Source of the DNA: Rhizomucor pusillus
Lineage: Eukaryota; Mucoromycota; Mucoromycetes; Mucorales; Lichtheimiaceae
DNA length: 64,000 bases
Direction of reading: 5' to 3'
NCBI GenBank assembly: GCA_900175165.2
Contig: FWWN02000482.1
Coordinates: 1 to 64,000, forward strand
This document shows positions 1 through 64,000 of the stretch, piece by piece. The notes under the pieces are model-generated. The model searched no databases, was not told where the DNA came from, and saw nothing but the letters and a program-made list of their open reading frames with translations. Numbering within the stretch: position 1 is the stretch's first letter; every line of letters begins with the position of its first letter. Made by a program: the position numbers and the translations under genes.

Positions 1-2150
1 AGTGCGCGTGGGGACTGACTAGTGCCGCCTCCTCCTGGTGGTCCCTGGATATATCGTTGACTTCTTGTCGACGTGAACCAAACGGCACTACTTTAGCATA
101 GAAATCTTTTGTCTTTCAATAGAGATTGCTTTTGACTTTAATCTTTTCATCTTCTTGTCTTCTTTTACAATAATGAATAAAGATAGCTCTTGTAAAAAGT
201 ACTCTTCCTCTGCTTTGCTTGTCTTGTCTTGCATGCATGTTGCGAGTGTTATGTGTCTTGAAAGTAATCTCCATTGAACGTGTGATCACTGCACAATACT
301 AGTTTGCTTTCACGTCTTTGGCTCTTCTGTTTACGCTGCCTCTAAAGATACTGTGAATAGCGTTTGGTGCGTCGAAACGCGTCGAGTCAAACAAAAAACG
401 ATACTCTGGCAGTCAAAATCGAAGTGGGCTGCTCCAACAATGAATCAAGATCCTGTAGCAAAGACAGGCTTCTTAGCAATGGGATGCAGTCAACATTTTT
501 CCATGACTAATGCCAGTGCTGTCCAACGCTCTGTAGCTTATTTCTTGATCTCGATTTCTTCTTCGTTGCGTACTGCTTCTACTACTGTCAAAATCACTTC
601 TTGGGAGGGGTGCACTTTCACGTGTTTGAAAAAGTTTTTCTCTTGCTTTCTCAGGCCCTCAGGACCTTTACTTTCCGATCAGTTTTTTGTCGCCGAGCGC
701 TTTACTTTGATGCGAGATTCCGTTTCTTCGCGCGTCAAGGATTCCATACGTACTCGCCGCATCTCTGTACGACGATTTTACGTTAATTTCATGCGGTATG
801 CAGACAGTCGCCCATTGTCAGTTCAAGCACCGCCTTGTCCGAACCGAAAAAGATGCAGTGTAAAAGAAGTATAACCAATACAGTTTGCAACATTCTGTAA
901 TCTACCAAAACATTAAAAATGTAAGAATGCTCAAGAGCTGTGTATGAACCATTACTGCGAGGCTTTGCGTTGTGCGTGCAAGCATGTTGACACTTGCGCC
1001 TCCTGGACACATGTATGAGAATACGAGTATTTATTTGGTCAGTATATCCTAGCATACATATATTCCCCAAGATGTAACCGAATCTATAGTGCGACTCGCA
1101 TTTGAATAAAACCAGATTCATCTGGACCGGGAGTCAGATGGAGAAATATGATGGAGATAAAGAGTGCTCAGTAATAGTGCATGCATCCTAATCTCACGTA
1201 TCATGACCGATAGCTGCCGAGATTTCCAAATTTAATTCATGAATGAGGTGAGCATCAGAGAGTGCTTATTGATAAAAAAGCACATCAGTGGAGATAGATT
1301 AGGCTAAGCAAGTACAGGATAAAAATGGAAAAGCAGGGCAATAAGGATGCTGGTTCCATTTTACACAGTGGTGGGCATATACTGTAAATGTATCACTGCA
1401 ATAAAAATATAATCCCTTTCTTTTTCCCCGAGGAGGAGGGAGATCGAGGAGTAAAATCCTTAGTGTGGTACACAGCAATGATCAGTGCTGCATTCTTTCC
1501 GATATTAGTACACTCTTCCAAAGGCTGCACGAGCCACATGGCCCAAAGCATATTGGTAATAAGTGGTGCGCTGAAGCGGAAATCACTCAATGTATGTGCA
1601 AACCCCCTTGGCACGCAAGGCGGCTTTGCATCTTTGCAGCATTTTTTTTCTGCAGTGTCATTGACGTTTGTGCTGCATGTCTTTATTATTGGCATTGTTC
1701 ACCGCAACGTGCTCTCACTGCTATCCTGATATGAATTATATTACCAACGTGCGTATCCAAAGAAATTTGCTAGCTCGCTTTCTGTGCGTGATATTTGCTC
1801 ATCGTGTGCTACAGCAGCACTTACATCTAATATGGTAATCGTCATTCCCGGGTTACCAATTGCTCTGAGAAAACAAACACAGCTGAAAAAGAAATTCATC
1901 CTTCTTGGGTCGATCTGCAATTCATGTTTCATCGAAACTTCTTGGTGGCTTGTAACCCATTGGCACGTGCGGATGAAGGATCAGCAAGGGGGTGATGCTT
2001 CCGATTGCTCTGAAGCGCGCTGCGGGGGTGGCGCTAGTTCGGTTCGGCTACCACACACCACGAGATATGAGATATAAAAACCCACGTTGTTCTCATCGTC
2101 TATTCCCTCTCGAAGAACTTATTATTCCGTCCTTGTGTGGAATATACAAC
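1..2150. other. Intergenic region without a recognisable intact gene
   Basis: No reading frame here has domain-like composition together with usable splice sites. Reading frames of 60-170 codons occur on both strands but overlap one another and resemble no family I know. A possible decayed minus-strand frame at about 353-762 is listed separately. The right end is the promoter of the Zn2Cys6 gene, with a TATAAAA sequence at 2073-2079, about 70 bp before its ATG. Confidence 0.5.
353..762 (-). pseudogene. Possible decayed protein-coding relic
   Basis: From an ATG at 762 the minus strand reads as a charged, Lys/Arg/Glu-rich polypeptide (for example MRRVRMESLTREETESR and HVKVHPSQEVILTVVEAV) interrupted by several in-frame stops. 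The composition between stops is protein-like. No family was recognised; an old transposon-encoded frame is possible but not shown. Boundaries are approximate. Confidence 0.2.
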
Positions 2151-2879
2151 ATGATGACTACATCCACCACCACCACTGATCCGAGCCCCAAGCCATGGCG
2201 CGTTGCCTTCCTTGCTGAACATGATATGTTTCGATGCTCCCCTAAATTTTCTTCCCTTAGCACCTCTCCTCCTTCCGCTGCTGCTCCTCCGCCGCTTCCG
2301 TCGACCATCACGACGACCGCCGCCGCTGCAGCAGCAGCTACTTCAACAGCCCCGCGTCGCCTCAGCTCCGGTTCTGCATGCGAGACATGCCGACGGCGCA
2401 AGACAAAGTGCGATGGTGGTCAGCCGTGCGCCTACTGCGCCTCGAATCGGATCGAGTGCCTTCATCGTCCCAGCAAGAAACGCTCGACGCATCAATTATA
2501 CAAAGTATCCGAGTTCAGATCAAGAGGCATCATGAAACAGGCGAGTTGTCCATCTTTCCTTGCAGCACGTCGCGCGTCATCTTCTTCTCCATCTTCTTCA
2601 GCCATGATTGGAAACGCAACCGATCGACCTGTAACAAAGGAGGAGATACCAAGTATGATGGGTAAGTGGTGGTACACATAGACGCATTCGCGGCAACGCC
2701 CTTGTTTGTCGTAACTCACAAAATTTCCAAAATAATTAGATCAACTCTCTTGTCGAACTTTCTCTGCAGTGACGCTGGCTGCTGTTGATCGCAGTCCAAA
2801 CTATCCAATCTATCCTTTATCTCCACCTCCTCCAGCATCTTCCCATCATTACAATCGCCGAGGCTACGCTTCCGACTAG
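2151..2879 (+). CDS. Small Zn2Cys6 binuclear-cluster protein
   Basis: Putative fungal DNA-binding transcription regulator of 206 residues, with exons 2151-2661 and 2770-2879. The intron runs from GTAAGT to CTGCAG and keeps the frame. A perfect C-x2-C-x6-C-x5-C-x2-C-x6-C cluster (Cys 77, 80, 87, 93, 96, 103) has the basic RRRKTK loop typical of Gal4-type domains. The N-terminal 70 residues are low-complexity Ser/Thr/Ala/Pro. The C-terminus is short and proline-rich, ending GYASD. No fungal transcription-factor middle domain is present, so the protein is much smaller than typical members; it may act through partners or be a small regulator. ATG 2151 was chosen because it follows a TATA-like element at 2073-2079; a second ATG follows immediately. 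The DNA-binding role is inferred from the motif; its targets are unknown. Confidence 0.8.
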
Positions 2880-3680
2880 ATCAACTCTGGAACGCTTCCT
2901 CCTTTTTTCATCTCGAACGCTATTTATGGTATATTTTTTCCCATCTCTCTCAGTCTACCATTCTCGCTCTCTCTCTCTCTCTTTCTCTTTTCCTTTCTCT
3001 CTCTATATCTCTCTCTCTCCGTTTTGCTAACCCATTCCCTCTCTCCCACAATCTCATCCATCTCTGTCCCATACTTGATCAGTCCTTAAGCGACCCCATT
3101 CCATCATACATCTTTTTTCACTTTTTGTCTCTTTACATTTCCCTATGCCCAGTTCAAATCGCGTCCCCTCGTCGTGTGCGCGCAACAGCTGTAGTTTTAT
3201 GGATCATTTTTCTCTTTACATATTTCACACGCCGTCCTTATATGTAAATACAATAAAGCTAAACATATATCAACATTTACACATCCGGTATCCATGTCAA
3301 CAGTCGGTTATTCATATCAAACGATTGTTGGTTTATCAAGGAAAAAATTTCTTGTTGGTGCGAGCGTGCGCGTGGAGCGCGTAATTTTTTGGCTGACTCT
3401 TCACCAAAAATCGTGTAGTCCCTTCTCCCCCAAATCGTCACAAAAGTATATTTTTGGTAGTCATATTAGTGTACCTGAAAACATGTCAACATCGTGCAAA
3501 GTTACCTATTTCAACGCATCGTTTCCGCAAGAAGAATAAGTTGAAACTGCTGACGCGAAGTTCGACGAACGTTTGAATCGATTTGTTGACTTTCACTTGA
3601 ACATCGGCTGAGCGATGTGTAATGTTAGCAGCAACCTGAAAGTTCAAGGAGGATCAGCACGTCTTTAACTTCAATTCCAG
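2880..3680. other. Intergenic: pyrimidine-rich 3' flank
   Basis: A long CT-rich stretch (strongest at about 2950-3030) follows the Zn2Cys6 gene and is probably its 3' UTR and terminator region. The rest is AT-rich. No gene was recognised before the decayed frame that starts near 3682. Confidence 0.5.
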
Positions 3681-3681
3681 C

Positions 3682-5167
3682 ATGAAAAGAAGCTTAAGGG
3701 ATCATGTTTCGTGCACAACGAATGCAATTGAATCTTATCATAACATTTCATACAACATTATTCGAGAAAACATGCCTCTTTCTGTCAGTCTACGCCAAAT
3801 TTTGCAATTAGCGAAAAACGATGAAAGGGATATCACCAATTTCCATGAACATGGAGGATTGCGTCCCAGCTACAACTGAAGAAACAGGATATGAACTCCT
3901 AGAAAAATTCGTAGCAGATTTTATCAAGCAAGTGACAGTCATGCACCCGATTTCATGGAAGCACTTACGGTAGAAGATGACGAAAGGGACAATCCACCAC
4001 GTCTCCAACAAAAAAAATGGTAGCGACACACGCTATGCAAGTTACCGAAGAAAGATGTCGTAGCAATCATTCAATCTGATACGAACGAATTGGCTCATTG
4101 GAATGAAACAGACCTCACAGCTTTGTCCTGTGAAGATTCTGATATCATTCAAGAGTTTATCAAGACCGGATACACCGAGTCTGGGACTTGACAAAAATGC
4201 AACATATATTAAATTGGTTGACGAAGCCTTGAAAGATTTCGTTCCAAGTCGAGATTACAATGAGAAAAACAGCATGGAAGAACATGACGTTGGAGTAATT
4301 AGTGATGAAGATATGGAGATGATCGAGACACAGCTGCCGAATCCTGGACCAAGCTCGGGCTATAACTTGGAATTAAATCCAAATAGGCATAATTCATGCT
4401 ATGGTATTCAGTGTTGCCTTATATCGATATTGGACGAATCGCGGCACAGACCAGCGATCCTGCTGATGTGATGTTGTATCAGACATCCGAACTGGTACAT
4501 GATCCAGCATTAAGAATCCATGCCTTAGAAAGGATGCGCCATTTCGTTTGGAACAGCATATTTAAGCTGTATGATTCTCACGGAGAAAATTTCTATAACC
4601 AAAATGACATGCACGATGTCATTGATTTCGTTGAAGATTTTATGCAACAAACGTCGCCACTGTTTGCCATCAATTTCAAATATGATCTAGGACGATATAA
4701 CATATGGTACACCGATCAAAATCATGCTTATTTCATTGATCCAAAACCAGCCGAATGCAACACCCTGAACAGCGTACTCCCATCTTTCAGCCCGTCGGTA
4801 ATAGAGGAGTATCGTTTGACAGAATCGAGTCAAGGATTTGCAGACGCTTATCTATGCATCAAAAAGCAAGCAACAAAAAGGCAATGCGTAACTTACGGCG
4901 GCCTGGCATTTCAGAGCAATATACCTTGTAACGAACCAAAGTTTTTGCTTATGGCTGACAGGCTTGGTGGCATATCAGGATGCATGAAAAATATCAGATT
5001 CCTTTATCGCATGCAGATATGCCACCAAACGAATCAACTGCAAGGAACTATCCACTCCTCTGCTCAATGAGGATACCACTTTCACACCACCTCTGTCATC
5101 GACAGTAACGGATGCCTCTTCCTTGCACCTTGAGATAATATACGCAGACCTGGCATCCATATACTGA
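3682..5167 (+). pseudogene. Decayed protein-coding gene of unknown family
   Basis: Protein-like stretches continue along the plus strand but switch frame repeatedly. They are: a first piece at 3682-3879; a piece including YELLEKFVADFIK near 3890-4020; a piece ending HWNETDLTALSCEDSDIIQE near 4060-4190; an acidic piece DEDMEMIETQLP near 4200-4390; a long piece at 4396-5070 (including YNIWYTDQNHAYFIDPKP); and a tail ending YADLASIY with TGA at 5165-5167. No consistent GT-AG introns join them, so small insertions or deletions are the simpler explanation. The parent would have been around 450-500 residues. I do not recognise the family. A transposon-derived or lineage-specific protein is possible. 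The start is approximate. Confidence 0.5.
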
Positions 5168-5439
5168 CAGAAGGTGAAACTGAGTTTGAGCGGCACTACA
5201 ACACCGTAAAAAATCCAATGATCATTTGCTACATGAAAATATAGACATTATAATAATTATATACATGAATATTTAGTTAGTAAATAATAGTCATTTTAGA
5301 TAGGAACGATATGTTTTCATCAGCATCCTATGATGGTGTAGTATGATCGTGTAAGATGACAGTTATTACACGAACAACGGGGGTGGGGGCCTACATGATT
5401 TTTTCGTCGGCCTCTTCTTTAACCAGGTTATTGAAACAA

Positions 5440-6177
5440 ATGTCAGCTGGTAACAAGGGTCCCAAGGTGTTTGTAAGCCCACGCGTCGGTTGAAATTCAA
5501 GGTATGAGGGCGCAATCTAGAAAAAACGAGAAAAGAAATCTTGTCGTTACTCATTCTCCCAACCACCCCCCATCAACTCTGCTTCTAGCTTTACTATGAC
5601 ATTGCGCCCAAGACTGCCGAGAAATTTCGTGCGCTGTGCACCGGTGAAAAGGGCATAGGGCAATTGGGCAAGCCTTTGCACTACAAGAATAGCCACTTCC
5701 ACCGCGTCATCCCTCGCTTTACGGCTCAAGGTGGAGGTAAGAAAACTGCATAGTCATCTTTTTTACATACACATATACTAACCGAGCCATAGAATCACTC
5801 ACAGCAATGGTATCGGTGGTGAATCCATCTATGGCCGAAAGTTCCCCGAGTAAGTTACCAAAGGGATGATGTTCTGCTACTGTAGAACTTTCTGACAGTT
5901 GATATAGTGAGAACTTTAAGATCAAGCACACTCGCAGGGGTCTCTTGTCCCATGGCAAACTCTGAACACTGACGCTTACTACTAGAACACCAATGGATCC
6001 CAATTCTTTATCACTTTCACTGCTACTCCATGGTTGAATGGCAGCCACACTGTGTTTGGCGAAGTCGTTGATGATGACATGATGGCTTTGAATTTCTTGG
6101 AAGCATACGGCATCCAGTCCGGTGTCACCCTTGCAAAGAATGAGATTGTCGATTGCGGTGATGTCAAAGAAGAATAG
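5440..6177 (+). pseudogene. Cyclophilin (peptidyl-prolyl isomerase) pseudogene
   Basis: The plus strand encodes broken pieces of a cyclophilin of the type with a GKPLHYK-like insertion (cytosolic Cyp/Cyp40 style). They are: MSAGNKGPKVF at 5440; [17 protein letters not shown] and [13 protein letters not shown] at about 5590-5731; GIGGESIYGRKFPE near 5815-5862; and [20 protein letters not shown] through a C-terminus ending GDVKEE at 6177. Intron-like boundaries remain between the pieces. The first exon has lost part of the FDI.IGG region and its frame. The block around the expected HTGPGLLSMAN motif is altered, with an extra base. About 20 unrelated bases with a frameshift sit before TNGSQFF. 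Intact copies must exist elsewhere in the genome if the activity is needed. It is convergent with SLA1. Confidence 0.8.
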
Positions 6178-6271
6178 AAACGTAAAGCTATTTTTTAGAT
6201 TCTTTTTCTTCTAGATACCATACAAAATATATCTTGCGGTCTTCCTTTTTTTCAATCTCATTGTTTGCTTT

Positions 6272-9200
6272 TTACCAACGGTTGTAAAACTGTTGCTGTG
6301 GTGGTTGTTGCTGCTGAGGCTGACCAATCATTTGTGGATTACCAAAAGGTGGTTGTTGCTGCTGCATAGGAACGAACCCGGTAGCCTGCGGTTGCTGGAA
6401 CATGCCTGGCTGCTGCTGTTGTTGTTGCCCAGAGTTGAACACGCTGGGTGCATTCACATCTACAGATTTAAATATGGCGTACTTGTCTCCTGGCAACGAG
6501 GATTGCATGTAACCAGGCTGTTGCTGCGCATTCGCAAAATTGTTGTTGCCGGTCATCGAAGCAAACACTTGGGATGGTTGCAAAGAAGTGTTGTTCGCAG
6601 GGAACCCAGTCTGCTGCTGAAGCACCGGTGCAGGCGGTCGAGGTGACGGGGAACCGCCAAAGGGATTATCGGGTGTAGCGTTAGCCCACGATCTCATGCC
6701 AGTAGGTTGACTAGCAACTCCAGTGCTCTGCGAACCAGGTTGCATGCCGGTGTTCGTTGGAAGCAATGGCTGAGGCAACGCTGAATTGAGAGGTACTTGT
6801 TGCACAAATTGCTGTCCCTGAATCGGCGAAGGCTGCATAAACTGTTGAGAAGCAAACTGATTAGGCGACCGCGGTGGGAGTGGCGGTTGTTGTTGCTGTG
6901 GCTGCTGTTGATTGAACTGCATAGTCATTTGTTGCACGTGGGACAGCTGCGGCTGTTGTTGCTGTTGCGGTATTTGAGGCTGCTGCTGGATTTGAGGTTG
7001 CTGTACCTGCATTTGCGGCGTCGATTGCTGCTGCGCAGAAGGCTGCGTCGATGGCTGTTGCTGCTGCGGGCTGCCTGTCCACTGAGAGAGGAGCTGAGGG
7101 TCTATCTTGATTTGTTGAGACGTTGGTGCTGTTGGTCGTTGGCGTGGTGGCAGCACCGGTGCAGTGGTCTGAGTAGTATTGACAGGAGAAGAAGAAGACC
7201 AGCTAGAACTGGAAGCTGCAGCAGGTTTCGGTGCTACGCTTGGAGAAGAGGAAGGTCGCGGTGTCCAGGCATCATCCGCAAATCCAGTCTGGGAAGTTGG
7301 AGCAGGTGGAGCTGAGGGCGCTGGAGGAGCAGATGGCGGTGGTGGTGAAGGTGCCTGTTGATTTTGTGATTGTGGTCTTTGCGAAGGAGATGAGGTACTG
7401 GCTGGTGTAGGTTGCAAAGGTTGAGAGCTAAGTTGACTCTTTATCTTTTCCATATAATCTGAATTGACTCCCTTCGGCGCAGTCGTGTTTGGTGAAGGAC
7501 GGCCAGTGCCTATTGATACATGTGTTATTACCACAGCACCCTACGCTGCAAAACGTCCAAAAACCGAATCACTAACCTCTCCTTTGCAAAGTGACACCTT
7601 GAGGAGCAGGTGTGGGAGCGGAAGATTCTGAGCGCCCAGAGTTGAGTTCTTCCTGCAGTTGCCGTGCAATTCTCTCATCTTCCTCGATTTGTCTCTGGGT
7701 ATCATCCACATAGTCGTTATCGTCATCAATAATACTCGCTCCTCCAAAGGTGACGGTCTTTTTAACCTTCCTCTTGGGCGCGCCCTCGTCATCAGATGGT
7801 GGTTCAGGAACGTTGGTCTCAAGATACCGTTGGAGACGCTGGACGTGGGATTCAGTCATTCCCAAAGACTTCATTTTTCTATGCGTCAAGTTATCCAGAT
7901 CTGCAGGTCCCAACTTTTCATTCTGGAAAGCTATTGCGTAGCGTCGGCTGCTTTCCTTGGGAATGTTCACTTTAACGAAATACTCGAACCAATCCCAATC
8001 CCGGTTCTTGTTTGCAAGATGGGCCAACGGTATATCATCGCTCTTATCATCCACCAATCTTTCACCTGTCTCTTGTTCAATGTATCGCAGATCCTCTACG
8101 CACATTTTCTGCACAGGTACGTCAATCTTGACACCATTGATCTTGTGTAAACGGATTTTGCCATTGTGATAAGCGAGGAACTGAGCTTCCACTTTAAACG
8201 CGCCCGTGCGATCGGTCCATGTTCGCACTTTTGATGGATCTGGTTTGCCAGGATCTTGTGCTTGCTTTGGACGTTCCGGCAAGGAGCGATTGTTGGGAAC
8301 AGCAATAGACTGCACAGTGCGCGGCGAGGGCATGGTACGCCCAGCAGGCGGTTTTACAGGAGGAGGTGGTGCGGGGATCTGACTACGTCGAGGCGACGCG
8401 CTGCCTTGCGCTGCCGCCGATGCAGCAGCTGCAGCAGCTTGTCTCTTAGCTTCCTGTTCCTGTCTTTTTCTCTCTTCTTCAAGCTTTCTTTGCCTCTCTG
8501 CTTCGGCCTGACGAGCTCTTTCTTCTTCTTGTCTACGTCGTTCTTCCTCCTCTTGTAAACGGCGTTGCCTAGCAGCAGCTGCTTCTGCCTCTCTACGCTG
8601 ACGCTCCTGCTCTTCTTCCTCTTGCTTTCGACGTTGCTCCTCCTCTTTTTTAAGATCTGCCTCGTATTCGTCCTGGAACTGCACGTACGTTGCTGGTACA
8701 ATACCCGCTCGACCGTCTTGGTATTCAATGTTCCACCATTCACCGCTGCTTACATAATCGGTAACCAACACCTGATCATACTCCTTGATAGATATTTCTT
8801 CTGGTCCTTCTGCTTGAAAATCATACAATGCGATAGCCCAGCGTGGTTCACAAGGCGGCTCTGGTTCACTCTCAGGCACAGGTTCATGCTCAGGCTGAGG
8901 CTGATGATACTGTTGCTGAGGTTCTGGTTGGCTAGGTGGTTGATGATGTATATCTCCATTCTGCGCAGAGTCGTCACGATGATGCTGCTGAGCACTGGCC
9001 AACCGCTGAGATTCTTCTATTTTTGCAATAACAGCCTTTGCTTCTGATTTCGAAGCAGCCTGGAAATCCAACGCCGTTCGCATAGCATCTGCGATTTCAA
9101 TGTGAATGTTCTTGCCGTCCATTGAACTAGTGCTGATATCTGCAACGTTGTACTGGCGCACAGGCGAAGCTTTATCTGTTTCACTGCCGTAGCACAGCAT

Positions 9201-10015
9201 TCCATTGCCGACAAGCAAATTGCCTTTGCTCTTTTTCTTTTTCTTTTTGTCCACATCGTACTCGTTGACTGACCACGACATCACTTCATCGCTCGCAGTA
9301 TTCGCATTCTAATCAAAATCATTAAATACTTGCGTCTCTCTGTATACATGCTGCCAAAGGGTGTACCCACAGACAATGCAGAGAAAACGGATACTGGCGG
9401 CTGTGCTTCCGCGTGTGCTGCTGCTGCTGCTGTTGTTGTTGTTGTCTCCGAAGAAACTGGTTGATCGTGTTGCTGGATTGCGGAAGTGCTGCTATCTGTC
9501 ACCTGCTGATTCGAAACCTGCATAAATAGTGAATTTGCCAAACCCAACTCTAAAACAATGAATCCCTTCGTACCTCTTCGATGTAGTTACTAGGAATCAA
9601 GCCGATTGTTCCGTTCTTTGCTTTGACCAGAAACCAGTCAGGATCGTCGTTTTCGTATAGAATCATCACATCGTCTTCTTGGAAGCTTAATTCCTCGTCC
9701 TGCTGAGCGGTGTAATCGTAGAGCGCCTTGACTGTTCCAATTGGCTCAGCCTATTTATGGTTGCATATACATTTAGCAATCTATCCCTCCAGCCAGGCGT
9801 GAGATATCACACTCTACCTCGTCAACGTAATTTGCCGGAACAAGGCCAACGGGCCCCACTTGGTCAAGCGAAGCTGTCTTTAGTTGAGCCTTCCACCAGT
9901 CGGGATCTTCCTCTTTGTCGAGAATGTACAAGACATCGTCTTCTTTGAAAGTCAATTCATCTTCTGATTGAGCCTTATAATCATACAGAGCTTTGCATAT
10001 AGAAGTGTACTTCAT
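6272..10015 (-). CDS. SLA1: Sla1-like endocytic scaffold protein
   Basis: Adaptor that couples clathrin-coated endocytic sites to Arp2/3-driven actin assembly at the plasma membrane. Exons 10015-9818, 9750-9574, 9517-9371, 9308-7577 and 7509-6272 keep the frame and give about 1163 residues (yeast Sla1 is 1244). Domain order matches Sla1: SH3-1 (about 5-62), SH3-2 (70-123), an Ala/Thr-rich linker, SH3-3 (328-387), a long Glu/Arg/Gln coiled coil (387-472), SHD1 (530-587, which in yeast binds NPFxD cargo signals), SAM-like SHD2 (607-672), then a Gln/Pro-rich tail. The tail holds Prk1-type phosphorylation motifs such as VLQQQTG and VASQPTG. Start ATG 10015 directly precedes the first SH3 domain. 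The third intron uses a GTGGGT donor, the only one that keeps the frame. Poly-Gln and poly-Ala tracts come from CAG/GCN-type repeats. Confidence 0.92.
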
Positions 10016-10563
10016 GGTGGGATTATAGACACGGATTATGGAAAGGGAAATGACAATGAGCGGCGGGAGAGTGAATGAGAGGGAGAAAGAGAAAGAAAGA
10101 ACAAAAGAAGGTTGAAACTACTAGTTGGTATGCACACGGAAAGTTGCCTAGATACGGAAAAAAGGAACAGTCTGTCGCCCAGACTGACAAACGTTGCGCT
10201 TTAATGGAAATGAATGAAGATGGCGAAAACTGGAAATAAAAACGAGTTTAGAAGAAATAAGCGGGCACGAACAGCCTCGCCAGATATGGGAACCGCCGTC
10301 ATGATGTCAGGTATACACATCTTCCAGAGAAGATGGTACCTTAGAAATATTGTAATTCTTATCAATCCAATGTGATTGTTGGCAATATCAACGCAGAAAA
10401 CCCAAAAGTAATAATGCATCCCAGCCAGCGTAGCACACTTATAAGTACAGTAGTATATGTATATTCATTTCTTAGGAGGACGACGGTAAACGATAGATGG
10501 TTTGAGTCACACTGGCGAGGACTGGGAGGATGGGTTGTATCGATGGGGTATATGTAAACATAT
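10016..10563. other. Intergenic: SLA1 promoter and RSR1 3' flank
   Basis: The SLA1 side carries purine-rich sequence (about 10060-10110) that reads as a pyrimidine-rich leader on the gene strand. I see no further gene in the rest. Confidence 0.5.
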
Positions 10564-11263
10564 TTACAGTACAATGCATTTTAGTCTTTTCCTGGTTTTC
10601 TCCCTGGCGGGATTTAGGCGGTTGATCTGTCTGACAAGGTCGTAAAATACTTCATCGACGTTTATCTTGTACATGGCCGAAGTCTCGTAAAAGGGTTTTC
10701 CGCCCCATTTCTGTGACAACATCATCCCCTGCTCCCGTGATACCATCCGTTCATCCTCCAGATCGCACTTGTTGCCGACGAGAACCATAGGTACCTATAT
10801 GACAATTGATTTATCAACGCGATCAAATGGTATTCTCTCTTGAAGCTTACGTTGTCTGTCTCCTTGACACGTAAAATCTGTTTCCGCAAGTCATGCAGGT
10901 CGGAAAGTGTCACCACGCTCGTGATTGAAAATACAAGCAGGAATCCTTGACCACTTTTCATATACAGATCACGCATAGCTGTAAACTGTTCCGTGCCGGC
11001 CGTGTCCAGAATTTCCAAAACGCACTGCTGTCCATCCACTTCCACCTGTTTTCGGTAAGAATCTTCAATCGTAGGATCGTATTTCTCCACAAATATAGAT
11101 TGCACAAACTGGACAGTCTGCAAAAATAAACATGTCAGCTATTACTCTTCTTCCTCCGCTTGGAAAAAAGTACACAATATTCATATTGATATAATTATAT
11201 CCTTACCAATGCTGATTTGCCGACACCTCCGGATCCCAACACGACTAATTTGTATTCTCTCAT
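10564..11263 (-). CDS. RSR1: Ras-family small GTPase, Rsr1/Rap1 type
   Basis: Membrane-anchored GTP switch; fungal Rsr1/Bud1 proteins select the site of polarised growth through Cdc24/Cdc42. Exons 11263-11207, 11117-10851 and 10794-10564 give 184 residues, the usual Rap length. Visible motifs are the P-loop [10 protein letters not shown], effector loop YDPTIEDSY, switch [10 protein letters not shown] with the Rap-type Thr before Glu-Gln, NKCD and ETSA. The C-terminus is Lys/Arg-rich and ends CIVL, a CAAX box predicted to be geranylgeranylated because of the terminal Leu. Introns follow codon 19, inside the P-loop region, and the DN residues before [11 protein letters not shown]; both are phase 0. 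Rap/Rsr1 is favoured over Ras by TEQF and the effector flanks. Its role in this organism is inferred from family knowledge. Confidence 0.93.
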
Positions 11264-12159
11264 TGTTCGAATCAAGAGCCAACGATTTACGTCACAGCAG
11301 AAATTGAGAAACAAAAGGGAAAAGGACACCAGTGAATGAGAGAGTAGAGACAAAGGTAAATATGTAAAGCAACAACACTTTACTCAAAGTCAAAAGGGGA
11401 AGAAAGGGAGAACAGGCGCTTTACACGAGGCCGAACAGAGGCCCAAAAACGAAGAAAGGGGCTTTCAGTGGATTGTCGCGTTCCTGGTTTCTTTTTTTCT
11501 TCTTTTGCCATTATATTTCACAGACGCCACAGTGCAAGATGCCAACTGTGCTGAAATACGTATATGTACGCGACTAGATCTTACTGCAAAGCTATCGTCG
11601 CACCAGGCGATGCTAGAAAACCTGCTGGGAAATATGTATGTAGCAGCCAACCAACCAGCCGGATTGAGTGTCGCCAGAACAATGCGGATCTCTCATTCAT
11701 CCGATAAAGTATACGGCACGCAATATCAAGCGTCAACCGGGACTGGTATGCCTTTCAAGTATGCATAGGAATGAGCACCCTTTCAAAATGGATAATGGCC
11801 TTGTTTGTCGATCTGCTTTCGTTCCCTTTTTTAGTATGAATTGTTTAAGAGATTCTATGGCTACAAAACCGTGTGGATTATTTTGCGCACGTCTAATCTG
11901 CCTCGAGAGCTGAGTAAATGAAAGCTTTATTCTTCAATACAATTGAGTAACCATATTCGAGACCGTTTAACCGAGCAGCCATCATGTGGAAAAATACTGG
12001 ATCGTAGCATTGCTGTGTCTCGTATTTTGCTGTCCAAAAACCTGCTTGCGGCGCGTCTCTTCGATATCCCTCTTTCTTACTTTCTTATGCATCCCATTCG
12101 CTCCTGATTGTATTGCTTTTTTATAAAGGTATAGATAGCATAAATAATGTATTTTATTG
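11264..12159. other. Intergenic: RSR1 promoter and DAO 3' flank
   Basis: About 900 bp with no recognisable gene. Polypyrimidine/purine tracts near 11280-11420 precede RSR1. Short reading frames on both strands lack domain-like content. Confidence 0.5.
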
Positions 12160-13516
12160 TTACAACTTGGCTTTTTCCCTGAATCCGCGTTCGACGAGGC
12201 GGGTGACGTATTCAGCTGAGCCCCAGCTGGACTGATAACCGAATCCTCCATGGCCGTATGCATGAGTTACGAGGATACGTTTGCCATTTTGTGCTTTTAG
12301 AAAAGAGGTTTGATCAATGACGAATCCACGATACGCCAAGTTTCCCCACTTACTGTAGACTTGATTCTCTATTCGCACGCCTTTCGCGCGTGTAGGTCTC
12401 AGACCAACACCCTGTCCGACAATTTCGAGAGGCTCCAGCTTTTTCATGATGTGCGGTGCGAGTGCTCGGACGCGGCGGTGAATGTCTTGAGCCGTTGCTT
12501 CGTCAGGCTTTGCGTCGCTCTTGTTCTTCTGCGCTGTGCCGCCCAGGATAACTGTACCGTCTGAGCGAGGAATCACGTAGGTAATGAAACCTTTACCAAC
12601 GTACGTAGTCGTCTCTCTTATGGTGGGTCCCTTAACAATAAGTGTCTGTCCGCGCGTAGGGAACATATTGTCGTCTTGGACACCACCCAATGTTTTGGCA
12701 CCGAGACCGGTGCAGTTCACGATAGCGTCAGCATTCAAATCAAAGACGTCGCTGATATGGTTCAAGGTCTGCCGCTTGATCTGGCCGCCTGCTTTCTGGA
12801 ATTCGCTTAGCAGCCATCTAATATAGTATGGCGCATTGATAACGACTATAAAGTTATGACCATCAATATCAAAGTGAAATTATTTATAGCTGCAGATTTG
12901 GCCAATTACCTGTGGTATATCTGTGTCCAACTTTAGCGTTCAGCGGTAGCTCCTTCTTGGGTACAAATCGAAACTGCAAGATCGCTTTCTTGCTCAGCGT
13001 TGATAATTTCCTCAGATCAATCTATTTTTTGACTCACATCCAATACAACATCTTTGAACCAAGGGTCGACCGTGTCTGGAGTTTCCTCTTCATAGTAGTC
13101 TGAGCTAGGCACGATCACGACACCTGTCTCTTGCCCGCGAGTCTTTGCCAACTGCATGAATTTCCTGTATGCCACTGCATCGAATTCTATAACGATTTAA
13201 ATATTAGTTTCATTTGTTGAGCATTAGTTCCATGTAGTATACCTTGGAGTCTTTTGTCTGAATTGGGTGCCATAGTTCGCCAGTGCGCACCTGCAGGATA
13301 CCAGGGAGTCAGTCGTCATCGGCTTGCAGCGTGAGAAAAAGAGCTCTCTCTTTCTCTCTTTTCTTGTTATTCACCTGCCCAAGGCGACGTATACTCTATG
13401 CTGCTTTCGCCGGGAAACCACTTGGCAACGATCGTTACATTGTGTCCTTTGCTTTGCAATTGCAATGCAGTTGTTAGACCGGTGACCCCCGCACCAATGA
13501 CAATGATTCTCGCCAT
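12160..13516 (-). CDS. DAO1: D-amino-acid oxidase (peroxisomal)
   Basis: FAD enzyme that oxidatively deaminates D-amino acids to 2-oxoacids, ammonia and H2O2. Exons 13516-13375, 13290-13243, 13186-13038, 12973-12910 and 12845-12160 give 362 residues, the normal length. The N-terminus starts directly with the dinucleotide-binding fold (VIGAGVTGLTTALQL), which is why ATG 13516 is preferred over an in-frame ATG 13 codons upstream. Family motifs include SSIEYTSPWAGAHW, NCTGLGAKTLGG, YVIPRSDGTVILGG, GLRPTRAKGVRIE and a C-terminal HAYGHGGFGYQSSWGSA segment. The protein ends AKL, a PTS1 peroxisomal signal, matching the H2O2-producing reaction. Only 95 bp separate it from the upstream proline iminopeptidase gene on the same strand, so its promoter is very compact or transcription may read through. 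D-aspartate oxidase activity cannot be excluded. Confidence 0.93.
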
Positions 13517-13611
13517 GGCTGCTCTGTGGGAATGGGGAAAAGGAAAAGACGACAACTTTATTTTTTCGACGACTTATTTGTCTCTCCCTGATATCAATCA
13601 GCAGCAGCAAC

Positions 13612-15518
13612 CTAGCGGTCGTAACTTTCGTCTCCAGCGAGCAACTTGATAAGATACGTAAAGACTCGCTCGCCATCCTTACGTACACCGCTAGCGATAT
13701 TACATGAGTATCTCAGGCTCAGTTGAAGACAGCTGTAACGCTTACTTGTGTGCATATTCATTCGTCACCCATGCCTGGAATCCTTTGATTTTCGAGGCCG
13801 TGCGCTGCGACAGATCCAGATCCACGTACCTTTATTTTGTGTAACCTTGTCGTCAGAGAAAAAAGCGCGTTAAAAAGATAATTCAGAGATAATAGTACGT
13901 ACATATCGTCAAAGTAGCTAACGCCTGCTACGGGGACTTCGTTTCCCTTCAATACATCTTCATCGTACAGTTTACCCCATCCTTCATATGTTGCTAAACG
14001 CTCTGCTACATTCTTGAGCGGCCGCAACTCGGCATAGTCATCCAACATGAAAGGATAGATCATTTCGCCGGTAAAATAGACAGGTTGATCGTCCTTGAGA
14101 TGCTCCAGACGCCATTCAAACTCGGGCATTTCTGATCGCAGCCGTTCAGCGGACCAATTACTGGCTTGACCATCCTGGCAATAGATCGCTTCGTGTAAAA
14201 TAGCATAGATGACATTGGTATCCCAGTCTTGGAGCTGATCAAGTTTATTCAGGGACTTGTAGCTCAATTCGCCATCGCGCTCAAGGTCCTGCGCTGCGTA
14301 CAGCACAAATTCGTGGACCTGGTCGTAGCCGCCCGATTGGCCGAATGCAATGCCAAGTTGCAGGAACCGCCGGGGTGACAGCGTGCCTCCGTTGGGCAAT
14401 GTTACCGTATTCTTTGAAAGATACTCGTGTATCTTTCGCACACGAGCGACGTCTCTAGGGTACTTTTCATAATAGATCTTGTTTCGTTTCAGCACGCGAG
14501 GATAGAGTGCTCGGTAGACTGGATCAGGGGAATTAACCAACGGTGGGACACCTCCGGTGATGAAGGCTTCTCTGATAGATTCTGGACTGGCGGTATATCA
14601 GATTTTGGTTCTATCGATATATCCATTGTTAACTTACTAGAGACTGAGATACGTGGTTATGCAGAAACCGCCAAAACTTTGTCCTATAAGGCTGAATTTG
14701 GGATCTTCGGCTGTGACCGTGAGTTCTTGACGGATAAGCTCGCAGTCATGCACAATGTTATCCGCCCGAAAATGCGTCAAATATTCAAATTTGGCATCGT
14801 CCGTCTCGAGTTTTGCGAGCGATTTAGCAGAAATCGGCGTAGATAGGCCCGTGCCTCGTTGATCCAGCAGTCTAGCCGTTGCAGCACATTGTCAGATTCA
14901 GAATGTTGTTTTGTTTCTAATTAGCGACATACAAGACTTGGTATCCTCTACTCAATGCGACCTTAATCCATCCGGATGATGCGCTGCTAGGTAACGCAAC
15001 CTCAAATCCAGGGCCGCCCTGATCCGCCAATGAATAAGCGTGAATATCATGTGTGAAAATCTAAATTAACAGGGGGCTGTGAGAGTACCTGGAGATACAG
15101 CAGAAACGGGAGCTTATCCAGATCGACTCGTTTGTCTAGCGGCGTCAAGTGACGAGCAAAGACCTGAATCGTGCGGTCGTCCTGGTCATTCTTGTAATCT
15201 TTTTTTGCGAGATCAGCATTCAACCGACCTCCAAAGGGAGTAGATCAGCCACGTTATACCTAGTGGAACTTGAAAGAAGCGCTCGTAGACACGTGCGCCT
15301 GGTATGCAGTATGTCTCGACGCTAGGGTCGTCTAGCTGAACACTTCGCAGGTGCATTCTTCTCCGTGGAAATGGCGGACAAGGCACCCGAACTGCAGCAG
15401 CCTTTTTGCCATAACTCCGATGCAATCCCACCACGAACTGCTGCTGCTGTTGCGTCCTCGCAGTAGCGCGATGCAACGTCCACTGTGTGGTCTTCAGTGT
15501 GTAAAAAAATCTATTCAT
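13612..15518 (-). CDS. Proline iminopeptidase-like alpha/beta hydrolase (family S33)
   Basis: Predicted serine peptidase that removes N-terminal proline (or other residues) from peptides. Seven exons (15518-15260, 15198-15089, 15018-14933, 14871-14638, 14586-13903, 13829-13746, 13690-13612) stay in frame and give 511 residues. The alpha/beta-hydrolase signature is clear: LYLQGGPGF (oxyanion loop), LLDQRGTGLS, the nucleophile elbow GQSFGGF, ITGGVPPL, and near the C-terminus WVTNEYAHNG with the likely catalytic His. The last exon is short and easily missed; without it the protein would stop right after that His. The first ~45 residues are Arg/Gln-rich and free of acidic residues, which suggests a mitochondrial presequence if ATG 15518 is used; an internal Met (MHLRSV) would give a cytosolic form. 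It lies immediately upstream of DAO, a possible shared role in amino-acid or peptide catabolism. Confidence 0.88.
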
Positions 15519-16281
15519 AACAATAACCAGGAATCGACCTGTCGGGTGTTGTCTGTCGGTAAAAAATTCTTAACACAGATTGACAGCTACTGGCAGAGGC
15601 GTGTGTGCGTGCGTGCGCGTGTCAACCGGATCATAGGGTTTCCAAGGGCGGACACAGAAAGAAAAAGACCACCACTACCATCGGTTGCAGTGTTAGCGTG
15701 ACACAAGAGTGGTCCAAATCACGTTGGCCATTGCCTCGGATTACAATGACAAACGGCAATGGAAACGGTGTCCGGAACACAGGCCTACGCACCGACGTTG
15801 GGAGCATTGTATCTTCCTTCACTGAACTTTAAATCGGTCTACCCAGAAAACTTTAATATTAATGGGAGCTTCTCCTTGTCGTTTATTTAGAATCTAGAAC
15901 GCAATTGCTGTAAAAGTTTTAGTGCGAAATATGGCTGGGATGCAGCAGTAGGTTGTACAGTGTATAATGGCCTTGTGCATTGTCCTACATCTACAAGATC
16001 AATTTACTGGCAAAGATGCAAGCCTCCTCTCCGGGTTTCTCTTTTTAAACAGCAGGCAGTATGTAACAGAATTGTTCCCGATCAGTTAATCTGCAGCAGC
16101 AGCAGCAGGGCAGGGCAGGGCAGGGCATTAAGTTTTTTAACCTGTCTCCGTTGATCAAAGCTCTGATGTTTTTTGCTTCTTCTTCTCCTGTTACTTTCTT
16201 TCTCCTTTCTTCTCTTTTTAATACTTTTATTTGTCATCGCCCCGTCTGCTCCAGGCAACGCGAGACGTGAAAGTTGGGCAC
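15519..16281. other. Divergent intergenic region
   Basis: This separates the proline iminopeptidase (leftward) from the seven-helix protein (rightward) and should hold both promoters. A short CAG run followed by GGGCA tandem copies lies at about 16095-16127, then a pyrimidine-rich leader (about 16170-16230) before ATG 16282. No gene was recognised. Confidence 0.5.
16095..16127. repeat. Short (CAG)n plus (GGGCA)n tandem repeat
   Basis: About four CAG units run directly into about four GGGCA units. It lies in the non-coding region upstream of the seven-helix protein gene. It is a microsatellite with no evident function. Confidence 0.7.
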
Positions 16282-17273
16282 ATGAAGACCGGCACACCCG
16301 CCTTCATTGTTGGCAATGCTTTTTGCTTTATATCGACGGTACTTATTGCATGCCAAGTGTACCGCAGCCCCAAAAAGCTTCGCATTTTCATTGGAATCTT
16401 CAGCCTCCTGACTCTACCTTGCAGCATCGTTGACACACTTACGTTCGAATCGATTATATCAGATCGATGGAACTCTCTGACGTACCTAATATCGACGTTT
16501 CTCATGATGACAATGCACTTTACAATGACCCTGGATATGGGTTTCCAGCTACGAGCCGAGAATGCTAGCTGGAAGCATTGGCAGGTGGTGATTGGTATTG
16601 GCGGGGTTACTGCTTCGAACATTTGTATTCTTGTGCAAATTGGAATTCTTGGAGCAAACCCGTTGGACCAATTTCCATACAAGCCTGCTTTCATCTTGGG
16701 CGTGTGCCTTGCCTGCGTCGGTGATAGTTCTGTCATGTATTATGCGTTCGCGCCGCTCGTCCGAAGAAAGAAAAATCGAACGCAGCCTATCCACTCGAAA
16801 ACAACTGCCTACGGTGTAAGCAATAATTCGAATACAACCCCCCCCCTCTCCGTGCCTTCGGGGCATGGCTGGGTGCTACATAGCTGCGCTGCTGCTGTTT
16901 TGGAACTAGAAAAAGCACAACAATCTCACGACTCTTATGTACGTAGGTGTGGTTCCTCGGCATCGAAGTTATTTTCTACACGTTGTACGGCACGCTTTAC
17001 CTCTGGTTCTTCATCGCCAACACGTGGGATAACCTGACGATTTTGCTCGCCTTGGACTACATAATGCGCTTTTTCCTGTGTTTGTGTTTCACGTGGCCTC
17101 CACCGAACCGGATCATTGATAGCCTGGCGCGTCAATTCTCGTCTCACAATGACAGTGGGCTACACACGAGCAGTGTGCCGGGGGGTGTGCGAACCGAGAA
17201 TGCGGGTCCTTACCGCCGCATGTCGTCGGGAACCATGGAACCCATCGAACTCAAGGACAACAAAATTGTGTGA
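16282..17273 (+). CDS. Seven-helix integral membrane protein, unknown function
   Basis: Exons 16282-16815 and 16947-17273 (phase-0 intron, GTAAGC to CGTAG) give 286 residues. I do not recognise the family. Seven hydrophobic segments are visible, at about residues 5-28, 33-57, 63-90, 96-120, 128-152, 179-204 and 210-232, followed by a hydrophilic ~55-residue tail rich in Ser, Gly and Arg. No signal peptide is needed because the first helix begins at residue 5. Arg/Lys residues between helices 5 and 6 (RRKKNR) suggest that loop is cytosolic. The topology is compatible with a receptor-like or transporter-like protein, but no GPCR signature was found. ATG 16282 was chosen because it lies right before the first helix and there is no good upstream ATG. 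Confidence 0.7.
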
Positions 17274-18205
17274 TTGCGCGAACATAGTGTTACTGCTGTA
17301 ATACCTTGCTCCAGCAAATCCATATGCCCTACATTACGTTCTCCAACAATTTTTATTATCCATTGTTTGAAGACAAGAATTAAAAGTTAAAGTCTACATA
17401 GACATATGCTTCATTCAGTCAACTAGACCTAGAATGTACAAGCCTGCCGCTTCTCTTTCTTACGGGCGAGTGGTCTTGCATTCATGGATTGCAAGCAAAT
17501 AAAATGGGGATGGAATATGAGGGCAGATCAAATACTTTGTGGACATCTTATGAACGCTTGTTTGTTTGTATAATGCCATGTCAACTAAGGAGCAGCGGAG
17601 ACGCACATCCAAGTTTTTTACACATGCAGATTAGCAGCACTAAAATGCAGATCCAGTGAATACACCGAGTAAACTTTTCGATTCTTTGGAGGCACTAGCA
17701 AGTTTCTATTATTAAATATTCATAATAGTCATAGCCATTTACAACTGTTTAGAAAGAATTCAAAACTCTTTTTAGTAGCTACTATTAACTATTCTTTTTA
17801 GGTCAACGCGCTGAGACCGTAGGTACCTAGCTCGTCTCGGACAGACTCGGATATACCATAGTACCGTAAACTGTGCTGCGAATCTGCTTGGGTATTTGTC
17901 AACTAGGGCTGACCCGAAAACAATGACAAGCAGCCATCCGTCGTAAGTATACATTGAGCAAAAACAACCCGAGGAGAATCCGAGGAGAGAATCTGTCAGT
18001 ATATTTGAGGATGTGTGTCTACTCCCTCATCATGGCACCGGCAGGAAAAAACAAAGCGCGTTATCAGCGAATGAAAAGCGGCGAATAAGCTGACTAATGC
18101 GGGGTTTGGATGCTGTTGTGTGCGTGGGTTGGGATGAGTTGAAAAGCGCGCTCTCTTTCGTCATTTTTCTTTTCACTTCTCTTTTCCATCCAAGTTTTTT
18201 TCATA
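17274..18205. other. Intergenic: SOD1 promoter region
   Basis: About 930 bp with no recognisable gene. The distal half is AT-rich. A TGACTAA element (listed separately) and a pyrimidine-rich stretch (18155-18200) precede the SOD1 ATG. Confidence 0.5.
18091..18097 (+). promoter_or_regulatory. Candidate AP-1/Yap1-type site upstream of SOD1
   Basis: TGACTAA lies 109 bp upstream of the SOD1 start codon. This heptamer is a known variant of fungal Yap1/Pap1 oxidative-stress response elements, and SOD1 is a logical target. A single heptamer occurs often by chance, so support is positional only. Confidence 0.3.
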
Positions 18206-18921
18206 ATGGTCAAGGCAGTTGCTGTCCTCCGTGGAGACTCCCCCGTCACTGGCACCGTCACCTTCACCCAAGAATCCGAAAACGGCCCTACCACCATTGA
18301 GGCCAAGATTTCCGGCTTGACTGCTGGCAAACACGGCTTCCACGTCCACGAATTCGGTGACAACACCAACGGTAAGTTCTGCTCGTCGAGGCATTGACGT
18401 GTTCTGCATTGCTGCGAGAAAGGAGGCTAATTATATCTTGTTTCAAAAGGGTGCACTTCTGCTGGTGCTCACTTCAACCCCTTCGGCAAGACCCACGGTG
18501 CTCCCGAGGATGAAGAGCGCCACGTTGGCGATCTTGGTAACGTTGTTGCCGGCGCTGACGGTAACGCTACCCTCAAGGTTACCGACAACCAAATCAAGTT
18601 GATTGGCCCTCAGTCTGTCATTGGGTAAGTTAGCAAGCATTAAAGTAGACAAACATGTACGTGTTTTTTTTTCTTATTCATGCAAACTCTTTCTTCTCCC
18701 ACACATTTTAGCCGTACCATCGTTGTCCACGCCGCCGAAGATGACCTTGGTAAGGGTGGTCACGAGCTTTCCAAGACCACCGGTAACGCTGGCGACCGCT
18801 GGGCTTGCGGTGTTATTGGCGGTAAGTTTATCATCCTTTCGCTTCGAGCGCGTGAAATTCCGGATCTAGCGATGATGATGATGATCTCACATACTTTTGT
18901 TTTCACATAGTTGCCAAATAA
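18206..18921 (+). CDS. SOD1: Cu/Zn superoxide dismutase
   Basis: Cytosolic enzyme that dismutates superoxide to O2 and H2O2. Exons 18206-18371, 18450-18624, 18712-18821 and an 11-nt terminal exon 18911-18921 give 153 residues, the standard eukaryotic SOD1 length. Metal-site motifs are intact: [11 protein letters not shown] (copper ligands), [13 protein letters not shown] (the bridging His and zinc ligands), [10 protein letters not shown], and [13 protein letters not shown] with the active-site loop. The structural disulphide cysteines (GCTSAG and WACGVIG) and the catalytic arginine region near the end are present. The last three residues and the stop are encoded by the tiny final exon after a CACATAG acceptor. 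A possible Yap1-type element lies upstream. There is no targeting peptide. Confidence 0.96.
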
Positions 18922-19189
18922 ACCTGTCTGTAGCAATACTTGATGTTTACCTCTCGCAAATCCGATGCCCCGCCCCCACCACTTTGTGAATAAAAAGAGA
19001 TTGCTTGTTTGTAACTAGTATTCTTGACTTGCACAAACATTCCATGATAAATCAGCAAACTCCGGCCGAAGTGCCCCGCAAGTAAGTTTCTCTCTGCTGT
19101 CCTGCTCGCTTCGGTCGCGCTATGACATCATGCATATTCATTAAACGAAAAAGCTACATAACAGATATATGTATTCTAGTTGGCTACTA

Positions 19190-20943
19190 CTACGGAGGAG
19201 CCTTTGTCGATGCAAAAGGATTTGATGAGGAGAAAGGATTGTGAGGGTTTTGTTCGGGTGTCGGAGGAGCGCTAGCTGCTAGATGATGATGAGGGGAGGC
19301 GGGCAAGTATGGAGAAGAAGCATTGGAGCCAAACGAGCTTGGCGACGCTGTTGCTGCTGGAGGAACATTTGGTACTGTGGGAGGAGGAGGCGCTGCAGAC
19401 GCTGCTGTGTCTTCTGGAGGTCCTTCGGGAGGTCCTTCGTACATGGGAGGAGGTTCTTCTATATCGGCTGCTGCAGCTCCAGTCTGAAAAGCATCCGCGG
19501 AGGAACCCGAGAGTACATGATCTACTATCCGCCGTCTCTCGTTTTCGAGAGCATTCTGGGTGGAGTCAATGGCGACCTGCAGTCGACTCAATGCACCTTC
19601 GGTATACTGCATGTAATCTCGTATCCATCGTATAGAGTTATCAATATTGCGATGAACAGCAGAGAGCACTGCATAGCAATGTTGCGCCTTGGCTGTATAA
19701 CATTGATGTCAATAAGTTGAAGCATATGGATATATTTTTGCAGTATATTTGCATGTACCTTTCCATGCCACATCGACGTACATTCCATTGATCTGGACGC
19801 TTAAAAACGCATTGTTGCTGACACAATCGAGGGTTCCTGCATGCGGTATTTCTGGAAGAATCTGTCTTGCAGCGTTCATACGGCGCTGTACCTCGTACAC
19901 GTGCAATCTGGCGGCTTTTGATACGATGATCAATGATGTATTGTTAGACATTTGGATGCTGCTACTGAATAATACGGTGACACATGTGTACCTTCAAGAC
20001 ATTGAATCTGGCGAGAATCTAGCATGCCGCCAAAGAAATCAAATGGTATATAATCGGAGGTTGCATCTATAAGTCTTTGCACCTTTCGCAATTCATGCAC
20101 TGCTGCTACCAGATTGTGATCGGCGTCTCTAAACCGGCCTTGGTCACGCGTGGCCTGGGGAAATGTAAATACTCCAACGCATGCTATTTCATTTGTAATC
20201 CATCCTCACCTGTGCTTTTTGATTGTTGTAATTCTGTAATTCAGCTTTAAGTTGAGACTCTAATGGATAGTTTGGATCGGGTTCTGCAAAGATCTGTATG
20301 GGATCAACGTCGTTAAATTCTCTTACTGTCCCAGGGCAGCTGTACAACACTAACCTGATCCAGCATGGTGGTCAGTTGCCTCTTTGCGTCCCGTACATCG
20401 TCCATTGCACCCTGCAATTGGCGTTTCTGCATAGAACAAGAATAATGTCAATTTTATACATTTTTCGTCCCTCACAAACTCAAAGGAACTTTCACCTTTT
20501 CCGACACTGTGCCCAATTGAATGGATAGCTGCTCAATTTGCCGCTTGCAATTCTGCTCGTTCTCGAATGCAGCGTGGTATCTCTGCTCGCTCTCTGCAAT
20601 CTTTTCGCGCTTGTTTCCTGCCAGCATGGCTGCAGCCGAGCGCACAGACAAATGCTTCAATTTGCGCGACTGTTCAAATTCTCTCCGTCTGCAAGCGCAT
20701 AAAGCGTTAAGGGGGACACATAAGAAAAGACAACGACTGGCAGCTCTGGCGAGCGGGCGAGAAAACTTACGAGTTTTCGGATAGAGCTTTGAGTTCTGCC
20801 TGCTTGGCTTCGAGTTGCACCGACAATCGATCGCTTTCCGCCAAGCATTCCTCCAGAGCCAAGCTAGTCTCGTGTTCCCGGGCGAGAACCTGCGTGAGCT
20901 CCTTGTACCGGGCAGCATTGTGTTGAATGAGAGCACTCGTCAT
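19190..20943 (-). CDS. Coiled-coil protein with PPxY and NPF motifs, paralog 1
   Basis: First of three paralogs in this window; family not recognised. Seven exons (20943-20771, 20688-20496, 20426-20355, 20293-20210, 20154-19992, 19914-19759, 19692-19190) give 447 residues. Residues 1-150 are charged and heptad-like (KREKIAESEQRYHAAFENEQ), a predicted coiled coil. A conserved central block ends with a helix containing ALENERRRIVDHVLSGSS. The tail is Pro/Ser/Ala-rich and carries PPPMY, a PPxY motif that binds WW domains of Rsp5/Nedd4 ubiquitin ligases, and two NPF tripeptides near the C-terminus, ligands of EH domains in endocytic proteins. Intron positions and phases (2,0,0,0,1,1) match the paralogs at 28525-30152 and 30730-32227. 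An endocytic or ubiquitination adaptor role is inference. Confidence 0.8.
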
Positions 20944-21629
20944 TGCCGCAACGCCCGGAGCTTTTTAACACTTTGGAAGTACGGGAATAATAGAGAAAGA
21001 GTAAGGGTATTATTATTAGCTGAGCAAACCCAAGTTTGAGGGCCAGCAGTGCATAGCCTGCTCGTGGGCTGCTGGTGCCGCTGTCAACAACACTTTCCAT
21101 TTCCTTTCCAAGCTTCAGTGTCAAATATAGAACGCGTAGATGATTTGTTATCTTCTGTGCACGGATTACATCTCGAGGGGTATCATATTCCTTCTTCGTA
21201 GCAGTCTTCACTTTCTTCTATTTGCTAGTTCTTCCTACATTGTAGTTTTGTAAACATTTGCTATATAATCGCTCAAAGGAAACGATCTATTCATATGATA
21301 CAACATGCTTCTTATCATTTTGCTTTCTATCTCTATTCTTCCTTGGCGTTGCTTTTTAGGTGCTTCAATTTGTAGCAACAGATAGAGACAGACACAGTGA
21401 CATATACATGTCCCATAAGCAGCTTCCATCACGAGCCTGCATTGGTGTTTGTCTGTCTAATTGTAGGAGTGCCTCGACTGCTTTTGTAATTTTATAATAT
21501 TTCAGTAAGAGATAAACCATTTTGTTACGTTTCTTTAGTGATATATATATTACAATTTATCATTATTGGTATTTGAATGAAAGGATATATACATTGCAAG
21601 TTGTGACAACAGTATTCATAATATGTCAT
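20944..21629. other. Intergenic between paralog 1 and the BCS1-like pseudogene
   Basis: About 690 bp holding the promoter of coiled-coil paralog 1 and the 3' flank of the BCS1-like gene. No gene was recognised; AT content rises toward 21500-21600. Confidence 0.5.
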
Positions 21630-23339
21630 CTAAAGCTCCTTTTCGTCCAATGGCCATGTATCAACCGACTCTGTTCCACTGTCGACTGTCTCTGCTGTCT
21701 TCTCCTGCTTCTTTGCAGCAGTAGTATCTTCATCCTTCTTCTTGTCCGTTCCGTAATGCCGCATCGCTTGCTTTCGGTCAAACTCGACCTTCTTTAGAAA
21801 CTCTGGGATGCCATCGAACACGCGGTCAAAGATACCCTCCGCTGGGTTTTCAGGGGCGCATTCCATCCAAAGTGATATAAAGTAGCTCTCGAGTTCAGCC
21901 GTGGTGACCTTGCCTTCGGGAATCCTGCTAGCAAACTGGCGTTTCAGGTTATCAATACGCTCCTTTCCATAGCCATCCACGATAACTTCCAGAGTTTCCG
22001 GGTCGTAACCAAAGAACTTGAAGAACATTTCCTCGATCTGCTGACGACCTGCATAGTCAATCAAAACTTTGACATCGATTCTGCCTGGCCGCAGCAACGG
22101 AGGTGGAAGCTTGTCAATATTATTGCACGTCATAAAGAGCACTGTTTAGAACAAAAGGAATCGGTGTTAGCGATACGCTTTTACGTTAAAAGAATCATCG
22201 AAAGTGTGAGTTTAGTACTTGCATGTACCAGACTGGCTCTGCATACCGTCCAAAACGTTCAGCAAAACCGGCCAAGCTCACTTTACCACCACCATCCGTA
22301 ACGTTTCCGTAGTGGTCAATGTCCTCGAGGACAATAACCGAGTTGTTAGGTGCACTCTCCATCAACTTTGCAAAAGATTCATCGCTTAACTCTCGAACGT
22401 TGAGTAAGCAGATATTCATGCCCATGTGACCCTATATTTGCAAGAGTTTAGAGTGAATAAACTCTACTCTGTTGACATTCACTTAGCCGTGTGGTTATAA
22501 TACATACTGCGAGTGCCTGGATAAATGAAGTCTTGCCTGTGCCGGGTGGTCCATACAACAAGAAACCTCTCTTGTAGGGTACTCCTCGTGCCTTGTACCA
22601 CTTTTCACGTCGCCGGAAAGCAACCAAATCTAAATCAATACAATAGTTTGTCAGTTGGTGTATTTTGAGAGTCGTAGAGCAAAAATTCATGGTGATACCT
22701 CTGATGATCTTCTCCTTTATGCCTTCTTTCAGGACTACAGTTTGTAGTTCACGGAGCTCTGTTTTCCTGTGATTGCGCCAGCTCCATACTTGCGGTTTGT
22801 AGATAGTAATCTAGGTCAAAGAGAGTTGCAAGTTAAACATTACGTTCAAAAATAAAAATAATAACAATAATAAAATTTAATGCTTGAGCTTACCCATTTG
22901 TTATTGTTCGCTTTTTGTTGTACATATCGGCCCACTCTTGAATGAATTGCTGGAGTGTTGACAATGTGGTGTCCTCCATTCTACGCAGCCAATGCGATCA
23001 ATATCTGGTTTTAATCCAAAGCATGTCTTAGCAAGTGTTTACTTACGAGATAATGAGTGTATTTGGGAAATCGACAGACGAAGACCCATCATTCTCGTCG
23101 TAAAGATCCCACCCGTAACTATCATTTTCCTTCTTTCGCGGGACTTATTTATCTTCTTTTCTGCTGATTTTGAGCTGGTGTCCTTTGTACTCGACTTCCT
23201 GTACAATATCGACCGCTAAAAGATACGTTAGCTTGCAGACGAGTTTTGGTAACCGTTCCAAACTAGCATCGTGTGTATCCTCGTCGTTTTCGTCTGCTTT
23301 AGCGTATGAAGCAATCGATCGTTTCAGGTCTGGGATTTT

Positions 23340-23368
23340 NNNNNNNNNNNNNNNNNNNNNNNNNNNNN
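23340..23368. other. Assembly gap (29 N)
   Basis: A run of 29 N within exon 2 of the damaged BCS1-like gene. The intact paralog suggests only about four codons are missing here, so the N length is not a measured distance. Confidence 0.99.
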
Positions 23369-23549
23369 TTCTTGCGAACAAAGTGGTCTATCGCTTGATA
23401 TGCATTGTCGCAAATGTTTACTTGTACTTCCACAGTACTCTTGACCTCTTGCTGCTGTCTTCGCTGCCACAAATAAGCCAGAAGTTTCTGCCACTGTGTT
23501 CGTAAAATAGCTTGATTAAATGTACCATCGTTAGTCGAGCATACTTTTG

Positions 23550-23553
<4 letters not shown>

Positions 23554-23582
<29 letters not shown>
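23554..23582. repeat. (AT)n microsatellite
   Basis: About 14 uninterrupted AT units inside the first intron of the damaged BCS1-like gene. It may have contributed to poor assembly nearby. Confidence 0.95.
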
Positions 23583-23772
23583 CGAGCTTACATGCAACGT
23601 AGAAGCCCATGCTGAGAAGTACAAAGCCATTTCCGAAATATCGTTTGCCTAGCTCCAGGATGCGCTGACCAAAGACTCGTTGCCAGAACTTTTCATCGGA
23701 GATGCATTCCAAAATCGTCAAGAGCGTATCAACGGTTGTAGAAACACGGGAGAGGGTGGACTGGACTTGCAT

Positions 23773-24329
23773 TTCTGGTCGGATAACGGGCGAGGTTCGA
23801 TATGCCGAACATGACGGAGACTCATCCTCCCTTTTTATATGTTTGTTTACCAGGGTCGCAGGCTGGGCCAGGAAAAAGAAGCCTTTGCTGCGGTTTCGTA
23901 TGTGTGTACGCAAGCACCTATCACGTACGACAGCAAGACATAGAGTCTGCCCATCGCAGCAAAGTACAAGCGCCAAGCCTAAGACAAGCTGCATAGTATG
24001 AATGTAATTTCTTTCATCGACGTGAGTCATCCTCTAAACGCAAAGAGGCTAGGTCCGCGCCACGAGAAAGCGTCACTAACATGCAACGTGGCAGCTAACC
24101 AGACAAGTTTTGATTTTTTAATCAGATGCTTCTTTGAAGGGCTCGCCAGATACATCGTTGACACTTTAATTAACACATATACATATAACCTCTTCGTGAT
24201 TCTTGTTGCGATTTCCGCACAGTAAAGAGACTTCTGTAAAATCTCGGATTCAGGGTGATTGTGTGTCACAAACGATTGTTTTACAAAAGCCTTTGAGAAC
24301 ATAGAAGAAAGAATGAGTCAACAGCGCTT
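23773..24329. other. Intergenic: promoter side of the damaged BCS1-like gene
   Basis: A TATAAAAA sequence on the gene strand (23832-23839) lies about 60 bp upstream of the ATG at 23772. No gene was recognised further out. Confidence 0.4.
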
Positions 24330-25126
24330 TTTTTGAATCAGAAAAATTGCTTCAAAGGACAGGCGCAGTATACTATCTGGCAGGATCATTCACCATTGAT
24401 GTGTCTACAAGTTGCTGTAGCAGATCTGTGCCCATGGACAAGCGGTTTATGCAATAACCTTGTTTCCAGAATTTTCTCCCGAAAGATACATCACATAGTC
24501 CTTCCGAGCGTGTTGGAGCACAAGCTTTTGAAATGAAGCTCGATGCGATTGAACAACGTAAGCCTGTCTCCAACGCTTGGTGAATGCTTCTAAAACGCGT
24601 TCAATATAGCCGTAGTTTTAGTTTGCAACCTTCCCATGAATATATGGAAAAGCTTCCAAAATCGCTCGATAAGATTTAATTGAGTGGAAGATTTGATGTA
24701 TCATAAACTCGAAGGGAAAGCACACGTCAGCACAATGCTATAGTTCGATCCTTTCCGCAGCATCACCATCGAAGACGCGATAGAACAATACGCTTCAACG
24801 CTTGTAGAATGTGTCCTACTTGGAGACAAGTCTTGGGTGTTTATCACGCATATCGGCGTATTTCTTCAAATGATCCAACGATCGACGACTGTGCTTATAC
24901 GAAGAATAATCGATATGATAAACAATCGAGAGCTGTGAAAGTGCAGAAAACTATTTTACGACCGAGCCTACAAAACGTAACATTAAGACTTAACAACACT
25001 TGTGAGGTTCCCAACCCCAAGAAATTTGACCAAGATGATGCTCAGAAAAAAGAGAAGGCTTTGTGGCGATGGAGAAAAATAATATCAAGATATATTGACA
25101 TTAAGGAAAAAGAATATATTTCATGA
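24330..25126 (+). pseudogene. Decayed protein-coding relic, unknown family
   Basis: Plus-strand protein-like stretches with stops and frame changes. A piece containing MKLDAIEQRKPVSNAW and SLQPSHEYMEKLPKSLDKI (about 24430-24680) is followed by an open stretch at 24809-25126 (with RPSLQNVTLRLNNTCEVPN and a basic end). No consistent splice sites join them and I recognise no domain. It sits between the two BCS1-like copies, so it may be an old insertion that came between duplicated genes. Limits are approximate. Confidence 0.3.
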
Positions 25127-25204
25127 CAACAGTCTGGTCCTCGACGAGTTACTATATGAAGCAGCTTTTAGAAGAACTTCGACAGAGCATTAAGAAAAGT
25201 AAAA

Positions 25205-25740
25205 CTAGTAGCCATAGTTGACATACGCGTCCGTAATCTTGTCGAGGTTGACGTTTAAGTGCAGCAGCCACCATATTATCATAGCTCTCATAATTGACAC
25301 AGAAGCGGCTCTGACTAGAACGATAAAGGCAGCTGCGACGATGAATGAGGCCAGTGGATCCCCCGTGCAAGTCTGGTGGCCAGCCTCGTTGCAAAGCCTG
25401 GCTGTTTGGTATCATATAAAAGCTGAGCAAATTTTATGACATGGGACAGTTCAAAGATATCATTCAATACGGAAAATCGAGGTAGCTACATTATAGCAAA
25501 GTCTCGAAGGCGTCAATCTCGTTGACGTTCCTTGTAGGTGCGTCTCGGAGTCTAAAACGGTCCTGCTCCTTCCAGCATTCGTAACATTCTGCGATTTGTG
25601 GACGGCGATGAATCCTGAACCGAGAACAGCCCTGAGTTCCCGATTGTGTACTTCAAGGCTATTCCGAGCAGCAGCAAACTCACAGCACCCCGGTTCATGA
25701 ACAAGTGATTCGCCTCGGACAGATAGTTAGTAGTCACTCT
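25205..25740 (-). pseudogene. Membrane-protein relics, one resembling a CDF zinc transporter
   Basis: Two minus-strand fragments. The one at about 25430-25205 reads as a hydrophobic segment with DPLASFIVAAAFIVLVRAAS then VNLDKITDAYVN and a stop. This resembles the fifth/sixth helix region and following loop of Zrc1/Cot1-type cation diffusion facilitators (DP..S, LVR.AS, V.L..I). The other, at about 25740-25491, has a hydrophobic run (GAVSLLLLGIALKYTIG) and, after a frame change, a C-terminus ending VNEIDAFETLL. Neither has a start or complete domain. Family assignment is tentative. Confidence 0.3.
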
Positions 25741-25830
25741 CGAACAGACAGCAACTTCCTATGTAGGTGATGTGAATATGGTTTACGGCATCTTTAATAA
25801 CACTATTGTTGCAGAAACTTTTTAGGTTAA

Positions 25831-27960
25831 TTATGTACATGCAACGGCTATTTTCTTTACGATTTGACCGGAAGAAGGATCCAAAGATCCGTCGCCATTT
25901 ACTGTCGAGGCATCCGAGATTGCGTCAAGCTCCGCTTCTTTGGATTCCTCCGTTGCACCAGCAGCAGTGGCCACCTTGGTCTTGCTGTTGTTGTAAGTCT
26001 TGTCCTTTCCATAGTGCCGCATCGCTTGCCTGCGGTCAAACTGCACCGTTTTCAGAAACTCGGGAATGCCTTGAAATACGCGATCAAATATGCCGTCTTC
26101 TAGATTTTGAGGATCGGATTCCATCCATATGGAAATAAAGTAGCTTTCGAGCTCTGCAGTAGTCACTTTGCCTTCAGGGATCTTGCTGGCAAAGCGCCAC
26201 TTTAGGGTATTTATGTACTCTTTATCAGACGTTTGCGCGCTCACGTTCTCTGGGTCGTAGAAGAACTTGAAGAACATCTCCTCGATCTGCTGTGTATCTG
26301 CATAATCCATCAGAATTTTGACATCGATTCTGCCTGGGCGCAGCAGTGGAGGTGGGATCATGTCAATGTTGTTGCACGTCATGAAAATCACTGATACATA
26401 ACAGATTATTCCATGTGGTACTTTGTAAAATGTGCTCCTTGACAGCTACTTACTGGAGCCTGTTTGTCCTTGAATACCGTCGAACGCATTCAAAAGCCCT
26501 GCCAAGCTCAAGTTCTTGTTTCCCAGGCCGTTTCCGTAATGATCAATGTCTTCGAGAACAATAATTGAATTCGTCGGCGAGTTTTCTAGTAACTTTGCAA
26601 AAGCTTCATCGTCTAGTATCTCTTGGATGTTGACAAGGCAGATATTCACACCAACGTGACCCTTAAAATCCGCTTTCCTTTTAGCCATTGAAATGATGGG
26701 AGACCATCAACGCTCGCTAAATACATACTGCAATAGCTTGGATAAGCGAAGACTTGCCGGTGCCGGGCGGTCCATGTAGCAAGTATCCTCTTTTGTAAGG
26801 GACTGCTCTTGTTTTGTACCAATTTTTGCGTCGACGGAAAGTATCCATGTCTGAAGCACAGAATTTGAGGATTAGCAAACCTCCTGAAGCGCACCGGTTA
26901 ATAAGTTCAAGATCTAACCTTGGATAAGCTTCTCTTTTAAGCCTTCCTTCAACACGACAGTTTGCAATTGCCGAGGCTCCATGGTTTTATGGGCGTACCA
27001 ATTCCAAGCGTTTGCCTTGTAAATAGTCATCTAAATGAAAGGATTGTCTGATGAGCCTATTCAATTGGTGCTTAATGCCGAGACTTTCTGTGTACCTGGT
27101 TGCTATGCCTTCTGTTGTATATGTCGGCCCATTCTTGCATAAATTGCTGAAGCGTCGACAAGGAGTTGCCTTCCATACTTTCATCGATAATAACTGTTTG
27201 TTAGTAAATGCTGCCGTCATCAAATCTTTTTCCCCTTGGCTTACTAGATAGTGAGTTTGCGTGGACCTTGCCCGCCGTACCCGCCGCCAAAACTAGTGCT
27301 GGGAGTATTGCGGTTGTTATTTTCATCATCTGCTGCTCGGCTTGCCCAAATCCGATGACCCTTGTACTCCACTTCCTCCACGACCTCGGCCGCTAAAAAG
27401 AGAGAAAAGTTTATACGTCATTTGCTAGGACGAATAAGGAGCATATACACACGTACGTGGGGTAAATATAAGCGTTGGCAGCCGTTCTTGGCCACCGTTT
27501 CCACTGACGGGCGGGTATACATCATCAGGAGAGTAAGAGGCGATTGTCCGTCGTAGATCAGGTATCGCTTTAGCGTTTTTGCGGACAAAGTAATCTATTG
27601 CCTTGTATAATGTATCGTACGTATCTACTTGTACTTCGACAAGATTCTTTTGCAACTGCCCTTTCTGCCACAGATGGGTCATAAGATCCCCCACCCTTGT
27701 TCGCAATATGGCTTAATAATTTGGAGTTATTGAGTGGTAAGTTATACTCCAAGTGCAATGGTAATGTGATTTAGCTTACATGCAATGTAGAACCCCATAC
27801 TTAGAAGTACAAAGTCGTTCCCGAAGTAGCGTTTGCCTAGCTCCAGGATACGTTGACCAAAGACTCGTTGCCAGAACTTTTCATCAGAGATGCACTCGAG
27901 AGCTGTCAGAATTATATCGATAGCAGTGGATGCTTTAGAGAGAGTTGATAGTGCTTGCAT
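25831..27960 (-). CDS. BCS1-like AAA ATPase, intact copy
   Basis: Eight exons (27960-27780, 27711-27457, 27392-27245, 27177-27096, 27030-26919, 26850-26729, 26661-26454, 26390-25831) keep the frame and give 555 residues. The layout is that of the BCS1 family: a short N-terminal region with a hydrophobic segment (FVLLSMGFYIAC), a BCS1-specific domain, then an AAA ATPase with Walker A GPPGTGKSS, Walker B region IIVLEDIDHYGN, sensor TCNNID and arginine-finger region LLRPGRID. True Bcs1 is an inner-mitochondrial-membrane ATPase that inserts the Rieske protein into complex III. Fungi also carry diverged BCS1-like paralogs of unknown substrate, and this copy, longer than yeast Bcs1 (456) with an acidic Ser/Ala tail, may be one of those. 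A TATA-like run (28001-28010) lies 40 bp upstream. It is a duplicate of the gene at 21630-23772. Confidence 0.87.
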
Positions 27961-28524
27961 ACTTGAAGTAGGGCTGTGAAAAGGACAACGATGGATGAGT
28001 TTATATATATTGCTACGAAATTGGTGTTTGTGTACCGCTGTTACCAAGGCAACGATGCCGCGGAGTTTTCATGAACTTGTTTGTCGTCGCTGAGGCCACG
28101 GAGACAGGACAGGCACGAGACCCCAAATTGCTTGATCCACCCAAGAAACCGTAACGTGCGTCGGTAGAGATAGGCATGCTTGTGTCACTAGAAACCGGAA
28201 CCAACAATGTAAGAATAGCATGTATATGTGCCGATCTGTAGCAAAATATTGACGGACGTGTGCGACATTTGTCTCCATGAAGGATAGCCGTTGAATAATC
28301 TCTAAATACATCTTCCTGTACAATATCCAGCTTGACTGATCACCCTGCAGCATCGTTAGATCATAATTATTTTCTTTTGATAATTTTGCCCCCTTTCTTT
28401 CTACATGGTCTGTCTACTTTGCAGTGCGGATTATTCAGTTGCATGCTACGTACAAATGTAAATATATTTTTATATACATAAAGATCAATGATGTGGAGAT
28501 CGGAATAATTACAGGAATGGGATG
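27961..28524. other. Intergenic between BCS1-like gene and paralog 2
   Basis: About 560 bp with the BCS1-like promoter (TATA-like run 28001-28010). Reading frames are present but have no recognisable content. Confidence 0.45.
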
Positions 28525-30152
28525 CTAATTATCTGACAATGCTCCAACGCTCGTACGGACTTCGTATCTGGGAGGTGCCACTTCATAGTCTGGCGGCGGC
28601 TGCTGTCGCTCTTGTTTATACAGCGTATCAATTGAACCGCCAGCGAGGACATACTCTATGATCCGCTTCTGTTCGTATTCGATAGCTCTGCGGTTGACAG
28701 TTATGGTGACTTTCAGACGGTCCAGTTCCTCACGCATTTCCCGCAAGCGTTCACGGATCCATCTCATTGACTGCGTTACTTCGCTGCGTATGTTGTTGAT
28801 GTCAATGTGAACTCGCTTCGTGATAGCTGAATAATTAGAGTGTGAATGATTATCATTATACGTATAAAGTTAGATTCTTACGTACTTGGCCATGATTCTG
28901 CAAACTCTATAGTGGTTTTAAAGTCTAGTCTCAGAAATCCTTGCGCCAGATTAATATCGAGACGATCTGCATTTAGCATCTCTGGAACGAGCTCTTTTGC
29001 AAGCGTCAGCCGTCGATATACATCTGTCAAGATAATCCCCTGTGCCTCTATTGCGGTAGCAGATATTGTGCGATTAGCCACTATACGCATACATTTCTAA
29101 TTGAGGGCCAAAAATATTTACTGTCAAAATATTTAAACCGGTGTGCATTGTACGGATCTCTCTGTTTAGGTGCGAAGAACCCCCGATTACTTGGAGTAGA
29201 TGCATAAACCAATAGCTTATCGCCGGTTGACGATTCCTTTGCTCCCTCAAGAGTTTTTACAGCCCTGCCCAAGGACTCTGTTGCGAGCTTTAAGCATGTC
29301 TCTGCCTCGTCGTATCGCTTCTCATGTTGAAGAACCTGGGTGCAAGATAGGTTAGATGCTATTGAGCTCATTTCACGGAATGCATTGTATATGTTCGAAG
29401 TTATATCTTTGATTCCTGCTTCAGATACTCTCCCAACTCTGCTTTTTGAAGCTGCGGCTGAAGATGGTAACCTGGATAGTGGATAGAAAATATCTATTAG
29501 CGACTCGGCTCGTTAATACGATATTCACAAATGATCGGTTCTATGTATTATTACGTGTGCTAGTAATCGGTCTAGTACGCGACGCGCAGCTCGGATGGTA
29601 TCTAGAGGCAACTTTGACTCTTGTTCCTGATTTCATTGTTATTATTTTTTGGTTACACGGAACAATGCAAGTAAGCATCAGATGCTATCGTGACCGGTAG
29701 AAAAAAGATTGGTCCTTACCTTTTGGGATAAAATGTGAAGTTCCTGTGACAGTCGCTCTATTTCAAGCTTGCAAGCTTGCTCGGTATCAAACGCTGCAAC
29801 GTAACTTTGCTCCGCCTCATCAAGCTTTCCTCGTTTGTTGCCAAAGAGAAGCGAAATGCTGGACGAGTTCTTGAGTTTCCGTAGGTGCTTATATTCCTGT
29901 TTGCTAAATGTACGTAGTTCTTGGTGAGTGCGTACTTCTTTGGCGTATAGTCATAAAGAACATTTACGATCGTCTTGATAAACGTGAAAGTGTTGTCTGC
30001 TTCTTTTGAATTTTCAAAGTTACTCGATTACGTTCAGCTCGATAGTGTTCATGCGCTGCAGACAGTTCTTGCTCGGTCGCGTCATTGATCTTGTCTACAA
30101 GTTGCTTGTATAAATCAGCATTTGCATGGATACGCTCCGAAATTGTTGACAT
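28525..30152 (-). CDS. Coiled-coil protein with PPxY motifs, paralog 2
   Basis: Second paralog of the unrecognised family. Seven exons (30152-29968, 29903-29720, 29626-29555, 29493-29407, 29335-29122, 29080-28886, 28826-28525) give 412 residues. Exon 1 (185 nt) equals paralog 3 and exon 3 (72 nt) is identical in length in all three. The N-terminal third is a predicted coiled coil. The conserved C-terminal helix reads AIEYEQKRIIEYVLAGGS and is followed by two PPxY motifs, PPPDY and PPRY, likely WW-domain ligands. It lacks the NPF motifs of paralog 1. The fourth intron is odd: alignment to paralog 3 puts the donor after AAG at 29407, where the sequence is ATATAAC rather than GT. The acceptor (CACCCAG) and a CTAAC branch-like element are normal. 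If that intron is not spliced, a stop follows at once and the protein would be truncated. Confidence 0.7.
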
Positions 30153-30729
30153 TCTTTTTCAAATGAAGAAAAGCAAGAAAGACAGGCAGAAATTCTGCCG
30201 CGCGGCACTAATGAATCTAAAAATAATAATATGTTGAAACCCGCCTTGTGGCACAAGCTTACCACAGACCATGCCCAGCCCCACGTGTGTTATTACGTAG
30301 TAGTATCCAGAAAAGTTACTGCTGGTTTCTAGGACCCTGCATTGCAAGCAAGTCCTTGTGGGTCTTAGCACATAGTAAGCATCTAATGCTTATCCCACGT
30401 AGGTATAAAAAAGGATTAGACGACGGCTTTGCTCGTAGCGTTTGTTCCACGAGTATTTTCTATTTACCCGCTCCTAAGGCAGAAAAAATATTCTGTAAAA
30501 CGGAAATCAGGAATCGTAAAATAAATCTGTGTGCTTGATAGCGCCCAGGTGATACTGTGATACCCAAGTTTCATTCCTAGAATATCAATCTTCAAAGATG
30601 AAAGGGATATGCGACAACTGTGGGGAATAACGGGGATAAGGATGAAGGAAATAAAAGAATATACAGGTTTCGTTCCAAGGATATATACATATACTACGTA
30701 CAGAGCATTACATTTCTAACAGGAGTCTG
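30153..30729. other. Intergenic between paralogs 2 and 3
   Basis: About 580 bp with the paralog 2 promoter and the paralog 3 3' flank. No gene was recognised. Confidence 0.5.
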
Positions 30730-32227
30730 CTAGACGGCTTCTTCGTAGGAAGGAGGAGGTAGATCGTATCTTGGCGGTTCCTGCTGCCGCTCTTCATGGA
30801 AAAGAGCTTCCAGCGTTCCACCAGAAAGAGTGTACTCTATGATTCTCCTCCTTTCATACTCGAGGGCGCTTTCCGTGGTATTTATGATGTATCGCAAATG
30901 GTCCAGTAAGTTATTCAGTTCGTGTTTTCGTTGACGGGTCCATCTGATCGCATATGCTATGTCGCTATGAACTGCGTACAATGACATGTATCCACGCTTT
31001 GCTGTCACTGTAACGTCGACTAAATTCAGTATTTGCGCGATAATAACTTTTCCTACTTCATTGCACATACTTTTCCAGGATTTGCTGATATACTTGGGGT
31101 CATCAAACCTCATAATCATGAAACCGCCTAGCGTGCCACAGTCAAGACGATCCTTGTTGGGTATCTCTGGAACCTTTTCCTTTGCAGCAACGAGGCGGCG
31201 CTGGATTTCATGCGGGACGATCTTTTTGGCGGCTGCGAAAATAAGTCATCTTATTTAGTAAGCTGCAAACTGATATGCCATGCATGAATCAACTTCACCT
31301 TCGAAGCGCATGAAGCGGTAATATTCTACAGACGTCCCTAAAGGTGCTGGCTGCGTTGCAGAATCAAGAGTTTTAAGCGTTTTGATGAGAGCCTTAGAAG
31401 CCAGCGTCAGAGTATGCTCTGCTTCTTCGTAGCGATCTCGGTCTTCGGAGGTCTGAGAAATACATTCTAAATACAAGCAATCTATTATACCTAATAAGCA
31501 ATATTCACCTCTGCTCTTTGTTTAAGGTATTCTTGCAGTTCAGCCTTCTTTAACTGCGGCTCAAGAGGAAACGAGGAATCGTGAGGTGCATCGAATATCT
31601 ATTTTATATGAAATTGGTACCATATCCTCCTTCCATTTCAATTTCCAAACGCATAATTTACCTCGTCCATAAGTGCACGTAAACGCCCGCGGGCTGCTTT
31701 AATGTCATTTAACGGGCTTGCCAGTTCAGCGTGCTTGATTGGGATGTGAGCGATCAGGTGATTTGATGACAAAAAATATATCAACCACACATACCTGTCT
31801 ACTCAGTTCATCCAGTCTGCGTGAGAGATTTTCAACATCATTCTTGTATGTTTGTTCCCTTTCAAAAAGCGCTTGGTATTGTTGCTCGCTAGCCATCCTC
31901 TTTTCGCGCTTGCTGCCGCTCATGTATCGCATGGATGTATTCTTTAGTTTTCGTAAACGCTGAAATTCCTCTTTGCTTCATCAAATGTTGTCGTTTTATG
32001 AATGATCTAGTCCGTGCTATTATGTGCTAAAAACATGCTTACGCCTTTGCCGCCACTTGTAGATATTTCGCATGCTTGTCCTTGATAAGCAAGTCTACTC
32101 GATCTCGTTCAACTTCGCATTCGTCAACCGCAATTTCGAGTTCTCGTTCAAGTGCAGGGTCTATCTTTTGAGCAAGTTCATTGCATGACTGGGCATGTAC
32201 GTGGATTCGATCGGTAATGGTAGTCAT
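30730..32227 (-). CDS. Coiled-coil protein with PPxY motifs, paralog 3
   Basis: Third paralog of the unrecognised family, adjacent and co-oriented with paralog 2. Exons 32227-32043, 31975-31795, 31733-31662, 31598-31509, 31452-31299, 31232-31071 and 31007-30730 give about 373 residues. The last intron offers three in-frame acceptors (exon starting at 31019, 31007 or 31001), so 371, 373 and 377 residues are all possible. The N-terminal coiled coil includes GSKREKRMASEQQYQALFE. The conserved helix ALEYERRRIIEYTLSGGT leads to PPRY and PPPSY, the latter only four residues from the C-terminus, an arrangement seen in substrates and adaptors of Nedd4/Rsp5 ligases. A TATATATA run lies just upstream of the ATG. 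Function is inferred from motifs only. Confidence 0.8.
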
Positions 32228-33128
32228 GCTAAGTTTGTAAAGAGTGAGGGAAAGAAGCACTTTCCATTTGTGTTATATATATTACCAGAAGTGAACCAGC
32301 CTTTATGCCGAGAAACATTAAATTGCAGTGCGGCTCAGCATTTTGTACCCCCTTAGCACTTTGAGCATTATCTAATTCGAGCGGTCCAAATTCAACTATG
32401 GCATCGTGAAGTAGATGTTTTTGTGAAGCTAAACGAAAATGTCACATCTATGGAAAAGCATGTCAAAAAGGGATGAAAAAGACGTTGTGCAAGGATGCTA
32501 CTTGTCTGAATTGGGCGAGACATGGCGAACGGTTTTGAATGCATTGCCACTCAAATCAGAGTGTGTGGCGCAAACAAAATTCAATTTCTAATTTCCAAGA
32601 CGATATACATTTTATCCATAAGGGGACACTATATCGAAAATAGAGTTCTTGCTTGTATTATGGAGTCCTTGCGAGGAAGCAAAAAATATCTCGCAGAAGG
32701 TCGTGCTAAGTGATCACAAGCCTAACAATTCAATCACCAACTAAAGAGCATGTTAGTCCATATTTCTGCTTGCTTAAGACATCTTAGAACCAATATCCCG
32801 GAACATGGAAAGAGAGATCGGGCTTGGCTTACCTCTCCAGGTAAACGAACCCGAACTCTTACAATCTATGTAAAGGATACATAACTCTACTAGAACGTCT
32901 AAGACGTTGAAAGTATTTGAAATCTCAACGCAGTGCTATGGTTGTAGAGCTTGTTAGAGCAATGCAATGTGCAGGCTGCAGCTGCGCCTTCCTTGATCCG
33001 GTGGCGTACATCGCCTTTACTCCTGCAGATGATTGCTGCTGCTGCTGCTCCTGTATATGACCTTATATAAATGGATGAGACCGTTCGCCATCTCTCGTCA
33101 TCGTTCGCACCTGTCCAAACTGCACATA
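32228..33128. other. Intergenic region with a decayed fragment
   Basis: Contains the paralog 3 promoter, a relic at about 32380-32713 (listed separately), and the promoter of the secreted cysteine-rich protein, with a CTG run near 33030-33050 and TATATAA at 33064-33070. No intact gene was seen. Confidence 0.5.
32380..32713 (+). pseudogene. Decayed protein-coding relic, unknown family
   Basis: One plus-strand frame reads as a protein with two internal stops: VDVFVKLNENVTSMEKHVKK, then MANGFECIATQIRVCGANK and SLRGSKKYLAEGRAK before a terminal stop. The composition is protein-like but no family is recognised. It could be another fragment of a dispersed element. Confidence 0.25.
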
Positions 33129-33385
33129 ATGCTCTCCAAAACTGTTATCGCTGTTGCTGCGTGTATCCTGGCCATCACATCAAGTACTGCTCTCGCCGAC
33201 CGATGCTATTGCTACGATATCAGTGGTTCCCCGCTCTACAAAGACACCCAACAAGAGTGCTGCACTCGAGCCGGTGGTGTCTGCTCGATGCGAACGAGTA
33301 TTGCTTGGACCTTACACCCCAAGGCAAGAAATCCTTCGAAGCTTGCTGTGACGAAAATTATGCCAGTATGCGATGCAAGCAATAG
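33129..33385 (+). pseudogene. Small secreted cysteine-rich protein, frameshifted
   Basis: ATG 33129 begins a clear signal peptide (MLSKTVIAVAACILAITSS, cleavage probably after ALA) followed by DRCYCYDISGS and ECCTRAGGVC. After this point (about 33285) the frame loses its cysteine pattern. A different frame continues with NEYCLDLTPQGKKSFEACC and MRCKQ, ending at a TAG at 33383-33385. One missing base would join the two into a secreted protein of about 85 residues with CC pairs. No intron of plausible size fits. It is either a recent pseudogene or a sequencing error. A TATA box at 33064-33070 lies 59 bp upstream. Short secreted Cys-rich proteins of this type are common in fungi and mostly of unknown function. 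Confidence 0.65.
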
Positions 33386-34783
33386 GAACCCAGCATCTTC
33401 AAGTTACATCGCTGAACAGACAATGCAAACGGGTGCGTTGCTAGTTGACAAAGCAAGAGAAATAAAAAGCAATCATGTCTTCGATCATTTTCCTATCTTT
33501 TGCGAATACTCAAGTTATTTCTGACCGGCAAAAAAGTTTGATTAAAATGTTTTGTAACAACAAGATTGCTAAATGTATTTATTCCCATAGGTGCCATTCC
33601 TTGTAAGATCAGAGCACTGACAAGTAAATGAAAAGGTTGCTGCTGTTGTTGCTAGTTGGATAAAAGCGAGGTATTGCTAATGCAATTAGGTAATCCGTCC
33701 ACAACGCTAAACGTTGGCTGGGTCTTTTTCAGGATCTGGGTAACTGCTAAAGTCAATGACGCCATATCAGGGATGATTTTCTCGTAATGTCACGCGCCAT
33801 GTGCGCAAATCATTCGTGTGTGCACAGAGAAAGAGCCACTCGGTCCATGCAGCAGTCAAGAATTCTCACCGCCTGTGGTCCCTGAAATGAACGAGATAGA
33901 CCATCCAATACACACAGAGAAAGAGAGCACAGCGTGATATCCCTGATCTTTTCTCAATGATGGAGATCTACAATTAGCTCGTTGATGTAGATTAGCTTTG
34001 CTGTCTCTCTCTATTGGACATTGGCAAAGCGTGATAACAGGGCTGATAAGTGGATTGATTGTATCCTGCCACTGTTTCACGTTGCACGATTATTCTGTTT
34101 CAAGGATTGTTCCCTTGCGACAACGGGTTGGGGATGAACGGAAAAAAAAAAAAAGACAGATTGTGCCCCGCCGATGTCAGGACGGTCAGTAAAACAAACG
34201 ACAAGATTTCGCTGATAGGTGAGCAATCGTGATTCAAGTCGAGATTGAGTTGTTAAAATCTTTGATCGCGTCCATGTCGACTGAAACCCGGTTAAGCCAA
34301 ATAAGGCGAACCTGTCTGCGTGTCGATGGTTACCGAACGTTTTTTTTCCGTCCCGGTGAAGTTGTCAAAGGATTGAGCCAGCCAGCCAGTGGTTACCAGC
34401 GCGTGCACAAGAAAGGAGCGTTCCGAGACAAGCGTGCCCCACATGGACTTGCCCAAATGGAAAATGGAAAATAGAAAATAATGGGCGGCGGAGACACGTG
34501 GGCCAAAATTATCAATCGCATAGGGTCAAATGGAGAATGGCTTGGAATGGTCAATCTACTCTGGCCAATCCAAACCTGTCGAGGAATGCACGCGGGAGAA
34601 GGGCCTACAGTAAGGGCAAGCCGAGTGATTTTCATTAGCTGTCATCATGCAACGGACCCAGACTTCCGGTGGATGTGATAAAGAAGGAGGTAGACTATTT
34701 ACCAAGGTCCCCTTCTTCTTTTTTCCTTCTTCCTTTTTTCTCTCTTTTTCTTTTTTTCTTTCTCTCTTTCTGTTTAATATCAA
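33386..34783. other. Long intergenic region upstream of the Pho80-like cyclin
   Basis: About 1.4 kb without a recognisable gene. Visible elements are an A-run at about 34141-34154 and a strong pyrimidine tract (about 34700-34770) directly before the cyclin ATG, typical of a leader in this window. Confidence 0.5.
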
Positions 34784-35782
34784 ATGAATCGCCGCTGTCG
34801 ACTCGATATTGCCAAATTCCCAGTATCAACACTTGTAAGAATGGTTGCCAACTTGCTGGAGTCGGTCATCCGCGCGAACGATGCTCTATCTACTGCTCAG
34901 TCCAATGTCACACTGTTCCATTCACGTAGCGTCCCGGGTATCAAAATCAGCACCTATCTAGCAAGAATCTTGAAATTCACACCATTCCACAACGAAGTAC
35001 TCATATCTCTGCTCGTCTATTTTGATCGAATTGCAAAGTTACGACGCGGTCGATTTGCTCTGTGTTCACTCAACATACATCGGCTACTTATCACTAGGTA
35101 ACACATACGCGCACAGCGAGTAGACCTAGTAAAGAGCTCAAGTTGATCCATTGTTCTTTCACAGCATCGTAGTAGCTTCAAAATTCACATCTGATGTATT
35201 TTATCCAAACACACGCTACGCCAAAGTAAGCCCCAGCTATATGTAGCTATCGGTGAATGAGCATCGTATACTCAGCTTTGTTGTTTACACAAAAAATAGG
35301 TTGGCGGACTACCACTGCTGGAACTCAACAAGCTGGAGATCGAATTTTTGTTTCTATGCAACTTTGACCTTAGAGTCCGCCTGGAAGCTCTGCAGGAATA
35401 CGGAGATCAATTGCTTGCACATGCTTTGTCCCAACAATCGCTTTTAGTAGAGCTAACGCAACTCGATTTGGTGCCTCCAGCCAAATCCGCTCTGCCATGC
35501 AACAGAAAACGGCCCAGACACGTTGTTGACGATGACAACACCAGCGTATCTCCTGCCACCGCCGCTGCCACTGCCGCCAACGCTGCTGCTGCTGTTGACA
35601 ACAACAACAACGTGGCACACATACGATTTCCTCTCACCCCACCTTACAACCCCGTTCAACATCATCATCACCACCACCATCATCATGCCAATATACTCGA
35701 CAATAATCAAATCATCAAACGACGCCGCAACTCCTCGATATCCATTGCAACCGTCACACACCATCCTCACATTGAAGAGTAA
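34784..35782 (+). CDS. PHO80: Pho80-like cyclin (Pho85-type CDK partner)
   Basis: Regulatory cyclin; in yeast Pho80-Pho85 represses the phosphate-starvation response by phosphorylating Pho4. Exons 34784-35097, 35165-35225 and 35300-35782 give 285 residues. The cyclin fold spans about residues 5-165 and carries family hallmarks: KFPVSTLVRMVANLLESVI, FHSRSVPGI, LARILKFTPFHNEVLISLL, LNIHRLLITSIVVASKFTSD, NTRYAKVGGLPLLELNKLE. The remainder is low-complexity: an Ala/Thr run, Asn repeats, a block of nine His, and a basic RKRPRH/KRRRNSS element that could be a nuclear signal. The start fits because the homologous N-terminus begins a few residues before KFPVS. It could equally be a paralog such as the Pcl6/7 group; the FHSR and SKFTSDVFYPN segments favour Pho80. 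Confidence 0.88.
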
Positions 35783-36060
35783 AACCTCACCTAGACGTTA
35801 CTCCCGCTATACATTTTAATTATCGCTCCTTTCCCGTCGTTTCGAAGCTTTACCCTCCTGCTGCAGCACCTGTACATAGTTTTCAGCTGAATATCGCTCC
35901 AAAGACCTGGAACAAAGTACTCACTTTTAAATATACCCTTTCAATATATTTACATTCTCTCTCTTTCTCTCTTTTTAATTTTTTTTATTATTTTCTGATC
36001 ACAGAAGTAGGTGGAGCTATTTACGCACAAACAAGGGACAGCCCATCTTTTTAATAAATT

Positions 36061-36420
36061 TTAGGCTAGCATTTGCTTTGGGATTTGGTCCTTGGGGAGA
36101 TGTACAGGCACCTGGTATTCGACCATGGCAGGCGGTGCGGTCATCAATGGTCCTTCTGGGTTACCATTCTTGTGGAACTTGTACTTGTAAACTATGTGGT
36201 CGCTGCTGGTGGCATGTTCGCTAGCCGTATCGTCCCAAGGGTATCCTCCCTCTGCAACAGACACGTTGCGTTCCGAATTGTACTGCTGGATCTTCTCACC
36301 GGCGACGAAGCCTGCCGTCAAGGTGGTCAAGCTGACTGCAGCGAGCATTGGAAAGATTTCCTTGTCGATAGCAAGGAATTGGATAACTTTTTGGCGAGTA
36401 GGTGCAAGGAATCCTGACAT
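36061..36420 (-). CDS. Small single-pass membrane protein, unknown function
   Basis: Single-exon gene of 119 residues, ending QMLA. After MSGFLAPTRQKVIQFLAIDK comes one hydrophobic segment (FPMLAAVSLTTLTAGFVAG, about residues 29-48), then a hydrophilic, Tyr/His/Pro-containing tail. The basic N-terminus followed by one helix resembles small inner-mitochondrial-membrane proteins, but no family was recognised. ATG 36420 is preferred; an upstream in-frame ATG at 36573 would add 51 residues of unlikely composition. It is convergent with the Pho80-like gene. Confidence 0.6.
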   Translation of the reverse strand: MSGFLAPTRQKVIQFLAIDKEIFPMLAAVSLTTLTAGFVAGEKIQQYNSERNVSVAEGGYPWDDTASEHATSSDHIVYKYKFHKNGNPEGPLMTAPPAMVEYQVPVHLPKDQIPKQMLA

Positions 36421-36784
36421 TTCGTACAAAATGTAAAGTACAAGAGAGAGAGAAATGTTGTGGACCTCTGGGCGAGGGGTCTTTATCCTTTTGGATATAA
36501 GCGGCGGGGTGTGGGGCATTGATGTCACATTATGCAAATATGAAGGGTGTTTTTGTTTCGACTTTAAGCTCATTGGAAAGATTTCAAGACCTGAAAGACT
36601 ACAGCACTGCTATAAAGTGTAATCTAAAAAATCGCCATTATTATCATTAAATTACAGTATATTTTGATTGTTGAATGAAATAAAGACCAACAAACTGTAA
36701 GGAATAGGACAAGCAAGAATACAGAACAACACACATCGACTGCCGATCTAAAGTAATGAAGAAAGAGCATTAAAGAAGAAAGAT
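36421..36784. other. Intergenic between two minus-strand genes
   Basis: About 360 bp, AT-rich on the right, holding the promoter of the small membrane protein and the 3' flank of the SUR7-like gene. Nothing else was seen. Confidence 0.5.
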
Positions 36785-37450
36785 TTAAGCCTTGTAAGTA
36801 TCGCCAACACGACCCCTGCTTCTACCGCCGCCGCGAGCACCGATGCAGCAGTAGCACAGCGAAGCAAGTAGCAACGAGATGACAGCACCGATTGTCATCC
36901 AGAGGGACCATCCAGCGCGGCCAGTCCAGTTATTATCAGCATCTGTAAGCAGCTTGAGACCACGCAGGATAGCGACCAAGGCAAGGATAAGCGCGACGAG
37001 CATGATGAAGAAATTGATAACAGTTGCGGGTGCCATGCAGTACGAAGCACCGCGACGACGGATGCAACACATGGGCAAGCTTGACAGCCAGAGCAAAAAG
37101 CTCCAAATCATGCCGATAAAGTACAGGATAAACAGAGCATAGAAGAGACCTGCGACGTGCGGTTTTGATGCGATGTCAGGCAATGCTTGCTGGACAAACG
37201 GCGCATTCGCCCAATTGTACGCAGCTGTTGGATGCTGGCAGCCTGCCAAGTTGCCGTCCGGTTGTTGAGTGCAGTAGTTCCACAGATTAAACGTGTAACT
37301 TTGCTGGTTGCTGTGGTTGGTAACTTGGCAAAAATTGATCCACTGGATGAAAGGTCGCGTGGACAATTGCCCGATCATCACCCACAGTTCCAGTATGAAC
37401 GCGGCAAATACGAAAAACGAAGCTAATATCGCGCAACACGTATACATCAT
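36785..37450 (-). CDS. SUR7/PalI-family-like four-helix membrane protein
   Basis: Single-exon gene of 221 residues with four hydrophobic helices, at about 1-30, 95-125, 132-165 and 178-202. A cysteine-containing extracellular loop between helices 1 and 2 includes NLWNYCTQQPDGNLAGC. This is the claudin-like layout of the SUR7/PalI family, whose members mark eisosomes or act in pH sensing at the fungal plasma membrane. The C-terminus is short, Gly/Arg-rich and ends DTYKA. Cysteine clusters next to helices 2-3 and 4 (CCIRRR, CYCC) are potential palmitoylation sites. Family assignment rests on topology and the loop cysteines, not on a strong signature. Either of two adjacent ATGs could start it. 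Confidence 0.6.
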   Translation of the reverse strand: MMYTCCAILASFFVFAAFILELWVMIGQLSTRPFIQWINFCQVTNHSNQQSYTFNLWNYCTQQPDGNLAGCQHPTAAYNWANAPFVQQALPDIASKPHVAGLFYALFILYFIGMIWSFLLWLSSLPMCCIRRRGASYCMAPATVINFFIMLVALILALVAILRGLKLLTDADNNWTGRAGWSLWMTIGAVISLLLASLCYCCIGARGGGRSRGRVGDTYKA

Positions 37451-37691
37451 TCGTTCTTACCGTTGGTTTTGGAAAAAAGATGCGTATATGTGTTCAAGGG
37501 ATTTGCATGGAAAAAAAGTCGCCCGGCAACCATAACCCATGGTCTTCTGCGTAAAGACATCGGTTTCACTGTGTCTTTTGTTGGGCAATGCGGGAAGGAA
37601 AGTATATGCTTCTACCTTTTTTCCTTTTCTGTTTTAATCAATATTATCGAGCCAAGGTTCATCCGTTTTCGCCGTTATGTCCTGGTTTTCC

Positions 37692-37937
37692 ATGCCATTT
37701 ATATTGGGGCCATGGCGACACTCGAGACGGCAAAGTAACAGTAGCAGTAGCAGTAGCCACAAAAGAACAAGTCGCAAGGGATCCACGGTATCCACATTTG
37801 CTTCATCAAATAACAACACGAGCATCGCAGAGCACAGAGAAGAAGTCATAACATCACCAGCCATGCCTAAACCAAGAATGGCCGTTGATCTGCAGCGTTT
37901 AGAAACATTTGCACAGTGGGATTACCCTCCGCCTTAA
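37692..37937 (+). CDS. Possible small protein upstream of DAD2
   Basis: An 81-codon frame from ATG 37692, Ser/Asn/Arg-rich at first, ending RLETFAQWDYPPP and a stop. It lies 65 bp before the DAD2 ATG on the same strand, so it is either a short independent gene or an upstream frame in the DAD2 leader. The RLETFAQW end is faintly like the start of a BIR domain, but no zinc ligands follow. Treat as unproven. Confidence 0.25.
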   Translation: MPFILGPWRHSRRQSNSSSSSSHKRTSRKGSTVSTFASSNNNTSIAEHREEVITSPAMPKPRMAVDLQRLETFAQWDYPPP

Positions 37938-38002
37938 CAAATAATAAAAATAATAACAATCGCATTGCTCGTCCTCCTCCCCGCTTAACTTTTCGCATTT
38001 CA

Positions 38003-38381
38003 ATGACCCAGCAGCCAAGCGATGAGCGCAAATTGGCGCTTGTTCGCGAAAAGACCCAGGAGCTGCAGGCCTTGACTGCCATCAAGGAACGCAGCGATCA
38101 GCTCGTTCAGTACTTTGAAGAACTTGCAAAGAACATGAGAGCTCTGTCCCAAGGTGCGCAAGGTACGTACAACGTCAAAATGTACGTTTTTAACATACTT
38201 ACAGAACTGCCGTCTACAAGACGTAGCAGACACGGTCACTAACTGGGATCATGTTTTTCGCACAATGGCGCTGCTGAATACGTCAAACTCGCCAGAGCAA
38301 CCTGATGGTGATAATCCAACACTCGTCCGCCTTCCTATTGTAAATCCACCACCCTCTACAAGACGATCATCCTCGCATTAA
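38003..38381 (+). CDS. DAD2: DASH complex subunit Dad2
   Basis: Kinetochore protein of the DASH/Dam1 ring, which couples chromosomes to spindle microtubules. Exons 38003-38162 and 38221-38381 (phase-1 intron, GTACGT to CTACAAG) give 106 residues, close to the usual size. The diagnostic region aligns well: LVREKTQELQALTAIKERSD, a helix with YFEELAKNMRALSQGAQ, then after the intron DVADTVTNWDHVFRTMALL, the family's SNWQNVFRAI-like motif. The tail is Pro/Ser-rich. An alternative acceptor at CTTACAG would shift the frame and is rejected because it destroys the conserved motif. It is convergent with the amino-acid transporter gene. Confidence 0.85.
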
Positions 38382-38652
38382 TCCTACGCTCTATCATGTA
38401 CATATTTATATATATATTCAGCATTTACATAAAATAATCCGATTTTGTCGAATTTGTGCAAATCTTCAATGAATCGCCCACAAGAGTTCAACGCGAACAT
38501 TTTGTTCAACCGGCGTATGGTCGATATAGCACAATCCAAGTACATTTTTACGGTAACTATATCAAGAGGAGGTTCATTTATGGTAGTTGCCGTAACAAGA
38601 ATATGTGTGTATGTGTGTGTGGGAAAGGGTATACGTATATGTATATATATAA

Positions 38653-40957
38653 CTATGTACGATGTGCGACGCATACTTTAACTGGATCTACAATGTCGCC
38701 AGAATTCCACTGTTGGATGGTTGTGCTAGCTACAAAAATCATACTAGAGAGAGACAAGGAAGGAATGTGAGAATAATAGATAGTGTTACATTTTCCTTCT
38801 TTCTATGTATGCTTACCATATTATACCAAACACAATCAGGAGCAGGTCGGCTGCTCGACGGATTGGAGGCAACGAAAGAGCCTTCATGTGAAACAAGGGT
38901 GGAAAAACGAGGCAGAGAGGGATGCAAAATGTTGCTCCAATCAGCGAGACAAACTTGTCGAGCTTGTCCTTTGAGCCGACGATGGCGATCCACGCACATA
39001 GAAACACGATAAGCACACGAAACACATTCTTTTGCCATTTGACAACAGCGTTGTTTTTGCCCGATCGTGTCGTAAACAATCCGTTTTCCATGATGCGGAT
39101 CGCAGGGAATAGTTGAAGGGGAATAGAAAGACAGATAGCGAGCGAGTAGAGTGTCTGTATGGACGATACCATCGGGTCTTTGCTTGGCAGGTTGAGCAGG
39201 ATGATAGTGCGAACGTCGTCGCCGAATGTTAGGTACGAGACTGCACCCACCGAAATAAACAACGTCGTAATGACCATTAACGCGCGTCTCAGTACGCCAG
39301 GGAATTTCCTAGGCTCCTTCATGGATTCGGTGATAGGGATTACTTTTGCATGCATATCTTTAGTACTTGAAAACGGTTGATAATTCCCTTTTCGTGAAAA
39401 CTCACCTAGCCCAATGCCTTCGTATGTGAAAGCAACTGTGCCTATGAATAATGGGAAATGGAGCGAGTTCCAAAGCGAAATCGTGCCGGTTCCAACCACG
39501 ACCATCTGCTTGACATCGTAGTAAAACAGGTACGCCAACCCGATCACAATAAATACATCTGCAATGAGCGCAAACACCGACAATCGCTGGATCTTGCGTA
39601 TCATGGCTAATGGGATGAATGCAAAGCTTTGCGCCAGGATAAGTAGATGCATCGGCAACAGAACACGGCATTTCGAGAACGCGAGAACGAGCGCCTGCAG
39701 ATTCTCGGCGACAAACACCATGTATGCGCAAACAAATCCAATCTGCGACAGCGTGATCGCTACCAGCACCGCCATCTTCATCTTGGCACCGTACAGTACG
39801 CCGCCCATGTCTCCGAAACTCGCGTGCACGACAAGCCGCGTTTGCACCAGCAGCAGGAACGACCAAAGCGAAATTATTGCCCATGTAACAATACCAATGA
39901 TTGAAAACAGCAGGCCGCCGTTGTAAAACCTGGGAATACAAAGTCAGTGAATATTACAGGTATCATCATCACTATGCATCCTCACGCCTTCCCCCGCGCA
40001 CTTCATCACCGCTTATCTCCCCCCCCCCAAACGCCCTTGAATTCTCCTGCTATGCTTACGCTCTTGGAAGAAACATGATACCTATAGCAGCGCCGTGATT
40101 GTCAGTCGTGATATCAACAAAACGCATATATAATTGTTACCTGTGGTGACAAAGGACTTTAGTAGCAGGAACATGGCCTTGCCCGGTGTCGCTTTGCCTT
40201 GCAAAATTTGTCCAGGCCGGGACCTAGACATGAGAGGCATCGTTTCGCGCGTTTGCAGCTGATGATACTGCAGTGGCTGGTACGGTTTAGAAGATGCTGT
40301 GACGGGAGGAGGGAGTACGCGTTGATCTAACTGACTATTGTTACTGCTACTATTCATCGAGCCGTAGGATTGCCGACTAATCATCTGGCCCCGGTGGACG
40401 GTGCTGGTGCTGGGTCCCTCATCCTCTGACGAGCTCGTGACAGACGAAGACGATGACAAGGACGACGAATCCTCCTCGTCGTCGCTCAAATCCTCGCCTC
40501 CAAAGTGTCCGTACAAGCACAAGAATTCAACAAAACTTGATGTTACAAAGTTGGGTGGTTTCGATGCCTTCGATAGGACGTGGTACCGCCGGAACCCGCC
40601 TGGCTGCTTGAGCGACTGCAGAAGAGGATCTGTTACTGGTTGGCGATGTACAGGAAACGAGACGGATTCCGCGCGTTGCCGCCGGCGTTTCTGGTCACTC
40701 TCCACTCGCGCTGTCCATTTGTAAATCTCGTCGACGATCGCTCCTCCAGGAAGGCGATGATGCGGACTGTAGCTGGTCTGTGCAAGCGTTGTCCTTGTCG
40801 TCGTTTCAGGGCGCCGCGACGGTCGCTGCTGCTGCTGTTGCTGCTGCTGCCGTTTGCGTTGGGGTATCGTCGGTAGCGAGGGTTGAGTGACAAGATGGCG
40901 TTTGACGACTTTGGCTACTTGTTCCACCGGTATGTCAACCGTCAATGAGCGCTCCAT
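38653..40957 (-). CDS. AVT3: Vacuolar amino-acid transporter, AVT3/AVT4-like (AAAP family)
   Basis: Secondary transporter predicted to export neutral amino acids from the vacuole. Exons 40957-40141, 40081-40060, 39929-39406, 39342-38817 and 38743-38653 give 659 residues. Residues 1-265 are a hydrophilic, Ser/Gln/Arg-rich cytosolic extension, typical of fungal Avt3/Avt4. The transport domain starts at KSFVTTGIMFLPRAFYNGG and continues through about 10-11 helices with the family motifs FTYEGIGLVIPITESM and LTFGDDV. The second exon is only 22 nt and enc​odes part of the first transmembrane helix. The final exon (VASTTIQQWNSGDIV to the stop) follows an intron whose omission would truncate the last helix. 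ATG 40957 is the first true ATG in frame. Confidence 0.88.
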
Positions 40958-41479
40958 GGCCGTAGACTGCCGTTGAACACTCTCGGCTTTTCCGTTTTGC
41001 AATTAACAGACAGTGAAGGGAAAAGAGGATTTAAAAGCGAAGGGGTTTTCTGTGCAAGGGATCCAGTTTCCCTTTTAGGGTTCACACCTTTTTTTCTTTC
41101 ACCCAGCAGCAGCAGCAACAACAGCAAAAGATCATCCATGCTTATTCATCTTTGAACCCACTTTCCAGCGCTCTTGCTGCCTAGAGACCTTTATATACAT
41201 TTACATGCACCGTGCTATCTTAATAGATAAGAAAGGTGAACGACGTCCAAGTTATCTCCTTTTTCGTAACAGGTGATGATAATCGAATGGAGCTAATGTC
41301 CATACAGTACTTTATCTAATTTACACATTGTAGCAGCTATCTGATAACAACTATGCACTGCGATAATGTATGTGATCTCTCATGTATCATTACCCCGCCC
41401 CCGCCCCTCTGCTTTGTCAAAATATTGTCAACTCTTCTGTCTCGACAACTAAAAACGGATATTTTTTCTGAAGTGGAAT
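40958..41479. other. Intergenic between AVT3-like and AROM-like genes
   Basis: About 520 bp. It contains the AVT3-like promoter and the 3' flank of the AROM-like gene. It is too short, and without coding signal, to hold a missing shikimate dehydrogenase domain. Confidence 0.6.
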
Positions 41480-44006
41480 TCAAGAATGGTGATGCAAGTT
41501 TAACGCTGAGCGTAAATGGGCGAGCTCCTGAATTGTCAGTTGTCCCGGAGCAGCGGCGCTCGGCAACGTCGCGTGCGTGGCAGGAGTGAGAAAATAGTTT
41601 GCAACACGCGAAAACCTGCCGTACTCTCCCATGTTGATGAGGATAATTTCCTTGCTATGTTCGGGATCGACGCGTCGCCGAAACTGTTCGAGCTCAATGT
41701 TGTCCACAAACGACTGTGCGTACCCGACCAGCTTCACGACGGTGCTCTTGTTGTTCTTACTGGTGACACTCGCAGCGCGCTCGTAGATGGATTGCATTTG
41801 CTGGCTAGACCACGGGTAGAGTCGGTCCGGGTCGTGGAACGATGCAATCCAGCGACTCTGATGATTAACACTTGCAAGCGCGTCGAGTTGCTGTGGAGAT
41901 ATCGTAGTAAATTCGACGTCAACGTAGTCGCATGCCCAGCGTTGCGCCCAGTACAGTAACTCCATATATTCTTTGACTAGTGAGGCATCAAATTTGCCAG
42001 CTTGCGGGATGGTACGCACGGTGAAAATGACGGGGAGGTTGAATAGTCGGCTCCGCAAATGCGCCAGCTGCTCGCCAGTTGTTGCTATCCAGGAGACATT
42101 AGGTTTCATCTCCAGCAAGTCGACGCGCAGCTCAATGGCATCGGCGCCTTCGATCCATTGCTGGAGGAGGAACGGCGGAAGAGAAGAGTAGTCGGGGATC
42201 GTAGGTGTCACAAAGCACGAAGCCTTTTCCAAAGTTACTTGTTGATGAGTAGAACCGATACCCAGCACCTTTTCAAGAAACGCCAACGCTGCTTGCTCAG
42301 ATGAGGACGAGAGCACAACGTACTCGTACCATTCCAATGCAGGATCGAGCGAGGTCGCACCAGCTTGAGATGTAAACGATATCATCCGAAGAGTGCCCTG
42401 ACCAGCTTGCAGGATGGCTTGGGCGCGCTCTAGGTCATCCATCACAGCCACTTGATTGCATCTTTCAGAAATCTCCTCCACCCAGTAGCACTGTCTAAGC
42501 GGGTCCCGGAGCGCGGCTGGAAGAAAGGCGTTGGTGATCCACTCGAAGCATTGTTTATCCGAAGCAACAAGGACGAGAGATCGTACGGCGCAGGGAAATT
42601 TAAGGCTACTACTAGCAATAGGCGTAGTAGGGGCGTTGTTTGTTGTTGTTGTTGAAAAGTGGCGATGGAGAACTTGCAGAATGACAGCATCTTGGACGGC
42701 GGTTGGCTGGTTTTCGTATGTGGCGCCGATGCAGGAGGACAAGAGCACAATTCTCTTTTGAGTACCCATATTTTTCTTGTCAACCTTCATGACTCGCATC
42801 AAGTCCTCGACAGAGACCCGATCCCGGATGGTTGCACAGTCTGTCGGCAATCCATAGCTGGCAATGCAATTCTTGAGTCTGTCAACGACGCTGGGTTCAC
42901 AGCAGCCGAGTTCTACAGCGATCTCAGCCTCCAGGATCATACCGATAGCCACACATTCGCCGTGGAGCCACTCTGGGGCTAGAATCGCTTCAATGGCATG
43001 CCCGAGCGAGTGGCCAAAGTTCAAAAGACCCCGCAGCCCGCCTTCTCGCTCGTCACTGCTGACAACATGCGCCTTGACTCGCACTGAAGCCAGGATGGCT
43101 TGCATCAGAATGTCCTCATCACCTGGTTGACACACACACACAATGGATCCGTTATTTCTTCCGTTCACTTGTTTTGCCAACAAGCAATCAATTACTGTAC
43201 TTGCCCTGATTGCCCTGTGTGGTGACTGCTGTTGCTTCCTGGATTTCTACTCGGTTTTGCTCGAGTCTCGAGAAGTCACTCTGGTTCCAAATCGCCGCTG
43301 TCTGTAATAATTATTTGGGGGGAGGAAAGAGAGACAAACAATGAGTTACCAAATAAAGCAGTGCTGATGGAGCTGGGTCCGGGACAATTTGGGAGAGTGT
43401 GAAAAAAGTTACCTTGATGACTTCAGCCATTCCATTTGCGAATTCGCGTTTGGGGAGTGTCTGCAACGTGGCGAGGTCCATGTATATTCTATGCGGTTGC
43501 CAGAACGATCCTATAAGGTTTTTTCCTTGAGGAGTATCAACGGCCGTTTTCCCCCCAATACTCGAATCGACCATGGCGAGCAACGTGGTCGGGATCTGGA
43601 CAACGGGTATTCCGCGCATAAACGTGGCAGCTACGAACCCGACAAGGTCCCCGATCACTCCGCCTCCCACTGCAAGGAGGCATGTGTCTCGAGTGCATGC
43701 TTCGGTGAGCATGTAGTCTTCTAGGTCCTGCTTGACTTGGCGTGACTTTGAGAGCTCTCCCGGCGGCAGGATGCGGACGAGCAAGCGCTGCTTGCTTTCG
43801 ATCATTTTGCTCTTCAGGGCCTCGACCAGAGGCTCCAAGTGAAGTCGGGCTAAATGAGCGTCGGTGACAATGACATAATTGGAAACGGAAACGTTGGCCA
43901 AAACGTCGGAAGCAATGTGTTGTGTAAGGTTGTATCCTAGATGGATCATGTCCGGCTTGTTGAGCACCGACACCCTGACCAATTTGCTGCTGCTATCCGT
44001 ATTCAT
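41480..44006 (-). CDS. Bifunctional AROM-like protein: 3-dehydroquinate synthase + type I dehydroquinase
   Basis: Exons 44006-43413, 43301-43205 and 43122-41480 give 777 residues. Residues 1-385 are a complete dehydroquinate synthase: NAD loop GGGVIGD (114-120), [20 protein letters not shown], and probable zinc ligands E195, H272 and H284. Residues 529-775 are a type I dehydroquinase with E634, H660 (ASFHD), Schiff-base K694 (VVKLVG), MGEYGRFSR and APGQ all present. Fungal AROM (about 1580 residues) has DHQS-EPSPS-SK-DHQase-SDH. Here EPSPS and SDH are absent and the middle ~145 residues hold no shikimate-kinase P-loop. So the protein should make dehydroquinate and dehydrate it, two consecutive steps, or act as a regulator as the AROM-derived QUTA/QUTR proteins do. 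The second intron has a GC donor. It is divergent from the double-psi barrel gene. Confidence 0.88.
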
Positions 44007-44283
44007 AATATTACAACGTCGCACAAGAAGCAGAATAAAAGAAAAGACAAGCGCAAACTCATTTATTGAATAAGCTTCTTTTTTAAAGGAACCGGTCCAT
44101 TTTCCTCCCCCCCAACTTACTGGCCTGGGCTGGAGTGTATATAAATACGACCGACTGACTTGACAGTGCGCCTCCTCAGTACATAACACTTGCATACATA
44201 TACACAGAAGAGCTAGCCTCTCTTGGTCAATTCTACATTAACGCATTCACCCTTCTATATTTTTACTGTTTCACATTGCACCC
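44007..44283. promoter_or_regulatory. Divergent promoter, AROM-like / double-psi barrel gene
   Basis: 277 bp separate the two divergent start codons. A TATATAAATA box at 44138-44147 faces the rightward gene, about 137 bp before its ATG. A pyrimidine-rich stretch follows at about 44210-44280. Confidence 0.6.
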
Positions 44284-44727
44284 ATGTCTGCCACCCGCCG
44301 CTCTTTGATCCTGGTGATCTCCCTACTGCTTCTTTCTTGCTTGTTGTTGGTCAATGCAGCTCCAATCCAACTGGTCGAGTTTTCAAACACTGCTGAATCA
44401 ACATCAAAAACCTTGGAGAAACGCGCTTACTCTGGCGATGGTACTTGGTACACACCCGGGCTCGGTTCCTGCGGCTGGGACAACAGCGAATCTCAATTAG
44501 TAGCTGCGCTGAACGCGGACCAGATGGGAAACGGTGGCAATCCAAACAAGAACCCGAAATGCGGCAAGAAAGCTAAGGTTACCTACAAGGGCAAGTCTGT
44601 TACCGTCAAGATTGTCGATACTTGTCCGACATGCAGCCACGGCTCTTTAGATCTAAGTCCGGCTGCGTTCAAGCGTCTCGCACCATTGTCAGTGGGCCGC
44701 ATCCCCATCAAGTTTAGCTTTGTGTAA
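44284..44727 (+). CDS. Secreted RlpA-like double-psi beta-barrel protein (expansin-like)
   Basis: Intronless gene of 147 residues. An Arg-bearing N-terminus and a long hydrophobic stretch (LILVISLLLLSCLLLVNA) form a signal peptide. A propeptide ends at EKR, a Kex2-type site, just before the mature start AYSGDGTWYTPG. The mature domain is the double-psi barrel of RlpA, barwin and expansin proteins: GLGSCGWDNSESQLVAAL, NPKCGKKAKV, VTVKIVDTCPTCSHGSLDLS and AAFKRLAPLSVGRI. These contain the conserved Cys pairs and the Asp of the HFD-like catalytic position. Such small fungal proteins are wall-associated and loosen or bind polysaccharide; no carbohydrate-binding domain is attached. Enzymatic activity is uncertain. 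Confidence 0.88.
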   Translation: MSATRRSLILVISLLLLSCLLLVNAAPIQLVEFSNTAESTSKTLEKRAYSGDGTWYTPGLGSCGWDNSESQLVAALNADQMGNGGNPNKNPKCGKKAKVTYKGKSVTVKIVDTCPTCSHGSLDLSPAAFKRLAPLSVGRIPIKFSFV

Positions 44728-45308
44728 ATGGGCTGAGGAAAGAAGGGGCTGGTCCTCTCAACACCCACAACAATAACTGTTATTCTTGTCTGCGACAAAG
44801 TAACATTATCATCATCTGTTGCATACTGTGTATTACCATTGGATATTACAAACAAAAATAAATATGAATATATATCGTGCTGAGCACAATACTACCACTC
44901 AACGTACCGTGCATCCATATTTTGCTAATTAGCTATGATTTCCATACCTGCATGGTGTCTGCTGATCAAATCATACGAGCTAGCCATTGTCAATTACTGA
45001 GTGCTTGCAATGGCATATTGTTAGCTATTCCACACCTGGTCCCTCGTGATCGGGAAGCCTTTCATCGTAATGGTGAATGTCCATAGTTTGACAACCTTTA
45101 CTCTCAAAAAAAGTACCCAATGTGAACTCGACCTGTTTCAGCTGTGCATGTTTAATGTACAAACTTATACAAGAGTGGTGGTAGATGGGATAAACTATAC
45201 AGCAGAGATGGAAAGAAAATAGTTAAAAAAGGGGGTGATGAACGTAGTATTGGGAGTGGTAGCTAGTAATTAAAGAAAGAGAAAAGAATTAGTAGTATTC
45301 TCCAGCCA
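44728..45308. other. Convergent intergenic region
   Basis: About 580 bp between two convergent genes, the double-psi barrel gene and the P4-ATPase. It should hold both 3' UTRs. Nothing else was recognised. Confidence 0.5.
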
Positions 45309-48300
45309 TTAGCAGCAGCAACGCTTGCCAAGCTTTTTGTGTTTGCGTCTTCGTTCGTCTAATTCAAGATGTCGGGCGGTAGATACAACGTTGGGGAAAT
45401 ACCATTGATTGACAAACGCGACGGCGTAGCGGGGTAAGAATGCAATGATCGTAACAAGGATCAGCGTCATCCAGAAGGAAAGGTCAGAGAATACCATGAA
45501 TCCCATGCCATAGATATCAACGCTTCTAAAGAGGCTGTAAATGACAACGAACACGAATGTAAACACCACACCGAAGGCGACAAAGAAGATCTGGAACCAG
45601 GTCCAATACCAGGTATTGAACCCTGGTACAATGTTCGCCAGCAGAACCACTGCAAGTGCCACCGCTGTCGAGAATTCAAGGTTCGATGTTGGCAGGCCGT
45701 TCGGGTGTGGATCCTTGCTGTAGTATACAAAGTAGTATCCAAAGTAAAGAACAAGAGACTGCCACGCTGCATCCAGACAATACAGGCAGTACAACTTGCG
45801 GGTGTATAAAAGATGATGGGTGCCAACTTCGTAGGTCTGTGGAAACCGTTTCAGGAAGGGCGCAGTGATATCTTGATCGGAGCAGCCGAGCACGACAACC
45901 GGTGCGACGGTGAAAATAACATTGTACAGCTGGTGGAGCGAGTAGTCGTAAAACAGGCCGCCCGAGAATCGACTGTATATCTGGAACCACAGTGGCGGGA
46001 GGATAAACAAAAGATTCTTGAAAAAGAAGTTGAGAATCATTTCTGAAGTGCGTCGATAATTCCAGTGACCTTGCACAAGCAAGAGTTTCTGAAGAAATCT
46101 GAATTGGCCTATAGCATAGTCGGATGCCATCGATGCTTGCACACCTTCTTGGCCTGCAATGCCAACACCGATATTGGCAGACTGGATCATGCTCACATCG
46201 TTCGCACCATCGCCGACTGCTAACGTCACAGCACCGACGCCGTCCTTGACCATCTCAACCACCAGCGCCTTTTGCAATGGACTCACTCGGCAGCACACAA
46301 CGCTCTTGCACAAAAGAGCAAGTTGTAGTAATGCTTGCTTTCTCTCTGGTGTCTCGAACAAGTAGGTCAGCGCCGCGCCTTCGATAATCAGCGCATTTTC
46401 CGGCCCGTCTGGTTGTTTGTTCATGGCTGCGGTGATATTCTGTATCTCTTGCACCAAGTCTACCTCACCCGAAGAGGCTTCAGGTCCACGAAGTGTCCAT
46501 ATCTGCATGCCCGCTTCTAAGACGCTGCTTGCGTATCCAATATTGATGGCCGTTTCGAGCTTATCGCCCGTAAGCACCCAGACTTTGATGCCAGCGTGTC
46601 GCAAATCCTCGATACACTGCGGTACACCTTCCTGCAATTTATCTTCGATAGCCGTTGCGCCCAAAAGGACAAGTTGGCGCTCCATTTCGTCTTGCAGTGC
46701 TTCCATCTTTTCCGTACGGTTCTCTGCAGCGGTGCTTGCTTCGTCGTAGCGCTTGGCCCAATCCTGGTACTCCATAGGTTCTAGCTTCTTGCATGCAAGC
46801 ACAAGCGTGCGGAGGCCATCGTTTGAAAATACATCAATGTCATCCTGTGTCTGCTGCACGAGTTCTTTTGACTGCGTATCACTACCGAGGCGTTCCAAAA
46901 TCACATTATCCGCGCCTTTGCAGTAAAGTACAATGTCGTTCCAAGGCTCAGGTCTTTTCACAATCACGCTCATCCGTTTGCGTGTTGAGTTAAATTCGAG
47001 AACATTGAGAAGCTCAAACTCATACTCGACGCCCAAAAAATCGACAAACAATTGTTTGCCTCGACGCGCTACGAACGCGAACCCGACATCGCGCGCTGCA
47101 CTCACAAGTGCTGCCTCGTCAGGAGATTCGGCTTTGTATACAATCTGCGTGTCGACCGTCATGTCCACGATATCCGGACGTTCAACGTTTGCAATCGATT
47201 GAAACTCTTCACCACGTGTGCTGGCACGACTGGCACGACTGGCGTGTCGAGTAACTCTGCGCTCCCCTTTCACTTTTCGTTTGAACCTTCTACCTCGGTT
47301 CTTCATTGCTTCACGGAACCCGGTACCAGTTTTCTCGTTTGTTGCTGACGCTTTGTCGTCTTCGATAACCTGAGGTTGCAATTCATCCAAATTATCTCCT
47401 CCATCTTCATCGTCATCTTCGATAATTGCTTTGCCGTTCCTGTCAATCTTTTCAACAATCACAGTGTGACACAATGCAAGGTTCATGAAAAATTCCTGCA
47501 CCTTGTCCCTGTGCGTAGTTTCTTTGTCTTCTTTAGATGTCGAATCAGATGGATGCAGGTCCCACAAGACGGCAGGGTCGGCGAACGAAAGTCGTTTTGG
47601 ATCCAAGCTGCTGTATTTCGGCGTAAAGAGAGACGTCAATGCACGTTTGTATTCTTCGAAAATGCCTGCACGTCGTTCCTGGAAACTCGAATCGTCACCT
47701 GCGTCTCGCTTCTCTGCCATGTCTTCTTCTGCTGTTGCTACCGGTCCCAGCGACGCTGATTCCTTGGCTCCCAATAGATTGATTTGCTGGGACGCGTCTT
47801 CTTCCACTGCAGACGCGGCTGCCGCTACCGCTGGTGGTGGTCCCGTCGTCATCGTCGACGCAGCTCTCTGCTCCTGTCTTTCTCGGCGCAGTCTGGCACC
47901 ACGTGCACCCTCTGACTCTGGTGCAAACCCATTGTTGCCGTACCGTTTTCCGTCAATCGAGCATTCACGGAATTCCATGATATTTCGCGTCAACGTGCCT
48001 GTCTTGTCAGAAAACAGATACTCCACTTGACCCAAATCATCCGATAAATTCCACTAGAGATATTCCCTCCCGTAAATAAATGGACCTGGCTTAACGATGA
48101 TGGCAAAAGGTCTGGGAAACGACTTACAGATTTCGGTACGCAGGGAGTATCTGACGCTTCATCGTACATGTCAATATCACTCCAAATAAAATAAGCCTAA
48201 TTGCTCAAGTTGGTCAATAAACCTTGTAGGTTTTTACCCCTGAATCTACAACGAAGGTGATAATACTCACATGGAACGTCTTTACAAATTCTATGGAAAC

Positions 48301-49767
48301 ATAGAGCGAGATGGGGATGATATTCTGAAAGATAATCAAGCTCGACCTAATATATACACGGTAAATTAATGAACCCTTCAAGAAAAAGAATAGCTTATGT
48401 TACCAAAAGTTCATGAATCCAACGAATGCCGGCGAATCGGTCTGACGCGAGTACAGACTCGTTCCAGCATCAGCGTCGTCCTCGGCTTTCATGACACCGG
48501 CGAGGATTGCACATACAAGGCAGAGTAGTACGAGAACAACGAAAGCAATGATAATCTCCTGATTCATTTGCTTCTCGATGCGGCTGCGTTTGCTCGGGGT
48601 CTTATTTGAGTTGAGAATGATTTTGGATTCAGGCCCGGTGTAGAGCACAAGCGCGACTGCCCAGTGTGTGTTCCTGACAACGTGGCCGCGTAGAACAATG
48701 TTGTCAATATTGATTGGTATCTTTTTGCGTTCTTTCCAGCCGCCGTTTCCTTCGTGATGCTTCTCCAGCAGCACCATGGTACCTTCAAACGAATACAAGT
48801 CCGGCGTGGGTGCTGGCGCATCAATGTACAAGTGAACATCGTTGAGACACTCTGTGCCTGACTGGATATGGCTCAGCTCAGGCACACAGTATCGAGGTTT
48901 CAGGTTCGTCTCGCCATCGAGATCCTTTGTCTCGACAAAGCACACACCCGTCGGGTCGGAGCTCGAGAGCAGCACAGCGTCGGCAGGACAGCTCTCACCG
49001 TTCCGCAGCAGAATAAAGTCGCCCACTCGTACATCCATCGACACCGAGCGTCCAAAGTATCCCTTCTTCTTTTCCGAATCTTCATCTTCTGATGATGGTG
49101 GCGGTTGTTGGTTCTTTTTGGGAGCGGGATAATTTACATTGTCGTATCCAAGGAGGGTGTAAGTGATGGTGCTGTTGTATCTCGCATCGACCTTGTGGCG
49201 CTGGTAGTCTTCAAAGCCATCCTTGACGGCCGAAATGGCGACAACGACGCAGATAGGCAGGACTGTGAGCGCTGGATTCTTTATACCAAAATAGGGTATC
49301 AGCTGCAAGATGGCCTGCGCAAGAAAGTACATGTTTGCAGCACGTCTAAACTGCTCAAACAAGTTTTTCGGCACAAACGTCAGCGGCGTATACTTGGACG
49401 TGCGTACTCTGTTCGAGACAAACCGCCGTTTCGGCGATCCGTCTGCATTCAGCTCGTAACTCGGCAGGGGAAGATTGACAAATACTCGGCGGCCGCCATC
49501 TGTTATTCGTCGTAATTTCACCCTGGAGGTGTCTTCTTGTTCTTGTTGTTCGCTGTGCCGATGAGGCTGAGGCGTTGGAGGCTGGGAAAGGGCGAGTGAG
49601 TCGGCAGGCGGCGTAGAGGAGGAGGAGGAGGAGGTGTTGTTGTTGTTGCTGTTGATGGAGAGTGCAGCCATATCGATTTCTTCATAGTTGTCGTCCCTAC
49701 GTAAGGGAGCGTCGTAGTGCGACCGAGCAGTTTTCCGTCGTCGCGAGAGTGTCTTCAGGATATCCAT
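45309..49767 (-). CDS. DNF1: P4-type phospholipid flippase (Dnf-like)
   Basis: ATP-driven translocase of aminophospholipids from the outer to the cytosolic leaflet, acting with a Cdc50/Lem3-type subunit. Exons 49767-48404, 48346-48271, 48196-48128 and 48053-45309 give 1417 residues. Motifs in order are: [19 protein letters not shown], the actuator loop DLDGETNLK (TGES replaced by DGET as in P4 enzymes), [15 protein letters not shown] (helix 4 PISL), DKTGTLT with phospho-Asp 519, [43 protein letters not shown], and a C-terminal PhoLip domain. The N-terminus is Ser/Asn/Gln-rich. The extreme C-terminus is KRCCC. The first intron uses the TATATATTAG acceptor; the nearer CTTTCAG would create a stop. 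Assignment to the Dnf rather than the Drs2 group is tentative. Confidence 0.92.
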
Positions 49768-50668
49768 GTATTCATATGCATTTGGAAAAAAGAGAAGCAG
49801 AAAATGCTTCTAAATGTAGCACCAGAATGGTTGCTTTACGATCCGCTTGCTGCCTTCGCCCTGAAGTGGGGTGAATCCTCATCCAATCATTACATCGTCG
49901 GCCCGGCTGAAGCATCTCAAAAGGGGCTTGTTGCGTGAATACAGATGGATGCGATGGTCCATCGCCTCGTCGTATGTGCATCTCCTGCTATCAATGGACA
50001 GAGAATGGCAATACCGCTTTTATCGAATTGGTTTTCTTTTTCGCCCATTTTCTTATTCTTTGTCTCAGTCTGTTTCCTGATTTGCGGATTCGGGTAACAA
50101 AAGAGTAAACCTAAAAAGCCTCCACAAGAAAATAGATCACAGCCAGCGGTAAATCGCTCTAGTCATCTGAGGTTGCGCACGCCAAGACTGACACAGCTGA
50201 TGGCGGCGGCGCACTACAGTGCTAGTGCTTTTGGTGCAAACAAAAAAGTGCTTTCACATACAGGATTTAAAATGTTCAGATCAACTTTGGATAGCAACAA
50301 TATAGCACGATGTACCTGGGTGCATCCTAATTATCCGCCACTTTGTGCTGATTTGTTTTTTGAACAATAAATACGCTGCATTGCAGGACCGTATCGAGAC
50401 TCTTATTACTACTTGAACCCAAACTACTCACTACCGCTTACAGTGATCTATACCGCTGTTCAAAATCGTCTCTGGCACATATGCACAGTATCAAGAATAG
50501 GGAGGGGTTTTCTAAGGGTAGATCTGCAAACATTACTGCCTTATGCTGAGAGTACAGTAACAGGTTCAAAACCTTACAGGCATATATCCTTACAATAATT
50601 GGATTCGTAACAAAGGGATTTAACAGCTGCGCGCGTGGCACCTTTATTTATATGTATTTATCTTTATA
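49768..50668. other. Intergenic between flippase and dynein genes
   Basis: About 900 bp with the flippase promoter and the dynein 3' flank. No gene, RNA or repeat was recognised. Confidence 0.5.
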
Positions 50669-53600
50669 TTAAAAAGAAATGACGACTGCAACGGCTCTCT
50701 GAGGAATACGCTCCTTGTCCTCAGGATCAGCAGGTACGTGGATAGTGAAGAGCAAGTCTGATCTATCGGCGTTCAGGTAAACTGGCAAGGGAATCTTGTT
50801 GGTATCGCTCTGCATATCGCTCTTAATCCATCGCAAGTTGCAATCGGGCATCTTGGTCGATGGTTCTGACGTCAAGTGCACTTGCTTGTCTTCCCAGCGT
50901 CCGCCTTCCATGCGTAAGCCACGTACAGAGTAACCTTCGCTCTCGTTGACGCCAATGTCGACTTCCAATACAAGCTCTTCAAGCGACCATTGGTTGCGCT
51001 GAGCAGTTGCTTGCCGAGTAGCGGTAACATACGCCTCTGGACTGAACAATCCACCAAGCCAAACTTGGATGTTCTCGTATCGATCCTCTTTGGCAATATT
51101 CTCCACTTGTTCCAGGCGCGACTTGAGATCGGCTATCCACACATTCAATGATATGTTCTTTGGAACCTTGTAACGCTTCCAATGTTCAGGAATCAATCCC
51201 TTGGTCAGCCAGCTCATCAATTGACGCAAGTGGTTGGTCTGTTTCAATTCGCCGGAGCACACTTTCTGTAAGGAGCCGAGATCTTCGCGTATCGTACGCA
51301 AGAGACTGCGAGCAATCTGGTTTTCACGCTCAAAGAAGCGGAATAGAGGATCCATGACGTTGTTGGCATTGTCTCGTTTGATGATAGAAAGACTTTCGGG
51401 AAGCAATTCAAGCCATCCGCTGATGTTGGCGCTAAGCGCCCGCATCCAAGCCGGTTGTTGGCTCGATGCACTCTGTTTGGCCGTATCTTGCGTGTATGCA
51501 ACCTCGTCATCGTCGCTGATACTCTTCATCTTTCGCACCTTGGAAAGCATCGTCTCGCCCTTGAGAGTCAACAGCACACGCTCGGCGTTGCCAGGCAGAC
51601 CAAGCCAGGTAGGTGGTTCGCGGTCGGGAAGCTTGCTGACCCACTCTAAGAACTGCTCTATCTTTGTACCGTCTGGTACAACAACAGGCGCGTCGTTGTC
51701 GCCTGTCTTCTTGACAATTTCAAAGTCCAAGTCATAGCAGTGGTGTGTAAACAATGTGTTTACAAATGAATCCAATAAGCGCTGATCGAATTCATTATCG
51801 ATGCGACCACCATAAATAGACTGCTTGAGAAGTGATCGAATAGCATCCCATGGGATCTTTTCGGGCGATATGTTGGCTCTTCCACCTGCTGCGGCGTCAA
51901 GCCACTTGTCGATGGTATTGAATGCACTGTCTTGGTCGGAATCATTGAACTCGTACGTCTTGGTCCATCCAAGAGGTACATAGCGGAGACGTTCTTGGAC
52001 GACGGCGTGAAGCCATGCAAGCATAAAGTACAGGCGCACACGTTCGCTGGGTCCCTTTTGAAGACGTGATTGAGGGATGCTACGCAGCGATTCTTGCAAG
52101 TTGGCCTTGATACCTGGTGGTGGTTCGAACATCAAAACACGAGACATACGCAGCAAGTTGACGGGGACCTTTGGATTGGTCTCCATTGTCAAGAATAGGC
52201 GGAAGCTGCGATGAGGTTTCATGCTGTGTAACTTTTTTTCTAGCTGACCAAGCCATGCAGGAGCAAGGTGTACGTTCTTAAGCATGACCCAGTTGCCAGT
52301 CTTGATAGCAGAAGAAATAGCTTGGTCTGCAAGAGTAAAACCTTCTGCAGAACCCATAGCGACCGACGTACAGCGCACATTGGTCTCAGCGACCAGGTTG
52401 TCAACACGATAACTGGCATCGTAACCAGGAATAGAGCAAAGCGCCAAGGGTGTACTGCTGCTAACTTCATCGTTAACCAATTGTTGCAAGTTAAGCTCAT
52501 CCGCATTGACAAAGTCGGAACCAAAGATTTCGGACGCAAACATGGTTGCAGCAGGCAGTAATCGATCAGGTCGGAAACATTTCACTAGAAGCATTCTGCG
52601 CAGAGCATCCACGACATCTACAGATATATTTGTTTAGCACCATACCACCTACTTCTAATTTGTAATGTAGAAAAAAATGGAGAACTTACTGTTCCTTCCA
52701 GCATTGTCCCAGCATGCAGGTACCGCTGTTTCCGCTTGAGGATGGTCGACGAATGCACGCCAGTCATCCACGTTCTGATTAATGTGGTCAACCATAGACT
52801 TGAAGCAGTTCAGCGTCGCAAATTCCTTGATACGCTGTGCCGTTTCATCTGCAATAAAGTCAGGGAGACCCATGCTGGCAGTTGTCGCTGTTGATCCAGG
52901 GACAACATCGCCGCCGCTAAGCAAGAAGTCATACTCAGCTTCGTCCACGCTTTCGTTCGTTCCACGTATCTGAATTTGACACATCAAAACAGCAAGCATA
53001 ATATGATCTTCGTGCAACAAAGTGCGGGAAGTTCGCTTGTAAGTAACATGGAACAAATCGCGCGATAATATTTGAAGACGTTCGATTGGATCGGTGATTC
53101 CTTTGAGGTTCGGGTTAGCATGCAACACGTACTCGAAGATTTCATAGAAGAAATCAAGTGAGAATTGATAGAAGTGGTGAATGAGATTGAGTTGCTCCAT
53201 AACAAAGAAGATAGAGCTGCATGCATGAGCCAATGGACTGTAGACAGCGGTTGTTTGCTCGACTTCCTGCATGATCGTGTTTGTTTCATCCACCTTCCGA
53301 GTGACGTCTGCAGCCTCTTTCTTGAGCGTCTCCAGTGTCTCAATGACCTTGTCATCGTCCAAAATATTGCCCTTGCTTTCATTGAGTGCTTGTAGCAAGG
53401 ACTTTTCAAGATGGCGAAGTTTGAGCTGGAATTCGCCCTGCAACTTGATCAAATCTGTTCTGCGTTGATCCACGTCGGGTCGTTCAGCCTTGAGCACCTT
53501 GTTCAAACATTGGCTTTGAAGACTGCTGCGAGTAACCGTAAAGTTGACAAATGTCACGCGCGAGCAGATATCTGGTGGGAAGCTGACAGATGGATCACGA

Positions 53601-56600
53601 GTTGAAAGGAAGAGCGTGAACGAAGGCGAAAAGTCGATATCCTGGTTGCCCAGACGAATGAGTACACGACCGCCAGTTCGACGCAGCTCCTTGTTCAATA
53701 CAGGGTTGAGGATAGGATCCAAGTGCTCGACATCTTGAATAAGAATCGGATTACCGAAACGCAAAGCACTTTCGAGATTCTTAATGAACGAATCATCCAA
53801 GAAACTGGTAACGGTGATCTTGCGATCCTTATATTCGTTCACCAAAAAGTTGGTTGCTTGACCGGATGGATCAATAACAAGTGGATAACGATCGAAACGC
53901 TTAAGCATGATGGCGTTTTCGATACACAAGTCGTCGGCAGGCAACGAGTTTTCTTGCCATGACAAACGGTCGTCCGCGGTCGAGAGATACTCTGTAAGGG
54001 ACATGTCCTGCTTGAATTGGATTCCGGCTGCAATCAAGTGTCCAGTCCACTTTTGAAGCAAAAGCTCACGATATTGCTGGTCAAAGTAACCACCGTAGGC
54101 AAGGAAGGCTGCAGATAGCAAAACGTCGCCCACAATTGTACCCATTTGGCTTTCGAAGGCTTGACTTGCTGTCTCCCAACGAACCTTTTCTGAAGACAAG
54201 CTGCTAAGCAGTGTCAAGCTGCGATCAACTTTAGACTTCACGCGGTCCATTTCAGCCTTGATAAGTTGCGTTTCACCAACAAGTGCGGCGTATTCTTCCT
54301 TGTAACGACCGATACTGGCTTCCAAGTCGACAATCATCTGTTCGATTTCTGCAGCTTGTTTCTTGGTGTCTTCAGCACTTTGTTCAAGACTATCGACTTC
54401 CTCACGCAAAGGTCCAACACGATCCAGAATATCAGAGTACTGTACTTGAGCAGCAACCCATTTCACCAAGGGACCGCAAGCCTTGGAAGCACGGTTGACA
54501 GTCTCATACTCGAAAGCTGGGTTATTCAAGTAGTTTCGACGCATGAAATCGCGAAGCTGCTTGGTCATTTGCGTCTCGGTGTTGTAGTTGACAATGCTGG
54601 TAATAAAGTCATCACGTCGAATAATACTTTGTACAGTCTTCCAGCTTTCGATCTTGTGGCCCAACATAGTGCAAACAGACTCCATAGCCAATTTGACTGC
54701 TTCGGGAGGATTGCCCATGGCACGCACTTCGGTGAGGTGTTGTCTTTTGATATTGCTGACACTCTTTTGAGCTTCAAGCACAGCTGGCTCTGCCTTGGCC
54801 AGGTCGTCCAACACAATCGAACGTCGTTCTTGGATTTCCTACATAGCAAACAATGAATGAATATCCAGATCACTGTCATTTAGTGTTATTTAGAATCTTT
54901 ACCTTGTTCTGGATTTCAAGAGCTTCCTGAATCTGAATAGAAGCAGCTTTCTTTTGTTCAGCTTCCTTTTCGTCGGCCAACATTTGGTTGATCTTATCAT
55001 TGGCTTGAGCATTTTTGACTTCAAGCTGATTCTTCTTGATAGCCAAACTCTTGCGGAGCTCCTCCACCTTGACGACAGTATCCTTGAGTTTCTCAAGACC
55101 GACATTCAAGTGACGCTGTTGTTCTTCGAGGTCTTCGCGCTTCTCATTGTACAATCGTACATAGTGAGAGATGAAATCCAAAAAGTGGCGAGGTGTCACA
55201 TAGTTATGTCGTCCTTGACGCTTGCTTAATTTAGCATTGATCTCATACAGAGACTGGTGCACAAACACGAGCGCATTGACCACTGCCTCTCGATGCGTGG
55301 GAGGGATGGGAAGATTGCGGTAGGCAATAGGGAAGTTGAGCGGTGCCGCATATGTTGGGACATCGAGATCCAATGTCTTTGTAAACTCCATACCAACTTG
55401 ATAGAAGGCTTGATCAGGCCAGTCTCCAAACCAATCGAGCACACAACGGTTGAACAAGGCAGGAGAGGTAGCTGCTCGCGAAGCCAAACCACCCTCTGGT
55501 GGATTCATGGTGAAAACAACGTGTAGGTTTCTCATGACCTGCTGCGTGAACCACTTGTACAATTCTTCGTTCGAGTCCAGCATGAGACCTTCTCTCTGAG
55601 CACCTTCCTTGCAAGCAGTCATCAAAGAAGCATATTCGTCGCCTTCAAAAAGACCAGGCACTTCAGCGTTAGCCAAAAGCGTGTTCATGCGTTCCAAGAA
55701 ACCAGAATCGAGAACGTTGGACTCATCCATGATAAAGCAAATCTTTTCTCCTTTGCAGCCTGCTCGACGCAGAACGCCACGAAGATCGTCATCGAAATCG
55801 GCGCCAGTGTATTTGTTGTGTACCTTGACTTGGAATACACTGAGACCGTTCATCCAGGCAACAAAGCGGGAAAGCGTTGTCTTGCCGGAACCGCTAACAC
55901 CGATAAGCAGCAAATGACCTTGAGGTTGTCTAAAGACTCGATCGATTCGGAGAACATGCTCCAGTACATCGTTGAACAAGACCAATGCGACATCCAATTC
56001 TTCTTCGTAAAAGACCTTGAGACGAGCCTTTGCATAGTCCCGCAGTTGTTCGCGTCCAACAGGGATGTAGTGCTTGGATAGCCAGTTAGAGAACAGGATA
56101 GGTCGCTCAAGAGCTTCTTCCTTGTTAAGAGCAGGGAAGTGCTTCATGGCGATAGAGTCAATCATTTCATCGGTCCATTGGCGTTCTTCTTCGTCTACAA
56201 GACGATCTTGGAATAGACGCAAGGCTTCGTGAGCCCAGATACGGACCAGACCCTCAACAGTCAAAGTCTCCAAAGGCTTGATAGCTTCAAAGATACCACG
56301 GACCCAACGAGTCAATTCACGAGGAGAGTAAATGTAATGTGCCTGAATATCGGGTGTGAACCGCTTCTGAGATGCCAGATACAGCTCCACCATGGCAGCC
56401 GTCAAAGGCTCGGCGTAACCGCGCAAGTTCGGGACAACCTTGAGCATGGCGCGAGTGAAAGTACCGTAAATCTGCATAAGCGACGTCTGACCAGCATAGT
56501 CCACCATGACCAGAGGTGCATGGCGCAAGAAACGGTGTGAAAGGGGAACACGACCTGGATCGGTAGGTGGGTTACAAGCACCAACAAATTGGATACGTTC

Positions 56601-59600
56601 CAAAGTGACCCAGGACTTGTCGCTGGCTCGCCAGAATCCATTGTATTCCACAAGTTGGCGCAAGAACGAAATGACACGCTGTGTATTGTACTTGTCGGTT
56701 GCAGGCAAGTTGATTTCATCACAGAAAATAACAAGCCAACGTCCAATCATTGTAGGTGACAAAATAACACCGTTGGGAGTCTTTCGGTACTCGCAGTGTT
56801 GCTCGAATGTCTTCAAGATTAATTCAGGCGTAGTTGCACTGGAGAAGTTGAGACCGACGACCTCCATGTCTGGAAGTTTGCGAAGTGCACTGAACAAGGT
56901 CATTGTTTTACCTGAACCAGGTGGACCGCAAAGAATGAGAGGTTTGTGCTCAGACAGCCACGAGTAAAGGACTTCTTCGTGGCGAATAGTATCGACAGTG
57001 GGAATGATCATATCTGCGTCGGATACCTTGTGCGTCTCGATTTCTACAACTGGCACCTTCGATTCCCAAGGCACCCACTGGCCAGTATTGACAGCGATGT
57101 CATAATCAATGATACTTGTATTGTTGCCAAGTGGTGGGAGCTCATATGTTGTGACGCCACGGATGTAATCACCAAGGACAGTACGGAGATCAAGTTTTGC
57201 ATCACCAGAGAAACTCCAGATAATGGAGTAAATGATGCGCTTGGTGATATAACCTTCCAAGTGATCGCCTGCCATGGGGAAATCAGGGTGCTGAGCATTG
57301 TATTCAAGCACGTTCCGTACGGTCTTGTTGAGGAGCGAGAAAAATGTTGAGAGTACTCGCATGCGAGTAAAGTCCATAATGTGCTCCAATGTTCCTGCAT
57401 AGTCGAGAGCCTTGGCAACCAAACCGCTTTCATCGGACAAATCGGGAGCCATGATATCTGCGATTTCACGCTGCGTGGCGAGATTAGGTGATACGGATGT
57501 CAATTCTTCGCTCTCGGCGAGGCGACGGCTTGATGGACCTTCCTCTTCAATTTCATCCATAGGTACATTGCGCAAAGTCTCCAGATAGTTGGAAAAGATC
57601 ATAGGCAAGGTGATAACATCCTCGCTGAACCAGACCATACCACAGCGAGAGACTGTAGCGAGAGTAGCATACTTGAGGGTCTCTACTTCAAACATGATGC
57701 GGACATTTGGTGGGAGATTGAGACGTTCACCGTTAGGCAAAGTCAACAGTCTGTTATCGTCGAGCACAGAGTTCAAGTTTTCAACCCATTCAGGATCGAC
57801 ATCGCCGTCAAAAATAATCCAATGTCTCTTTTGACTTTCACCACGAACATTGTCCACGATCTTGCGAAGAATATGTGTGAAGAGACCATCCGTCCATTCT
57901 CTGGTAGTTGCATCCAATGTACCGTACAATGCATCTTTGGGAATAGCCTTTGGATCGATTGTGTAGGCAACACCTTCGACGCCTTCGACGCGTTCCAAAG
58001 CAGTCAGCAATGTCTTCCAAGCTGTCGATTTGCCAGATCCAGAAGGACCAACCATCATAAGACCATGATGGATATTTTGAATTTGATATAGCTGGATAAC
58101 CTTTTCCATCCAGGCATCACCGCTGACAAGGCGGCGTTCGGCGCAAACTTTCTTGAGCTCTTCCTTGAGACGATCAAGATCAACAGGTGCATATTTAACA
58201 CCTGGGAAGACATCAGCGAGCAAGCTAAGAAAAATAATGGATCAGATTCGAGCCTAGAACGATTCTCTTAGAAATTGCTAGCGCTTACCTGGTCAACAAA
58301 GGAATATCGTCAGCTACAAGCTTGGGTACCATGGTTTCTCGAATACTATTCAAACATGGATAAGTGATATTATCAAAGGGCGATTGTATTGAGTCATTCG
58401 GGTATTTACCTGGAAATAAGCAATTGTTGTTCTGGTACAGATTCAGAAATGCTGCTGTACTTGGACTTGTCTTCTTTGCCTTCCTCGATTTCCTTTCGCA
58501 AAGTTGCTAGACGCTCACGCTTCAAATTACCGGCGCTAACGAGCACACTCTTGAGTGCACGAAGACCGAAGTCATAGTGAGATTGAGGAGAAAGCTGCTC
58601 CGCGCACAAATTGAAGAGCGGCACGACTTTTGATGCCAAAGTTTCGGCGGTGCGGAAACCTTGAGAATACAACATGACTTGAGCAATGAGTTCTCTGTCG
58701 GGCTTTGTCATGGCGATGCTTCGGAACAGTTTCTTCAAGTTATCAGGCAAGTTGGAACGGCCGGCATAGCCAGGGTTCATAGTGATGAAGATACCGGTAT
58801 CTGTGTTGACCTTGACGTTACGTCCAACAAGCTCAATTTCGTGGTTGGGGTTAGTCATGGCTTCCTTGAGACCCAATTGAATAGTCTGCACTTGTTGCGA
58901 GACAGCAGAAAGGATACGTTCCTCCAAACGGTTAAATTCATCAAAACAGCCCCAAGCACCGACTTGGCAAAGACCAATGAAGATACGACCCATGGCCTGG
59001 AAATCAAATGTCTCATCACAGCAGAAGACAAGGACAAAGCGACCGAGCTGCACACCGAGAGCCTTGACGGATTCGGTCTTACCGGTACCTGCAGGACCGA
59101 AGGGCGAACCACCGAGACGTTGCTCCAAAGCTTGGGTCAACGTGAGGTAACAACGGTCAGTAAGAGGCGTTTGCACAAGGCGGTCAGGGACGCCGAGGTA
59201 CTCGTACCCATAATAGAATTGAGCATTGGCCATATTGATGGTCAATCTATGGATGGGATTTTCAACGCTGGCATTAAAGTAGAACCGCATCTGGTAAAGC
59301 CAGTTGAAATCCTTGGGGGAGGTGACGTTGTTAGTGAGCAGCTGACGGGTAACATCACGCTGGTGGACGAGCTCTGTAACCAAATGTTCGCACTTGCGTC
59401 GCTTGATTGCAGATAGATCGAGCAAGACGGCATCGGCAAGGATATTCAAATTACGTTCTACGAGCTGAATAGCTGTTTGCAGGGGAGCGGTATCTCGATC
59501 AGCACTTTCGTTAATCGTATTCAGGGCCTTATCCACCGACTGTGTCCAGATGATCTGAGCTGCAAGCACAACTAGTTGAGCTGGGTAGCGGTCAATCCAT

Positions 59601-62600
59601 TCCATAAAGGCGGATGAGTCCATTTCTTCTGCATTGTAAATCGCTTCCAGCTCGCCGACTGCATCGCTAAGCAAGAGAGCCAAAGACGAGTGCATCTCTT
59701 TTTCCAATAGCGTCAACCAATCGTTGATCTTGGGATTGTCCTTAATAGACACAGGAGTCTTGAAGACTACTTCTTCGCCTTCCTTCGAGGCCATACCCAT
59801 AATGGCATTTTGATCTTCGTTGAGCAAGATGGTAGCAATACCGGCAAACATCTTCTTGAAATGCTTCTGAATACGCAAGATATCTTTGCTGTTACCAATG
59901 ATTTCGAGGAGGTCTTCATCACCAACAAAGTAGAAACGAGGGAATGATGCACGCTCTCGTTCAAGATATTCACCCAAGGCCTTTTGGATTTTGCTCAGCA
60001 AGTCTGCAAGGCGTTCAAGCGATTTTTGAATGTTTGGAATGTTCAGCACATCCATAACGAATGGCGACTTGTAAACTTTTTTCATGACAGCCAGGAATTC
60101 GGTGTTGATGCTTTGGAAACGGGAAGTTTCAACAGGTAACAAGTGCTTGATATCCACGCTGCCGCTAAAGATACCCTCGAGATACACCCATTGACGCTGG
60201 ACATCAATCCACACGTCGAACAAGACATGCACGCGGTTAAGCTTATCTTCCCAAGATGCAGCATCTTCTTCAAAGACTTTGTAGTATGGGGACAGCTTCA
60301 TGGCAGTCAACGAGTTGATATGCTCGCTTGATTTGTTGAAAAGATCGTCCCATCCACGGATAAGACGGCATTTGTTCTGATAGTTTACCAAGTCGAGCAC
60401 ATAGTTTGCCCAGGTTTCCTTAACCTGCTTCAAGAATTCTTCCAGCGCCATTTCACCTTGAGCTTGCAAGATAACATCACGCACAAGTTGCTCGTTGCGC
60501 TTCAGGTCCAAGTCCCAAAGATGACCGATGGTCATTTCTGATAAGGTGAATCGGCCTTCCACCTTCAAAGTCTTGAAGATCTGACGCCAGTGACGTTCTC
60601 GAAGAGCTTCCGACTTCAGATCAGCAACAAGTGGGTTAACTCGCAGCAGCTGTCGCAAGGTTTCCTGAACGTATTCGTATGCTGCATACTGGCGCATGCG
60701 GTTCGGCATTTCCTTTGTCGAGTTGACAAGCTCGTCCAAAAGCTGACGCACTTTACGAGGAACGACAGAGGACCAGGGAGTATCACGGATCTCGTAAAGA
60801 GACTGCCAGACTTTAGCGAGAGCTGTCCAGACAGACTTGAGATCACGCAGTTCTTCCAAGACAGGATCGAGACGAGCTTCAGAAGTCTGTTCGAGATCCA
60901 GAGCTTCCTTTGCGCGGCAAACCATATCATACTCTTCTTTCAATCGAGTAACACGGCCCTCGAAGATACTGAGTGTATTGGTAGCAATGTCGGGTTTAAT
61001 GTCGCCTTGCACAGGTTTAGACTTTTCCCATTCTGCACAGATATCACGGATCTTCTGCTCCACGACCTTGTCTTCAGCAACAATCTTCATTTGCAATCCA
61101 GCTACAGAAATATATTTGTAAAAAGTGCTTCCTATAGATACACATCATACTTACCAATCTGGTCTTGGATAGCATTGTTCTTGCGGCTCAAAATCTCATT
61201 GAAAGCACTCCATTCACCATCGACCTGATCAACATACACCCAGTCATTGGGGAATTGGAAGCGCTGCCGTTCCAAGGTCTTTTGTCCTTGACGGAATAGT
61301 TCAACATCTTGGCTCCATTTAGCGACCTTGCGCTTGAGATCCTGCACAAAGGTGATGAAGGTTACGGCCTCGCCGGTCGAGTTACTTTCAATAGATTGCT
61401 GCTCCAATTCATATCGAGCTTTGGAGACTGATACATGGAAATCACGCATGGATGTACCGAGCATGCTGCCGAACTTGTTCAAGATTTCTCGTTGCCATTG
61501 ATCGTATTTTTGGTTCACCTTGCTTTGCACTTGCTCATAGTCGATAACGAGAGGGCCAAAAGACTGTTCGGTTTCAGAGTTATCAAAAGTGCTGCGTGCC
61601 TTTTTAATTTCTAGCAGAATCTGCTGCCACTTTGATAGATCATCACCAAGAATATTAAAGACGTGATTGGACTCAAGGTCCCACAATGACTGGTATTGCA
61701 GCCAGATGTTGACATATTCCGATACTTGGGTGATCTTGTCTTCGATAATTTGATACGCATTCTTAAGCGAGCCGTCGCCCATGCGTGTCAAAAGGCTAGC
61801 GTAGCTCTTTTCTTCCAATGGATTGTCACGAACGCTGAGACCGCCTTCGTATCTAGAGCTCTGAATGCGAGGCAAGTGACAAACAGTAGATAGCCAGTCA
61901 TGCAGCTGAGACCACCAGCTAGCCCTAGCTTGCTCAATTGGTGGATCGAGATACATGACTTGGTTTCGGATGCGAATTTCATGAATGAGCGTCTGCAAAG
62001 TGGGTTTCACCTCTGGTGACTTTGAGATTGCGACAGGCTTTTCTTCTACGACGACATTCTCACGAGAATTCGCCTTGCGCTTTCGACGGCTCTTGGAGAT
62101 TGTAACTTCTGGAATAATTGCTTCCTCGTCGATACCTTGGAAACTGTTTGTCCAGGCCTTGATGGCTTGTTGGAGACGACTGATAAGCACGGCTTCAATG
62201 CGTTTGTCGAGACCAGCGACCCATTGATCTAAGTTGGAGTAGTTCTCCAAGTTGAGTCTGTCAATCTGATAGAAACAATTTGTTAGCAAAAATCTTGTAT
62301 ACTACAAACTTCCATAGTTACCAATTTCTGGATGCGTCCGAGGGCATCTTCAAAGCGGTCGACTTGGTAAGGGCATGCGTTCATTTCTTCGATGCTCTTG
62401 TTGATCTCGTCATAGTAGCCGATAAGCGCATCTACTTTATCTTGGAATACAGAGACTACATTTGCAAATTCTCGAACAAACATGACATGTCTGTTCTCAC
62501 GAGCATCCAAAGGTGTGCCGGTTAAGTACGATAATGGTCGGTGGTGGGCATCGTATGTGTTAACGAAGTAATCCCATCGAAGGTTGATACCTGAAAGCTT

Positions 62601-64000
62601 TAAGTTTAAGCATGCATTTTTCGAGTAATCATTCTTTTTGTAAACTAACCTTTCGTGATCATGACATGAACCTCGTTGCGATATCCTGCGACAAGTGTAG
62701 AGATATCAGGGTTTCGATTCACTTTGTGTACAGTCTGGGAGAAGGTTCTGACGGTTTCCATCAAGCTGACAGCGAAGGGATAGACTCGTTTCGCATCTTT
62801 TGCTACGTTCGAGATAGTATGCGGCACTTGGAAGTTGAGCCAAAGAAGGTTGCGAACTTCTTTAAAGAGCGTAATGATCTGCCCATCAAAATTGACACCG
62901 AGTTGCAAAGTGTTCTGCACTCTGTTGCGAGAGATTTCGAAAATACGGCCCGATACAGAAAGATCGCGCTTTGTAATTTCTTGCAACCAGTTTTCGTATA
63001 TCAGTCTAGTGTCTAACTTTTTGCGGAAACTGTTGCTCTCGATCTGCAGTTTCTGGCCCTCGGCATAGAGCTCCCATCCTTTACCGAGAACGTCTTCTAC
63101 GCGCTTCATGTACAATGATAGTTGGCGATCAATCTGTCGGGCCCAGACAATGGCACCTGAGATAGGAGGAAGGTCGCGCAATTGAGCCATCAAGTATGCT
63201 TCAGAATTACGATATTGCATCTTGAATTTGTCGTGAAGCTTATTGATGTCTTCTTTTACACTGTCAATCAGCTGCGTCTGGTATTCTTGGATCGCACCTC
63301 GAATCTGGACAGAAATTTAGTACGCAATCTTATGTAAAGTAGATTTCCAACCTTACCTTTGGACGAACAAACAAAGCATTGAATTTCGAAAAGACTCTAA
63401 ACATCTCATTCGCACTCTTTGCAGTTCCTAGGCGATCTCTCAATCGTGCAATGATCTGGTTTTCAACGCGCGACACACGCTCATTGTATGCGCTTTCGGC
63501 TTGCACCCAGATTTCCGTGCCCTCTGTTTTGCTGTGTTAGCAATGCAAATCCCAAAAGAACAGCTTTAACCAACATGCCTGGTGAGACATCGAGTACGTC
63601 AATATTCTTGACACTCTCGTATGCAAGCTTGACTTCTTCAACAGCATTGATATCACTAATGCTGACACTTTCTTCTTCTTCCATGACGCTGTTGACTTGC
63701 CCATCCACGACGACTGTGGACTTCTTGGAACGAGGACTAGTCATAACACGAACAATGGTCTGATGCAGCTGTTCATGCTGCTTTCTGAAAGTGCGAACAA
63801 AAGTCACTCGCTCTTGAAGCTTTGCATGGGCCGGATTGATCTTGATAGGCAAGAACTTTTCAGACCGTTTGCGGGTTACATCTCGAGCTACGTTGGTGAA
63901 CTCTTTGATAAGATCGTCCCATGTCTGGAAGACAGCTTCGGCGCCTGCAGTTGTGCGTTCAAAATCGTCGTATTCCATGTACATCAATCGACGGCTTCCG
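50669..64000 (-). CDS. DYN1: Cytoplasmic dynein heavy chain (N-terminus beyond window)
   Basis: Minus-end-directed microtubule motor subunit that moves nuclei, vesicles and spindles. Ten exons are visible (64000-63579, 63523-63357, 63304-62650, 62590-62322, 62265-61155, 61101-58410, 58345-58289, 58224-54903, 54838-52690, 52617-50669), about 4263 residues with the stop at 50669. The frame stays open across all junctions. The tail (DHC_N1), linker (DHC_N2), motor and C-terminal domain are in order. Four P-loops are seen: GPAGTGKTE (AAA1, the main hydrolysis site), GPSGSGKST (AAA2), GPPGSGKT (AAA3) and GVSGSGKTT (AAA4). The stalk coiled coil with the microtubule-binding domain spans about 53900-55150. 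Only the first part of the tail is missing. The visible first intron has a GC donor (after SP; the codon becomes Glu in SPEGTEIW). The cytoplasmic rather than axonemal class fits the sequence style and a fungus. Confidence 0.96.

What the first reader, a model, noticed from the sequence alone, without database searches (positions are those of the whole stretch)
41480..44006. Shortened AROM: dehydroquinate synthase fused directly to type I dehydroquinase
The sequence shows an intact DHQS (E195, H272 and H284 as probable zinc ligands) and an intact DHQase (E634, H660, K694) in one 777-residue frame. EPSPS, a shikimate-kinase P-loop and SDH are absent. Known fungal AROM carries all five activities. 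Known AROM-derived fragments QUTA (N-terminal part) and QUTR (C-terminal part) are regulators with a different split. A protein that keeps steps 2 and 3 but loses the EPSPS block between them would be an unusual reduction. It could be a dedicated dehydroshikimate producer (quinate or protocatechuate metabolism) or a catalytic decoy.
Basis: partly seen in the sequence, partly recalled or inferred. Interest (0 to 1): 0.75.

Follow-up and report, generated by a model that had tools for sequence, protein, structure and literature searches.

The report
Two-enzyme cut-down copy of AROM
This fungus keeps the normal five-enzyme AROM protein and, beside it, a shortened relative in which only the second- and third-step enzymes look intact, with a wasted remnant probably derived from shikimate kinase between them; the same short protein occurs in many Mucorales moulds and in Umbelopsis, and its job is not known.

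Summary
The gene is real. Three minus-strand exons (44006-43413, 43301-43205, 43122-41480) encode a 777-residue protein with dehydroquinate synthase (DHQS) and type I dehydroquinase (DHQase) domains and no recognisable EPSPS or shikimate dehydrogenase. It is not a direct fusion: about 146 residues lie between, most likely a degenerate shikimate kinase without P-loop or GGG motif. The genome also holds one complete AROM. The short protein occurs in 20 Mucorales species and two Umbelopsis rows. All DHQS and DHQase active-site residues that I name are unchanged in 21 of 21 Mucorales members. I read it as an AROM-derived bifunctional enzyme converting DAHP to dehydroquinate to dehydroshikimate, probably feeding the shikimate dehydrogenase of AROM, the only one found in the genome. 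A quinate or protocatechuate role is not supported here: no type II dehydroquinase, second shikimate/quinate dehydrogenase or intradiol dioxygenase was found, by searches that read exon by exon. A dead decoy is unlikely. Activity is untested. No description of the family was seen in nine literature searches.

The parts
43413..44006 (-). Exon 1: start codon and DHQS N-terminal domain (residues 1-198), ending after K198
43302..43412 (-). Intron 1, GT-AG, phase 0; same position and phase as intron 1 of the genome's full AROM
43205..43301 (-). Exon 2: start of the DHQS C-terminal domain (residues 199-230 and part of 231)
43123..43204 (-). Intron 2, GC-AG in the 777-aa model (alternative GT donor gives 780 aa), phase 1; phase matches AROM intron 2, position matches within about 3 residues in a gappy region
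41480..43122 (-). Exon 3: rest of DHQS, middle segment, DHQase, stop
42221..42658 (-). Middle segment (about residues 386-531): probable degenerate shikimate kinase, no P-loop, no GGG motif
41516..42154 (-). Type I DHQase domain (residues 554-766) with H660 and K694

Best explanation
An AROM paralogue of Mucorales and Umbelopsis that has become a bifunctional enzyme. AROM was duplicated; one copy lost EPSPS and the C-terminal shikimate dehydrogenase, its shikimate kinase decayed (and is gone in Umbelopsis), while DHQS and DHQase stayed under strong selection. It would turn DAHP into 3-dehydroquinate and then 3-dehydroshikimate on one homodimeric chain and release dehydroshikimate. The likely sink is the shikimate dehydrogenase domain of the complete AROM, so the protein would add or separately control capacity at steps 2 and 3. 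Shown: gene structure by homology, domains, lack of EPSPS, SDH and P-loop, invariant active sites, presence in many Mucorales, coexistence with full AROM. Inferred: expression, catalytic activity, homodimer, kinase origin of the middle, direction of flux.
For: Active-site residues named in the full report are identical to AROM in 21 of 21 Mucorales members, and in both Umbelopsis members except E634 to D. Of columns strictly invariant in 31 AROMs, the window protein keeps 104 of 107 in DHQS and 40 of 47 in DHQase but 8 of 37 in the middle; all 21 family members keep 71, 29 and 0. Single full AROM in the genome with the only EPSPS, SK and SDH_N matches. Introns correspond to those of AROM. Architecture in 20 Mucorales species and two Umbelopsis rows. 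The middle aligns collinearly with AROM kinase in 6hqv. AROM's dimer centre is its DHQS and DHQase domains (PMC6851490, passages).
Against: No expression, activity or phenotype data. The family evolves faster than AROM (the 22 aligned relatives are 48-54% identical to it, against 72-81% for full-length named Mucorales AROM rows to the genome's AROM). It is listed in only 14 of 27 Mucorales/Umbelopsis genera that have an AROM row, so it is dispensable or missed in the rest. The kinase origin rests on a collinear fold match and a short profile match (probability 30); the middle modelled without DHQase has no Foldseek hit at E 0.001 or better. The tree does not place the duplication firmly. For C. 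albicans Aro1 the dimer is described as mediated by the DHQase domain, so the role of DHQS in dimers may vary.
Confidence: 0.68

Rival explanations
1. A regulator in the manner of the AROM-derived repressors QutR, GaaX and TanX: it binds dehydroquinate or another pathway metabolite and acts on a partner protein rather than as an enzyme.
For: AROM pieces have been recruited as regulators in Ascomycota (PMC10512348, passages). The paralogue evolves faster than AROM and carries a decayed middle domain.
Against: The working hypothesis for those repressors is a catalytically inactive protein, whereas here both active sites are invariant. Their homology is to the last three AROM domains, SK-DHQase-SDH; here SDH is absent and DHQS kept. 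No Zn2Cys6 domain was found in the 10 neighbouring frames scanned.
Confidence: 0.12
2. Dedicated dehydroshikimate supply for a side pathway (quinate, protocatechuate or gallate) rather than for aromatic amino acids.
For: Two consecutive steps kept and the next lost would stop at dehydroshikimate. A review notes gallic acid in culture of Phycomyces blakesleeanus, which has the paralogue (PMC9332510, passages).
Against: The same passage holds that there is no natural microbial pathway for direct conversion of dehydroshikimate to gallate. In this genome no type II DHQase, no second Shikimate_dh_N, no intradiol dioxygenase and no AP_endonuc_2-family match, the family of dehydroshikimate dehydratase as recalled. 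These searches read the genome exon by exon, their control genomes are prokaryotes, and saw no candidate at all, so small or intron-split genes can be missed. No pathway genes in the 20 frames scanned.
Confidence: 0.15
3. A decaying pseudogene or assembly artefact.
For: Middle region decayed; paralogue not listed in 13 of 27 genera with an AROM row.
Against: Open frames and splice sites, 22 other aligned proteins with the same two domains, invariant active sites, a separate database cluster of 25 member sequences at 99%.
Confidence: 0.03

Closest known systems
Fungal pentafunctional AROM (DHQS-EPSPS-SK-DHQase-SDH)
   Same: DHQS and DHQase domains in the same order with all named active-site residues; two corresponding introns; a kinase-like segment just before DHQase
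   Different: EPSPS and SDH absent; kinase without P-loop or GGG motif; 777 against 1607 residues; coexists with a full AROM in the same genome
AROM-derived repressors QutR, GaaX, TanX of Ascomycota
   Same: Shortened AROM derivative related through a DHQase domain
   Different: Those correspond to the last three domains (SK-DHQase-SDH) and are supposed to be catalytically inactive; this keeps DHQS and DHQase with intact active-site residues
Predicted proteins P0003-P0025 of Mucorales and Umbelopsis, named by their sources '3-dehydroquinate synthase', 'pentafunctional protein', 'Pentafunctional AROM polypeptide' or hypothetical
   Same: Same family and architecture
   Different: Umbelopsis members (660 aa) have only 25-27 residues in place of the middle segment
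Candida albicans Aro1 (PMC9074039, passages)
   Same: AROM with a reduced set of working domains
   Different: There the DHQase domain inside full Aro1 is dead and a separate type II enzyme replaces it; here the AROM of the genome has the DHQase residues and the extra copy keeps them too

Membership tests
Pentafunctional AROM | Five domains DHQS-EPSPS-SK-DHQase-SDH in one chain | tested here: not met
   No EPSPS, SKI or SDH match in the protein; in the genome these match only at C86
Pentafunctional AROM | Descent from AROM | tested here: met
   53.5% identity in DHQS and 43% in DHQase to the genome's AROM, corresponding introns, collinear fold match to 6hqv 867-1288
Pentafunctional AROM | Functional shikimate kinase with Walker A motif | tested here: not met
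   Walker A in 0 of 21 family members against 28 of 28 AROMs examined
3-dehydroquinate synthase | Zinc ligands and substrate-binding residues | tested here: met
   R131, D147, K153, N163, E195, K198, K247, R261, N265, H268, H272, H284, K353 in 21 of 21; roles recalled
Type I 3-dehydroquinase | Schiff-base lysine, catalytic histidine and arginines | tested here: met
   K694, H660, E561, R563, R600, R736, Q758 in 21 of 21; roles recalled, the histidine also
Both enzymes | Measured activity | not testable with these tools
   Needs expression and assay
AROM-derived repressor (QutR type) | SK-DHQase-SDH, the C-terminal part of AROM | tested here: not met
   DHQS present and SDH absent
AROM-derived repressor (QutR type) | Supposed loss of catalysis (working hypothesis in PMC10512348) | tested here: not met
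   All named residues kept; activity itself not tested
AROM-derived repressor (QutR type) | Adjacent Zn2Cys6 activator gene | tested here: inconclusive
   None in the 10 frames of 33-53 kb scanned or the 10, but these are unspliced frames; 15 of the 35 frames that do not belong to this gene were not scanned

The most novel reading that the evidence does not exclude
The short protein keeps exactly the two domains that form the homodimeric centre of AROM, so it may pair with full AROM chains, giving mixed dimers with extra DHQS and DHQase sites per EPSPS, SK and SDH, and so set the flux of the first AROM steps; the decayed kinase would serve as a structural spacer.
Probability: 0.12. Interest if true: 0.72.

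Novelty: new variant of a known kind. Interest (0 to 1): 0.45.

Why it matters
AROM is usually treated as one five-enzyme unit in fungi. A second copy, found across many Mucorales and in Umbelopsis, that keeps only steps 2 and 3 with intact active-site residues shows that AROM can be cut down to a two-enzyme core and kept for long, and it raises a direct question: why do these moulds need extra dehydroshikimate-making capacity? It also matters for annotation (some members are named pentafunctional) and for metabolic models of Mucorales, in which DHQS and DHQase would each have two sources.

Tried and rejected

The quick tree put the paralogues near the base of fungal AROM. Holding them with Mucorales and Umbelopsis AROM gave a likelihood 8.4 better than the quick tree (p-AU 0.655). 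The careful tree leaves the point open. P0012, P0014 and P0017 (close relatives) were left out of the trees, as were P0001, P0002, P0022, P0036 and P0041 (partial).

A sequence search of PDB chains with the middle plus DHQase matched only DHQase parts. No tRNA gene was found in the window.

No paper on this family was seen in the listings of nine searches (one search listed 20 of 222). Passages were read in six papers: PMC9394408, PMC10512348, PMC9074039, PMC6851490, PMC12610400, PMC9332510. The library misses most subscription journals.

Full report
Observation. On the minus strand of the window three exons (44006-43413, 43301-43205, 43122-41480) give a 777-residue protein. Intron 1 is GT-AG, phase 0. 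Intron 2 is GC-AG, phase 1, in this model; a GT donor nine bases downstream would give 780 residues. Pfam finds DHQ_synthase (79-190), DHQS_C (192-348) and DHquinase_I (554-766), and no EPSPS, shikimate kinase or shikimate dehydrogenase. Homologues align through both splice junctions.

The rest of the genome. The assembly (24.45 Mb, 353 contigs) has two matches each for DHQ_synthase and DHquinase_I: the window gene and contig C86. EPSP_synthase, SKI and Shikimate_dh_N match only at C86. C86 holds a complete AROM of 1607 residues in three exons. The first introns of the two genes lie after corresponding lysines (K198 and K206) in phase 0. The second introns share phase 1 and lie within about three residues of each other in a poorly alignable stretch. 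The window protein is 53.5% identical to this AROM over DHQS and 43% over DHQase.

A conserved family. A protein search returned the same domain set, without EPSPS, SKI or SDH, in P0003-P0025: 20 Mucorales species (of Lichtheimia, Dichotomocladium, Rhizopus, Gilbertella, Syncephalastrum, Helicostylum, Mucor, Choanephora, Blakeslea, Cokeromyces, Parasitella, Backusella, Sporodiniella, Mycotypha, Spinellus, Phycomyces), two Umbelopsis rows and a second, partial Parasitella row. There were further fragments, among them Thamnidium. A profile search with 23 members added no other named fungal group with this domain set, only the unnamed P0245. Both lists show only the best 120 of 3695 and 7831 matches. 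Of 27 Mucorales and Umbelopsis genera with an AROM row, 14 have the short protein and 13 are not listed with it; this counts rows in capped lists, not genomes. P0001, a cluster of 25 member sequences, is 99% identical over the exon-3 part, middle segment included, which speaks against mis-assembly.

Active sites. In an alignment of 21 Mucorales members (window included), two Umbelopsis members and 31 AROMs, the DHQS residues R131, D147, K153, N163, E195, K198, K247, R261, N265, H268, H272, H284 and K353 are the same in 21 of 21 Mucorales members and in the genome's AROM. So are the DHQase residues E561, R563, R600, D632, E634, H660, K694, R736 and Q758. Both Umbelopsis members have D for E634 and keep the rest. 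The roles are recalled from the literature on A. nidulans DHQS and bacterial DHQase. By that numbering the zinc ligands are E195, H268 and H284, not H272. Of the columns strictly invariant in the 31 AROMs, the window protein keeps 104 of 107 in DHQS, 40 of 47 in DHQase and 8 of 37 in the middle; all 21 family members keep 71, 29 and 0. Some AROM-invariant positions did change in most of the family, for example W to F beside the catalytic histidine (19 of 21 F, 2 of 21 Y) and Q to R or K at 733 (20 of 21). Substitution of the catalytic histidine is part of what killed the DHQase domain of Candida albicans Aro1 (PMC9074039, passages), so its presence in every member is informative.

Origin. The paralogues form one group (bootstrap 90, SH-aLRT 45; 18 Mucorales and two Umbelopsis rows against 34 AROMs, two of them oomycete) on a long branch. 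Joining them with Mucorales and Umbelopsis AROM is not rejected and has a better likelihood than the quick tree. The corresponding introns fit a duplication of AROM. Its date is open.

Function. Intact active sites in a fast-evolving protein whose middle domain has decayed point to an enzyme for DAHP to dehydroquinate to dehydroshikimate. The crystal structure of AROM puts homodimeric DHQS and DHQase at its centre (PMC6851490, passages), so the short protein corresponds to the dimer core of AROM; for C. albicans Aro1 the dimer is described as mediated by DHQase. The genome search found no type II DHQase, no second Shikimate_dh_N, no intradiol dioxygenase and no AP_endonuc_2-family match. These searches read genes exon by exon, saw no candidate at all, and the control genomes are prokaryotes, so the absences are not firm. 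The only dehydroshikimate-using enzyme I could find is AROM itself. Eight DAHP synthase matches on three contigs suggest three genes. Neighbouring frames encode an amino acid transporter, a double-psi beta-barrel protein, a P4-ATPase and dynein heavy chain, with no pathway cluster in the 20 frames scanned.

Known relatives. AROM-derived repressors of Aspergillus correspond to SK-DHQase-SDH and are supposed to be catalytically inactive (PMC10512348, passages). The present family has another split and keeps its catalytic residues. A survey of 390 fungal EPSPS proteins (PMC9394408, passages) started from proteins with EPSPS and so would not include it. No description was seen in the listings of nine searches.

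Noticed in passing
P0035, P0058, P0061, P0064, P0097 (proteins): In chytrids (Chytriomyces, Obelidium, Rhizoclosmatium, Siphonaria) AROM appears in two complementary pieces, DHQS-EPSPS of about 890-900 aa and, in one Chytriomyces row, DHQS-SK-DHQase-SDH of 1232 aa, each with all 13 checked DHQS residues. Could be gene-model errors or a true split.
   Followed up: partly
P0245: An unnamed 655-aa DHQS-DHQase protein without SKI or EPSPS match and with altered residues at the places of K353 (I) and E634 (Q).
   Followed up: partly
window 44007-44283: Short divergent intergenic stretch (277 bases between start codons) shared with a double-psi beta-barrel gene at 44284-44727 on the plus strand.
   Followed up: no
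G000 C132:36449-37471, C52:112365-113382, C4:80692-81769: Eight DAHP synthase matches on three contigs, probably three genes.
   Followed up: no
window 50672-61144 and 45312-49809, minus strand: Dynein heavy chain and a P4-type phospholipid ATPase, ordinary genes split by introns.
   Followed up: no
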